This document shows, in pieces, positions 1-64,000 of a stretch of DNA of 64,000 nt; the stretch's first letter is position 1; each line of letters opens with the position of its first letter. A program made the position numbers and the translations under genes. Under the pieces are notes generated by a model that was given only the letters and a program-made list of their open reading frames with translations, was not told where the DNA came from and ran no database searches. This stretch comes from Aquificota bacterium (GTDB lineage: Bacteria; Aquificota; Aquificia; Aquificales; Aquificaceae). The stretch spans positions 666,544-730,543 of the forward strand of contig JAADEH010000012.1 of assembly GCA_013153495.1 (NCBI GenBank), given 5' to 3'.

Positions 1-869
1 TCCAAAGGGTCGTATCCCAGCGCTGTCAAAACTCCGAAAGATGCCAGCACGTTATCCACAACCCCCATACTCAGAACGGGAACCAACACCTCCTTACCCA
101 TAAATTTAAATAACGTCCCTTTTTGGGAAATCCTGACGTCATGGGCTTCCAAATTCCCACCAGTGCCGAAGGTTATCACTCTGTCCTCCGGTAAGCCATA
201 CACTCCCTTCAGGTGTGCCGGGATAACAGCCCAGTCTTCACTTCCGAACCCGTAAAATATTTCTCCGTTTCCCCTTATAACGTCCTCCACCGTTCCAAAG
301 GTCTCGAGGTGCTCCTCTCCTATGGAGGTTATAACACGGACCTTAGGTTTTGCTAGCCTGGTAAGTTCTAAAACGTCTCCCACAGCGCTTGCACCCAGTT
401 CGAGAACCGCATAGTCCGCATCTTGGGGCATATTTGCAAGGACAAGGGGAAGCCCTATTTTGGAGTTTAGGTTTCCAGCACTTTTGTAAGATTTGCCTGT
501 CTCTGATAGAAGGTGGTGTATTAGGTCCTTGGTGGTAGTTTTTCCTGCGGAACCGGCAACACCTATTACGGTTCCTTTAAACTTACTTCTTTTGTATCTA
601 CCTATCTTTCTAAGAGCATCTAAGGTCGAAGGGACTCTTAGGAGGAAGCCTCCGCTTGCGCTTACCTCCTTTTCCACTACAGCTCCGACCGCTCCCCTGG
701 ATAGAGCCTCTTTGACGAAGTCGTGTCCGTCGTGCCTTTCCCCCTTAAGAGCTATAAAAACGTCCCCTTCCTTGACTTTCCTGCTGTCTATGGAGAAGCC
801 TTTTATGTCGGATTTTTGTGTGCCTACGAGGGTTGCCTTGAGAATTTTTGCAAGCTCGAGAGCGTTCAT
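1..869 (-). CDS. murF: UDP-N-acetylmuramoyl-tripeptide--D-alanyl-D-alanine ligase, partial (C-terminus off the window edge)
   Basis: Manual minus-strand translation from ATG at 869: MNALELAKIL..., with Mur-ligase P-loop GVAGSAGKTTTKD and HLETFGTVEDV; no stop before position 1, so absent from ORF track. Confidence 0.85.
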   Translation of the reverse strand, partial: MNALELAKILKATLVGTQKSDIKGFSIDSRKVKEGDVFIALKGERHDGHDFVKEALSRGAVGAVVEKEVSASGGFLLRVPSTLDALRKIGRYKRSKFKGTVIGVAGSAGKTTTKDLIHHLLSETGKSYKSAGNLNSKIGLPLVLANMPQDADYAVLELGASAVGDVLELTRLAKPKVRVITSIGEEHLETFGTVEDVIRGNGEIFYGFGSEDWAVIPAHLKGVYGLPEDRVITFGTGGNLEAHDVRISQKGTLFKFMGKEVLVPVLSMGVVDNVLASFGVLTALGYDPL

Positions 870-1615
870 TTTTCCAGAAACCTTATTTTGTCTATGGCTC
901 TGTAGTTGGTCAGGTCGAGCTGGAGGGGTGTTACGGAGATAAATCCGTTCATGACAGCCCAGTAATCGGTTCCCTCTTCGGGACTCCATCCGAATTCTTG
1001 TGCGGCAATCCAGTATAGGGGTTCCCCGTAGGGAGCTAAATACTTAAACACCTTTTCCTTATAGTCTCTGTGTCCCTGTCTGGTTATTTTTATACCTCTC
1101 ATTTCTTCAAACTTCAGGTTGGGGACGTTAACGTTCAGGTATGTATCTTCCGGCAGTCCGTGCTCTAAAACTTTCTTTGCTACTTCCAAGCAGGCTTTTG
1201 ACACTTCTTCAAACATTATATCCTCCCGTCCGAATGCGGAAAAGGCTACGGAGGGTATGCCGAGAATTCTCCCTTCCATGGCTCCCGAGACGGTTCCCGA
1301 GTAGGTTATGTCTTCCCCGAGGTTGGGTCCTTCGTTTATGCCTGCGCACACGAGGTCGGGTTTCTTGCCTTCGAGAACGACGTGGTATCCGAGGTGAATG
1401 CAGTCCGCAGGTGTCCCTCCTATGACCGTGTAGAAGTCTTCTTCGACCTTTCTCATCTTCAGGGGCATGGTGAAGGTAAGGGAGTGCCCTACACCGCTGA
1501 GGTTTCTGTCGGGGGCAACTACCACAACACGCCCGAGCTTTGCGAGGGCGTCCTTCAAAGCTTTTATTCCTTCGGAAAAGTATCCGTCGTCGTTCGTTAT
1601 CAGTATCGTGGGCAT
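866..1615 (-). CDS. surE: 5'/3'-nucleotidase SurE
   Basis: MPTILITNDDGYFSEGIKAL..., SLTF, GTPADC, YSGTVSGAMEG motifs. Confidence 0.95.
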   Translation of the reverse strand: MPTILITNDDGYFSEGIKALKDALAKLGRVVVVAPDRNLSGVGHSLTFTMPLKMRKVEEDFYTVIGGTPADCIHLGYHVVLEGKKPDLVCAGINEGPNLGEDITYSGTVSGAMEGRILGIPSVAFSAFGREDIMFEEVSKACLEVAKKVLEHGLPEDTYLNVNVPNLKFEEMRGIKITRQGHRDYKEKVFKYLAPYGEPLYWIAAQEFGWSPEEGTDYWAVMNGFISVTPLQLDLTNYRAIDKIRFLEK

Positions 1616-1666
1616 AGGGACTTAAATTATAAGTGTAAGGGTAAACTTCGGGAAGGAGGTGGATCG

Positions 1667-2005
1667 ATGGCAACGAGGAAGCTCGATAGGTCTGAGTGGG
1701 AAAGGTTCTTCGACGAGGTGTCCAAAAACCTGAAGGGCGTTGAGGGTCAGCTGGAGGTTGTGAGTGAGGAGTTGGGAGACCAAACGGAGGTCGAGTGGGC
1801 TTTCGTGGAGGGAATTTCTTACGATCCGAAGGACGACGTTTTCGAAATTCAGTTTTCGGAGGGCAAGCACGACCACTTAATTCAGAAGCCTGTTGAGGTG
1901 TTCGTGGAGGAAGAGGGTGGTCTTTTGAAGTCCGTTGAGATACTTAAAGAGGACGGGACCAAGTTTATACTGAGGTTAAAGCCAGCTCCCGCTCTTCCCG
2001 GTTAA
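1667..2005 (+). CDS. DUF5335-like small protein
   Basis: ATG at 1667 (in frame with ORF 1382..2005) preceded by GGAAGGAGGT; FEIQFSEGKHDHLIQKP. Confidence 0.7.
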   Translation: MATRKLDRSEWERFFDEVSKNLKGVEGQLEVVSEELGDQTEVEWAFVEGISYDPKDDVFEIQFSEGKHDHLIQKPVEVFVEEEGGLLKSVEILKEDGTKFILRLKPAPALPG

Positions 2006-2521
2006 CTACTGAAGCTCTAAGAGTCTCGCTGTGGCTATTCTGGCAAAGTATGTGTTGGGATACTTTTCTACTATTTCCTCGTAGAGTTTTTTCGCTTCCT
2101 TAGTCTTTCCCGACAGGTCGTTTATTTGGGCTTTTAGTAGCAAAGCGGAAGGGTAGTTAAAGTCCTTTTCCGTTATGGAGTTAAGCTTGTTTAAGGAGTC
2201 TTCTTTCTTACCCTCTTTGTAAAGCTCGAAGGCTGTCTTTTCGAGATAGAGTTTCTTTAGGTTTTCGTCCTTCAGGTTTTTAAGGACTTCCCGCGCTTTT
2301 CCACCGCTGACAGCGAGAAAGTAGGGGTAGTATGGGGTCCCTTTTACCTTTGGTTCGACCTCCTCCTTTTTGAGGTCTCCCTTTTCGTATAGATACACGA
2401 GGGTTGCCACTTCGTCGAGTTTCTTTTCCTGATACTCCTTCCAGTAGTTGTATCCTCCGACCGCACTTGCCAGAAAGAGGGCAACGAGGATGCCTATGAG
2501 AATTTCCTTCGTGAGTATCAT
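2006..2521 (-). CDS. Membrane-anchored tetratricopeptide protein (YfgM-like)
   Basis: N-terminal TM segment, C-terminal TPR (AKKLYEEIVEKYPNTYFARIATARLLEL). Confidence 0.65.
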   Translation of the reverse strand: MILTKEILIGILVALFLASAVGGYNYWKEYQEKKLDEVATLVYLYEKGDLKKEEVEPKVKGTPYYPYFLAVSGGKAREVLKNLKDENLKKLYLEKTAFELYKEGKKEDSLNKLNSITEKDFNYPSALLLKAQINDLSGKTKEAKKLYEEIVEKYPNTYFARIATARLLELQ

Positions 2522-3072
2522 ACCGTCATTATCTCCTGCTCTTTGGCTTCTAAGAGTTTGTTTATTTCCTCTATATACTTGTCGGTTATCTTCTGAAGTC
2601 TCTCCAAGGCTCTCTTTTTCTCGTCTTCTGATATGCCTTCGAGGTCTTCTATCATCTCCTTTGCATCCCTCCTTATGTTCCTGACCGCAACTCTGGACTC
2701 CTCCGCAAGTTTGTGAACCATTCTGGCAAGCTCTTTCCTGCGTTCTTCTGTCAGGGGCGGTAGGTTTACCCTTATCACGTTGCCTTGGGTGTTAGGGTTG
2801 AGGTTGAGTTCTTCCCTTATGGCTTTTTCTATGGCAGGGATTGCGTTGTTGTCCCAAACCTGTATCATTATCTGGCTCGGCTCGGGAATAGAAATTGTCC
2901 CCAACTGTTTGAGGGGAACTTTTGAGCCGTAATACTCTACTTTTATCTCCTCAACGAGGGCGGTTGACGCTCTGCCGGTTCTTATGCCCGCTATCTCCCC
3001 TCTGAAGTGTTCTACGCTCTTTTTCATGTCCTTTTCCGTTTCTTTGAGGATGTCTTCTATTTCCTGCACCAT
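2518..3072 (-). CDS. frr: Ribosome recycling factor
   Basis: EHFRGEIAGIRTGRASTALVEEIKVEYYG; ends in QKITDKYIEEINKLLEAKEQEIM. Confidence 0.97.
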   Translation of the reverse strand: MVQEIEDILKETEKDMKKSVEHFRGEIAGIRTGRASTALVEEIKVEYYGSKVPLKQLGTISIPEPSQIMIQVWDNNAIPAIEKAIREELNLNPNTQGNVIRVNLPPLTEERRKELARMVHKLAEESRVAVRNIRRDAKEMIEDLEGISEDEKKRALERLQKITDKYIEEINKLLEAKEQEIMTV

Positions 3073-3098
3073 GTCCTTTACCCCCGTTAATAAAAATT

Positions 3099-3818
3099 CT
3101 ACTTAACAACCGAGCCTATATCCTCCCCGAGAACGACAGACTTAAGATTTCCCTTTTCCTTTATGTTGAAGACTATTATGGGTATCTTGTTCTCCCTGCA
3201 CATGGTGAGAGCGGTGTGGTCCATAACCCTTATCCCCCTGTTTATAACCTCCAAGTAAGTAATCTCCTTTATCAGGACCGCATCGGGGTGTTTTTCGGGG
3301 TCTTTGTCGTATATTCCCCCCACTTTGGTGGCTTTCAAAAGAACCTGAGCACCTATCTCCGCCGCTCTGAGCGCTGCTGCAGTGTCGGTAGAGAAGAAGG
3401 GATTTCCGGTTCCCCCCGCAAATATAACAACCCTTCCCTTCTCAAGGTGTCGAACAGCTCGCCTCCTTATGTAAGGTTCGGAGACCTGGCGCATCTCTAT
3501 GGCGGATAGAACTCTGGTGGGTATGTCCGCATGCCTTTCGAGGGCAGATTGAAGGGCGAGGGCGTTTATCACGGTGGCGAGCATACCCATGTAGTCCGCA
3601 GTAGCCCTATCGATACCTATGTTCTCGCCCTGAAAGCCTCTAAATATATTACCCCCGCCTATAACTATCGCAATCTGAACGCCGAGTTCGTGAACGCTCT
3701 TTATCTCGTGAGATATGTATTCCAAAAAGTTCGGGTCTATACCGTATCCCTGTTCTCCTGCAAAAGCTTCCCCCGAGAGCTTTAGAAGCATCCTCCTATA
3801 CTTGGGTTCCTCCATCAA
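3099..3818 (-). CDS. pyrH: UMP kinase
   Basis: [41 protein letters not shown]. Confidence 0.97.
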
Positions 3819-4681
3819 AGTCCACCGAGTTCAAACCTACAGAACCTCTTTATTTCAACCCCGAGACCGGATTCCTTTATGACCTGTCCAACCGTCTTTT
3901 TGTCATCCTTAATAAAAGCCTGCTCTAAAAGAACCTTCTCCTGATAGAACTTCTTTAGCTTCCCCTGAACTATCTTCTCGAGTATGTGTTCGGGCTTTCC
4001 TTCCTGTTTTGCCTGCTCCATAAGTATCTTCTTCTCCCTCTCTATAACTTCCTGGGGTATGGTTTCTACGCTTACGAACTCGGGTCTCATGGCTGCAATC
4101 TGCATAGCTACATCCTGAACGAGCCTGAGAACTTCGTCGCTCAGAGAAGGTGCCTTAAAGTCCAAAAGAACCCCTATCCTTCCGCCTCCGTGGACGTAGG
4201 AGTGGAGAAAGTCCTCCGTATCGTATCTACAGTATCTCGTGAGCCTAATGTTCTCTCCTATCCTTGCAACAGCTTCTTTTATAAGCTCGTCAACGGTCTT
4301 GCTTTCGTCCTTGTAAAACTTCTGGGAAGTTATGTCACTCCCTTCTCCTTCCTTGTTGGCATTTTCCTCCAGAGAAAGGATGTGTTCAAGTATCTCGTCC
4401 GCAAGCTTCTGGAACTCTTCGTTCCTCGCAACGAAGTCTGTTTCACAGTTAAGCTCTATTATCGCTCCCTTTTTCCTATCATCGGTAACTTTGACCCTTA
4501 TGAGACCCTCTTTGGTCTCCCTGCTCGCCTTCTTTTCCGCCTTGGCAAGACCCTTAACACGGAGTATTTCTTTCGCCTTTTCTATGTCTCCTCCCGCCTC
4601 CTCCAGAGCCTTTTTACAATCGAGCATTCCCGCTCCGGTCATCTCTCTCAGTTTCTTTACATCAGCCATGCTAACCGCCAT
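3815..4681 (-). CDS. tsf: Translation elongation factor Ts
   Basis: [25 protein letters not shown]; start chosen after GGAGG. Confidence 0.96.
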
Positions 4682-4696
4682 CTCCTTCACCTCCGC

Positions 4697-5521
4697 TTAC
4701 TCGTAGTCAACCGTATCTTTGTCAAGCTCTTCATACTTTTCGGACATCTCAACCGCCTTCTCGAACAGCTCCTTCTCGTGCTCTTCTACAGTAACTATCT
4801 TCCTCTCCCTTCTGGGGGCTTCCTCTTCCGCACTCTCCCTTCTGTTCTTACCCTCTATGACCGCATCAGCTATCTTTGAGGTCAAGAGCTTTATGGACTT
4901 TATAGCGTCGTCGTTGCCAGGGACTATGTAATCTATGACGTCGGGGTCGCAGTTGGAGTCCGCTATGGCTACGACGGGTATCCCGAGTTTTCTCGCCTCC
5001 TGCACCGCTATGGACTCCCTGACCGTATCCACTATCCATATAAGGTCGGGAAGTTTAGTCATCTCCCTTATACCGCCGTATAGCTTGCGGAGTTTTTCCA
5101 TCTGCCTTCTCAGCTTTCTAACTTCCTTCTTGGGAAGGACATCGAAGACCCCTTCCGCTTCCATCCTTTCGAGTTTGTTGAGCTTCTGGATACTCCTGCG
5201 GACGGTCTGAAAGTTTGTCAGCAATCCTCCAACCCACCTTTCGTTAACGTAGTAGGCTCCGCATCTCTCAGCCTCTTCCCTTATAATCTCCTTCGCCTGC
5301 CTCTTGGTGCCCACAAAAACTATCTCCGCACCCTGAGCTACCATGTCGGACACGAAGTTGTAGGCTTCCTCCAGGAGCACTAAGGTCTTGTTCAGGTCAA
5401 TAATGTGTATTCCGTTCTTGACCCCGTATAGGTAAGGAGCCATCTTTGGGTTCCAGCGGGACTTGGAGTGTCCAAAGTGAACCCCCGCTTCGAGGAGTTC
5501 CTTCATAGAAACTACAGCCAT
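4697..5521 (-). CDS. rpsB: 30S ribosomal protein S2
   Basis: [38 protein letters not shown] upstream. Confidence 0.97.
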
Positions 5522-5531
5522 GCTACACCTC

Positions 5532-5591
5532 CTTGGGTTTTGCCACCCTTTCCCAGAGACCCCATTTGGGGCAACCCAAGCGGGAAAGGTG
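5532..5591 (-). promoter_or_regulatory. Putative pseudoknotted rpsB mRNA leader
   Basis: Interleaved complementary segments in the mRNA sense: CACCTTTCCC/GGGAAAGGGTG, CTTGGGTT/AACCCAAG and hairpin CCCCAAATGGGG. Confidence 0.6.
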
Positions 5592-5660
5592 CGTTGTAAA
5601 ATCTTTGTTATTATATCAGGTTCTGCGGGCTATATCCGAAAGCATAACTTTCAAATAACC

Positions 5661-5948
5661 ATGCCTAAAAGGAGAAGCGGAAAGCTTAAGGTTGAGCACC
5701 ACCTATTGGAAGGCTTGGATAAGTTTTTGAAGGAAATACAAAACTGGGAAGTGGTAGAAAGCATCATTCCCGGCAGAATTGTTCGACAGAACAAAGGGAG
5801 AGGCTCAAAGGGATTGTTTCTCAAATACAGAACCCTGAGCGGTTATAAGCTCCTTTACAAAAACGGCACCTCCGTTCAGGAGGTCTTTGTAGTGTGCTCG
5901 GACTACAAGCGGTTTGAGGAGTTATTTAAAGAAAGATTTGGGGGATAA
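5661..5948 (+). CDS. DUF2103 family protein
   Basis: MPKRRSGKLKVEHHLLEGLDKFLKEIQNWEVVESIIPGRI...; ATG in frame with ORF 5520..5948. Confidence 0.65.
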   Translation: MPKRRSGKLKVEHHLLEGLDKFLKEIQNWEVVESIIPGRIVRQNKGRGSKGLFLKYRTLSGYKLLYKNGTSVQEVFVVCSDYKRFEELFKERFGG

Positions 5949-5957
5949 TAGAACCTG

Positions 5958-6746
5958 ATGAGGTTCGGAATTGTCGGATACGGGAACATGGGGAGCGCCT
6001 TTGCCAGAGCATTGTCCCGCTCTGTGGGAAGGGAAAACATAACCGTTTACGAAGTGAAGGAAGATAGAAGAGAGGAAGCTGTAAAGGACGGCTTCGCCGT
6101 AGCTCAAAACTTATACTTTCTCCTTCAAAACTCCGACGCACTCCTCCTTGCGGTCAAGCCCAAGGACATGAAAGCAGTCCTCGAGGAGATAAAGGAGCAG
6201 GTCAAGAACAAGATAGTCATTACCATAGCGGCAGGGCTTGAGATGTCCTTCTACGAGGAGGTTTTGGGCAAAGAGGTCAAGCTGGTGCGTCTTATGCCCA
6301 ACGTAGGAGTTCTGGTAGGTAGGGGAACTGTAGCAATGACCCACAACGGAAATCTTTCCGAGGAAGAGTTTGAGAGAATGACTCAGGTGTTCTCCTCCTG
6401 CGGTAGCCTATACCAAATCCCCGAAAGTCTCTTTGACAGCTTCACAGCCCTTGCGGGAAGCGGACCCGCTTTCGTCTTCGAGTTCATAGATGCCTTAGCC
6501 ATGGCGGGAGTGAGGGAAGGCTTTTCTTACCAAGAAGCCCTTTCCATAGTTCTGGACACACTCATAGGAAGCGTCCAGCTTATAAAAGAGCTTGGAGGAA
6601 ACCCCAACGAATGGATAACAAAGGTTACCTCTCCTGCGGGGACAACCATAGAAGGCATAGCCTACCTTGAGAGAAAAGGCTTCAGGGGGACCGTAATAAG
6701 ATGCATAGAGAAGACCTCCGAGAAGGCGAAGAAGCTAAAGAGCTAA
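5958..6746 (+). CDS. proC: Pyrroline-5-carboxylate reductase
   Basis: GIVGYGNMGSAFA, LMPNVGVLVGRG, ALAGSGPAFVFEFIDALA. Confidence 0.95.
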   Translation: MRFGIVGYGNMGSAFARALSRSVGRENITVYEVKEDRREEAVKDGFAVAQNLYFLLQNSDALLLAVKPKDMKAVLEEIKEQVKNKIVITIAAGLEMSFYEEVLGKEVKLVRLMPNVGVLVGRGTVAMTHNGNLSEEEFERMTQVFSSCGSLYQIPESLFDSFTALAGSGPAFVFEFIDALAMAGVREGFSYQEALSIVLDTLIGSVQLIKELGGNPNEWITKVTSPAGTTIEGIAYLERKGFRGTVIRCIEKTSEKAKKLKS

Positions 6747-7324
6747 TACACTCCCTTACCATAAAGGGTGCCGTTGTAGAAATCAAAAGGAAGTGGAAGG
6801 ACCACGAGCGACTCTTCCTGCCAATTCAAAAGCACACCAACCGTGTGATAGAACTAACGAGATTTCCCTACCCCCAAACCATAGCGGACGGTGTAATTAC
6901 GAACCTGCGAGGTGTTGAGATAGGAGTTAGAACTGCGGATTGTGCTCCGGTAGCTCTCGTGGGGGAGGAATGGATAGGGGTAGTTCACGTGGGCTGGCGG
7001 GGCTTGCATGCGGGAATATTAGAGAGAGCGATTGAGAAACTCCTACCGAGGGAAAGGGACATTTTCGCTTTCGTAGGTCCCTGTGCAAAGGGGTGTTGCT
7101 ACGAGGTGGGAAGGGAGTTTCTGGAACTCTTTCCCGGTTATGTGTTCGAAAGGGGTGAAAAACTCTACATGGACATGCAGGAGTCCGTAATAAAGAGACT
7201 CAAAAACCTCGGCATAAACAGGATAGGCTTTGTAGAAAGGTGCACCGTATGCTCTCCAGACCTTCCCTCCTACAGAAGGGATAGAACCGAAGAGAGGATT
7301 TTAACTTCCGTCAGGAAACTGTAA
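6701..7324 (+). CDS. pgeF: Purine nucleoside phosphorylase / laccase-domain protein (YfiH/PgeF)
   Basis: RTADCAPVAL, GVVHVGWRGLHAGI, FVGPCAKGCCYEVG; true start may be downstream of the listed one. Confidence 0.88.
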   Translation: MHREDLREGEEAKELIHSLTIKGAVVEIKRKWKDHERLFLPIQKHTNRVIELTRFPYPQTIADGVITNLRGVEIGVRTADCAPVALVGEEWIGVVHVGWRGLHAGILERAIEKLLPRERDIFAFVGPCAKGCCYEVGREFLELFPGYVFERGEKLYMDMQESVIKRLKNLGINRIGFVERCTVCSPDLPSYRRDRTEERILTSVRKL

Positions 7325-8441
7325 GTCCGTCGGATACTGTTGGGTCCGGTCTCTTGCCCGTGAGCATCTCGAGTAGCTCCTTGACGCTCACTATTCCCTG
7401 CTTCTTGAGCAGGTGTCCGTTGGCACCTATTATGAATATCCCCTCTTCGTAGTTGCCGAGCCATGCGGAGCCGAGCCTGTCCGCTATGCAAAAACCGACC
7501 TTCTTAGCCTCTTCTCCCCTGTTGCAGGGAGTAACACAGTTGGAGACGCACCCGTTCCACCCGTTAACCCCCGCAAGAAGTCTTTCTATGAAGGGAGTTT
7601 TTATAACTCTCAGTGGGTATCCCACGGGGGATTTGAGGAGTATTATGTCCTCCTCCTCAGCGTTCAGAACTATCTCCTTGTATATGAGGGGAGCATCGCA
7701 TTCGTGGGTTGCCACAAAGCGTGTAGCCATCTGAACCCCGGCAGCTCCCTGGTCTATATACCACTTTATGTCCTCGTAGCTCCATACACCCCCCGCAACT
7801 ATTACGGGAATGTCTCCCCACTTTTTAGCCTCTTCAAGGACGCTCGGAAGGAGATTTTCCAGCTGATACTCGGGTTTGAAGCAGTCTTCGTATTTAAAGC
7901 CTTGATGTCCTCCCGACTTGGGACCCTCCAAGACCACCGCATCGGGCAGGCGGTTGTATCTCCTCTTCCAGGTTTTGCAGATAAGGCTTAGCGCTCTTGC
8001 GGAGGATATTATGGGAACGAGAGCAACCTCGTATCCTTCCACATACTGGGGCAGAGAAAGGGGCAAACCCGCTCCCGAGATTATTAGGTCGGCTCCTGCC
8101 TCTGCGGCGTCCCTTGCCACCCTGCCGTAGTCGGTTATGGCGGCGAGTATGTTAACTCCGATAGCTCCTCTTCCCTCGGAAATTTCCTTGGCGTCCTGTA
8201 TTATTCTCTTCAGAGCCTCCGCACTGTGAGCGTTGACCGAGCCTATGGGTCTTCCGAACCGGTCCCTTTTGACGAGGTCGGGGTGTCTGTATCCAGTTCC
8301 CACGGCGGAGACGACACCTATGGCTCCCTCCCTTGCCACCGCACCCGCAAGGTTCTCCCAGGATATGCCCACACCCATTCCACCCTGGATTATGGGTATG
8401 TCCGCTTCTATGTGTCTTATCCTCAGCTTAGGTAAACTCAT
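7311..8441 (-). CDS. Nitronate monooxygenase / 2-nitropropane dioxygenase family
   Basis: PIIQGGMGVGISWENLAGAVAREGAIGVVSAVG, IVAGGVWSYEDIKWYIDQGAAGVQMATRFVAT; start after AAGGAG. Confidence 0.88.
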   Translation of the reverse strand: MSLPKLRIRHIEADIPIIQGGMGVGISWENLAGAVAREGAIGVVSAVGTGYRHPDLVKRDRFGRPIGSVNAHSAEALKRIIQDAKEISEGRGAIGVNILAAITDYGRVARDAAEAGADLIISGAGLPLSLPQYVEGYEVALVPIISSARALSLICKTWKRRYNRLPDAVVLEGPKSGGHQGFKYEDCFKPEYQLENLLPSVLEEAKKWGDIPVIVAGGVWSYEDIKWYIDQGAAGVQMATRFVATHECDAPLIYKEIVLNAEEEDIILLKSPVGYPLRVIKTPFIERLLAGVNGWNGCVSNCVTPCNRGEEAKKVGFCIADRLGSAWLGNYEEGIFIIGANGHLLKKQGIVSVKELLEMLTGKRPDPTVSDGLTVS

Positions 8442-8482
8442 ACTTAAAACTCCTTTCAAAAGATGTATTAATTTTAGACCTC

Positions 8483-9001
8483 ATGGGTGTCCAGTCAAGG
8501 AAGAGGGTCTTCTTCGGTCTGGGAAGCAACTTAGGGGACAGGGTAGGGTATTTAGAAGGAGCGGTCTGTCTGCTGAAGGAGGTCGGAGAGGTGACCTGTG
8601 TGTCCACCGTGTATGAAAGCCCTCCCTGGGGTGTAGAAAACCAGCCTGCCTTCTTAAACTGCGTGGCGGAAGTAAGAACGTCCCTTGACCCCTTTGAACT
8701 GCTCAGGTGGGCAAAGTCCGCAGAGCGCAGAATAGGCAGAAAGGAGCGCTTTCGGTGGGGTCCGAGGGAGATAGACATAGACATACTGCTTTTTGGAGAT
8801 GAGGTAATAGACAGCAGGGAGCTGAGCATCCCCCACAGGTTTTTAGAGGAGAGGGACTTCTTCCTCATACCTCTCCTTGAGATTGAGCCTTGTATAAAGA
8901 ACCCCCGAACGGGGGTCCTTCTAAGTAAATCTCTACCGAAGGTCTTTATAAACTTAAAACCTTTCTGCTGTCTTCTCAGTGGGCACCTTCACGGGACTTG
9001 A
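8483..9001 (+). CDS. folK: 2-amino-4-hydroxy-6-hydroxymethyldihydropteridine pyrophosphokinase
   Basis: GLGSNLGDR, ESPPWG.ENQPAFLNC, RWGPREIDIDILL, IPHRFLEERDFFLIPL. Confidence 0.93.
   Translation: MGVQSRKRVFFGLGSNLGDRVGYLEGAVCLLKEVGEVTCVSTVYESPPWGVENQPAFLNCVAEVRTSLDPFELLRWAKSAERRIGRKERFRWGPREIDIDILLFGDEVIDSRELSIPHRFLEERDFFLIPLLEIEPCIKNPRTGVLLSKSLPKVFINLKPFCCLLSGHLHGT
8901..8916 (-). terminator. Possible terminator hairpin for the minus-strand IscS-like gene, inside folK
   Basis: ACCCCC-GTTC-GGGGGT then TCTTTATA on the minus strand. Confidence 0.4.
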
Positions 9002-10205
9002 CATACTGTTCCCAGTTTTCCGGGTTGAAGGGGGAGAGGCTTCTGAGCCAGTTGACTATCTTGGGAAACTCCTCCGCTGCGTATTCAACGTCCTCGTCCG
9101 TGTTCTCCCTTCCGAAGCTAAAGACTATGGAACCGTTGGAAACCTCCTTGGGAACACCTATGGCGAAGAGAACGTGGGACTGCTTGAGAGCCAAAGAAAC
9201 GCATGCGGAACCCGAAGCGGTCTCTATACCCATCAGGTCGCATCTCAGAAGCATAGCCTCACCTTCTATGAAGTGGACTATCAGGGAAAGGTGGTGGGGA
9301 AGTCTCTGGGTCGGGTGTCCCGTAAACTCTATGTATTGGAGCTTCTCCTCTATGGCTTTCTTCAGTCTGTCCCTGTAATTGGCAAGTCTGGTCATTCTGT
9401 CCTCAAGCTCCTTCATGGTAAGCTCTGCGGCGGCTCCGAAGCCTACAATACCGGGGACGTTTTCCGTTCCCGCTCTTACACCCCTTTCCTGCGTTCCACC
9501 CTCTATGAGGGGTCTGACCTTAACTCCCTTTCTGGTCCACAGCGCTCCGACACCTTTCGGTCCATACATCAGGTGTGCGGTGAAAGATGCCGCATCAACT
9601 CCCCACTCCTTGAGGTCAACGGGGTAGTGTCCGAGGGTGGGTGCGGCGTCCGTGTGGAATATGACCTTGGGGTTCTTTTCCTTTGCAGCTTGAACGAGTT
9701 CCTTTATGTTCTGTATAGTTCCTATCTCCCTGTTGGAGTGTCCTATGGAAACGAGAACGGTGTCCTTCCTGACCGCTTCCTTGACCTGCTCCGGGTCTAT
9801 CAGTCCGTAGTTGTCGGGCTTGAGGTATGTAACCTCCCAGCCTTCCCTTTCGAGGGTTTTGCAGGGGTGGAGTATGGAGTGGTGCTCTATTTCGGTGGTA
9901 ACTATGTGCCTTCCCCTCTTCTTGTAGGCGCTTGCTATACCCTTTATGGCGAGGTTGTTAGCCTCTATTCCTCCGGAGGTGAAGACTATCTCCTCGGGCG
10001 TGTTGGCGTTTATAAGGGTAGCTATCTTCTCACGGGCTTCGTTTATAGCCTTCTTTGCCTCCTGCCCGAAGCTGTGCAGAGAGGTGGGATTTCCGAAACG
10101 TTCCCTAAAATAGGGGAGCATAGCCTCAAGGACTTCCTCCGCAACGGGAGTGGTGGCTATGTGGTCCAAGTAAACAACTCTACTTCCCGCTTTCTTTGCA
10201 AACAT
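8976..10205 (-). CDS. IscS/NifS-like aminotransferase class V protein lacking the PLP lysine
   Basis: NifS-fold motifs SGGIEANNLAIKG, EIEHHS, HTDAAPTLGHYPVDL, ASGSACVSLALKQSHVL; expected SxHK lysine is Leu (TAHLMYGPKG). Confidence 0.88.
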   Translation of the reverse strand: MFAKKAGSRVVYLDHIATTPVAEEVLEAMLPYFRERFGNPTSLHSFGQEAKKAINEAREKIATLINANTPEEIVFTSGGIEANNLAIKGIASAYKKRGRHIVTTEIEHHSILHPCKTLEREGWEVTYLKPDNYGLIDPEQVKEAVRKDTVLVSIGHSNREIGTIQNIKELVQAAKEKNPKVIFHTDAAPTLGHYPVDLKEWGVDAASFTAHLMYGPKGVGALWTRKGVKVRPLIEGGTQERGVRAGTENVPGIVGFGAAAELTMKELEDRMTRLANYRDRLKKAIEEKLQYIEFTGHPTQRLPHHLSLIVHFIEGEAMLLRCDLMGIETASGSACVSLALKQSHVLFAIGVPKEVSNGSIVFSFGRENTDEDVEYAAEEFPKIVNWLRSLSPFNPENWEQYVKSREGAH

Positions 10206-10217
10206 TCTATTACCTCC

Positions 10218-11282
10218 TTAACTTAATTCCTGAGCGACGAGCTTAGCTATACCGATAAATGCCTTCGAAACTTCCGATTCCGGTGCGCTGACCACGACAG
10301 GTTCTCCCTCGTCGGACTTCTCAGCAACCACGGGGTCTATTGGTATTGAACCGAGTATCTTAAGCCCGTATGCGGACGCAAACTCTGCGGTTTTACCCTT
10401 CCCGAATATGTAGTATCTGTTGCCCGTCTCGGGGCACACGAAGTATGCCATGTTTTCTATAACTCCCAGAACGGGTATCTGGACTTCTTTGAACATGGAG
10501 GTTGCCTTTTTAACGTCCGCAAGGGCTACATCTTGGGGAGTGGTTACCACTATGGCTCCCGATATGTCAACATTCTGAGCCAAGGTGAGCTGAACGTCTC
10601 CCGTTCCCGGGGGTAAGTCAAGTATCAAATAATCCAGCTCCCCCCACTCCACATCGAAGAGAAACTGGGTCAGAGCCTTCATGAGCATGGGACCTCTCCA
10701 TATGACGGGGGTGTCCTCGGAGGGGAGCATAAACCCTATGGAGAGAACCTTTATACCGAACTTCTCAACGGGAACTATTTTGTTGCGCTCGTTCACGGTA
10801 GCCCTCTCTCCTTTTAGACCCAAGAGGGTGGGAATGCTCGGTCCGTATATGTCCGCATCTAAAAGACCTACCTTGTAGCCGAGCTTTGAAAGCGCTAAGG
10901 CGAGGTTTGCGGATACGGTGGACTTACCCACTCCTCCCTTTCCGCTACCGACCGCTATAAGGTGCCTGACACCGGGAACTTTTCTCTTGGCAAAGGCAGG
11001 TTGACCCACAGGTATTTGGGGTCCTTGTTGAGGTTTGCTTTGCTGGGGCGACCCTTGGGCGAATCTTACCTTAACTCTGTCCACGTCGGGAAGACCAGCC
11101 ACCGCCTTTTCTACCTTTGCCCTCAGAACATCTTCAAGACCCGCTTTGGGAAGGTATAGTAGAACGTCAAGCTCCGTTCCTATGAGTTTTATGTCTTTTA
11201 CCAGCTGGGCGAGGTTCTCGCTCAATCCGAGGTCCTGAAGGGTTTCGGAACGCAGAGCGTCCATTATGTCCTTTACCGCCAT
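10218..11282 (-). CDS. Mrp/ApbC-family P-loop ATPase with N-terminal MIP18 (DUF59) domain
   Basis: IAVGSGKGGVGKSTVSANLALAL, LLDADIYGPSIP, LPPGTGDVQLTLAQ. Confidence 0.94.
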   Translation of the reverse strand: MAVKDIMDALRSETLQDLGLSENLAQLVKDIKLIGTELDVLLYLPKAGLEDVLRAKVEKAVAGLPDVDRVKVRFAQGSPQQSKPQQGPQIPVGQPAFAKRKVPGVRHLIAVGSGKGGVGKSTVSANLALALSKLGYKVGLLDADIYGPSIPTLLGLKGERATVNERNKIVPVEKFGIKVLSIGFMLPSEDTPVIWRGPMLMKALTQFLFDVEWGELDYLILDLPPGTGDVQLTLAQNVDISGAIVVTTPQDVALADVKKATSMFKEVQIPVLGVIENMAYFVCPETGNRYYIFGKGKTAEFASAYGLKILGSIPIDPVVAEKSDEGEPVVVSAPESEVSKAFIGIAKLVAQELS

Positions 11283-11384
11283 AGATTTTTCCTCCTTGGG
11301 GGGCTTCTAAGTAAAGAATATAGTAAATTGAATTCTTAAGTATGACTGCTATCATCGGTCATAAAACACATTCGGGGGACGAGA

Positions 11385-12233
11385 ATGAACATAGCGCCTG
11401 AGATTTTAAATTACCTCGGGGACAAGAGAGATTTTGCGGAGATAATTCTTGCACCCAAAGCCTCTCCCGTTGAAAGAAGGGAAAGGGGCATAAAAAAGAT
11501 ATTGGACCTGATTCTCTCTCCGGAAGACATAAGAGATACACTCGTTTCCCTTCGCTCCCACACTCCCGTTTCCCTCGGACCTCTCGGAAGGGAAGGCTTT
11601 TTCTCCTTCGGAATTCCCGAAGTAGGAAGGATAAGGGTTACATATCTGACCCAGAGGGGGAGCTACGTGGTGAGCATAGTTAAGGTTCCTTACGACATTC
11701 CCCCTCTACGGGACATTCTCTCGAGTGAGGCTGATATCGAACTTCTATTTAAAACCCTTAAGGAAAGCAGGGGAATTGTAGCGATAATAGGTAAGAGCTA
11801 TGTGATACACAACCTGTTTTCATACTCTCTCCTCAAAGAGCTTTGCGAGAGGGAATCGGGACTTATATACATACTGGAAAGACCCATAACCTACCTGATA
11901 AAGCACAGCAGTTCCATAGTTATCCAGAGAGAGGTGGGTGTTGACGTTGACAGCTTCGACGATGGAATAGAGGAAGCCCTATTCCTGCATCCGGAGATTA
12001 TCTACATAAGCGACATAACCATAAGGGAAGCCCTCAAGTCTGTTAGGAAACTCTTCGATATACCTATACTGACCATAATGAGTCTGACCGCCTCCGGTGT
12101 GGAAGCTCTGAAGAGAAGTTTTGAGGTGTTTTTAGAGGGAGAGTCCTCAAGCGCCATGAGATTAATTTCTAAGGTAATAGAGCTTGCTCTGGACGGAAAG
12201 GACAGGATAACCTTCTCGGTCAGAGACATATAA
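11385..12233 (+). CDS. PilT/GspE-like protein with degenerate nucleotide-binding motifs
   Basis: GRIRVTYLTQRGSYVVSIVKVPYDIPPL, LERPITYLIKHSSSIVIQREVGVDVDSFDDGIEEALFLHPEIIYI resemble PilT GRFRVN...HKKSIINQREVG...DPDVILVGE. Confidence 0.75.
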   Translation: MNIAPEILNYLGDKRDFAEIILAPKASPVERRERGIKKILDLILSPEDIRDTLVSLRSHTPVSLGPLGREGFFSFGIPEVGRIRVTYLTQRGSYVVSIVKVPYDIPPLRDILSSEADIELLFKTLKESRGIVAIIGKSYVIHNLFSYSLLKELCERESGLIYILERPITYLIKHSSSIVIQREVGVDVDSFDDGIEEALFLHPEIIYISDITIREALKSVRKLFDIPILTIMSLTASGVEALKRSFEVFLEGESSSAMRLISKVIELALDGKDRITFSVRDI

Positions 12234-13392
12234 CCTCCGGTTTAGGAAAACCGTTGAACTCGGAAGCATATACCGTTGTGTATGCACCTGCGGAAAGAAG
12301 GAACAGCCTGTCCCCCACCTCCGGTTCGGGAAGGTAAACGTTCTTTGCCACCGTGTCCATGCTGTCGCAGGAAACACCACCTATAACCCATTCCTTGAGT
12401 TCTCCCTTTCTTTCCAAATAAGTTGGATACCTTATGCCTCCGAGAGCTTCCGCAAGACCGTTGAACACTCCCGTGTCTATGTATAGCCAGTTCTCGTCTC
12501 CTCTTTGAGCCTTGCCTATAACGCTCACGACCATTATCCCCTGGTCCCCCACAACACCCCTTCCCGGCTCCATCTGAAGCTCGTAAGGTGGGTTCGGAAA
12601 GTATTTCCTCAGAAGACCTCTGACGTAATAGGCTATGTCCTCCACCCTAAGAGCCTCCTGAAGGTATCGGACCGGAATACCACCCCCCATGTTTAAAACT
12701 AAGAGCTTTATACCTCTCCTTCTGGCTTCTTCCCAGAGCTGGGCTGACCTCTTTATGGCTATAAACCAGTTGCGGAGGTTGTTGCACTGAGAACCCACGT
12801 GAAAGGTCAGACCTATGGGAACCAACCCCTTATTTTTAGAAAATTCCAGTATCTCGAGGGCGGTTTCGAGGTCCACCCCGAACTTCCTCGAGAGGGGCCA
12901 ATCGCTCCCCTCGTTTGGAACGGTTATCCTCACATACACCCTTGCCCTCGGAGCTACCTTAGCTATCTTCTCCACCTCCGCAAAGCTGTCCACCGCAAAC
13001 CTGTTTACTCCTTCACGGTAAGCGTAATCTATGAACTCTTCGGGTTTGACGGGATTGCTGGATATAATCCTCTCGGGACTAACCCCCAAAGAGAGCACCC
13101 TCCTAAGCTCTTCCGAAGAGGCAACCTCAAAACCTGAACCTACCTGTGCAAGAGCGGAGAGGACACCCACATCGTCGTTTGCCTTCACAGCGTAATAAAT
13201 GTTCACCTCCGGCAGGTGGTAGCGTATCTGAACGAACCTTGCCTTCACTCCCTCCAAATCCATGAGCAGGGCAGGGGTTTTCACTTTGTAAAGGTGCTCT
13301 TTGAACTTAGGTCTGCTTGCGAGAAACTCCTCAAAATAACGCTTTGCGTAGTTAAACTGAATTTCTCCCAGCTTTAAAGCAGTCCCGGTCAT
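12220..13392 (-). CDS. PLP-dependent decarboxylase, ornithine/diaminopimelate decarboxylase family (fold III)
   Basis: IYYAVKANDDVGVLSALAQVGSGFEVAS, FHVGSQC, NMGGGIP, MEPGRGVVGDQG, GGVSCDSMDT. Confidence 0.9.
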   Translation of the reverse strand: MTGTALKLGEIQFNYAKRYFEEFLASRPKFKEHLYKVKTPALLMDLEGVKARFVQIRYHLPEVNIYYAVKANDDVGVLSALAQVGSGFEVASSEELRRVLSLGVSPERIISSNPVKPEEFIDYAYREGVNRFAVDSFAEVEKIAKVAPRARVYVRITVPNEGSDWPLSRKFGVDLETALEILEFSKNKGLVPIGLTFHVGSQCNNLRNWFIAIKRSAQLWEEARRRGIKLLVLNMGGGIPVRYLQEALRVEDIAYYVRGLLRKYFPNPPYELQMEPGRGVVGDQGIMVVSVIGKAQRGDENWLYIDTGVFNGLAEALGGIRYPTYLERKGELKEWVIGGVSCDSMDTVAKNVYLPEPEVGDRLFLLSAGAYTTVYASEFNGFPKPEVICL

Positions 13393-13401
13393 AGCTTTAT
13401 T

Positions 13402-14160
13402 CTAAAACTCCAGCTCCATCCCGTCCTGAGCACTTACAACTCTAAGTCCTAACTCCTGAGACAGCTCCTCCGCTATCCTTTCGGGACCCTTTTGGTGCAT
13501 TTCCATGCTGAAGTGGGTTATCACTGTAGTTTCCGCAGAGCACACCCTTATAAGCTCTTTAACCTCCTCTACCGACAGATGGTCTATATCGGGTCTTTTT
13601 GAGTAAAAGGTCGTGTTGATAATAAAAACCTTCGGTTTTCTCGGATAGACTTCGAGCATTCTGTCTTCGTATTTTGCACATGATAAATAAACCACTTCGT
13701 CGTTGAAGGAAAGTCCGTATGTTTCCGCTCCGTGATGGGAGTGCCTCATAATAGCCTTGACCCTGATACCTTTGTAGGAAAGTTCCTTACCCTCCTTTAT
13801 AATCCCGATTTGGGAAAGCCTTTTCAAAAGGTAGGGAAGGACTACCCTATCCTCTCCCCGGACCGCACTTTCGGGAGCAAAGAGAGCAAGCCCCCTCCTT
13901 TTGCCTCCGTCTGTGCACGCTTCTATTAGAGTGTTTACGTCTGCGGTGTGGTCCAGATGTATGTGGGACAGAACTATGAGGTCTATTGAGGTGTAGTCTA
14001 TTCCTTTTTCCTTCAGATAGACAAAGGCTCCGGGACCGGGGTCCACGTGAACCCTCGAGTCCCCAAAATATATCAAAAATCCGCCCGAACGCCTGACAAG
14101 ACGGAAAGTGGTTACCCTGCCTCCCGCCGTTCCTACGAATATAACCTTAGACGTCCTCAA
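13402..14160 (-). CDS. MBL-fold metallohydrolase
   Basis: IDLIVLSHIHLDHTADVNTL, VITHFS. Confidence 0.85.
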   Translation of the reverse strand: MRTSKVIFVGTAGGRVTTFRLVRRSGGFLIYFGDSRVHVDPGPGAFVYLKEKGIDYTSIDLIVLSHIHLDHTADVNTLIEACTDGGKRRGLALFAPESAVRGEDRVVLPYLLKRLSQIGIIKEGKELSYKGIRVKAIMRHSHHGAETYGLSFNDEVVYLSCAKYEDRMLEVYPRKPKVFIINTTFYSKRPDIDHLSVEEVKELIRVCSAETTVITHFSMEMHQKGPERIAEELSQELGLRVVSAQDGMELEF

Positions 14161-14383
14161 CTATTATCGAACCGCTCGGGCATTCGTCCGCTACTTCTTC
14201 CACTTCCTCTTCGAGGTCTTCCGGAACATACATCCACTTCTCCTCGTCGCTCTCCTCTATGTCGTATCTAACCACGTCAGCTATTCCGTCTCCCCTGTCC
14301 TTAAAAACCTCTGGAATTCTGTCGTAGCAAAGTTCGCAGGCAGTGCAGGTGTCGTAATCTATGCGAACCTTTTTATTGGGCAT
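14147..14383 (-). CDS. Single-cluster [4Fe-4S] ferredoxin (paralog 2)
   Basis: DTCTACELCYDRIPEVFKD...ADECPSGSIIVED: CxxCxxC...CP. Confidence 0.9.
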   Translation of the reverse strand: MPNKKVRIDYDTCTACELCYDRIPEVFKDRGDGIADVVRYDIEESDEEKWMYVPEDLEEEVEEVADECPSGSIIVEDV

Positions 14384-14385
14384 AA

Positions 14386-14616
14386 TTATTCCTCCTCAAC
14401 TATGATGGACCCGCTGGGACACTCGTCCGCAACTTCCTGGACGTCGTCCGCCAGGTCCTCGGGGACGTTCATCCACCTCTCGTCCCCATCCTCTATGTGA
14501 ACCTCAACAACATCTGCTATTCCATCCCCAATATCTTTGAAAACCTCGGGGATTCTGTCGTAGCAAAGCTCGCAGGCGGTGCAGGTGTCCTGGTCAACTC
14601 TAACTTTGAGACCCAT
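14386..14616 (-). CDS. Single-cluster [4Fe-4S] ferredoxin (paralog 1)
   Basis: DTCTACELCYDRIPEVFKDIGDGIADVV...ADECPSGSIIVEE. Confidence 0.9.
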   Translation of the reverse strand: MGLKVRVDQDTCTACELCYDRIPEVFKDIGDGIADVVEVHIEDGDERWMNVPEDLADDVQEVADECPSGSIIVEEE

Positions 14617-14686
14617 TGGCTTACCTCCTCAAGTTTTCTTAAGACATATAAAAAATATTAAAGAAGTTCAATATATCAAGATAACC

Positions 14687-15604
14687 TTAATCAGTATCGC
14701 AGGTTTTGTCTTCCTCTGCAACCTCAAGCACGCCAAGTATCTTAGCCACCGTTTCCCCTATCTTCGCTGGGTTATCTATCACATAGGCTCCCGCTTTCTC
14801 AAGAGCCTGCATCTTAGCCTGTGCGGTTCCTTTGCCACCCATTATTATAGCTCCCGCATGTCCCATTCTCTTTCCGGGCGGTGCGGTAATTCCCGCTATA
14901 TATGCGAATACGGGCTTGTCAACGTTGGACTCTATAAACTCCGCAGCTTCCTCTTCTGCCGTTCCCCCTATCTCACCTATCATAAGTATGGCTTCGGTTT
15001 CCGGGTCTTCGTTAAAGAGGGCTATAACATCTCTGTGAGATAGACCGTGAACCGGGTCTCCACCTATTCCAACCGCAGTAGTCTGTCCGAGACCGAGCTG
15101 TGTCAGCTGATATGCAGCCTCGTAGGTGAGGGTTCCGCTCCTGGAAACTATCCCCACTTTACCCCTTTTGAATATGTGCCCCGGCATTATTCCTACCTTT
15201 GCCTCACCGGGAGTTATAAGTCCAGGACAGTTGGGACCTATGAGCTTGGCATCGGGGTAGTTTTTCTTCATGTAATCCTTGACAGCCATCATGTCTTTGA
15301 CAGGTATCCCTTCAGTTATGCAGACTACCAGCTCTATACCGCTATCTAAGGCTTCCACTATAGCATCCGCAGCAAATGGTGCAGGGACAAAAATAAGTGA
15401 GCAGTTTGCTCTCGTCTCTCTTACCGCATCCTCCACCGTGTTAAAGACGGGTATTCCCTCAACTTCCTGTCCTGCTTTTCCGGGCGTAACACCGGCTACC
15501 ACCTGAGTTCCGTAAGCTTTACACTGGGTGGCGTGAAATGACCCTTCCTTTCCGGTTATTCCCTGAACAACGACCCTGGTGTTCTTGTCAACGAGTATAG
15601 CCAT
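14687..15604 (-). CDS. sucD: Succinyl-CoA synthetase alpha subunit
   Basis: [58 protein letters not shown]. Confidence 0.93.
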
Positions 15605-15606
15605 CC

Positions 15607-16209
15607 TTAGACCTCCTCCTTAAGAAGCTCCTCAATATTTAACCTTATACCTTCAAAGACTTCAAAATCTTCGTTCCAATTCTGAACCACCCACTTCTCT
15701 CTTCTGGGGGCAATCATCACCTTCTTTGTTTTTGTGAAAATCCATATTACCTTCTCCACTCCGGCATTCAGTAAGTCCTGCGTCTTTTCATGGGCGTATT
15801 CTTCGACACTTCCATACCTTGACAAATCCGCTTTGGTGTCAACCTCTATAACTATTTTTGGAGCCACTGGGATTAACTTATCCTCCATAAGGTAAGGTTT
15901 CACCTTCTCTTTCTCAAAAATGGCTATATCTAAATTTCTCCAGGAACCCTTCTTGTAAAGGAAGCCGAGTTCATTAGTTAGAACTGTATACTTGCTTTTG
16001 TCAAGGTTCTTGAGCAGGAACTCCAAAATGAGCATGATTATATACGCTTGCAATCCACTACTTCCCATCACAGCCTCAGGTGGAAGCTCCCCTTTCAGGA
16101 CTTTTTTATAGTTTCTGTAATAGATGGGTTTTCCATTTACTTTCTCGTATGTAAGGAGTTTCAGAAGAGCCTTTTTCTCTTCTTTACTTAAAGTTCCCGC
16201 TGTGCTCAT
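15607..16209 (-). CDS. DUF820/Uma2-family putative endonuclease
   Basis: [50 protein letters not shown]. Confidence 0.75.
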
Positions 16210-16211
16210 AC

Positions 16212-16820
16212 TTAAACCTCTATGCCTTCCTTCCTTAACAGCTGAGCAACATTTAATTTAACGTCCTCCAAGACCTCTACGTCCGTGCCCCAGTCCTTCA
16301 CAATCCAATCTTTCCCTTTTTGGGCTATGAGAACTTTTTTAACTTTACTCATATACCATATGACTCTTTCCACACCCGAGTCCAGCAAATCCTGCGTTTT
16401 TTCATACACGTATTCCTCAAAGCTCGAGTAGCCGGAAAGGTCAGCTTTAGTATCTATTTCTATAACAACCAGAGGTGGTTTTTTTGTATATTTATCCGCA
16501 GGTCTTTTCATATCCTCCTTTCTGTATATGGCTATGTCCAAGCTTCTGAAGCTTCTCGGTGCGTATATAAAACCGAGTTCTCCCGTAAGCACAATAAACT
16601 CCTTCGGTAAGACCTTTGACAAAAATCCGATTATCAACGCTACTAAAATAGCATGCAGTTCACTGCTCCCCATAACTGCTTCCGGTGGGAGTTCTCCCCT
16701 AAGAACTCTTTTGTAGTCCCTGTAATATATGGGTTTGCCCTTTACTTTCTCGTATGTGAGGAGCTTGAGAAGCCTTCTTCTCTCTGCCGGGTTAATTCCC
16801 TTGGTCTTTAAAGAACCCAT
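16212..16820 (-). CDS. DUF820/Uma2-family putative endonuclease (tandem paralog)
   Basis: SLDIAIYRKE, PPLVVIEIDTKADL, EKTQDLLDSGVERVIWYMSKVKKVLIA. Confidence 0.75.
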   Translation of the reverse strand: MGSLKTKGINPAERRRLLKLLTYEKVKGKPIYYRDYKRVLRGELPPEAVMGSSELHAILVALIIGFLSKVLPKEFIVLTGELGFIYAPRSFRSLDIAIYRKEDMKRPADKYTKKPPLVVIEIDTKADLSGYSSFEEYVYEKTQDLLDSGVERVIWYMSKVKKVLIAQKGKDWIVKDWGTDVEVLEDVKLNVAQLLRKEGIEV

Positions 16821-16832
16821 AACACCTTAAAT

Positions 16833-17987
16833 CTAAGTTCTGCCTGCAAGCTCCACAGCTTTTTTTGCTCCGTCCCACATGTCCTCAGCATTTATAAAGT
16901 TCATACCGGATTCTGCGAGAATTCTCTTACCCTCCTCAACGTTGGTTCCTTCCATCCTCACCACTATGGGGACGGTGAGTTCCACCATTTTGCCAGCCTC
17001 AACGAGTCCTTGAGCAAGCCTGTCGCACCTGAGTATTCCACCGAATATGTTTATAAAGACAGCTTTTACATCTTCATCAGCCATAAGTATCCTGAAGGCA
17101 TTCGCTATCTGCTCGACGTTTGCACCCCCACCGACATCGAGGAAGTTTGCGGGTTCTCCTCCTGCGAGCTTTATTATGTCCATGGTAGCCATGGCAAGTC
17201 CCGCACCGTTGACCATACAACCTATGTTCCCGCTCAGCTTTATGTAGTTAAGTCCGAACTTCTTGGCTTCCACCTCTAAGGGAGAAATCTGGCTCTCGTC
17301 CTCCATCTCCTCTATGTCCTTGTGTCTGAAGAGGGCATTGTCGTCCACCTCGAGCTTTGCATCGAGGGCTATGAGGTTTCCATCTTTGTCGAGAACGAGG
17401 GGGTTTATCTCCACCAAAGAGGCGTCCAGGTCCATGTAGATTTTGTATAGGGTAAGAAGCATCTTTGAGAACTCTTTAACGGGAAGTCCGAGCTTGAAAG
17501 CGAGTTTTCTTGCCTGGTAGGGCATAAGTCCGAGGGCGGGGTCAACTTCCTCTATGATTATCGCTTCGGGGTTTTCCTTTGCTATCTCTTCTATCTCCAT
17601 CCCCCCGGCTGCGGAAGCCATTACCACGGGTTTGGAACGTGCCCTGTCAAGGGTTATCGAAAGGTAAAACTCCTTATCTATGGCGGTTGCTTTCTCTATC
17701 CAGACACGGTTGACGGGCTTTCCGTCGGGACACTGGAAGGTTTTTAGGACCTTGCCGAGCATTCCCTCAACCGCTTGCTCAAGCTCATCCATGTTTTTTA
17801 CTATCTTCACTCCTCCCGCTTTCCCCCTTCCACCGCAGTGAACCTGAGCTTTTACCACGAGGGGGAATGTTCCGAGTTCCTCTGCAACCTGCTTTGCCTC
17901 CTTCAGAGTAAAGGCTACCTTTCCTTCCGGAACGGGAAGACCATACTTGGCAAATATCTCTTTAGCTTGATGCTCGTGCAGTTTCAT
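16833..17987 (-). CDS. sucC: Succinyl-CoA synthetase beta subunit
   Basis: [74 protein letters not shown]. Confidence 0.97.
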
Positions 17988-18045
17988 CAGAATACCTCCC
18001 GGCTAAAACGACGTTTGACTCTAAAATTTTACAGAAAAAGCCTTC

Positions 18046-18531
18046 TTACTGTATCAGGTAATCGAAGGTTACTCTCTTTTCTCCTCCGGCTTCTTTGATT
18101 ATCACCGCTATGTGGTAAAGTCCCTTATCGGACATGTCGAACCAACCACCGTAGTTGTCCCCATACTGGTGTGGATAGCGTGAAAGCTTCTTTCGAACCG
18201 CTCTAAATATGGGAGACCTCACTTCAGCCTCCACATCGTATCCGGACAGATAGACGATTTTTCCGTTTTCCCTCTTCCAGATGCTTACCGCAAGGTGATG
18301 GGTATCTTTGTCAGAAGGTTCTCCGTGATGTTTTACCAGCAGCTTGTAAGCTCTGGGGAAGTTCCTTTGAAGGTCCTCAATAGAAAACACACCTATGCTC
18401 ACGTAGTAATCCCCAACATTTTTGGTCAGGGGTGTGGGGACCACGGTTTCTTCTTGAGCGGACACAGCTTTAAATCCCACAAAGAGTAGTAAAATCCCCC
18501 ACAGCACTGCCAAGGCTCGCACCTTTCTCAT
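18046..18531 (-). CDS. Predicted periplasmic protein
   Basis: Signal peptide MRKVRALAVLWGILLLFVGFKAVSAQ. Confidence 0.65.
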   Translation of the reverse strand: MRKVRALAVLWGILLLFVGFKAVSAQEETVVPTPLTKNVGDYYVSIGVFSIEDLQRNFPRAYKLLVKHHGEPSDKDTHHLAVSIWKRENGKIVYLSGYDVEAEVRSPIFRAVRKKLSRYPHQYGDNYGGWFDMSDKGLYHIAVIIKEAGGEKRVTFDYLIQ

Positions 18532-18608
18532 GGCTTTTCCCTCCTTTTTCTCTCAACACCTTTAATTATAGGTATTTGCCTTAGCTTGGGCATGATATAA
18601 TTACAGCC

Positions 18609-18986
18609 ATGAGCTTTGAGAAGAAGCTTCAGAAGTATAAAACTTACGAAAACCTCAACGACTTAGATAGATTGAGAGAGGAATTTAGGAAGAAGTTGGA
18701 TAAAGTTCCCCCCACCATGGAGTATCTTAGGAACCTTATACTCGATGCAAAACTCCTTTTCAGGATAGTTACGGATAAGGATTTTGAGCTTAAGAGGGAA
18801 GCGAGAGAGGACTTCATAGGAGCTTTGTGGTATTTCATAGACAGCAAGGACTCAATTCCCGATTGGCTTCCCATGATAGGATACTGGGACGATTACAGGC
18901 TCATAAAGTATGTAAAGGAGAAACACAAGGAAGAAATAGAGAGATACTTTGAAGAGACGAAGTTCTTCATAGCCAACTACTTCTGA
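18609..18986 (+). CDS. DUF1232/YkvA-like protein
   Basis: FIGALWYFIDSKDSIPDWLPMIGYWDDYRLIKYV. Confidence 0.75.
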   Translation: MSFEKKLQKYKTYENLNDLDRLREEFRKKLDKVPPTMEYLRNLILDAKLLFRIVTDKDFELKREAREDFIGALWYFIDSKDSIPDWLPMIGYWDDYRLIKYVKEKHKEEIERYFEETKFFIANYF

Positions 18987-19960
18987 TGCTGAGGTTTATA
19001 CTTCTTCGCTTTCTTCAGGCTATACCTACCATACTTGGGGTTACCTTCATATCCTTCCTCATAATAAAGCTCGCTCCGGGGGACTTTTTGGACCAGCTCA
19101 AGTTAAACCCGCAAATATCTCCGGAAACTATAGAGAGACTAAAAAAGCTTTACGGACTCGACGAGCCTGTCTTAGTTCAATACTTCAAGTGGTTAAAGTC
19201 TGCGGTCGTGTTCGACTTGGGATACTCCTTCCAATACCACGCTCCCGTGGTTGAACTTATAGCTGAGAGAATTCCAAATACGCTACTCCTTTCCGTAAGC
19301 TCCGCTTTGGTGGCTTGGACCCTTGCAATTCCCCTGGGTATGCTGGCAGCCTTTAAAGAGGGTAGCAAAATAGACAAACTCGTTCAGGCATACTCTTACT
19401 CCTTTATGTCCATTCCCAGCTTCTTCTTAGCTTTCATATTCCTCTTTATTGCAAGCAGGACGGGCTGGTTTCCTATAGGTGGTATTCAAAGTCCAGATTT
19501 CGAGAGTTTGAGCCTTATGGGAAAGGTGCTGGACATACTTCACCACCTTTTCATACCCGCTATGACCCTCGCTCTGGTCTCTCTGGCAGGACTTACAAGG
19601 TTGGTAAGAAGTGCGGTCATAGAGGTCCTGAAGAGTCCCATGATAGTTATGCTCAGAGCCAAAGGTGTTCCCGAGAGAGTGGTGGTAAAGCATGTGTTTA
19701 AGAATGCCATGAACCCTTTTACCACCCTTTTAGGGTATGAGATTGCGAGTTTAATATCGGGTGCGGCTCTAATAGAGATAATAACGGGCTGGCCCGGCAT
19801 GGGCATGCTTATGCTCGATGCGGTTTTAGCTCAGGACCTGTTCTTAGTTATGGGGGGGCTTTACATAGGAACGATAATGCTCATAGTGGGTAATCTTATA
19901 GCGGACCTGCTCTTGGCTTGGATAGACCCCAGGGTCAGGGAGAGGGAGTTTGCAAAGTAA
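18986..19960 (+). CDS. ABC transporter permease, OppB/DppB type
   Basis: MLRFILLRFLQAIPTILGVTFISFLIIKLAPGD, LRAKGVPERVVVKHVFKNAM, EIITGWPGMGMLMLDAV. Confidence 0.93.
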   Translation: MLRFILLRFLQAIPTILGVTFISFLIIKLAPGDFLDQLKLNPQISPETIERLKKLYGLDEPVLVQYFKWLKSAVVFDLGYSFQYHAPVVELIAERIPNTLLLSVSSALVAWTLAIPLGMLAAFKEGSKIDKLVQAYSYSFMSIPSFFLAFIFLFIASRTGWFPIGGIQSPDFESLSLMGKVLDILHHLFIPAMTLALVSLAGLTRLVRSAVIEVLKSPMIVMLRAKGVPERVVVKHVFKNAMNPFTTLLGYEIASLISGAALIEIITGWPGMGMLMLDAVLAQDLFLVMGGLYIGTIMLIVGNLIADLLLAWIDPRVREREFAK

Positions 19961-20849
19961 CTTCCTTAATAAGCTCTCTTTCTTTTTTCCAGGCAAGCTT
20001 TCGGTAGATTTTTACCTGAGCCTGCACTATGTTTCCCTTTGGTAGCCTTATCTCCTTCGGTTCCTTATACCGCAAAGCGGTCTTTGACTGAGCGGAAAGG
20101 AGTTTGCGAACCGTTCTTCTTCTTCCATCTTCAAACTCGAGTTCCGCTACAACGTAAAGTTTCGGGTTCCCCTGGTCCGCTGTGGGGAGGTTGTGGGGAA
20201 CCCCCACGTTTGTAAGTATCAGCTTGTTTCCCTTAAGCTCAACCTTTATGTCCTCGGGTTTTGCCTTGAGGGAAGGAAACTCGTGGGAGGTTCTGGGCTT
20301 TGCAAGGTGGAAGAGTTCGAAGGGAAACTTCTGTATAAGGTCCCTCTTCCCGAGAGAGGGCATGTGGCAGGACTGGCAGGTTTTTTCCACTTTGGTAAGC
20401 TTCCACTCCTTGTAGGTTTCCTGATGGCATCCCGCACAGAAGTTGGATTTGGTGTAGGAAAAGTCCTGCTTGGAAGGATGGGGAGGAGACCACACCTTCA
20501 GGGGTCCGTGCATTGCCCTCGTTTCCTCCTTAAAGTGGCATGCTACACAGCTAACTCCGTCCTCCTTGAACTCCACCCGAAGGGTCGGCTTTTTGTAGGG
20601 GTCAACCTGGTGGGGTGCGTGGCAGGAAAGACACTTGGTTTTCGTGTAGTTTTCGCTCTCTACGCGGAACTGTTCGCTGGTCCATGCGTGAAAGTGCCTG
20701 CTCTTTTTCCACTCTTCAAATATCTGGGCATGGCAGTCGGAGCATCTTTTGGAGGGAGGTCTCTCCAAGAGGTCCTCTTCGATGAATACGGTCTCCAGCT
20801 TTTCACAGCTCAGAATTAAGAGAGATAAAAGGAGAGGCAAAAGCCTCAC
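19935..20849 (-). CDS. Pentaheme c-type cytochrome, predicted lipoprotein (cytochrome c554-like)
   Basis: Five CxxCH motifs: CSDCH, CLSCH, CVACH, CAGCH, CQSCH; lipobox-like LLILSC. Confidence 0.85.
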   Translation of the reverse strand: MRLLPLLLSLLILSCEKLETVFIEEDLLERPPSKRCSDCHAQIFEEWKKSRHFHAWTSEQFRVESENYTKTKCLSCHAPHQVDPYKKPTLRVEFKEDGVSCVACHFKEETRAMHGPLKVWSPPHPSKQDFSYTKSNFCAGCHQETYKEWKLTKVEKTCQSCHMPSLGKRDLIQKFPFELFHLAKPRTSHEFPSLKAKPEDIKVELKGNKLILTNVGVPHNLPTADQGNPKLYVVAELEFEDGRRRTVRKLLSAQSKTALRYKEPKEIRLPKGNIVQAQVKIYRKLAWKKERELIKEVTLQTPSP

Positions 20850-21676
20850 TTACCGAAAGCCTCCCTTACCATAGCGGGCATTATGTGAACGTTGTGGCAC
20901 TTGGTGCAGGATACGGTAATTGAGCCGAGGGTCTTAAAGATGTCGTCCTTGTTTGGTTTTTCCGCAGAGAGGAGTTCTTCGAGTTTTGCGAGGGCTTCCT
21001 CATAGTCCTTGCCGACTATAACCTCCTCGGAGAGCTTGTTGGTGTGGCACTTGGCACACATGGTTCTGAGTTGCCTCGCTCTCTCCACGAAGTTCAGTCC
21101 TGCCTCTTGAGCCTTATCCCCCTCTCCCTGCATAAGGTATATCTTCATAGCCTTCATGGAGTCCGTCATGGCTTTCATGTATTTGCCTGTCTCATATTCC
21201 ATAAACTCCACGGGGTCCTCTATCTTTATCTTTTCAAAGCTGGGAAAACGGTATGTCAGCTTTACTGCAAGCTCGTTGTCCTGATGGCACTTGGCACAGG
21301 TCTGAAGGAACTTTCTCGAAGCCTCTATCACCTTATCCACGTTTTTTGACTCCACAGCCTTTATGAGGTTGTCCGCAAGTTGAGGCTTGAAGTAATCCTT
21401 CCATTCGGGAACCATCTTGGAAGTCTCCACATAGATTTTCTTAAGCTCCTTAGCCCAGTAAAGGGCTTTTTCCCAATTCCCTTCGTTTATGTTGACGGTT
21501 ATTCCCGTCCTTGCGGTGCTCATAGCGTGCATGTTGGAGAGAAACTCAAACTTGTTGGAAGCTGGGGGGTAATACTTGTCTAAGGAAGCGGGTGGTTTTT
21601 TGAGAACTATCTTGTCCGCAGAGAAGCTAAGACCTGCCACCGCTGTCAGCAGTAAGAGAACCTTTTTAAACCCCAT
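20846..21676 (-). CDS. Triheme c-type cytochrome, cytochrome c'-like repeats
   Basis: Signal peptide; CAKCH, CAKCH, CTKCH following helical segments. Confidence 0.82.
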   Translation of the reverse strand: MGFKKVLLLLTAVAGLSFSADKIVLKKPPASLDKYYPPASNKFEFLSNMHAMSTARTGITVNINEGNWEKALYWAKELKKIYVETSKMVPEWKDYFKPQLADNLIKAVESKNVDKVIEASRKFLQTCAKCHQDNELAVKLTYRFPSFEKIKIEDPVEFMEYETGKYMKAMTDSMKAMKIYLMQGEGDKAQEAGLNFVERARQLRTMCAKCHTNKLSEEVIVGKDYEEALAKLEELLSAEKPNKDDIFKTLGSITVSCTKCHNVHIMPAMVREAFGK

Positions 21677-21709
21677 CGCTCTGCCCTCCCTAAAAGGCTT
21701 AAATAAAAT

Positions 21710-22657
21710 TTATCCGACACCGAAGCGTAAGACAACTTCAGTTCTGTCGGGAAAGGTGTTTATCTCCACCTCCCCACCGTTTCTCCACACAAGCTCCCTA
21801 ACTATGTAAAGTCCTAAGCTCCCCTTCCTGTATGCGCTCTTCAATTGGGACTCGGGGTTCACGGAGTCGTTTACTATCCTTATTTCCACCTGCGCTTGGG
21901 ATTTTTTCACTTCCACACGCACCGTAGGGGAGCTTGAATACTTCACCGCATTGTCTATGAGGTTGTGGATAACTTCTGCCAAGTCTAAAGGTGATACCCT
22001 CACCGAAACCTTCTCAGGACAGGAGAAGGAGAGCCTCACACCTTCCCTCTCGAGCCTGACTTCCCAGAGTTTGAGTGTGTCTTTCAAAAAACCACACAGC
22101 TCGACTTCTTCCCTTCGGGTTTTGGTGCTGACTTTTCTAAGACCCTTCAGAGCTTCCTCAACGAGGGTGTTTATCTTTTCCGTTTCTTTGAGGACTTTGT
22201 CTATATACTCCCGCTCTTCCTCGGGGGATATTACTCCTTCCTTTATTGCCTGAAGGACGTTCCTTATGTTCGTAAGGGGTGTTCTGAGGTCGTGGGTGAT
22301 ACGGTAGAGGGTCAGTCTCTGGGTTTCCAAGAGAGAGTTTATCCTTTTGGATTGGCTTTGCAGAGCTTCCCCGAGCCTCCTTACCTCCCTTATTCTGGTT
22401 TTGGGAGCTTCAAGGGAAAAGGGGAGTTTCTTGACCCTTTCCTCGAGGTCTCTGAGGTCCCTGCTAAGAAGCCGTGAGATTATGTAGGCAACCAAAAGGT
22501 ATAGGGGAACGAAGGCAATTATGGAGAGGATTATCTTCAGGGTCATCTTGGGTCCTATGTCTATCCCCACTATCTTGACGGTGAAAAAAGCTATCAGGCT
22601 CGCTACGAGCAGGTATGTGGCAAAGAGTAGCAGGAAGAGGAGTTTAAAGAAGGACAT
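21710..22657 (-). CDS. Sensor histidine kinase
   Basis: YRITHDLRTPLTNIRNVL H-box, HNLIDNAVKYSS N-box, GSLGLYIVRELV. Confidence 0.9.
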   Translation of the reverse strand: MSFFKLLFLLLFATYLLVASLIAFFTVKIVGIDIGPKMTLKIILSIIAFVPLYLLVAYIISRLLSRDLRDLEERVKKLPFSLEAPKTRIREVRRLGEALQSQSKRINSLLETQRLTLYRITHDLRTPLTNIRNVLQAIKEGVISPEEEREYIDKVLKETEKINTLVEEALKGLRKVSTKTRREEVELCGFLKDTLKLWEVRLEREGVRLSFSCPEKVSVRVSPLDLAEVIHNLIDNAVKYSSSPTVRVEVKKSQAQVEIRIVNDSVNPESQLKSAYRKGSLGLYIVRELVWRNGGEVEINTFPDRTEVVLRFGVG

Positions 22658-22658
22658 C

Positions 22659-23330
22659 TTACTCGAACCTGTAACCGAAGCCTCTGACGGTTTTTATGCG
22701 TTTTGCGCTCTCGGGGTCAATCTCCATTATCTTGGTGCGTATGCGGTATATGTAAGTGTCTATTATGCGGTCGTATTCGGGAAGGTCTTCCCCGTAAATC
22801 TCGTTAGCTATCTGAGTGCGGGATACCACCCTGCCTCTGTTTGAGAGGAGCTTTTTTAGTATAAGGAACTCCTTCGGAGTTAGGTCTAAGGGCTTTCCTC
22901 TAACATAGGCTTTGACTTCCTGAAGCTTCAACTCTACGTTTCCTCCTCTTAAGACTACACCCGAAGGGTCCTTTTTAACTCTCCTCAAAAGAGCTTTAAC
23001 CCTTGCAATAAGCTCCCTCATGTTGAAGGGTTTGGTGAGATAGTCGTCCGCTCCGAGTTCAAGTCCGACTATTTTGTCCTCGTCCTGGTCCCGTGCGGAG
23101 AGTATTAAAACCATGGAGTTTTCGGAGAACCTCCTGCACAGCTCAAATCCGTCCAGGTCGGGGAGCATAAGGTCGAGTATAACCACATCGGGTCCGAAGG
23201 TTCCAAACTCTTTCAGAGCGCTCTCACCGCACTCCGCTTTTCTCACCGTAAAGCCTTCCCTACTCAGATACCTTTCCACCATGTCCGCTATGAGGGGGTC
23301 GTCCTCCACTATCAATATCTTCCCTTTCAT
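22659..23330 (-). CDS. OmpR/PhoB-family response regulator
   Basis: ILIVEDDPLIADMVERYL, DVVILDLMLPDLDGFEL, DDYLTKPF, winged helix RTKIMEIDPESAKRIKTVRGFGYRF. Confidence 0.95.
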   Translation of the reverse strand: MKGKILIVEDDPLIADMVERYLSREGFTVRKAECGESALKEFGTFGPDVVILDLMLPDLDGFELCRRFSENSMVLILSARDQDEDKIVGLELGADDYLTKPFNMRELIARVKALLRRVKKDPSGVVLRGGNVELKLQEVKAYVRGKPLDLTPKEFLILKKLLSNRGRVVSRTQIANEIYGEDLPEYDRIIDTYIYRIRTKIMEIDPESAKRIKTVRGFGYRFE

Positions 23331-23350
23331 CGGGGAAATTTTGAGTCTTT

Positions 23351-23378
23351 TTCAAGGAAAGTTCAAGAAAAGTTCAAG
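23351..23378. promoter_or_regulatory. Three TTCAAG direct repeats at 11-bp spacing in the RR / P460 divergent promoter
   Basis: TTCAAG at 23351, 23362 and 23373. Confidence 0.5.
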
Positions 23379-23418
23379 TTAAGAAATAACTTGAGGGAAA
23401 AACTCAGGAGGTGCAAGG

Positions 23419-23922
23419 ATGAAAAGGTTTGCGGTGGCTCTGAGCCTGGGAGCGGTGGCTTTCGCAAGCGACTGGGAGCTGGAAGCTCCGACGGGATTGA
23501 AGTTCGGGGTAATAAAGGGATACGAGGACTGGCACGTCGTGGCTACCCACTTCAGGACGGACAAGAACGAGCTGAGATACATAATAGGGAACGACATAGC
23601 GGTTGAGGCTTACAGAAAGGGTATGAAGGAGTTTCCCAAGGGAGCCATATTGGTAAAGATCGGATACAGCGTAAAGAAAAATCCAGCCTTCCCCGCATCG
23701 GTTGAGCCGGATGTTATCCAGAGGGTAGAGTTCATGATAAAGGACCCTGACAGGTTTAAAGAAACCGCTGGCTGGGGCTTTGCGAGGTTCGTTTACGACC
23801 AGAAAAGCGGGAAGTATAAGGTCTTCGGAAAGAGTGCCAAGGATTACATGCAGTGCTTTACCTGCCATCAGGCAGTCAAAGAAAAGGATTACGTATTTAC
23901 AGATTATGTGCGGAGGAAGTAA
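23419..23922 (+). CDS. Cytochrome P460 / c'-beta family protein
   Basis: YEDWHVVATHFRTDKNELRYIIGNDIAVEAYRKGMKEFPKGAILVKIGYS, heme motif CFTCH, signal peptide. Confidence 0.8.
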   Translation: MKRFAVALSLGAVAFASDWELEAPTGLKFGVIKGYEDWHVVATHFRTDKNELRYIIGNDIAVEAYRKGMKEFPKGAILVKIGYSVKKNPAFPASVEPDVIQRVEFMIKDPDRFKETAGWGFARFVYDQKSGKYKVFGKSAKDYMQCFTCHQAVKEKDYVFTDYVRRK

Positions 23923-23927
23923 AAAGG

Positions 23928-25868
23928 TCAGGGGAGGTCGAGGTTGACCTCCCAGCTTTGGAGGTGCTCCCTTATGGGTTCTCGGAAAAGCTCCCAAAGT
24001 CTTTTTGGTGTAGTTTTTGCAACAAAGTTTAGCAGCTCCTGAGCCTTACCTTCCTCGTAGCTGTAATCGAGGTATATAACCTTGTTGATATAGCACCAAA
24101 CTCTGTGCTCGTAGTATATATCTTCCACCTCCTCGGGCAACTCTGCGTCTATTTGCATCAAGGCTCCCTGAACGACCATAGGTTTCCATCTCAGAGGTTT
24201 ATCTTTATATTTCTCAACAAGATGAAGCGTAAAGTCTATCCTCTTACCTATCTCTTCCCAAAAGTCCTCGTTATCTTCCTCATCATGGGTCGCTATGTAG
24301 AGCAAAGCTGAGGTGTAATCAAACAACCAAAAGTAAATAAGGGGAACTACGCTCAAGTATTTTTCTAACTCTCCAACCTGTTCACGTAGGTAGATGAACT
24401 CGTAGAACTTCTCAAGCCACCTTCTTGCTTCCTCTATTAAACTATCTTCCTCGTATGATGCTTCGGTTTGAAACTTAACTAAGTATGCTTCTCCGAGCTT
24501 TCCGTATAACTCTAAAAAAGTTACATTTGCAAGACCTGCCTCTTCAGCCTTTTTTAAAAGAGCTTTAGCCCTTTCAAGGTCTTTCCTAAGTAGGAAGTAG
24601 TTAATCACGTTAACCACCGATGCAAAAAAGTTTTTGGGTAAGTCGGAGATAACCTCAGGTTTTAGTTCCTCCATGTAAACTTGATAAGCTTGCTCCATAA
24701 GTTCCAGATTTGCCTTGCTTATTGCTTTTTCATCAAACTCTTCCATTATACTGTCGTGCATGTTTTTTAGTTTTCTTAAGGATTTTTTACGGCTAAGGTT
24801 AGGCTCTATGCCAGCTTTTATAAGTAGCCTTTTTCCAAGCCTTTCCCCGAAGAAGTCAGTTATATAGGAGGTAAGTTCATTGTGGTTTAGGAATTTCAAC
24901 AAATTTATAACATTAAGAACGAAGTCCTCACCCGTGAGCTTTATATCGGACATAGACCTACCGACAACAGCTGAGTATACGTAAAGGGGGTCCTCCTCTT
25001 TCATGATTTCAAACTCTATAAAGTCATGTTGCTTTACATCTACAGCTTCAATAAAAGGGTCGTAGTTGTCGTGCAGTTCGAAAAGATATACCTTGGGAAA
25101 GTTATCAAAGTAACTGCAAAAGGTCCCCTTGGAGAAGATGTAATCTACCAGCCCGAGACTTTTTCTTGCCCGAGCTACGACCGAGAGGAGTTTCCTCTCC
25201 AACCTCTTTTCTTTTCTGTCCACCAAGAATTCAAGACTCCTCCTAAGCTCTCCTACTTTCAGGGCTATCCACTCAGAAGTGCTCAGCTCAAGCTCTATCT
25301 CCTTAATAAGATTTTTCTTCACATGCTTTTTAGAACCCTCTATGGCAGCGTTGAAAGGAGGTATGTTGTGTTTCTTTCTATACTCGGAGTAGGATTCTTC
25401 AAATTCTTCTTGCTCCGGAGGCATGAGAACTTTTCGTAAAGGTCTGGGGGTTTTTGAGAAAGCAACGAGTATGCAGGCAAGGTCCATAAGCTCCCTTAGT
25501 AAATCCTCCAAAGTCTCAAAGTATAAAAATCTCCTTCTACCTATAGCCTTAAAGCTTACCGGCACCAACCATTCGGGAAGTATGCCCCTGTCCCAAGCGT
25601 GTATATAGTGAAATGTGTTGGCTTCGTAGATACCCCTCACCAAGTATGGAGCCACCGTATGTAGGAAGCCGTAAAGGTTCCTTTCAACCTCCTCTAATGT
25701 TTCCGTCTCGGCTTTGTCTGGCTCCGTATAGAGGTTTTCTCCTATTAGAGCTTTAGCCTCAGTGGAAAGATATTTTTTAGGAACGTTTTTTCTGAACCAT
25801 TCTCTGACAAACCAGGGAGCGCTCACCTGCTCTTCAAGCTCCTTAATGAACTCGGCACTTACCTTCAT
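23928..25868 (-). CDS. 646-aa protein of unknown function
   Basis: Long uninterrupted ORF filling the gap; no motif recognised beyond possible C-terminal helical repeats. Confidence 0.75.
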   Translation of the reverse strand: MKVSAEFIKELEEQVSAPWFVREWFRKNVPKKYLSTEAKALIGENLYTEPDKAETETLEEVERNLYGFLHTVAPYLVRGIYEANTFHYIHAWDRGILPEWLVPVSFKAIGRRRFLYFETLEDLLRELMDLACILVAFSKTPRPLRKVLMPPEQEEFEESYSEYRKKHNIPPFNAAIEGSKKHVKKNLIKEIELELSTSEWIALKVGELRRSLEFLVDRKEKRLERKLLSVVARARKSLGLVDYIFSKGTFCSYFDNFPKVYLFELHDNYDPFIEAVDVKQHDFIEFEIMKEEDPLYVYSAVVGRSMSDIKLTGEDFVLNVINLLKFLNHNELTSYITDFFGERLGKRLLIKAGIEPNLSRKKSLRKLKNMHDSIMEEFDEKAISKANLELMEQAYQVYMEELKPEVISDLPKNFFASVVNVINYFLLRKDLERAKALLKKAEEAGLANVTFLELYGKLGEAYLVKFQTEASYEEDSLIEEARRWLEKFYEFIYLREQVGELEKYLSVVPLIYFWLFDYTSALLYIATHDEEDNEDFWEEIGKRIDFTLHLVEKYKDKPLRWKPMVVQGALMQIDAELPEEVEDIYYEHRVWCYINKVIYLDYSYEEGKAQELLNFVAKTTPKRLWELFREPIREHLQSWEVNLDLP

Positions 25869-25907
25869 ACTTTATGGAAACGATGATATATGGAAAAATC
25901 TGACAGT

Positions 25908-26354
25908 TTACCTCTCCCCCGTGCTACCGAAGCCTCCCTCTCCCCGGGAGGTGCTTTGAACCTCCTCCACCTCCACGAGTTCTACCCTGCTAACGGGTGC
26001 TATTACGAGCTGAGCTATCCTATCCCCACGGTTTATAACTACCTCTTCCTGTCCGAGATTTATCAGTATCACCTTAACCTCTCCCCTGTAGTCCGCATCT
26101 ATGGTGCCCGGGGAGTTGAGAACGGTTATTCCCTTCTTAAGGGCAAGCCCGCTTCTGGGACGAACCTGACCCTCGTATCCCTTGGGTATTTCAAAGATAA
26201 AGCCTGTTGGTATGAGTGCTCTTTCCATAGGCTTTAAAAGGAGAGGTGTTTCCACCGCAGCTCGCAGGTCAAGCCCGGCTGCGTCTTCGGTTGCGTAGGT
26301 GGGAAGCTCTATACCCTCCCCGTGGGGAAGCCTCTTGACCTTAACCCTAACCAT
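25908..26354 (-). CDS. dut: dUTP diphosphatase
   Basis: [50 protein letters not shown]. Confidence 0.96.
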
Positions 26355-28675
26355 CAGTCTATCTTGTCGGTGAGTTTCGGTCTTCCTCTGTCGTCCAGCT
26401 CAAAGACTTTAACCTTTACGGTCTGTCCTACCTTGAACTTCTCCCTTGCGTCCCTTACCCTTTCCTTCATGTTCTCGACGTGGAGCAGTCCTACCTTGCC
26501 AGGAATAACTTCCACAAAGGCTCCGTAAGGCTCCACCCTCGTTACGGTTCCTTCATAGACCTTTCCTACCTCAACTTGTTCCTGGGGTGGCTGGCTTTCT
26601 CCGTCCAGTCCCATGGTGGTGAATTTGGGTCTTCCCATCTCGTCCACTTCTAAGACCTTGACTTTCACCACATCTCCTACGCTGTATTTGTCCCCCGCAT
26701 GCTTTATAGGCTGTGCCATCTTGGAAACGTGGAGCAGTCCTATCTTACCCGGCAGTATTTCTATAAAGACTCCGTAGGGTTCAACCCTGGTAACCTTCCC
26801 CTCGTAAATCTCTCCGACCTCAACATCCTTTATTAGGTTGTCTATTATCTCCTTAGCCTTCTCTATTGCCTCATCGGAAAATCCTGTCAGATAGACCTTT
26901 CCTTCCTCTCCAACCCAGACCTTTACCTCGGTCTCCTCGTAAATCTTCTTAACGTTCGCTCCTCCGGGACCTATTATGAGGGGAGCTTTCTCTTCGGGAA
27001 CTCTGTATATGACTATTCTGGGTGCATAGGGGGAGAGCTGTTTCCTGGGTTCGGGTATAGCCTCATACATCTTCTCCAGGATGTAAAGCCTTCCTTCCCT
27101 CGCCTGCTCGAGGGCTTCCTTCATTATCTCCTTAGTTATTCCCTTTATCTTTATGTCCATCTGGATTGAGGTTATCCCGTCTTTCGTGCCTGCGACTTTG
27201 AAGTCCATGTCCCCGAGGTGGTCTTCGTCTCCGAGAATGTCGGAGAGTATCACATACCTGTCCCCTTCCTTTATCAGTCCCATGGCTATACCGGAGACGT
27301 GCTTTCCGCCCTTTACGGGAACTCCCGCATCGAAGAGTGCAAGGGACCCTCCGCAAACGGTAGCCATAGAGGTAGAGCCGTTGGACTCGAGTATGTCGGA
27401 AACGACCCTTATTATATAGGGAAAGTCCTCCTCGTCCGGTATTACCGGTTCGAGCGCTCTCTCCGCTAAGGCTCCGTGTCCTATCTCACGCCTTCTGGGT
27501 GGTCCCCACGGACGGGCTTCTCCTCCCGAGAAAGGAGGGAAGTTGTAGTGGAGCATGAACCTCTTGAAAACTTCCCCCTCAGCTATTGTTTCAATCATCT
27601 GGGCTTCATCGGGAGCGCCGAGGGTTACGGTAACGTATGCCTGAGTTTGACCTCTCGTAAAGACCGCACTTCCGTGAGGACGGTCGAAGGGATGAACCTC
27701 TATGGTTATAGGTCTGATTTCGTTGGGCTTCCTTCCGTCTATCCTGACACCTTCGGTTAGTATCTTCTCCCTCATGAGCCTGCTTTCGAGCTTCTTGAAG
27801 AAGTATTTGACGCTGAAGTGAATATCTTCGGGAACCTGGTGTTTCTCTATGAAGGTTTCCACTATTTCGGAAAGCCTTTTGTTCCTCTCCTTCTTGTCCT
27901 GAATGGAGAAGGCTTCGAGTATGTCCTGAGTGCACTCTTGTTCCAAGGCTTTCAGAAGTTCCTCATCTAAGGAAAGCCCCTCAAACTCTACCTTCGGAAC
28001 GCCGACTTTCTCCCTCAGCCTTTCCTGAGCCTCTATGACTTCCTTTATGGCTTCCAGACCGAAAAAGAGTGCCTCCGTTACGACCTCTTCGGGAACTTCC
28101 TTTGCCCCGCCCTCCACCATAACTATAGCGTCCTTAGTCCCCGCCATAACTATCTCAAGGTCCGCCTCCTTTCTCTCCTCGTAGGTGGGATTTGCAACGA
28201 ACTCACCCTTTATCCTGCACACCCTTACACCCGCTATGGGTCCCTCAAAGGGAATTCTGGATATGTGGAGCGCTGCGGAAGCTCCGGTTATAGCAAGGAC
28301 ATCGGGGTCGTAGTTGTCGTCAGCGGAAAGCGTAAGCGCAGTAACCACAACATCGTGATAGAACCCCTCGGGAAAGAGGGGTCTAATAGGTCTGTCTATC
28401 ACACGGGAGGTGAGTATCTCCCTTTCGGTGGGTTTTCCTTCCCTCTTTATGAAACCTCCCGGTATCTTTCCGTAAGCGGAGGGTCTTTCCCTGTAATCGA
28501 CCGTCAGAGGGGTAAAGTCTATCTCCGTGTTGGGTTCGTCGGACATGACTGCGGTAACGAGAACCGCAGTTCCGCCCTGCTTGACTACTACCGCTCCGTC
28601 CGCCTGCTTTGCGTATTTGCCGACCTCGATGATAATAGGCTCTTTGCTGTTTCCTAACCTCGCCGCTTCCTCCAT
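26354..28675 (-). CDS. pnp: Polyribonucleotide nucleotidyltransferase with two C-terminal S1 domains
   Basis: PNPase core ([29 protein letters not shown]), [14 protein letters not shown], two S1 repeats [17 protein letters not shown] / [17 protein letters not shown]. Confidence 0.96.
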
Positions 28676-28676
28676 C

Positions 28677-28949
28677 TCACTTTACCTGAAGTCCCATCTT
28701 CTGGGCAATTTCTACATACTTGGGGTAGTCAGTTTCTTTTAGATACTCCAATAGTTTTCTTCTCTTGTTCACCATAGCTATAAGCCCACGCCTGGAGTGG
28801 ACGTCCTTTTTGTGCTTCTTCATGTGCTCGGTTAGCCTGTTTATTCTCTCGGTGAGTATGGCTATCTGAACTTCGGGAGAGCCGGTGTCCTGTTCGTGCC
28901 TCTGGAAGCTCTTTATCAGTTCCCACTTCTTTTCCTTAGAGAGGGGCAT
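28677..28949 (-). CDS. rpsO: 30S ribosomal protein S15
   Basis: [53 protein letters not shown]. Confidence 0.97.
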
Positions 28950-28996
28950 CCGTGCAGACCTCCTTGTCAAAAGTTGCAATATTTTATTATAGCACT

Positions 28997-29239
28997 TCAG
29001 ACTTCGTATATAGCGTCCAGTAGCTCCTTTGCTCTGTTCTGGTCTATGTCCCTCAGCTTTTTGTAAACTTCCCTCGCATCGTCTATCCTGCCCACACGCA
29101 CGTAGGCTGTTCCGAGCTTAAAGAGTAGGTCCGGGTCGTCGGGTTTTTGCTCCATCTCCTTTTTGAGGTCCTCTATATACTTCTCCAGAAGACCCTCTCC
29201 CATCTTGCTGAAAACGCCCCTGTATCCTTTCGGGAACAT
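28997..29239 (-). CDS. Small TPR-repeat protein
   Basis: [31 protein letters not shown]. Confidence 0.65.
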
Positions 29240-29274
29240 GATTAATAAGTTAAGGCATTCTATATACTGAAGCT

Positions 29275-30402
29275 ATGAGCTTGAACTGGTTAGAGGAGGA
29301 ACTAAAAAGGCTAAAAGGAGAAAACCTTTACCGCAAGCGTATTCTCAGAGAAGGCTTGAAGGACTTTTGTTCGAACGATTACTTGGGTTTGAAGGACCAC
29401 CCGAGGGTGGTGGAAAGGAGTTTGAAGGTTTTAAAGGAGGAAGGTCTCGGCTCGGGAGCTTCCCAGCTGGTTTCGGGATACACGAAGCACCACAGAGAGC
29501 TTGAAGAAACTCTTGCAAGGTTCAAAGGAACTCCCTCCTGCGTTCTCTTCGGCTCGGGATACATGGCTAACGTGGGAACGATACCCCTCTTAGCAGGTGA
29601 GGGAGACCTTATACTGAGCGACGAGCTAAACCATGCTTCCCTCATAGACGGGTGCAGGCTATCCAAGGCAAGCAGAGTGGTTTTCAGGCACAGGGATTAC
29701 GAACAGGTGGAGAACTTCCTCAAAAGGGAAAGGCACAGGTTCGGGAGGGTTCTTTTGGTGAGCGACGGGGTCTTCAGCATGGACGGGGACATGGCAGACC
29801 TGAAGGCTCTCTCGGATTTAGCTGACAGGTTCGACTGCATTCTCTACATAGACGACGCCCACGGAACCGGAACGGTAGGTAGAGGGAAAGGCACCTTGGA
29901 GGAGCTTGGTCTTGAGTGGAAGGAGAACATAGTCCTGATGGGAACCTTGTCCAAGGCTCTTGGAAGCTACGGAGCTTTCGTGTGCGGGAGCGAAGAACTG
30001 ACTGAGTATTTAGTAAACAAAGCTCGCAGTTTGATATTCACCACCTCCTTACCGCCTGCCGTGTGTGCTGGGGCTGTTGAGAGTGTAAGAATAATAGAGG
30101 AAAACCCCGAGATGGTATCCAAGCTCAGAAAGCTTTCTGAAAGGATTTACCTTCAACTTAAGGAACTTCCCGTGGAGGTGAAGTTTTCAGGCACGCCCAT
30201 AATTCCCCTTATAGTCGGAGAGGAAAGGAAAGCTGTTGAGATTGCCGGCAGGTTGAGAGAAGAGGGGATACTTCTCCAGGCTATAAGGTATCCCACCGTC
30301 CCGCGAGGCACAGCGAGGTTGAGAATGACCGTGAGCTTGAGATACGAGGAAGAGGACATAGAGTTGCTGTTGGAAAAGTTAAGTTCTCTCCTGAGAGAGT
30401 AA
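29275..30402 (+). CDS. bioF: 8-amino-7-oxononanoate synthase
   Basis: FCSNDYLGLKDHP, GSGASQLVSGYTKHHRELEE, DDAHGTGTVGRGKG, GTLSKALGSYGAFV. Confidence 0.92.
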   Translation: MSLNWLEEELKRLKGENLYRKRILREGLKDFCSNDYLGLKDHPRVVERSLKVLKEEGLGSGASQLVSGYTKHHRELEETLARFKGTPSCVLFGSGYMANVGTIPLLAGEGDLILSDELNHASLIDGCRLSKASRVVFRHRDYEQVENFLKRERHRFGRVLLVSDGVFSMDGDMADLKALSDLADRFDCILYIDDAHGTGTVGRGKGTLEELGLEWKENIVLMGTLSKALGSYGAFVCGSEELTEYLVNKARSLIFTTSLPPAVCAGAVESVRIIEENPEMVSKLRKLSERIYLQLKELPVEVKFSGTPIIPLIVGEERKAVEIAGRLREEGILLQAIRYPTVPRGTARLRMTVSLRYEEEDIELLLEKLSSLLRE

Positions 30403-31293
30403 CTCCCTCACTATTAATCCGTGCTTTACACCCCAGTCTCCCACGAGAAGGGAGTCCTTTTCAAAGATGTCGAGAACTTTTATAAACATCGCTATACCTG
30501 CAAGTATGACCTGCGCTCTTTTGTCCTCTATCTGCTTGTATCTTTTGCTCCTTTCGGGATAAGGGATTTGGGCAAGTATGTTGAACCACTTTTCTATGCT
30601 CTCCTTTGACAGCCTGTATCCGTGAACCTTTTTAGGGTCGTAAGGGTAAAGGTTCAGTTCCAGAGCCACGAGGGTGGTTATCGTTCCCCCCAAGCCTACA
30701 ATCTCGTTAACTTCCCTCTTTAGGGGTTTGATGTGGGTCTCCAAGTAGCTCATAAGTTCCTCTATATCCGTCTGGGTAGGGGGGTCGCGCTTTATGAACC
30801 TTTCGGTCAGGTTGACTATACCCATCGGCAGGGATGTGAGGTCCTCTATGTTGAAACCTTCGCCGAATATGAACTCGGTAGAGCCTCCTCCCTGGTCTAT
30901 GACGAGGAACTTTCCTCTGGGTCTGAGGGAGTATGCGGTCGCCAAAAAGGCAAGCTCACCCTCCTGCTCGGGGGTTATTATCTGAACCTCTATTCCCGTT
31001 CTCTTTCTGACCTCTTCCAAGAAGTCCTGAGCGTTTTTTGCCTTTCTAAGAGCCTCGGTGGCAACCGCAATCACTTTATCCGCACCGAGCCTATCTATGT
31101 CCTCTTTATACTCCTCTAATACCCGAAGGGTCTCTTCAATTCTATCCTCACTTAAAACTCCCTTTTCCCTGACACCGCTTGCCAGAGAGGTTATGCGTCC
31201 TTTTTCCAAGATGAGGTTTATGTCGTGGTTTTCCACATCCGCAACGGTTAGCCTGACGGAATAGGAACCTATGTCTATCGTCGCTATGCGCAT
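30379..31293 (-). CDS. Ppx/GppA-family exopolyphosphatase
   Basis: ATIDIGSYSVRLTV, IDQGGGSTEFIFG, GLGGTITTLVAL. Confidence 0.92.
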   Translation of the reverse strand: MRIATIDIGSYSVRLTVADVENHDINLILEKGRITSLASGVREKGVLSEDRIEETLRVLEEYKEDIDRLGADKVIAVATEALRKAKNAQDFLEEVRKRTGIEVQIITPEQEGELAFLATAYSLRPRGKFLVIDQGGGSTEFIFGEGFNIEDLTSLPMGIVNLTERFIKRDPPTQTDIEELMSYLETHIKPLKREVNEIVGLGGTITTLVALELNLYPYDPKKVHGYRLSKESIEKWFNILAQIPYPERSKRYKQIEDKRAQVILAGIAMFIKVLDIFEKDSLLVGDWGVKHGLIVRELLSQERT

Positions 31294-31302
31294 GGGAATA
31301 GT

Positions 31303-32337
31303 TTAACCCTTCCTTTTGGGTTTCTTTACGAAGGGATAGGGTCTGAGGTGCGCTTTTAGGAGTTTTCCCCTTACCTCAAGTTCCACTTCTTTCCCCTCTT
31401 CTCTGTGCTCGAGCTTTACGAAACAGAGAGCTATGCCCTTCCCGAGGGTGGGGGAGAAAGTTCCGCTGGATACTTCCCCTATCTCCTCTCCCTCAAAGAA
31501 GAGTTTGTAGCCTTCCCGTGGCACACCTTTTTGAGCCATCTCGAGTCCGAAGATCTTCCGCTCGGGTTTTAGCTCAAGGAGAGCGTCCCGTCCGATAAAG
31601 TCCTTCGAAAAGTCCACGAACCTGTCGAGGTTAGCCTCTATGGGTGTTATGTCTTCGGATATTTCGTGCCCGTAGAGGGGGAAGCCAGCCTCTATCCTGA
31701 GAACGTCCCTCGCACCCAACCCGCAGGGTTTTGAGCCATCAAGTAGTTTTTTAAAAATTTTTAGCCCCTCATCTGCAGGTGCGTATATTTCAAATCCATC
31801 TTCCCCTGTGTATCCCGTTCTCGAAACTATAACTTCACCGAAGGTCTTGAAACGGTAATACTTGAGGTCTGAAACGTCGAAAAGGGGAGAAATTACCTGA
31901 ACACTGCGAGGTCCCTGAAGGGCTATCTGAACGGTCTCAGGGGATATGTCCTTGACAGATGTGTGCCGTTCGAGCCAACTTAGCACCTTCCCCCTGTTTC
32001 CCGCATTTACGCACAGAAAAAATTTTTCCTCCGAAAACATATACACGGTTATGTCGTCCTTCACACCTCCCCGCTCGTTGGTAAGAAGGTTATACTGAAC
32101 CCTTCCGGGGGAAAGCTTTTTTAGGTTGTTGGTGGTAAGTCTTTGAAGAACTTCCAAGGCATCGGAACCTTCCACCAAGAGTCTTCCCATGTGGGATATG
32201 TCAAATATTCCTGCGGACGACCTTACCGCCTTTACCTCATCAACTATGCCCGAATACTGAAGGGGCATTTCCCACCCGTGAAAGTTGGTCCACCGTGCCC
32301 CGAGTTCCTTGTGCAAATCGTAAAGAGGTGTTCTCAT
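31303..32337 (-). CDS. gcvT: Glycine cleavage system T protein (aminomethyltransferase)
   Basis: TPLYDLHKELGARWTNFHGWEMPLQYSGIVDEVKAVRSSAGIFDISHMG; RTGYTGEDGFEIY. Confidence 0.96.
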   Translation of the reverse strand: MRTPLYDLHKELGARWTNFHGWEMPLQYSGIVDEVKAVRSSAGIFDISHMGRLLVEGSDALEVLQRLTTNNLKKLSPGRVQYNLLTNERGGVKDDITVYMFSEEKFFLCVNAGNRGKVLSWLERHTSVKDISPETVQIALQGPRSVQVISPLFDVSDLKYYRFKTFGEVIVSRTGYTGEDGFEIYAPADEGLKIFKKLLDGSKPCGLGARDVLRIEAGFPLYGHEISEDITPIEANLDRFVDFSKDFIGRDALLELKPERKIFGLEMAQKGVPREGYKLFFEGEEIGEVSSGTFSPTLGKGIALCFVKLEHREEGKEVELEVRGKLLKAHLRPYPFVKKPKRKG

Positions 32338-32361
32338 GGGAGTATTTTAAAATTTTCTCCC

Positions 32362-33009
32362 ATGAAAGAGTCGGACATACCGAAGGTCATAGAAATCCTA
32401 AAAAAACATTACGAAAGTTGGGAAGCTCCGGTAGTTACCCTCGTAGCCCAACACACCAACGACCCCTTCAGGGTTCTTATATGCGCCCTGCTTTCCACCA
32501 GAACCAAGGACGAGACGACCGCAAAGGTGTGCCAAAAATTTTTTAAAAAGGTTAAAACTCCCGAAGACATACTCAGACTTAGCACGGAACAGCTCGAAGA
32601 GCTTATATACCCCGTAGGTTTTTACAGAAACAAGGCAAAACAGCTCAAAGAGCTTGCGAGAATTCTCATAGAGGACTTTAAAGGTAGGGTTCCCGACAAA
32701 CTCGAGGACCTACTGAAGCTTCCCGGTGTAGGCAGGAAGGTCGCAAACTTAGTTTTATCCGACGGATACGGAATACCCGCAATATGTGTTGACACTCACG
32801 TTCACAGGATAACCAACCGCTGGTGCCTCGTGAAGACCAAAACACCCCACGAAACCGAAAGGGAGCTTATGAGAAAGCTACCTAAAGAGTATTGGATAGT
32901 CATAAACAGGCTGTTGGTCGCCTTCGGACAGAGAATATGCACACCCCAAAAGCCCAAGTGTGACCTGTGCCCCATAGAAGAGTTCTGCGGAAAGTGCGGA
33001 GTGGGTTAG
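32362..33009 (+). CDS. nth: Endonuclease III
   Basis: LLSTRTKDETT, LPGVGRKVANLVL, DTHVHRITNRW, Fe-S loop C-x6-C-x2-C-x5-C. Confidence 0.95.
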   Translation: MKESDIPKVIEILKKHYESWEAPVVTLVAQHTNDPFRVLICALLSTRTKDETTAKVCQKFFKKVKTPEDILRLSTEQLEELIYPVGFYRNKAKQLKELARILIEDFKGRVPDKLEDLLKLPGVGRKVANLVLSDGYGIPAICVDTHVHRITNRWCLVKTKTPHETERELMRKLPKEYWIVINRLLVAFGQRICTPQKPKCDLCPIEEFCGKCGVG

Positions 33010-33524
33010 TGCATAGATATGTCCAACTTTGAAGGCACGAATATGACAGTAGCCTTAACGCTACCTCCCAGGTAAAGCGTGGTATCCGGATTCCCCACCT
33101 GAGCATTTAGGTAAAAGGTTCTTTTCCCTTTTCTCGGCACATAAATGGCTCTCGTAATTATAAAGCTGTGAGTCGTATCCACATTATCCGCATGGTCCGC
33201 ATCCTGATGCCAGTATTCAATGTAAGTGTTCCCGCAGGTGGAAGAGTCATCTCTACGGTCGCACAGCCCTAAATAAAACACACCGCTTTCGGAAGAGGGA
33301 GAAATGGCATCTACATCGAGCCTCCACACGCCGGAAACCTGAACGAGAACCATTCCCGGACCGGGAACGCTCACGGTAAAGGACCTAAGAGTTGTAGGTT
33401 TATAGGATTTTGTTTTGAGAACCTTTCCCTGCTGAAGGTCTATAACGCCCAACCTAACATCCTGAGCCACAGCAAAAGAAAGCAGAGCCGTCCCGATTAC
33501 AAATAAAGCCTTAGCGTGTCTCAT
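33006..33524 (-). CDS. Secreted protein of unknown function
   Basis: Signal peptide MRHAKALFVIGTALLSFAVAQ; no family recognised. Confidence 0.65.
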   Translation of the reverse strand: MRHAKALFVIGTALLSFAVAQDVRLGVIDLQQGKVLKTKSYKPTTLRSFTVSVPGPGMVLVQVSGVWRLDVDAISPSSESGVFYLGLCDRRDDSSTCGNTYIEYWHQDADHADNVDTTHSFIITRAIYVPRKGKRTFYLNAQVGNPDTTLYLGGSVKATVIFVPSKLDISMH

Positions 33525-33646
33525 ATCAGCACCTCCCACCCACTCTCCTGCAAAGGAAGTGCCAAAGCCTTTATTTTTTTGCGTCAAACACCTGAAACAA
33601 CCTTAAATTCAGAGAATTCTTCTATTCTTGTAATAGGTTTTTACAG

Positions 33647-33662
33647 AACCGCTTTTGCGGTT
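33647..33662. terminator. Hairpin AACCGC-TTTT-GCGGTT downstream of prfB
   Basis: Perfect 6-bp arms; weak T-tract on either strand. Confidence 0.35.
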
Positions 33663-33719
33663 GATACAAAACAAAAAGAAATTGTAAAGAGAAATTACAA
33701 ATTTTAAACGAGATTTACA

Positions 33720-34817
33720 TTAATTCTTCTTTGCATTCCACTTGAGATACTGCTCTATAAACTCATCTATTTCCCCGTCCATAACCGCATCTACATTGCC
33801 GGTTTCGTAGCCGGTTCTCAGGTCCTTTATCATGCGGTAGGGGTGAAACACGTAGGACCTTATCTGATGACCCCAGCCGATGTCGGTCTTTTCACCCTCG
33901 AGTTCCTTTTTCTTCTTTTCGAGCTTTTCCTGTTCCAGCTGGTAGAGTTTTGCCTTAAGAAGCTCAAGAGCCTTCCTTCTGTTCTGAAACTGGGACCTCT
34001 CCTGCTGACAGGAAACAACTATACCCGTGGGAAGGTGGGTTATCCTCACCGCAGTGTCCGTTTTGTTAACGTATTGACCGCCCGCACCGGAAGCCCTGAA
34101 GGTTTCTATCTTCAAATCCTCGTCCTTTATATCTATCTTTATGTCCTCGTCTATCTGAGGCATAACCGACACCGCAGCAAAGGAAGTGTGCCTCCTTGCG
34201 TTGGCATCGAAGGGGGAAATCCTCACGAGCCTGTGAACCCCCTGCTCACCTTTAAGGTATCCGTAAGCGTAGGGACCCTTAATGAGCATCGTAACGCTCT
34301 TTATTCCAGCCACATCGTCGGGTGTTATGTCAACTATCTCCACATCGTATCCCTTCCTCTCTGCCCACCTGCGATACATCCTAAAGAGCATGTCCGCCCA
34401 GTCGCAAGCTTCCGTTCCACCCGCACCCGCCTGTATGGTCAGGTAGGCATTTTTCGGGTCCATCTCTCCCGAAAGATACGTCTTGAGTTCAAGCTCTTTG
34501 AGCTTCTTATCGAGTGTTTCCATCTCCTCTTCGAGGATAGACCAGGTATCCGTATCCTCCTCCGGAGTTATAGCGGAAAGGTCCTCCACATCCGCAAGGC
34601 TTTTCTCTATTCCTTCCAGGGACTCCAAGGTCTCCTCAAGCCACTTTCTCCTCTGAATAGTCTGTTTTGCCTTATCCTGGTCCTCCCAGAAACCCTGTTT
34701 GGACATAATATCGTCTATTTTTGAAAGCTCTTCCCTGAGTTCCTCGGGATTGAGAACCTTCTTAACGTCCTCAAAACGACCCCTTAAGTCCTCTATCTTA
34801 CCCTTAAGTTCCAACAT
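33720..34817 (-). CDS. prfB: Peptide chain release factor 2
   Basis: [44 protein letters not shown]; single continuous frame. Confidence 0.96.
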
Positions 34818-34855
34818 CTCTTTTTAATTTAATACAGGGAAGTTTCTATGGGATC

Positions 34856-35062
34856 TCAGTCAACTACCTTGTATCCCCACTCTTCCACAGACTTCTTAAT
34901 GGTTTCAAAGGGGACATCACCTTCGAGCTGAACCTTTACAGTTCCCGTATCCAGAAAAACCTCAACCTTGGACACGCCCTCTACGGAAGATACCGCACGC
35001 TGAACCGTGTTTACGCAGTGCTGGCAGGTCATACCCTGAACCTTGAACTCTATTTCTTTCAT
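34856..35062 (-). CDS. Heavy-metal-associated domain protein (CopZ-like)
   Basis: VQGMTCQHCVNTVQRAVSSVEGVSKVEV. Confidence 0.9.
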   Translation of the reverse strand: MKEIEFKVQGMTCQHCVNTVQRAVSSVEGVSKVEVFLDTGTVKVQLEGDVPFETIKKSVEEWGYKVVD

Positions 35063-35077
35063 GTAGATTATTTTACT

Positions 35078-35515
35078 TCAGGCTTCCCCTATGTCTTCCC
35101 TTTCTATCTCTATGTCCTCGGTGAGCATAGGCTCAAAACCGTAGGAAGGCATAAAGGTTCCGGACTCCCTCTCCACCTCTTCCGCACACTGTGCACAGTA
35201 TCTGGTCCAGGGAATTGCACACAACCTCTCAAAGTTTATTTCCACACCGCAGTTCTCACATATACCATAGGAACCCTTTTCTATCTTCTTAAGAGCGTAA
35301 TCTATCTCCTTGAGGTTGTTTATCTCTATCTGGGAGAGGTTGTCCAAAAGCTCCTCCGTATAGGTCATCTGCCCTATGTCCTCCCAGTCCCTCGGTTCCT
35401 TAGACTCCTCCTCGAGCCTCTGCTGGGTCTCTTCCTTTGCGAGATACCTGTCGAGGATTTTAGACTTTTCCTCCAGGAGCCTCCTCTTGCATTCCTCAAG
35501 TTGTTCTTTTTCCAT
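35078..35515 (-). CDS. DksA/TraR-family zinc finger protein
   Basis: GSYGICENCGVEINFERLCAIPWTRYCAQCAEEVE. Confidence 0.88.
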   Translation of the reverse strand: MEKEQLEECKRRLLEEKSKILDRYLAKEETQQRLEEESKEPRDWEDIGQMTYTEELLDNLSQIEINNLKEIDYALKKIEKGSYGICENCGVEINFERLCAIPWTRYCAQCAEEVERESGTFMPSYGFEPMLTEDIEIEREDIGEA

Positions 35516-35575
35516 ATCCTCCTCCTTGTCCCATAGTTGAAAGTATAATATTATAGATACACAACATAATTTGTC

Positions 35576-37748
35576 ATGTTTAAAAAGTTATTGATACTCT
35601 TGGGAATTCTTTTTGTAATATCGACCGCCTTAGTGGGATATTTTCTGTTTTCCATATACTCCTCCCTACCCGACGTCAAGCGACTCGAGAACTGGACTCC
35701 TCCCCAATCTTCGATAGTTTTCGACTACAAAGACAGACCCTACGGGGACATAGGAGTCCAAAAGAGATTCTACGTTAGCATAGACGAGGTCCCCGAGACC
35801 GTCATTTACGCCTTCGTTGCAGCGGAAGACAGAAACTTCTTCTCCCACCCTGGAGTTGACATAGGAGCCATAATCAGAGCCATGATAGCCAACATCAAAG
35901 CAGGCAGGGTAGTTCAGGGGGGAAGCACCATAACCCAGCAGTTGGCAAAAAACCTCTTTCTAACAAAAGAGAGAACCCTCAAGAGAAAGCTAAAGGAAGC
36001 CCTCCTCGCCATAAAAATAGAAAGAACTTTCGACAAGAAGAAGATACTGGAACTCTATCTTAACCAGATTTACCTCGGGAACGGTGCCTACGGTGTGGAA
36101 GCCGCATCGAGGGTTTACTTCGGAAAGCACATCAGTGAGGTTACCCTCGAAGAGGCAGCGCTCCTCGCGGGACTTCCCAAAGCACCCTCCAGGTTTAACC
36201 CCTTCGTAAACCCGGAGTTGGCAAAGATAAGAAGAGACTATGTTCTCAGAAGAATGCTCGAAGAAGGTTTCATAACCCAAGAAGAATACGAAATTGCGGT
36301 AAACAAACCCATAGAAGTCAAAAGGGAAAACAAATACAAAATGTCCGACTACGTTCTGGACATGATTAAGGAATACCTCATAGACCGATACGGGGACATA
36401 GCTCTCAAAGGTGGACTCAGGATATACACCACCATAGACAAAGACCTCCAGACCCTTGCGGTCGGTTCCCTTAAGAAAGGACTCGAGAGGATAGCTGAGC
36501 TGAACGGTTTTCCCAAACTCCCCGAGTCCGAGGACGACATGGCTCACCTCTTCGAAACCCAGGACACCAAATTCGTTCACGGAAAGATATACGTAGGAAA
36601 GATAGAGTCTTTAGAGGACCGCTTCGCGGTGGTTAAGTTAGGAGACAAAACTTTCAAAGTTGACCTCAAAGGTCTCAACTTCAACGGGAGAAGGTATCTC
36701 TTCCTAAAGCTCAAAAGAAGAGGAAAAACCTGGAAAGCGGAACTTATGCCCGACCTCCAGGGAGCCTTCGTGAGCCTCGACGTCCACACGGGAGCCATAA
36801 GAGCCATAGTAGGTGGATACTCCTACGCATACAGCCCCTACAATCGAGCGATTAAGGCTAAGAGACAACCCGGCTCAGCCATAAAACCCATAATATACCT
36901 CTCCGCCCTTCTTAAAGGGGAGACCCAAATATCCTCCGTGGACGCAAGACCCAGAACCTTCTACAATCCCGCAACGGGAGAAGAGTGGACACCCAAGAAC
37001 TACAACAACGAAGAGTATTCCATAGTTACCCTCAGACAAGCCCTGGCAAAAAGCATAAACACCGCCAGCGTCAACCTGCTGGACAAGCTCGGTTTTGAAA
37101 TCGTCCTGAGCGTAGGGGAAAAGGTAGGACTGAAGAACTTAAAACCCTACTACTCCCTCGCCCTCGGGACCGTTGAAGTTACCCCTCTCCAGCTTACCTC
37201 CGCCTACCAAGTCTTTGCCAACCTCGGAACGAAGTGTAAACCCTTCCTGATAAGGATGGTCTTGGACGAAGAAGGGAATGTTTTAGAAGAGAACACACCA
37301 ATGTGTGAGGAAGTCCTTCCCCCTCAAGAGACGAGGGTTTTGGTGGATATGCTCCGAGCTGTGATACTCGAAGGAACCGCAAGAAGTGCCCGCAATCTAC
37401 CCCGCATCGTGGCAGGAAAAACGGGAACAACCGACGATTACATGGATGCCTGGTTTATAGGCTTTTCACCCTACATAGTGGCAGGGGTGTGGGTAGGATA
37501 CGATATAAAGATGTCCTTGGGAGACAGGATGTCCGGCTCAAGAGTCGCCCTGCCTATATGGAAAGATTTCATGGCTGTCGCAGCACCCAAGTATCCCGAC
37601 GACGACTTCCCCCTTCCGGAAGGGACCGTGGTTATTCCCATAAACCCCCAGGACTACGTTATAGCGGACGAAACCTGCCCCGGTGTGGATATGGTCTTCG
37701 TAGAGGGAACCGAGCCGAAGCTCACCTGTTCAGACCTGAGATCCATAA

Positions 37749-37762
<14 letters not shown>
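35576..37762 (+). CDS. Penicillin-binding protein 1A (transglycosylase/transpeptidase)
   Basis: AAEDRNFFSHPGVD, GGSTITQQLAKNLFL, KRQPGSAIKPIIYLSAL, SINTASVN, GKTGTTDDYMDAWFIGF. Confidence 0.95.
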
Positions 37763-40974
<3,212 letters not shown>

Positions 40975-40979
40975 TTATA

Positions 40980-41687
40980 TTATAACCTGTAATAAACATA
41001 CCTTCCACAGGTGGGGCATCTCTCTATTGAATTCTCCTTTAACATTTTAGAAAAGAGAACTTCCGGAACCTTTATACCACAGCCCGTGCATATACCCTCC
41101 TCCACAGGGACGACCACAAGACTCTCATAATGTTCCTTTGCCTCGTCATAAAACCTAACCACGCTGTCATCTAAGGACGATTTCTTTCTCTCAAGTTCCT
41201 CTTTTAAGCTATTTAGCTTTCTCAAAGCCACATCTTTTTCGTATTTTAAGTCCTCAAGTTCCTCCTCTATTTCTCTTACTCTTTTGTCAATTTTCGGTTT
41301 TTTGTCCTCTATTTCTCTTTTTAACTTTTTAAGTTCCTTTTGCAGGTCATCAAGCTGGTAGGACTTCTTAAGAATGTTGTCCTCGTGCTTAGCCTTCTCC
41401 TTAAGAAGAGCCTTATACTCCACGTCCTTTTTAACTAAAGCCATTTTCTCCTCGGTCTTCCGGAGCATTTCCTCCTCAAGCTCTATCTCCTCTCTGAGGT
41501 TTTTTATGTCCTTCTCGAGCTTATCCCTCTTCTCAAGAAGGGAGCTTAGTTGTCCCTTTAAGGTTTCTAACTCCGACCTGAGCTGTTCCTCCTCTTGGTG
41601 TATCCTGCCAAGCCTTTTTTCTATGCGGAGAATTTCCTGCTCGACTTCCTGCAACTGAAGTATAGCTTTCAGCTGTTCTTTCGTCAT
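40980..41687 (-). CDS. Coiled-coil zinc-ribbon protein
   Basis: Long coiled coil then CTGCGIKVP...CPTCGRYVYY. Confidence 0.82.
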   Translation of the reverse strand: MTKEQLKAILQLQEVEQEILRIEKRLGRIHQEEEQLRSELETLKGQLSSLLEKRDKLEKDIKNLREEIELEEEMLRKTEEKMALVKKDVEYKALLKEKAKHEDNILKKSYQLDDLQKELKKLKREIEDKKPKIDKRVREIEEELEDLKYEKDVALRKLNSLKEELERKKSSLDDSVVRFYDEAKEHYESLVVVPVEEGICTGCGIKVPEVLFSKMLKENSIERCPTCGRYVYYRL

Positions 41688-41692
41688 AACCT

Positions 41693-42274
41693 TTATTTTA
41701 AGTCAGAGTATTCCAAAAGCTTAATTTCGTAAGAGTTTCCTTCCACATCCCGTCTGTATAGGTATATGGGAAGGGAAGCCTGCGGGGACAAACACACCTC
41801 GAACACCCTGTTGTCCTTAACGCTTATCCGGATACTGTATCCTTTAAGTTCTCCCTCTTCGCATTCCGTTACGACCCTTCGGGTGTTTTCATCTATCTCA
41901 TAAATGCCGGGTGTTAAGTTCAGCGATGCCGAGGTAAGGGCTTTTACCACACCCCTTGAAAAGATGGTTTTCCCCAAAGGTATAAGCCAGTAGTGGTCAA
42001 AATACATCCTTATAGTTATAAAGTCCGCAACCTCCTTTGCATGAGAAAACCTACGCTCAACAATCCCCTCCCAATTTCTGTATCTACCTGTGATAGATAC
42101 CAGAAAGCCTTCCCGCTGACTTCTGATTACAATCTCGAATAAAGCGGTGTTCTTCGTCCCTCTGAAGTTCTCCTCATAGGAAAACAAGTATCTCTCGTAG
42201 GATTTGAATTCGTAGGGTTTTATAGTTTGTGAAAAGGCAAGCGCTATCAGAATTACAAGAAGCAGGAGTTTCAT
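41693..42274 (-). CDS. DUF3108-like secreted protein
   Basis: Signal peptide; YLFSYEENFRG, YWLIPLGKTIFSRGVV. Confidence 0.55.
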   Translation of the reverse strand: MKLLLLVILIALAFSQTIKPYEFKSYERYLFSYEENFRGTKNTALFEIVIRSQREGFLVSITGRYRNWEGIVERRFSHAKEVADFITIRMYFDHYWLIPLGKTIFSRGVVKALTSASLNLTPGIYEIDENTRRVVTECEEGELKGYSIRISVKDNRVFEVCLSPQASLPIYLYRRDVEGNSYEIKLLEYSDLK

Positions 42275-42278
42275 CTTA

Positions 42279-42351
42279 TGGGCGCGGGAGGACTCGAACC
42301 CCCAACCGGGCGGTTATGAGCCGCCCGCTCTGCCAATTGAGCTACGCGCCC
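42279..42351 (-). tRNA. tRNA with CAT anticodon (elongator tRNA-Met or tRNA-Ile2)
   Basis: GGGCGCGTAGCTCAATTGGCAGAGCGGGCGGCTCATAACCGCCCGGTTGGGGGTTCGAGTCCTCCCGCGCCCA folds as a 73-nt cloverleaf; no encoded CCA. Confidence 0.93.
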
Positions 42352-42395
42352 TGCCAGACCATATATTATAGTATCTATCCGCCCTACCTTCAACC

Positions 42396-42587
42396 TTATC
42401 TCTTTCCCTTTTGACCGCTTCCTTTCTCCTTTAAGCCCTTTTTCTGGCTGGGTTTGTTTTGCTCGGATTTTTTACTCGCGTTGGAGGACTGAACCTTGTC
42501 CAGAAGGATACTACCGTTATAGGTCTGGCTCTGAGCGCCAAAGGCGAAAAAGGATACAGCAAGAAGAACAATTAAAATTCTCCCCAT
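42396..42587 (-). CDS. Small lysine-rich secreted peptide
   Basis: MGRILIVLLAVSFFAFGAQSQTYNG... signal peptide then KKSEQNKPSQKKGLKEKGSGQKGKR. Confidence 0.45.
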   Translation of the reverse strand: MGRILIVLLAVSFFAFGAQSQTYNGSILLDKVQSSNASKKSEQNKPSQKKGLKEKGSGQKGKR

Positions 42588-42597
42588 ATAGGGAAAT

Positions 42598-43113
42598 TTA
42601 ATTTGAAAAAACTTCTCTGTAAAGTTCCGAATCTATGCGTCTCGCTCTGTGCCTTTCTCTTGGAAGCTCATCCACATGGACAAAGTATAGGCAGTTAGTA
42701 ACGCACTTGGAAACGCAGGAGGGGAGAAGTCCTTTCTCCACCCTCTTGTAACAGTAGTCGCACTTTTCCACCTTCATGGTGGCAGGGTTGAAGGTAATAG
42801 CTCCATAGGGACAGGCTATTATGCAGGCTTTACAACCTATGCAGAGAGTCTCTTCGAGAAAGACTATACCGTCTTCTTGTCGCTTCTTCATGGCTGAGGT
42901 GGGGCATGCCATGACGCAGGGAGCAGGGTCGCAGTGAAAGCAGTTCATAGGCAGAAAGAAACCGTCAGGTTTGTCGGATATGCCCTCGATGCGAAACACT
43001 TTCATAGGTCTTATGCCGAGCTTCTCAAGTCCTTTTTCCTGAAGGCATGCTACTTCACAGGACAGGCATCCTATACATCTGTCGAGGTCTATGAGCATTA
43101 CGGGCTTCTTCAT
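42598..43113 (-). CDS. Multi-cluster 4Fe-4S electron-transfer subunit (DmsB/HybA/NrfC-like)
   Basis: CIGCLSCEVAC, CFHCDPAPCVMACP, CIGCKACIIACP, CDYCYKRVEKGLLPSCVSKC. Confidence 0.9.
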   Translation of the reverse strand: MKKPVMLIDLDRCIGCLSCEVACLQEKGLEKLGIRPMKVFRIEGISDKPDGFFLPMNCFHCDPAPCVMACPTSAMKKRQEDGIVFLEETLCIGCKACIIACPYGAITFNPATMKVEKCDYCYKRVEKGLLPSCVSKCVTNCLYFVHVDELPRERHRARRIDSELYREVFSN

Positions 43114-43349
43114 CTGCCTATCGCTCTATCTATAAGTATGAGGATAAATATGAGTATCATGGGGGAAATGTCTATGCCTCCCATATTGGGAAGAACCTGC
43201 CTTATGGGTCGTAGCATAGGTTCAACTATTCTGTCCAAGAGTTCGTAGAACCTGCTTTCCCTGATTTGAGGTATCCAGGACCCGAGGGCATGAATAAAAA
43301 CGAGTATTATGAGAAGCTGGATAAGAAGATGAACGAGCTTGACGAGCAT
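43110..43349 (-). CDS. YggT-family membrane protein
   Basis: FIHALGSWIPQIRESRFYELLDRIVEPMLRPIRQVLPNMGGIDISPMILIFIL. Confidence 0.9.
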   Translation of the reverse strand: MLVKLVHLLIQLLIILVFIHALGSWIPQIRESRFYELLDRIVEPMLRPIRQVLPNMGGIDISPMILIFILILIDRAIGR

Positions 43350-43350
43350 T

Positions 43351-43707
43351 CTACTCTACCCATTCGAGGATAGCCATCTCCGCACAGTCGCCCTTTCTCC
43401 TGTCGGGGAGCTTTATTACTCTCGTGTAGCCTCCGTTTCTGTCTTCGAAGCGGGGAGCTATATCCTCAAAGAGCTTCCTGACAGCTTCCTTGTCGGGGAG
43501 AAGCTCCAAAGCTCTCCTGCGTGAGGCAAGGTCTCCCTTCTTTCCGAGGGTAACGAGTTTCTCCACAAAACCTCTAACAGCCTTCGCTCTCTGGACGGTT
43601 GTCTCAATCCTTTCCTCGAGGATTAGAGACCTCGCAAGGCTTCTGTATAGAGCAAGCCTTTGCTCTTTAGTCCTATCAAACTTTTTCTTCTTTACCTTGT
43701 GCCTCAT
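43351..43707 (-). CDS. rplQ: 50S ribosomal protein L17
   Basis: [37 protein letters not shown]. Confidence 0.96.
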
Positions 43708-43713
43708 CTCTCA

Positions 43714-44664
43714 TCACCTCTTGCTTTCTATATTTATGCCGAGCTGAAGTCCCATCTGCTTCAGGGCTTCCTTTATCTCCGCTAAGGCTTTTCTTCCTAT
43801 GTTCTTGGTGCTCTTTAGCTCCTCCTCCGTCATTTGAACGAGGTCTCCTATGGTGGTTATTCCCATTCTCTTTAGGGAGTTGAGCGCTCTCTGGGATATG
43901 TCGAGTTCTTCTATGGAGAGGGTGAGTTTTTCGGAAAGCTCGTCAACGGGAATAGGCTCTTCGAGGGTAGGCACTTCGTAGGATATGTGCTCAAGCAGGG
44001 CAAGGTGCCTCTGTAAAATTCCTACCGCTTCTTTTACAACCTCCTCCGGGGTTTTAGTCCCGTCGGTAACTATTTCCATGGTGAGCTTCTCGTAATCCGT
44101 TTTCTCTCCTACTCTGGTTTGTTCTATCTTGTAGCTGACGAGTTTCACGGGTGAAAAGTCTGCATCGAGCAGTATCCAACCGGTCTCTCCTATGGTCTCC
44201 ATCTCTTCCGCAAGGACGTATCCCTTTCCTCTTTCTATCCTAATTTCCGCATTCAGCTCCACTTCGGGGTCCGTTATGGTAGCTATAACCTTGTCGGGGT
44301 TGGCAACTTCTACGTTGGGTGGGAGTGTTATGTCAGAAGCCTTTACTTCTCCTTCCCCCTTTTTCTTCAGATAAAGAACTTCCACGTCGGAGTCTTTGAG
44401 GTTAAACCTGACACCTTTTATGTTGGCTATAATTTCCACCACATCTTCTGCCACACCCTCGAGGGAGGAAAACTCGTGATAAACTCCGTATATCTTCACC
44501 GCGGTAACTGCGGTTCCGGATATGGACGAAAGGAGAACCCTTCTCAAAGCGTTTCCGAGGGTTGTTCCAAAACCTCTTTCTAAGGGTTCAACTACGAAAA
44601 TCCCCCTGTCCTTCTCTTTCTGCTCCCAATAAATTTTGCTCGGAAATACGAACTCGTTCAGCAT
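43714..44664 (-). CDS. rpoA: RNA polymerase alpha subunit
   Basis: FVVEPLERGFGTTLGNALRRVLLSSISG; C-terminal SLKRMGITTIGDLVQMTEEELKSTKNIGRKALAEIKEAL. Confidence 0.97.
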   Translation of the reverse strand: MLNEFVFPSKIYWEQKEKDRGIFVVEPLERGFGTTLGNALRRVLLSSISGTAVTAVKIYGVYHEFSSLEGVAEDVVEIIANIKGVRFNLKDSDVEVLYLKKKGEGEVKASDITLPPNVEVANPDKVIATITDPEVELNAEIRIERGKGYVLAEEMETIGETGWILLDADFSPVKLVSYKIEQTRVGEKTDYEKLTMEIVTDGTKTPEEVVKEAVGILQRHLALLEHISYEVPTLEEPIPVDELSEKLTLSIEELDISQRALNSLKRMGITTIGDLVQMTEEELKSTKNIGRKALAEIKEALKQMGLQLGINIESKR

Positions 44665-44679
44665 CCAACAACCTCCAAA

Positions 44680-45315
44680 TTAAACCTTAGAGTAGAACTC
44701 GATAATATACTGGACATTAACAGGTATCTCCAAATACTCGGATACGTTCTCGGGGAGCTTGAGAACCTTTCCTCTGAAGTTGTCCTTGTCAAGCTCGAGC
44801 CATTCGGGAACGCTTCTCGGGTCTATGTTTTCGAGGTTCTCCTTAACAAAGGGTATGTTTCTGGACTTGGGTTTTATCTCTATTATGTCTCCCGGTTCCA
44901 CTTCGTAGTGGGGTATGTCAACCTTCTTGCCATTTACGAGTATGTGTCCGTGAGCTACGAGCTGACGTGCCTGCCTGCGGGTTGTAGCAAAGCCGAGCCT
45001 ATAGACCACGTTGTCGAGCCTTCTTTCCAGAAGCTGGAGAAGAACCTCACCGGTGTTTTCCTTAGACTTAGCTGCAAGGTCAAAGTATCTCTTGAACTGC
45101 TTTTCCCTCAGACCTCCGTATAGGTATTTGAGCTTTTGTTTTTCCATAAGACGGAGTCCGTATTCGCTGAGCTTTCTTCTCCTTCCTTTGGTTCTTCCGT
45201 GCTGTCCCGGGGGAAAGTTTCTCCTCTGAAGTATCCGCGGAGCGGATTTTTTACCGGAAACTACAACTCCAAACCTTCTGTCTATCTTTACCCAAGGTCC
45301 TATGTATCTTCCCAT
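44680..45315 (-). CDS. rpsD: 30S ribosomal protein S4
   Basis: [40 protein letters not shown]. Confidence 0.97.
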
Positions 45316-45692
45316 TACACTCTCCTCCTCGCAGGCGGTCTGCAACCGTTATGGGGTATGGGAGTAACATCCCTTATTGCGGTTACCTTGATACCGGAGG
45401 CAAAAACAGCTCTCAGAGCGGATTCTCTTCCCGCTCCTGGACCCTTTACCCACACTTCCGCCTCCTGAAGTCCGAACTCGTTTACCGCTCTTCTGAGAGC
45501 TTTCTGGGCTGCGAGCTGTGCGGCGTAAGGGGTGCTCTTTCTCGTTCCTTTAAATCCTACGGTTCCTCCGCTTTCCCATACTATAGTATTACCCTGCGGG
45601 TCCGTTATGTTGATTATAGTGTTGTTAAAGGTGGTGTGGATGTGTATTATCCCCTTGCTTACCGTTCTCTTCTGTTTTTTCTTCCTCGCCAT
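45315..45692 (-). CDS. rpsK: 30S ribosomal protein S11
   Basis: [36 protein letters not shown]. Confidence 0.97.
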
Positions 45693-45703
45693 CTACGTCC
45701 TCC

Positions 45704-46081
45704 TTACTTACCCTTCTTCTTTATACCGCCCACAGACCTTCTTCTACCCTTTCGGGTGCGGGCATTGGTTCTCGTCTGCTGTCCACGCACGGGAAGACCT
45801 CTGGCATGCCTGAGACCTCTGTAACATCCCATGTCCATAAGCCTCTTTATGTTCAGCTGAACTTCCCTTCTGAGGTCTCCTTCCACTTTGTAGTGTTCGT
45901 CTATAAACTTTCTGAGGGTGTTAAGCTCCTCGGGTGTTAATTCTCCCACTCTCTTCTTGCAGTCAATCCCCGTGGACTCGCATATCTCTTTAACCCTTGT
46001 CTTGCCTATACCGTATATGTAGGTGAGCGCTATCTCTAACCTCTTGTGGTCGGGCAAATCTACACCTGCTATCCTTGCCAT
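45704..46081 (-). CDS. rpsM: 30S ribosomal protein S13
   Basis: [50 protein letters not shown]. Confidence 0.97.
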
Positions 46082-46093
46082 CTCAGACCTCCA

Positions 46094-46207
46094 TTAACCT
46101 TGCTTCTGCTTGTGTTTCGGGTTTTCACATATCACATAAACTTTACCTTTTCTCCTGATTATCTTGCACTTGGCACACCTCTTCTTGACAGAAGCTCTAA
46201 CCTTCAT
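46094..46207 (-). CDS. rpmJ: 50S ribosomal protein L36
   Basis: Manual translation [37 protein letters not shown]; missing from ORF track by length. Confidence 0.96.
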
Positions 46208-46217
46208 AACGACCTCC

Positions 46218-46457
46218 TCAGAGTCTATAGACTATCCTTCCCCTCGTCAGGTCGTAGGGGGAAAGCTCCACCCTGACCTTATCTCCGGGGAGTATTCTGA
46301 TGAAGTTAATCCTCATCTTGCCTGATATGTGGGCAAGAACTTCATGCCCGCTTTCGAGCTGAACCCTGAACATGCCGTTGGGCAACGCCTCCACTACTTC
46401 CCCTTCCATAACTATCCCCTTTTCCTTCTCGTGAGTTTGCTTTTTCTTCTTTCCCAT
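46218..46457 (-). CDS. infA: Translation initiation factor IF-1
   Basis: [63 protein letters not shown]. Confidence 0.96.
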
Positions 46458-46460
46458 ACT

Positions 46461-49163
<2,703 letters not shown>

Positions 49164-49167
<4 letters not shown>

Positions 49168-49613
49168 CCCTCTATTACCTCGCAGGTTCCTCCTGCCTTT
49201 TCTATCTTCTCCTTCGCGGACTTAGAGAAGGCATGGGCTTTTACGGTAAACTTCTTGGTCAGCTCACCATCGCCCAGAACCTTAACGAGGTCCCTTTTGG
49301 AGCACAGTCCTTTCTTGGCAAGCTCTTCCGGGGTTATGGTTGCTCCGTCTTCGAAGAGCTTCTCGAGAGTTTTCACGTTTACGGGGGTGTATTCCTTCCT
49401 GTGGGGACTGTTGAAACCTCTTTTGGGAAGCCTCATGTGAAGGGGAGTTTGTCCACCTTCAAAGTATGGGGGCAAAGTTCTATCACCCGAACGGGACTTC
49501 TGTCCTTTGTGTCCCTTTCCTGCGGTTTTACCCTGTCCCGCAGCTATACCTCTTCCCACCCTTTTTCTCTCTCTGGTAGCTCCCGGGTTAGGCTGAAGTT
49601 CATGAAGTTTCAT
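49164..49613 (-). CDS. rplO: 50S ribosomal protein L15
   Basis: [41 protein letters not shown]. Confidence 0.96.
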
Positions 49614-49797
49614 CGTTTACTTCCTCCACTTTAACGAGGTAATGGGCTTTTCTTATATTGCCCCTTACCATAGGGTTATCTTCAAGCAATCTCGACTGTC
49701 CGGGCTTGCGCAGTCCGAGACTTTTCACAGCCTTTATGTGAGATTCGGGCTTGCCTGCAAGTCCTCTGACCAAGGTAACCTTTAACTTCTTAGCCAT
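49600..49797 (-). CDS. rpmD: 50S ribosomal protein L30
   Basis: [52 protein letters not shown]. Confidence 0.95.
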
Positions 49798-50410
49798 GGA
49801 CGCCCCTCCACGGGTAATATAGCTTTACCCTGAGCTTAGGATTGGCATATATGTTGAACCTCTTCTGAATTTCTTCGAGGGGTAATCCTCTTTCCTCGGC
49901 TATCTGTTCGGGAGTTTTGAGTTGGAGGAAAGCATCGAAGACAGCCCTTACCACGTTGTCGGGAGTTGTGCTACCTATTATTTTTGTCAGAACGTCCGTG
50001 TATCCCGCAAGTTCGAATATAGGCTTTGCAGCACCACCGGCAACAACACCCGTTCCACGCCTTGCAGGCATAACTATTATCTTCGTGGGTCCGAAGTGTC
50101 CCACCACATCGTGGGGAACAGTTCCCTCAATTATGGGAACCTTTATTATCTTCTTCTTAGCCTGCTCTATGGCTTTTGCTATGGCAAGGGGAACTTCCTT
50201 TGCCTTTCCATGACCGAAACCAACAAAGCCCCTCTTGTCTCCCACTATAACGAGGGTGCTAAAGGAGAACCTTCTGCCTCCTTTGGTAACTCTTGCGGTT
50301 CTGTTGGCATATATCAACCTTTCCTCAAGCTGAAGCTCGTCTATCATGTCCGCTATGCCGTATCTTCTTCTCCTCTCTTCTATCATTGCGTCGATGTCTT
50401 TACCACCCAT
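49790..50410 (-). CDS. rpsE: 30S ribosomal protein S5
   Basis: KGGRRFSFSTLVIVGDKRGFVGFGHGKAKEVPLAI, MPARRGTGVVAGGAAKPIFELAG. Confidence 0.97.
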   Translation of the reverse strand: MGGKDIDAMIEERRRRYGIADMIDELQLEERLIYANRTARVTKGGRRFSFSTLVIVGDKRGFVGFGHGKAKEVPLAIAKAIEQAKKKIIKVPIIEGTVPHDVVGHFGPTKIIVMPARRGTGVVAGGAAKPIFELAGYTDVLTKIIGSTTPDNVVRAVFDAFLQLKTPEQIAEERGLPLEEIQKRFNIYANPKLRVKLYYPWRGVHG

Positions 50411-50422
50411 CGCAATTCCTCC

Positions 50423-50794
50423 TTAAAACTCGAGACCAAGCTCCCTACACTTATCCGCAAAGGCTTTTATCTTACCGTGATACATAAATCCGCCTCTATC
50501 GAAAACCACCTTCTTTATACCCTTTTCCAAAGCCTTCTTGACGAGAACTTCCGCAACCTTCTGGGCAGCTTCTATGGATTTTCCGCCCCTCTTACCCGCA
50601 AGCTTTTCATACTCGGGGTCCAAGGTGGATGCGGAAACCAAAGTCCTCCCTTCGGTATCATCTATTATCTGGGCATAGAAGTGGTGAAGGCTCCTGTAAA
50701 CCGCAAGCCTCGGTCTATCCGGTGTTCCGAAAACCTTTTTCCTTATCCTCTTGTGTCTTCTTATGCGCTTTTCCCTTCTGCTCAGCTTAGCCAT
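50423..50794 (-). CDS. rplR: 50S ribosomal protein L18
   Basis: [35 protein letters not shown]. Confidence 0.96.
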
Positions 50795-50806
50795 TTACAA
50801 ACCTCC

Positions 50807-51346
50807 TCACTTCTTGCCAGCAGCCTTTCCGGGTTTGAGTTTAAGAACTTCGTCCTTATACCTTATGCCCTTGCCCTTGTAAGGGTCAGGCTTTCTTAGC
50901 GCCCTTATCTCCGCCGCTACCTGTCCTACTCTCTGCTTGTCCGCACCGCTTATGTATATTTCGTTGCCCTTGACCTCTATCTTCACATCTTTGGGTATGG
51001 GGTATATGTCCGGGTGAGACTTCCCGAGGTTAAGCTCCAGGTTATTTCCCTTAACCGAAGCCCTATAACCGAGTCCGTGAACCTCGAGCACCACCGTAAA
51101 ACCCTCGGTTACTCCCTTAACCATGTTCCTGATTATTGCAGCTGTGGTTCCGTGTATGGCTTTGTGAAAAGCCCTTTCGGTCGGTCTTTCCACCTTTATC
51201 TGGTTGTCCTCCACCTTAACTACCATGTCGGGGTGGAAGTTGAAGCTCAGCTTTCCCTTCGGACCTTCAACGGTTATTTGATTTCCCTCAATAGCCACCT
51301 TGACACCGTTAGGTATGGGTATGGGGTTCTTTCCTATCCTTGACAT
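50807..51346 (-). CDS. rplF: 50S ribosomal protein L6
   Basis: [50 protein letters not shown]. Confidence 0.96.
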
Positions 51347-51356
51347 GTCAGTCCTC

Positions 51357-51767
51357 CTACCACACTATTCCTATGATTTCACCGCCCTTTTTGAGCTTCC
51401 GTGCCTCGTGATCCGTAACTATACCCGCATCGGTGGAAACTATGGCTATACCGAGACCTCTCTTCACGTAGGGAACCTTTTTAACGGGTGCATAGACCCT
51501 CTTTCCGGGTGTAGAAATCTTCACCAGGTTGGTTATAGCATTCCTCTCCTTCTTGGGGTCTAAGTATTTAAGGTGAATTCTCAAGGTGTATTGGGTGCCC
51601 TTCCTGTGCTCCTCATCTTCGAGCTTCTCCCAGTCCTTTATAAAACCTTCTCTCTTGAGAAGGTCGAGTATTCTTTCCTTCATCTTGGAAGAAGGAACAT
51701 CCACATAATCCTTTCTCCTCATTATTGCGTTCTTTATTGCGGAGAACATATCTGCTATGGGGTCCAT
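51357..51767 (-). CDS. rpsH: 30S ribosomal protein S8
   Basis: [62 protein letters not shown]. Confidence 0.96.
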
Positions 51768-51782
51768 ACCGATAACCTCCGA

Positions 51783-51971
51783 TTACCAGCTTGATTTTCT
51801 AACGCCGGGGAGTTCTCCCCTGAGCGCTCTTTCCCTAAAGCACAACCTGCACATGTTGAAGTATCTCAAAAAACCTCTCGGTCTTCCGCATATGGGACAC
51901 CTGTTTTTCTTCCTTACCCTCCACTTGGGGTAATACTTCAAATCCTTAGCTACCTTTGCCTTTCTGGGCAT
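51783..51971 (-). CDS. rpsN: 30S ribosomal protein S14, zinc type
   Basis: [43 protein letters not shown]. Confidence 0.96.
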
Positions 51972-51981
51972 ACCAACCTCC

Positions 51982-52545
51982 TTAAGATGCTCTTATAGGA
52001 AGACCCAACAGGGACAATAGCCACAGGGCTTCCTCATCGGTTTCCGCAGTCGTGTGTATGCTTATGTCCATACCCCTTATCTTATCCACCTTGTCGTAGT
52101 CTATCTCGGGATAGACTATCTGCTCCGCTATTCCGAAAGAGTAGTTGCCTCTTCCGTCGAAGGAGCGGGGATTGAGTCCCTTAAAGTCCTTGACCCTCGG
52201 CAGAGCTATAGAAATGGTCTTGTCCAGGAAGTCCCACATTCTTTCCTTTCTGAGGGTAACTTTCAGACCTATGGGCATACCCCTTCTGAGTTTAAAACCT
52301 GCCTCCGACTTCTTCGCTCTCCTGACCGCAGGCTGTTGACCCGTTATGAGTCTGAGGTCTTCCATAGCTCTTTCCAAATTTTTTATGTCCTGAACCGCCT
52401 CTCCCACACCCATGTTTACCACTATCTTTACGAGTCGGGGAACCTCCATAGGGTTCTTGTATTCGAACCTCTGCATAAGACGGGGAACGACCTCTTCCTT
52501 ATACTTCTGGTAAAGTCTCGGCACATACTTGGTAGCTACCGCCAT
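51982..52545 (-). CDS. rplE: 50S ribosomal protein L5
   Basis: [51 protein letters not shown]. Confidence 0.96.
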
Positions 52546-52549
52546 AGCT

Positions 52550-52909
52550 TTAACCTCTCAACTGTTTTTCCCTTACAAGGTCTATGTTTTCGTTGCACTT
52601 TTTACAATACCTGTATTTCCTAAGAACCCCTTTCTCTTCAACTATCCTGAAACCCACCCGGGTGGGTTTTTTGCAGCTGGGGCACACGAGCATAACGTTG
52701 CTCACATGTATGGGAGCTTCAACCTCAACTATGCCACCCTCTCGGACGTTGGGTATCTCTTTGAGGTGCTTCTTGACTAAGTTAACACCTTCCACTATAA
52801 CCCTGTTTTTCTCGGGCAGAACTCTTATTACCTTACCGGTCTGCCCTTTGTTGGTTTTCTTTCCACGAACTACGACGACCGTGTCTCCCTTCTTTATCTT
52901 CCAAGCCAT
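52550..52909 (-). CDS. rplX: 50S ribosomal protein L24
   Basis: [39 protein letters not shown]. Confidence 0.96.
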
Positions 52910-53274
52910 TAAACTACCTCCGGTGCGAGAGAGGCTATTTTCGTAAAGCCCCTGTTCCTTACCTCTCTGGCTATAGGTCCGAGAACCCTCGTTCCGAGAG
53001 GCTCTCCATACTGGTTGAGAAGCACACAGGCGTTGTCGTCGAACTTTATGTAGCTTCCATCGGGTCTTCTGACCTCTTTGGCAGTTCTGACCACGACAGC
53101 TCTGTATATCTTCCCCTTCTTGGCGTTTCCGTCGGGCAGTGCATCTTTGACGGTAACCGTAACCACGTCTCCAAGGGTGGCATACTTTCTCGGAGCATAA
53201 GGTATCCCTATCACCTGCACTCTCTTAGCGCCCGAGTTGTCAGCTACGTTCATGTAGCTCTGTCTCTGTATCAT
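52909..53274 (-). CDS. rplN: 50S ribosomal protein L14
   Basis: [52 protein letters not shown]. Confidence 0.97.
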
Positions 53275-53324
53275 GGCAATTCTCTCCCAAATTCAAAGTG
53301 AGTCCTCAAAAGAGACAAAACAGT

Positions 53325-53353
53325 ATTCTAACAAGTTTATTTGACAAAAGCAA
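53325..53353 (-). promoter_or_regulatory. Candidate sigma70-type promoter for the rplN operon
   Basis: Minus strand TTGCTT - 17 nt - TAGAAT. Confidence 0.5.
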
Positions 53354-53378
53354 GCCCGCTTGCAAGAGTTATAAACTT
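53333..53378. repeat. Nested inverted repeat between rplN and the EAL-HDOD gene
   Basis: Outer arms AAGTTTAT/ATAAACTT, inner arms GCAAGC-CC-GCTTGC, centres about 1 bp apart. Confidence 0.7.
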
Positions 53379-53404
53379 AGCTCGCTTAGGACGATTTATT
53401 CTTT

Positions 53405-54634
53405 ATGGAGCTGATAGCACACAGGCAACCCATTTTGGGGAAGAGCGGGGAAGTGTTTGCTTATGAGTTTACCGTGTCGCAAGCCCAAGACACGGGATTG
53501 CCACCAGACATACTTGAGAACAAACTCGCCGTCATAACTATGAGAAACCTTGCGGAATACGGGATAAAAAAAGTGGGGGACGGAAAAAGGGTCTTCGTAA
53601 AAGCTCCCTTAGACGCCTTGCTCATAAAAGCTCACGAGCTTTTAGCTCCTCAACTCTTAGGACTAAAGCTCTCGCCTGCAAAAGTAGGAACGGGAAAAAC
53701 GGTTTACAGCAAAGCAATAGCTGTTATAGAAAAACTCAAGATGGAAGAGGTCGTGGTAGCTTCCTCCTACGAGCTGGTAAAGCAACACCCCGACATATTA
53801 CAGCACTCGGACATAGTTGAGTTCGACATCCAAGAAGCTGACGATAAAAGTATTCAGAAGATTAAGGTTGTGGGGCTTAAGGTTCTCGTAAGCGGGATAG
53901 AAAACGGTGAGAAGGTTCCCCAAGATGCGGATTTGTTGCAGGGAAGTTCCGTAGCTCCTGCAGAGGAGTTAAAACGCATAAAGATAGCTCCCTACCTAAA
54001 GAGCACCCTTCTCAGGCTACTTGTTTTGATGAATACCGCAGAGACTCCTGCGGAGTTTGCCAAGGTTATAGAAACCGACATAGGTTTGAGTGCTAAACTG
54101 CTTAGGTTTGTTAACTCCGCATATTTTGCCTTAAGGAAGAGTATAAAGAGCATAGAGCAAGCCACCGTGTATTTCGGTCTTAAGAACATAAAGAACTTTA
54201 TCCTCGTTCTGGCTATGAACGATTACGCTTCGGTGGAAAATCCTGTCCTGTGGAGAAAAGCCCTTATAAGGGCAAAGGTTATGGAAGAGCTTGCAAAACT
54301 GCTAATTCCCGAGAGGGAAAGTGAGGCTTACCTGGTAGGTCTGTTTTCACTCTTAGGAGAGCTTTTAGAGGTTGATGTGCCGGACTTTCTGGTTGAGGTA
54401 AACGTCGATGAGTTCGTGGTATCTGCCTTCAGAGACAAAGACAATCCGCTTGCAAAGCTACTTGAGGCAAGCATAGTCCTCGAAGGTCAAGAGGATTACA
54501 TAAAAGAGGCAAAGAAAGCGGAAGATGTAAAACCGCTTATAAGCGTGTCCGAGAGTCTTAAGGTTTCTCCTGACGAGGTTCTGGAAATAGCCAAAAAGAG
54601 CTATACATTTGCGGACACGATTATACACCTTTAA
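53405..54634 (+). CDS. EAL(degenerate)-HDOD signalling protein (YuxH-like)
   Basis: MELIAHRQPILGKSGEVFAYEF..., HDOD TPAEFAKVIETDIGLSAKLLRFVNSAYFALRKSIKSIEQATVYFGLKNIKNFI. Confidence 0.88.
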   Translation: MELIAHRQPILGKSGEVFAYEFTVSQAQDTGLPPDILENKLAVITMRNLAEYGIKKVGDGKRVFVKAPLDALLIKAHELLAPQLLGLKLSPAKVGTGKTVYSKAIAVIEKLKMEEVVVASSYELVKQHPDILQHSDIVEFDIQEADDKSIQKIKVVGLKVLVSGIENGEKVPQDADLLQGSSVAPAEELKRIKIAPYLKSTLLRLLVLMNTAETPAEFAKVIETDIGLSAKLLRFVNSAYFALRKSIKSIEQATVYFGLKNIKNFILVLAMNDYASVENPVLWRKALIRAKVMEELAKLLIPERESEAYLVGLFSLLGELLEVDVPDFLVEVNVDEFVVSAFRDKDNPLAKLLEASIVLEGQEDYIKEAKKAEDVKPLISVSESLKVSPDEVLEIAKKSYTFADTIIHL

Positions 54635-56366
54635 TCTTAAAGTTCCTGTTTCTGAGCATTTCAAGAATGCTTTCGAAAGTTATGGGTGGGGAGAAGTAAA
54701 ACCCCTGAGCTATATCGCACTGCCAGAGTTTGAGGAATATGAGCTGGTCCTCCGTTTCTACACCCTCTGCCACAGCCTTTAACCCGAGGTTGTGGGCTAT
54801 AGCTATTATGGTGGTCGCTATTGCGTTATCGTTGGGGTCGGTGTTTACATTGTCTATAAAAGACTTGTCTATCTTAAGTTTGTCCACCGGCAGGTATTTA
54901 AGGTAGTTAAGAGCTGAGTAACTCGTTCCGAAGTCGTCTATAGCTATGGATATACCCAGGTCTTTTAGTTCTTTAAGGATTTCCGCAGCTTCTTGCTTGT
55001 TTTTCATTAGGGTGCTTTCGGTGATTTCTATTTCGAGGAAGTTCGGGTCGAAACCTGTCTCTTTAATAATACTCTTTAGGGTAGATATGAAGTTTTTAGA
55101 GGATATCTGTCTTGTGGACACATTAACCGCTACCTTCAGCGGAATTCCCTCGTCCAAGAGTTTTCTGCCGTCGAGGCACGCTCTCTTTAAAATCCAATTT
55201 CCCAGGGGAACGACCAGGTCCGTTTCTTCCACTATGGGCATGAACCTTCCGGGCAGGATTATACCCTTCTTAGGGTGATGCCACCTTATTAAAGCCTCCA
55301 TACCGACCACGGTGTTGGTGCTCAGCTCAAACTGCGGCTGGTAGTATAGTGCGAATTCCTCCTTTTGAAGAGCTTCCCGCAGGTCAGCCTGAAGGGTGAA
55401 GCGCTCGCTGAGTTTCAGGTCAAGTTCCCTCGTGAATATATAAAGGGAGCTTTTTCCAGCCTCCTTAGCGTGATGCATAGCTATGTCCGCATTCCTCAGA
55501 AGAGTCTGAGCATCAAGTCCATCCGTAGGATAGAAGCTAACCCCTGCGGATACGGTTATGTATATCTTTTGCCCGTTTATGAAGAAGGGTAAGGTTGCAT
55601 TTTGTATAAAGTGCTCCACAGTCTCCCTTATGTCTTCTTCTTTACCCTTAGTTTCCATAACGACGACAAACTCGTCGCTCCCGAAGCGGGCAACGAGGGC
55701 ATCCCGAGGAAAGTGGGACATGAGTCTTTGAGAGAAGCTCCTTAGCAAGCTGTCTCCCACATCGTGTCCGAGGGTATCGTTTATAAGTTTGAAGTTGTCA
55801 ATGTCGAAGAAGACGACAGCCACCTTACCGTTCTCGGAACGGGCTTTCTGTATAAGGTGGGTCAGGTGGTCGTATAAAAAGGCTCTGTTGGGCAGACCCG
55901 TAATGGGGTCGTAATACACCATAGAGCGCAGATTTGCCTCCAAACTGCTTCTGTCCGTGGTGTCGAGAAATATTCCCACAAAACAGTCCTCGTTAGCCTT
56001 CAGGAGGGAAACCTCCCCCGTAAACATGGTCCCGCTTCTGTGGACACCCCACACCTCCCCTTTCCAAAGACCCTCTTCTTTTAGTGTTTCCATCACCTCC
56101 TCGAAAGAGGAGGTCTCTCCCCATTTAAAGTCCAGATCCGATACCTTAACACCGTAAAGCTCCCTCCTGTCGAAACCTATCATCGATGCGAAGGACTCGT
56201 TTGCGGACTTTATCTTCCCCCTGTCGTCAAATATGAGAACCCCCTCCTTCATGTTCTGCAAAACCTTAGAGAGGACCTTTAGCTTAGTTCTAAGCCTCTT
56301 TACCTCTTCCATCAGCTTTTCTTCTTCGTGCATGCCTACTAAAGAGATTATCGGTAGGTGGCTCAA
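54621..56366 (-). CDS. PAS-GGDEF(GSDEF)-EAL protein
   Basis: DPITGLPNRAFLYDHL, VARFGSDEFVVVM, MEALIRWHHPKKGIILPG, IDDFGTSYSALNYLKYLPVDKLKIDKSFI, AEGVET. Confidence 0.94.
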   Translation of the reverse strand: MSHLPIISLVGMHEEEKLMEEVKRLRTKLKVLSKVLQNMKEGVLIFDDRGKIKSANESFASMIGFDRRELYGVKVSDLDFKWGETSSFEEVMETLKEEGLWKGEVWGVHRSGTMFTGEVSLLKANEDCFVGIFLDTTDRSSLEANLRSMVYYDPITGLPNRAFLYDHLTHLIQKARSENGKVAVVFFDIDNFKLINDTLGHDVGDSLLRSFSQRLMSHFPRDALVARFGSDEFVVVMETKGKEEDIRETVEHFIQNATLPFFINGQKIYITVSAGVSFYPTDGLDAQTLLRNADIAMHHAKEAGKSSLYIFTRELDLKLSERFTLQADLREALQKEEFALYYQPQFELSTNTVVGMEALIRWHHPKKGIILPGRFMPIVEETDLVVPLGNWILKRACLDGRKLLDEGIPLKVAVNVSTRQISSKNFISTLKSIIKETGFDPNFLEIEITESTLMKNKQEAAEILKELKDLGISIAIDDFGTSYSALNYLKYLPVDKLKIDKSFIDNVNTDPNDNAIATTIIAIAHNLGLKAVAEGVETEDQLIFLKLWQCDIAQGFYFSPPITFESILEMLRNRNFKIKGV

Positions 56367-56389
56367 GCCTTTAACTTATAATTTTTTCG

Positions 56390-57934
56390 ATGCTGAGCAT
56401 TCTCTTGGAAGTCTTTAAAAACAAGCTTTCGGGCATAGCGGAGGAGATGGGGCTTATCCTTCAGAGAACCTCTTTTTCCCCCAACATCAAGGAGAGGAAA
56501 GACCTGTCCTGTGCCATTTTCGATGCGAAGGGGAGACTGATAGCTCAAGCGGCTCACATACCGGTGCACTTGGGTTCCATGGCTTCTGCGGTAAGAGAGG
56601 CTATAAACTCGGTTCCAATGCAGGAAGGGGACATGGTAATTTTGAACGACCCCTATCGGGGTGGAACACATCTTCCGGACATAACTCTCGTTGCTCCCGT
56701 ATTTTACAGGGGTCGGCTCAGCTTTTATGTCGCAAACAGGGCACATCATTCGGATGTAGGGGGTGCAAGCTCCGGTTCAATGCCTCTCGCAACTTCAATC
56801 TTTCAGGAGGGTATAGTTATACCACCGGTCAAGGTGGTGGAGAGGGGAAAGGTAAGAGAGGACATACTCTCACTCATAACAGCAAACGTTCGAACTCCCG
56901 ACGAGAGGGTCGGGGACCTGAGCGCTCAAATAATGGCTAACAACGCAGGGATAAAGAGACTTGAGGAGCTTATGGACACCTACGGAGAGGAAGCCTTTGC
57001 ACTTTCCGAGGAGCTTCTCACCTACACGGAAAACCTGATGAAAAGCGTTTTGAGAAACATACCTGACGGAGTTTATACCTTCGAGGATTACCTTGACGAC
57101 GACGGTTTCGAAACCGAGGACATCAAGATAAGGGTGAAGCTCACCGTTGAAGGGGAGAGGGCTGTGGTGGACTTTTCGGAAAGCTCTCCCCAGGTGCCGG
57201 GTCCGGTAAATGCGGTTCGTTCCATAACTCTATCCGCTGTGTATTACGTTTTCAGGTGTCTTTTGCCGGAAGACGCTCCCACAAACGACGGATGCTTTAA
57301 ACCTTTGGAGGTAATAACTAAGAAAGGAACCGTGGTGGACTCCCTATTTCCCGCACCTGTATCGGGTGGAAACGTGGAAACTTCCCAGAGGATTGTAGAT
57401 GTCCTCTTAGGTGCTCTTTCGAAAGCCTTGCCTGAAAGGGTGCCTGCTGCAAGCCAGGGAACTATGAACAACATAGCCTTCGGGGGAATTGACCCCAGAA
57501 GCGGACAGAGCTTTACCTATTACGAAACTGTGGGCGGAGGCATGGGGGCGTGGTTCGGTGGAGATGGGGAGAGTGCGGTTCACTCTCACATGACCAACAC
57601 TATGAACACACCGATTGAAGCCTTAGAGCACTCTTTTCCCTTACTCGTCAAAAGGTATTCGATTAGGAAAAACTCGGGCGGTGAAGGGACAAAGAGAGGA
57701 GGGGACGGTATAGTCCGGGAGTTTGAGTTCCTTACGGAAACTGAGCTTACGGTAATATCCGAGAGGAGAAGGCACCCACCTTACGGTCTCTACGACGGCA
57801 AACCGGGAATGCAGGGAAAGAATGTTCTGATAACACGGGAGGGAGAGAAAGTCATGCCTGCAAAGTTCACAACCAAGCTCAAAAAAGGTGAAGGCTTCAG
57901 GATAGAGACCCCCGGAGGAGGTGGATATGCTTAA
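56390..57934 (+). CDS. hyuB: Hydantoinase B / oxoprolinase family protein
   Basis: [74 protein letters not shown]. Confidence 0.92.
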
Positions 57935-58577
57935 GATAGGTGTTCTCGTGTCGGGGAGAGGGTCCAACCTTCAGGCTCTGATAGACAACATAGAGAGGGG
58001 GACCCTTCAGGCGTCCATAGAGCTTGTCGTATCCGATAATCCAAAAGCCTACGCAATAGAAAGATGCAAAAAGCACGGTGTCAGGTGTGAGGTAATAAGA
58101 AGAAAGGAGTATCCCACTAAGGAGGACTTTGAAGAGGCTATCGCTCGTTCTCTACAGAGTAAGGGTGTAGAGCTTGTAGTTCTCGCAGGGTTTATGAGGA
58201 TTCTTTCGAAGAGATTTTTAAGCTACTTTCCCGAGAGGGTGATAAATATACATCCTTCTCTAATACCGGCTTTTCAGGGACTGCACGCACAGAAACAAGC
58301 GGTGGATTTCGGCGCTAAGTTTTCCGGTTGCACCGTTCACATAGTTGATGAGAGCGTAGATGCGGGACCGATAATAATCCAGGCGGTAGTTCCTGTTCTA
58401 CCCGAAGATGATGAGGACAGCCTTTCGGAAAGGATACTCAAATTCGAACACAGGATACTCCCCCAGAGCGTTCAGTGGTTTGCGGAGGGCAGGGTAAAGG
58501 TTCAGGGCAGGAGGGTTCTTATAGCAGGTGCCAAATACGGGGAGCTACCCGTCAACCCAGCCCTTGAGAAATTTTGA
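57927..58577 (+). CDS. purN: Phosphoribosylglycinamide formyltransferase
   Basis: [66 protein letters not shown]. Confidence 0.95.
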
Positions 58578-58600
58578 AGGAAATATAATTTTATAGTGCC

Positions 58601-59476
58601 ATGGTGGAGATTATAGTTGCCCCGAATGCAGGCTTTTGCTTCGGTGTAAAAAGAGCGGTAAAGTTAGCGGAAGAAAGCGTTTCCCTTATAGAAGAGGGCA
58701 GAAGGGTATATACCCTCGGACCCATAATCCACAACCCCCAAGAGGTAGGCAGACTAAAGAAGCTGGGAGTTAACCCCGTGGGGGAAGAAGAACCCTCAAA
58801 GGGTGATGCGATAATAATAAGGTCTCACGGGATACCACCCGAGAGGGAAAGGGAACTTAAAGAAAAGGGTCTCAAGGTTATAGATGCAACCTGTCCTTAT
58901 GTCAAAGCTGTTCACGAAGCGGTTTGCCAGCTTGCGAAGGAAGGATACTTCATAGTTCTCGTGGGAGAGAAGAACCACCCGGAAGTTATAGGAACACTCG
59001 GATACCTGAAAGAGTGCAACGGTGAAGGTATAGTCGTGGAAACCCTCGAGGACCTCAACGAAGCACTAAAACACGAAAGGGTGGGAGTGGTATCCCAAAC
59101 TACCCAGAGCGAAAAGTTTTTCAAGGAAGTCGTAGGTGAGCTTGCACTGTGGGTTAAGGAACTAAAGGTTATAAACACCATCTGCAACGCAACTTCCGTT
59201 AGACAGGAGGACGTGTATAACCTCGCACCGCAGGTAGATGTGATGATAATAATCGGTGGGAAGAACAGCGGAAACACGAGGAGGCTCTACAACATATCCA
59301 AAAGCCTCAATCCCAATTCCTACCACATAGAGACAGCAGAGGAGCTTCAGCCCGAGTGGTTCGAAGGAGTTAAGAAGGTGGGAATAACCGCAGGTGCCTC
59401 AACCCCAAGCTGGATAATAGAGCAGGTGAAAGGTAAAATAGAGGAGATATGCGAAAGGCAGTCCTGTTACTCCTGA
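58601..59476 (+). CDS. ispH: 4-hydroxy-3-methylbut-2-enyl diphosphate reductase
   Basis: APNAGFCFGVKRAVKLAEE, LGPIIHNPQEV, IDATCPYVKAVHE, CNATSVRQEDV. Confidence 0.96.
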   Translation: MVEIIVAPNAGFCFGVKRAVKLAEESVSLIEEGRRVYTLGPIIHNPQEVGRLKKLGVNPVGEEEPSKGDAIIIRSHGIPPERERELKEKGLKVIDATCPYVKAVHEAVCQLAKEGYFIVLVGEKNHPEVIGTLGYLKECNGEGIVVETLEDLNEALKHERVGVVSQTTQSEKFFKEVVGELALWVKELKVINTICNATSVRQEDVYNLAPQVDVMIIIGGKNSGNTRRLYNISKSLNPNSYHIETAEELQPEWFEGVKKVGITAGASTPSWIIEQVKGKIEEICERQSCYS

Positions 59477-59955
59477 TAACCTTTACCTTAGCGACCGCAG
59501 GTAGTTTATACGAGCTTCTAATAAAAGAGCAGATAAGGAGTATCCCGAAAGAGAAAGCCATAATTGTGGGAAGCGGTAAGAAGGAACTTATAACCGTAAT
59601 AAATCCTGACTGCCCCCACTGTAGAGCTGAGTGGAAGGAGCTTAAAAACCACCTTGACCAGCTCAAGGTATATGTGTTCGTATTTCCCTTCAAGACATGG
59701 GGGGAGGAGAACCTTAAGAAGTCTTACTACATAGTTTGTTCGGAGGACAAGGCTAAAGCCTTAGACGAGGTTCTCTCCGGTAAGCTGGACGGCAATGTCC
59801 CGGATGTGGAGAAGTGCGAGCTGGTAGATGAACACCTTAAGGTGGTGGAAATGCTTGGAATAAATGGAGTTCCCTACAACATCATTCCCGAGAAAAATAA
59901 GATAATAGAAGGCTTTTCAGCTGACCTTCTTAAAGAACTCGGGATAAAGCAGTGA
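59449..59955 (+). CDS. Thioredoxin-fold periplasmic disulfide protein (DsbC/DsbG-like)
   Basis: Signal peptide; CPHC active site INPDCPHCRAEW; NGVPYNII cis-Pro region. Confidence 0.82.
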   Translation: MRKAVLLLLITFTLATAGSLYELLIKEQIRSIPKEKAIIVGSGKKELITVINPDCPHCRAEWKELKNHLDQLKVYVFVFPFKTWGEENLKKSYYIVCSEDKAKALDEVLSGKLDGNVPDVEKCELVDEHLKVVEMLGINGVPYNIIPEKNKIIEGFSADLLKELGIKQ

Positions 59956-60527
59956 AAAAGAGGGAAGCGGCACTACGAACGAGAAGAAGGATACTCGAAA
60001 CCGCAAAGAGGCTCTTCGTAGAGAAGGGATACTTCAACACGAGTATGAGAGACATAGCCAAGGCAACATCCCTGAGCACGGGAGCCTTATACCATCACTT
60101 TGAGAGTAAAGAGGAGATAGCGGGATACATATACAGGGAAACCTTGGAAAAAATAAAGGCTCGAATAGAAAATGCCATCGAGGAAGGGAAAACCACGGAA
60201 GAAAAGGTAAAAAATATAGTTAAAGAACTTTTGAAGTTGGCTCAGGAAGATAGATACACTATGGAGTATGCTCTGCACGTTAAACATAGGGAAATTCTTG
60301 ACATTCCCGTATGCTCCGCAGAACCTCTCCACATAGTAAAGGACTTCTGCAGGTTGGAAATGAGCAAGGGGAACATAAGAGACTTCGACGAGGAGCTTTG
60401 TGCTGTATGCATCACGGGAGTTCCCGTCAGGCTTATGCAACTCAAGTGGGACGGGGTTTTGGAAGGTGAACTTACCGATTATGCGGAAGGAGTCGGTAAT
60501 ATAGTGTGGAGGTCCTTAAAGCCGTAG
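59952..60527 (+). CDS. TetR-family transcriptional regulator
   Basis: RRRILETAKRLFVEKGYFNTSMRDIAKATSLSTGALYHHFESKEEIAGYI. Confidence 0.94.
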   Translation: MKKREAALRTRRRILETAKRLFVEKGYFNTSMRDIAKATSLSTGALYHHFESKEEIAGYIYRETLEKIKARIENAIEEGKTTEEKVKNIVKELLKLAQEDRYTMEYALHVKHREILDIPVCSAEPLHIVKDFCRLEMSKGNIRDFDEELCAVCITGVPVRLMQLKWDGVLEGELTDYAEGVGNIVWRSLKP

Positions 60528-60583
60528 TTCGTTCCCTTTGACATAACGGGTGTTCGGTTTAATTTTATAAGAGGGGGAATACC

Positions 60584-61069
60584 ATGAAAGGTATAACTAC
60601 CGCAATCGGAAAACCTACAAGTGGTCTCGCTATAAAGCTTCTTATAACGCTCTTAATCTCAATATCATCTACCTTTGCTCAAGATAAACCCCTGAAGGCT
60701 GTCTTCGATTGTGCTGTAAAAGACCTGGACTGGATAAGTTTGAGGCTCTCTCTAATCAAAAAAACCGCAGAAAGCCTAATCAGGGAGGGAATAAGCTACG
60801 AGTTCGTGATAACTATACACTCCCACTGCATACAGGTTGTGGAGAAAAATTATCATCGCTTCCCAAAGGATAAAGCCAAAAAGATTGAGTTCATACAGAG
60901 CCAGCTAAAGACCCTGAAAGAGCTTTACGATGTGGACATAAAAGCCTGTGACATAGCCATAAAGAGAGGCAAGCTGTCGGGTGTTCCCAAGTTCGTGGAA
61001 AGGGTTCCAAACAGCTGGATAACTTTAATAGAGCTTCAAAACGAAGGCTTTGCCTTCGTCCCTTTTTAA
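60584..61069 (+). CDS. Predicted periplasmic DsrE-like protein
   Basis: N-terminal hydrophobic segment ending STFAQ; LKAVFDCAVKDLDWISLRLSLIKKTAESLIREGISYEFVITIHSHCIQVV resembles DsrE-like fold. Confidence 0.5.
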   Translation: MKGITTAIGKPTSGLAIKLLITLLISISSTFAQDKPLKAVFDCAVKDLDWISLRLSLIKKTAESLIREGISYEFVITIHSHCIQVVEKNYHRFPKDKAKKIEFIQSQLKTLKELYDVDIKACDIAIKRGKLSGVPKFVERVPNSWITLIELQNEGFAFVPF

Positions 61070-61102
61070 ATCTATAATTAATTCTTCCGATTAATCAGTC
61101 TT

Positions 61103-63485
<2,383 letters not shown>

Positions 63486-63499
63486 AGCTTTTTTTAAAA

Positions 63500-63617
63500 C
63501 CCCCGGCACCGACCTACTTTCCCGTGCCGCTGCCGGCACAGTATCATCGGCGCTGGAGGGCTTAACTGCCGGGTTCGGAATGGAACCGGGTGTTTCCCCT
63601 CCGCTATGGGCACCGGG
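63500..63617 (-). rRNA. rrf: 5S ribosomal RNA
   Basis: Complementary terminal segments CCCCGGCACC/GGCACCGGGG and 5S-conserved GGGTTCGGAATGGAACCGGGTGTTTCCCC; ends approximate. Confidence 0.9.
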
Positions 63618-63659
63618 GAATCGGCAACTTAATAGGTCTCCCTCTCCTCAGGTAGGTAT

Positions 63660-64000
<341 letters not shown>

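Follow-up and report, generated by a model that had tools for sequence, protein, structure and literature searches.

We found that the open reading frame at positions 8976-10205 (reverse strand) of the window, a 64,000-nucleotide stretch of DNA from a bacterium of the family Aquificaceae (Aquificota), encodes a PLP-free homologue of IscS/NifS of 409 amino acids, which is named here iscS*. This assignment is based on profile matches, an AF2 model and PDB relatives. Comparison of the residues makes it well supported that iscS* is no longer a cysteine desulfurase, because five positions that bind PLP or the substrate have been lost together and the same ones are lost in its relatives. The first-pass annotation had reached this conclusion from fewer positions. 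iscS* appears to belong to the only Fe-S cluster assembly system of two hot-spring bacterial families, the Aquificaceae and a sister family of the Aquificota, which we take to be the Hydrogenothermaceae.

The frame starts with ATG and has no internal stops, so the claim of an intact frame of 409 aa stands. The Schiff-base lysine of E. coli IscS (K206) is replaced by Leu212, located in the stretch SFTAHLMYGPKG (aa 207-218) and surrounded by the codons TCT TTC ACC GCA CAC CTG ATG. The codon CTG (positions 9570-9572) is two changes away from AAG, in agreement with the earlier statement that more than one change separates this leucine from lysine. In the alignment with E. coli IscS, Asn155, which contacts PLP and substrate, is replaced by Arg159 (9729-9731), and Gln183, which contacts O3' of PLP, by Pro189 (9639-9641). 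These residues lie in the SNREIG and DAAP motifs that were already reported correctly. We also found two key losses that had not been noticed, the PLP-phosphate residue Thr76, now Ile80 (9966-9968), and the substrate-carboxylate residue Arg354, now Val361 (9123-9125). Conversely, the His of YLDH had been taken as a difference in the pocket, and we rejected it as a sign of pocket loss since canonical lysine-bearing IscS proteins carry N, H or Y there. The persulfide cysteine (E. coli Cys328) is retained as Cys335 (9201-9203) in ASGSAC, as the first-pass annotation claimed, and lies in a mobile loop (334-339) predicted to be disordered. Equivalents of H104, D180 and T243 are still present in the alignment. 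Near the C-terminus, SPFNPENW (9012-9035) corresponds to the IscU-docking tail of E. coli IscS (SPLWEM, within residues 374-404). All of these codons are on the reverse strand.

Profile searches place iscS* within the class-V aminotransferase Pfam family (E 7.5e-83). The best NCBIfam model is NifS (TIGR03402), with 484.8 bits against a curated cut-off of 530.75; the IscS model is also scored below its cut-off (397.5 vs 643.2 bits), and the broader subfamily model NF002806 is exceeded (333.5 vs 304). The AF2 model (pLDDT 91) has an intact fold type I, with very low confidence only in the Cys loop 334-339, and the structures closest to it are those of NFS1, IscS and A. fulgidus IscS. The top PDB relatives are likewise IscS and NFS1. 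iscS* has the same fold and length as E. coli IscS (about 42% identity) and TIGR03402 NifS, but the PLP and substrate residues present in those proteins are missing.

PDB entry 9wfy is an Aquifex-type orthologue named 'cysteine desulfurase'. It is 87% identical to the window protein, letter-identical over 405 aa to the lysine-less protein of genome G001, and has the same residues as iscS* at all five lost pocket positions. The variants that accompany it (9wfe, 9wfb, 9wf8, 9wew, 9wer and 9wep) differ from iscS* in having restored pocket residues. The changes are cumulative: R159N and L212K in 9wfe, followed by V361R in 9wfb, P189Q in 9wf8, I80T in 9wew and I16A in 9wer. The five pocket positions found independently here are among those altered by the depositors, and the series would read as the rebuilding of a site absent from the wild type. 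The series appears in the 2026 copy of the sequences; the structure library used, ending 2026-04-08, lists none of the 9w entries, and no paper on an Aquifex PLP-free IscS or on the 9w series was found in the literature searched.

The lost lysine is a fixed character. Leu occupies the site in all 54 aligned Aquificaceae entries and Tyr in all 20 aligned entries of the sister family, some entries in each set being duplicate loci of one genome. We compared iscS* with the nine orthologues that gave an estimable dS, and obtained dN/dS values of 0.02-0.08, which are rough because dS is about 0.9 or above, yet far below 1. This points to strong purifying selection. Together with the fixed Leu and Tyr across both families, it rules out a sequencing error and a pseudogene in decay. 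Among 172 aligned homologues, which are related and partly duplicate rows rather than independent events, K206 is missing in 103. All 103 have also lost R354 and 102 have lost Q183, while C328, H104 and D180 are retained in every one. Of the 69 homologues with K206, 68 retain R354 and 66 retain Q183. The whole active site has been lost jointly in the lysine-less proteins.

An mrp/apbC-type gene, encoding a P-loop ATPase that carries Fe-S clusters, was identified by profiles 12 bp upstream of iscS* (10218-11282, reverse strand), and mrp is directly upstream in nearly all loci examined in both families. On the other strand, 11385-12233 encodes a 282-aa protein with no Pfam matches, conserved near mrp-iscS* in many Aquificaceae. 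The gene iscU lies 20-320 bp downstream of iscS* in most sister-family loci (about 2.1 kb in one genus), and in Aquificaceae it is found at a separate locus, the whole gene set there being split over two loci. iscU is followed by genes for a ThiI/MnmA-like PP-loop protein with an NFACT-R domain, TusA, a small protein, NifU-C (Nfu) and AroE; this order is the same in both families, with one locus of each read. The PP-loop gene between iscU and tusA (L066:4734-5780(-), L178:6559-7607(+)) possibly encodes a tRNA thiolase fed by the iscU operon. Its frame in L178 appears split into two overlapping ORFs.

Of 61 genomes of the two families, 59 encode IscU, as against none of 21 from other Aquificota families. 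The IscU ligands C37, D39, C63, H105 and C106 are all retained, and in the HscA motif of IscU LPPVK has drifted to LPPQK. The docking residues L380, R381, S384 and P385 are kept in the lysine-less proteins and missing from most canonical Aquificota copies. E. coli IscU requires the IscS C-terminus (PMC2854127), and the core LR..SP of this region is retained in iscS*. The pairing with IscU that marks the A. fulgidus type is seen here in the sister-family adjacency of iscU and in the conserved tail. The assembly of the window genome contains neither iscU nor the PP-loop gene, nor the kind of tusA that is linked to iscU; their joint absence from a genome that is 91.5% complete suggests an assembly gap as the simplest cause.

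SUFBD is missing in all 23 tested genomes of the two families and present in all 4 tested genomes of other Aquificota. Ten genomes, eight of Aquificaceae and two of the sister family, are without any other NifS/IscS/SufS-like protein, and five weak class-V matches sampled from them are aspartate-glyoxylate-type aminotransferases. The first-pass annotation had proposed a search for a second, canonical gene, and the window genome does have one (G000:C10:79946-81034, locus L086), a NifS at 36% identity with GHK kept. This NifS is without the IscU-type C-terminus, and iscU is not near it in the locus examined. It adjoins fdhE, which suggests that it serves formate dehydrogenase/Moco sulfuration instead of general Fe-S assembly.

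A second, very divergent lysine-less NifS was observed in Aquificaceae (L082:5242-6432(-), L083:5124-6212(-), L085:5530-6660(-), L090:1678-2781(-)), with Ser or Phe at the Lys site and the Cys kept as SSPC or STPC. All four loci place it between nifV and an aldehyde-ferredoxin-oxidoreductase-like gene and include a sigma-54 activator, and nifB is present in three. Nitrogenase clusters, too, may be assembled with no NifS desulfurase. One Aquificaceae assembly has a third, more divergent lysine-less IscS (L073:2154-3350(+), G030:C112), with Tyr at the Lys site, an NSPC Cys loop and no SPxW tail. No iscU was found near it, and the contig could be foreign.

The genome scan also revealed lysine-less, Cys-keeping IscS with Q, R, S, A, P or D at the Lys site outside Aquificota, on contigs labelled Dehalococcoidia (Chloroflexota), Nitrospirota, Thermodesulfobacteriota/'Deltaproteobacteria', Bacillota, WOR-3 and archaea. 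Many of these genomes are metagenome bins whose taxon labels may be wrong. Their lysine-less copies mostly abut iscU. A canonical copy coexists in most of these genomes, as a rule away from iscU, and in three genomes only lysine-less copies were seen. In a Hydrothermarchaeota contig, a lysine-less (Arg) and a canonical IscS stand in tandem (L110:4785-5969(+), 6200-7408(+)), followed by two iscU-like genes.

We found two archaeal proteins for comparison. A. fulgidus IscS (PDB 4eb5, 4eb7, 4hvk; D199K mutant 4r5f) has lost Lys, Gln183 and Arg354 and kept the Cys, and iscS* shows the same combination of lost Lys and kept Cys that defines this inactive type. The archaeal protein differs in carrying Asp in place of Lys and in keeping Thr76 and Asn155, and the pocket loss in Aquificota goes further. 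According to a passage of PMC7585200 that cites Marinoni 2012 and Pagnier 2014, A. fulgidus IscS is inactive and contributes a Cys as ligand of the [2Fe-2S] cluster on IscU. IscS1 of Methanosarcina acetivorans is also reported without the catalytic Lys and lies in an iscSU cluster (PMC7585200); it differs in being archaeal, coexisting with a canonical IscS2, forming inclusion bodies and being uncharacterised (PMC7585200). In an IscS tree built without the pocket columns and without long branches, a branch supported at 100/98 has the bacterial lysine-less proteins on one side, and the D-type IscS of A. fulgidus is nested among lysine-bearing proteins at 97/93. The AU test does not reject a single common lysine-less clade at the 5% level (p 0.057). 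The Lys loss in the A. fulgidus type is probably separate from the bacterial one, and the tree gives no support to A. fulgidus IscS as the closest kin in descent. The parallel that the first-pass annotation drew with this protein is thus apt for the mechanism and probably not for the ancestry.

Taken together, we consider it rather probable that iscS* descends from a desulfurase and now serves IscU as an obligate, PLP-free partner, with its Cys transiently ligating or gating the cluster in a sulfide-fed assembly. We infer that iscS* would form the usual (IscS)2(IscU)2 complex via its conserved C-terminus, and that the mobile Cys335 loop would reach the assembly site of IscU, where the Cys could be a temporary ligand or gate. 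Ferrous iron and free sulfide would supply the [2Fe-2S] cluster, a route already put forward for A. fulgidus IscS, and clusters would afterwards be passed on by the neighbouring Mrp ATPase. E. coli cells lacking IscS regain growth and cluster assembly when given H2S, provided that IscU is present (PMC13015791). The role as cluster ligand and co-scaffold is favoured because of the iscU linkage in the sister family, the docking C-terminus, the intact IscU ligands and the absence of another Fe-S system. Several observations count against it: iscU is absent from the window assembly, the window genome has a canonical NifS, and in Aquificaceae iscU is at another locus.

The tusA gene in the iscU operon would also suit a persulfide relay, a possible but less likely reading. 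Here a TusA, rhodanese or DsrE-type carrier would load Cys335, and the sulfur would pass to IscU or to a tRNA-thiolating PP-loop protein, making iscS* a sulfurtransferase that carries out no desulfurase reaction itself. Such carriers are abundant in sulfur oxidisers, several TusA copies occur per genome, both families have tusA and the PP-loop gene downstream of iscU, and the Cys loop is fully retained. However, E49 and D52 of E. coli IscS, where TusA docks (PMC2854127), are K and mostly N here, in contrast to canonical and other lysine-less proteins, most of which retain an acidic residue at position 52. These lost acids may weakly disfavour a relay from TusA. Since a scaffold or cluster ligand and a persulfide acceptor were the two roles that had been put forward from the first reading, that reading named the right pair of hypotheses and was largely right in its interpretation.

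Pseudoenzymes often act in a structural or regulatory way, and the kept docking tail would fit a protein that only holds IscU competent or inhibited while its Cys is chemically idle. We regard this as improbable, because an idle Cys would not be expected to persist in the mobile loop of every aligned lysine-less protein. Use of PLP through another lysine, or bound non-covalently, is very improbable. The H104, D180 and T243 equivalents and the intact fold would allow it, but Thr76, Gln183, Lys206 and Arg354 are all lost, and the depositors' cumulative R159N, L212K, V361R, P189Q, I80T and I16A in the Aquifex-type orthologue speak against it. The least probable reading is a decaying paralogue or a heterodimer partner of a canonical desulfurase. 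It is suggested by the canonical NifS of the window genome, but it is opposed by the low dN/dS and largely refuted by the several Aquificaceae without a canonical copy. The ten genomes checked without one rule out the idea that a canonical partner is always present.

As a kind, the protein is known: A. fulgidus IscS is a precedent, and the 87%-identical orthologue is already in the PDB. What appears new here is the breadth of the lineage, the complete pocket loss and the genome context, including the lysine-less NifS in nif clusters. We tentatively suggest a wider scenario, which we hold with less than even confidence. An old bacterial IscS lineage would have lost PLP chemistry and become a dedicated co-scaffold of IscU, serving what would be the only Fe-S system of Aquificaceae and the sister family. 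These autotrophs would make clusters straight from sulfide, several species without any desulfurase, and a parallel lysine-less NifS would serve the assembly of nitrogenase.

Homology-based annotation overcalls cysteine desulfurase in many genomes. In the textbook account, Fe-S cluster assembly begins with a cysteine desulfurase. In two bacterial families, however, the sole assembly system appears to work with a partner unable to be one. There the production of sulfur and the shaping of IscU, both tasks of IscS, would be separated, which offers a natural system for probing the Cys loop, and the finding bears on how clusters were made in early, sulfide-rich life.
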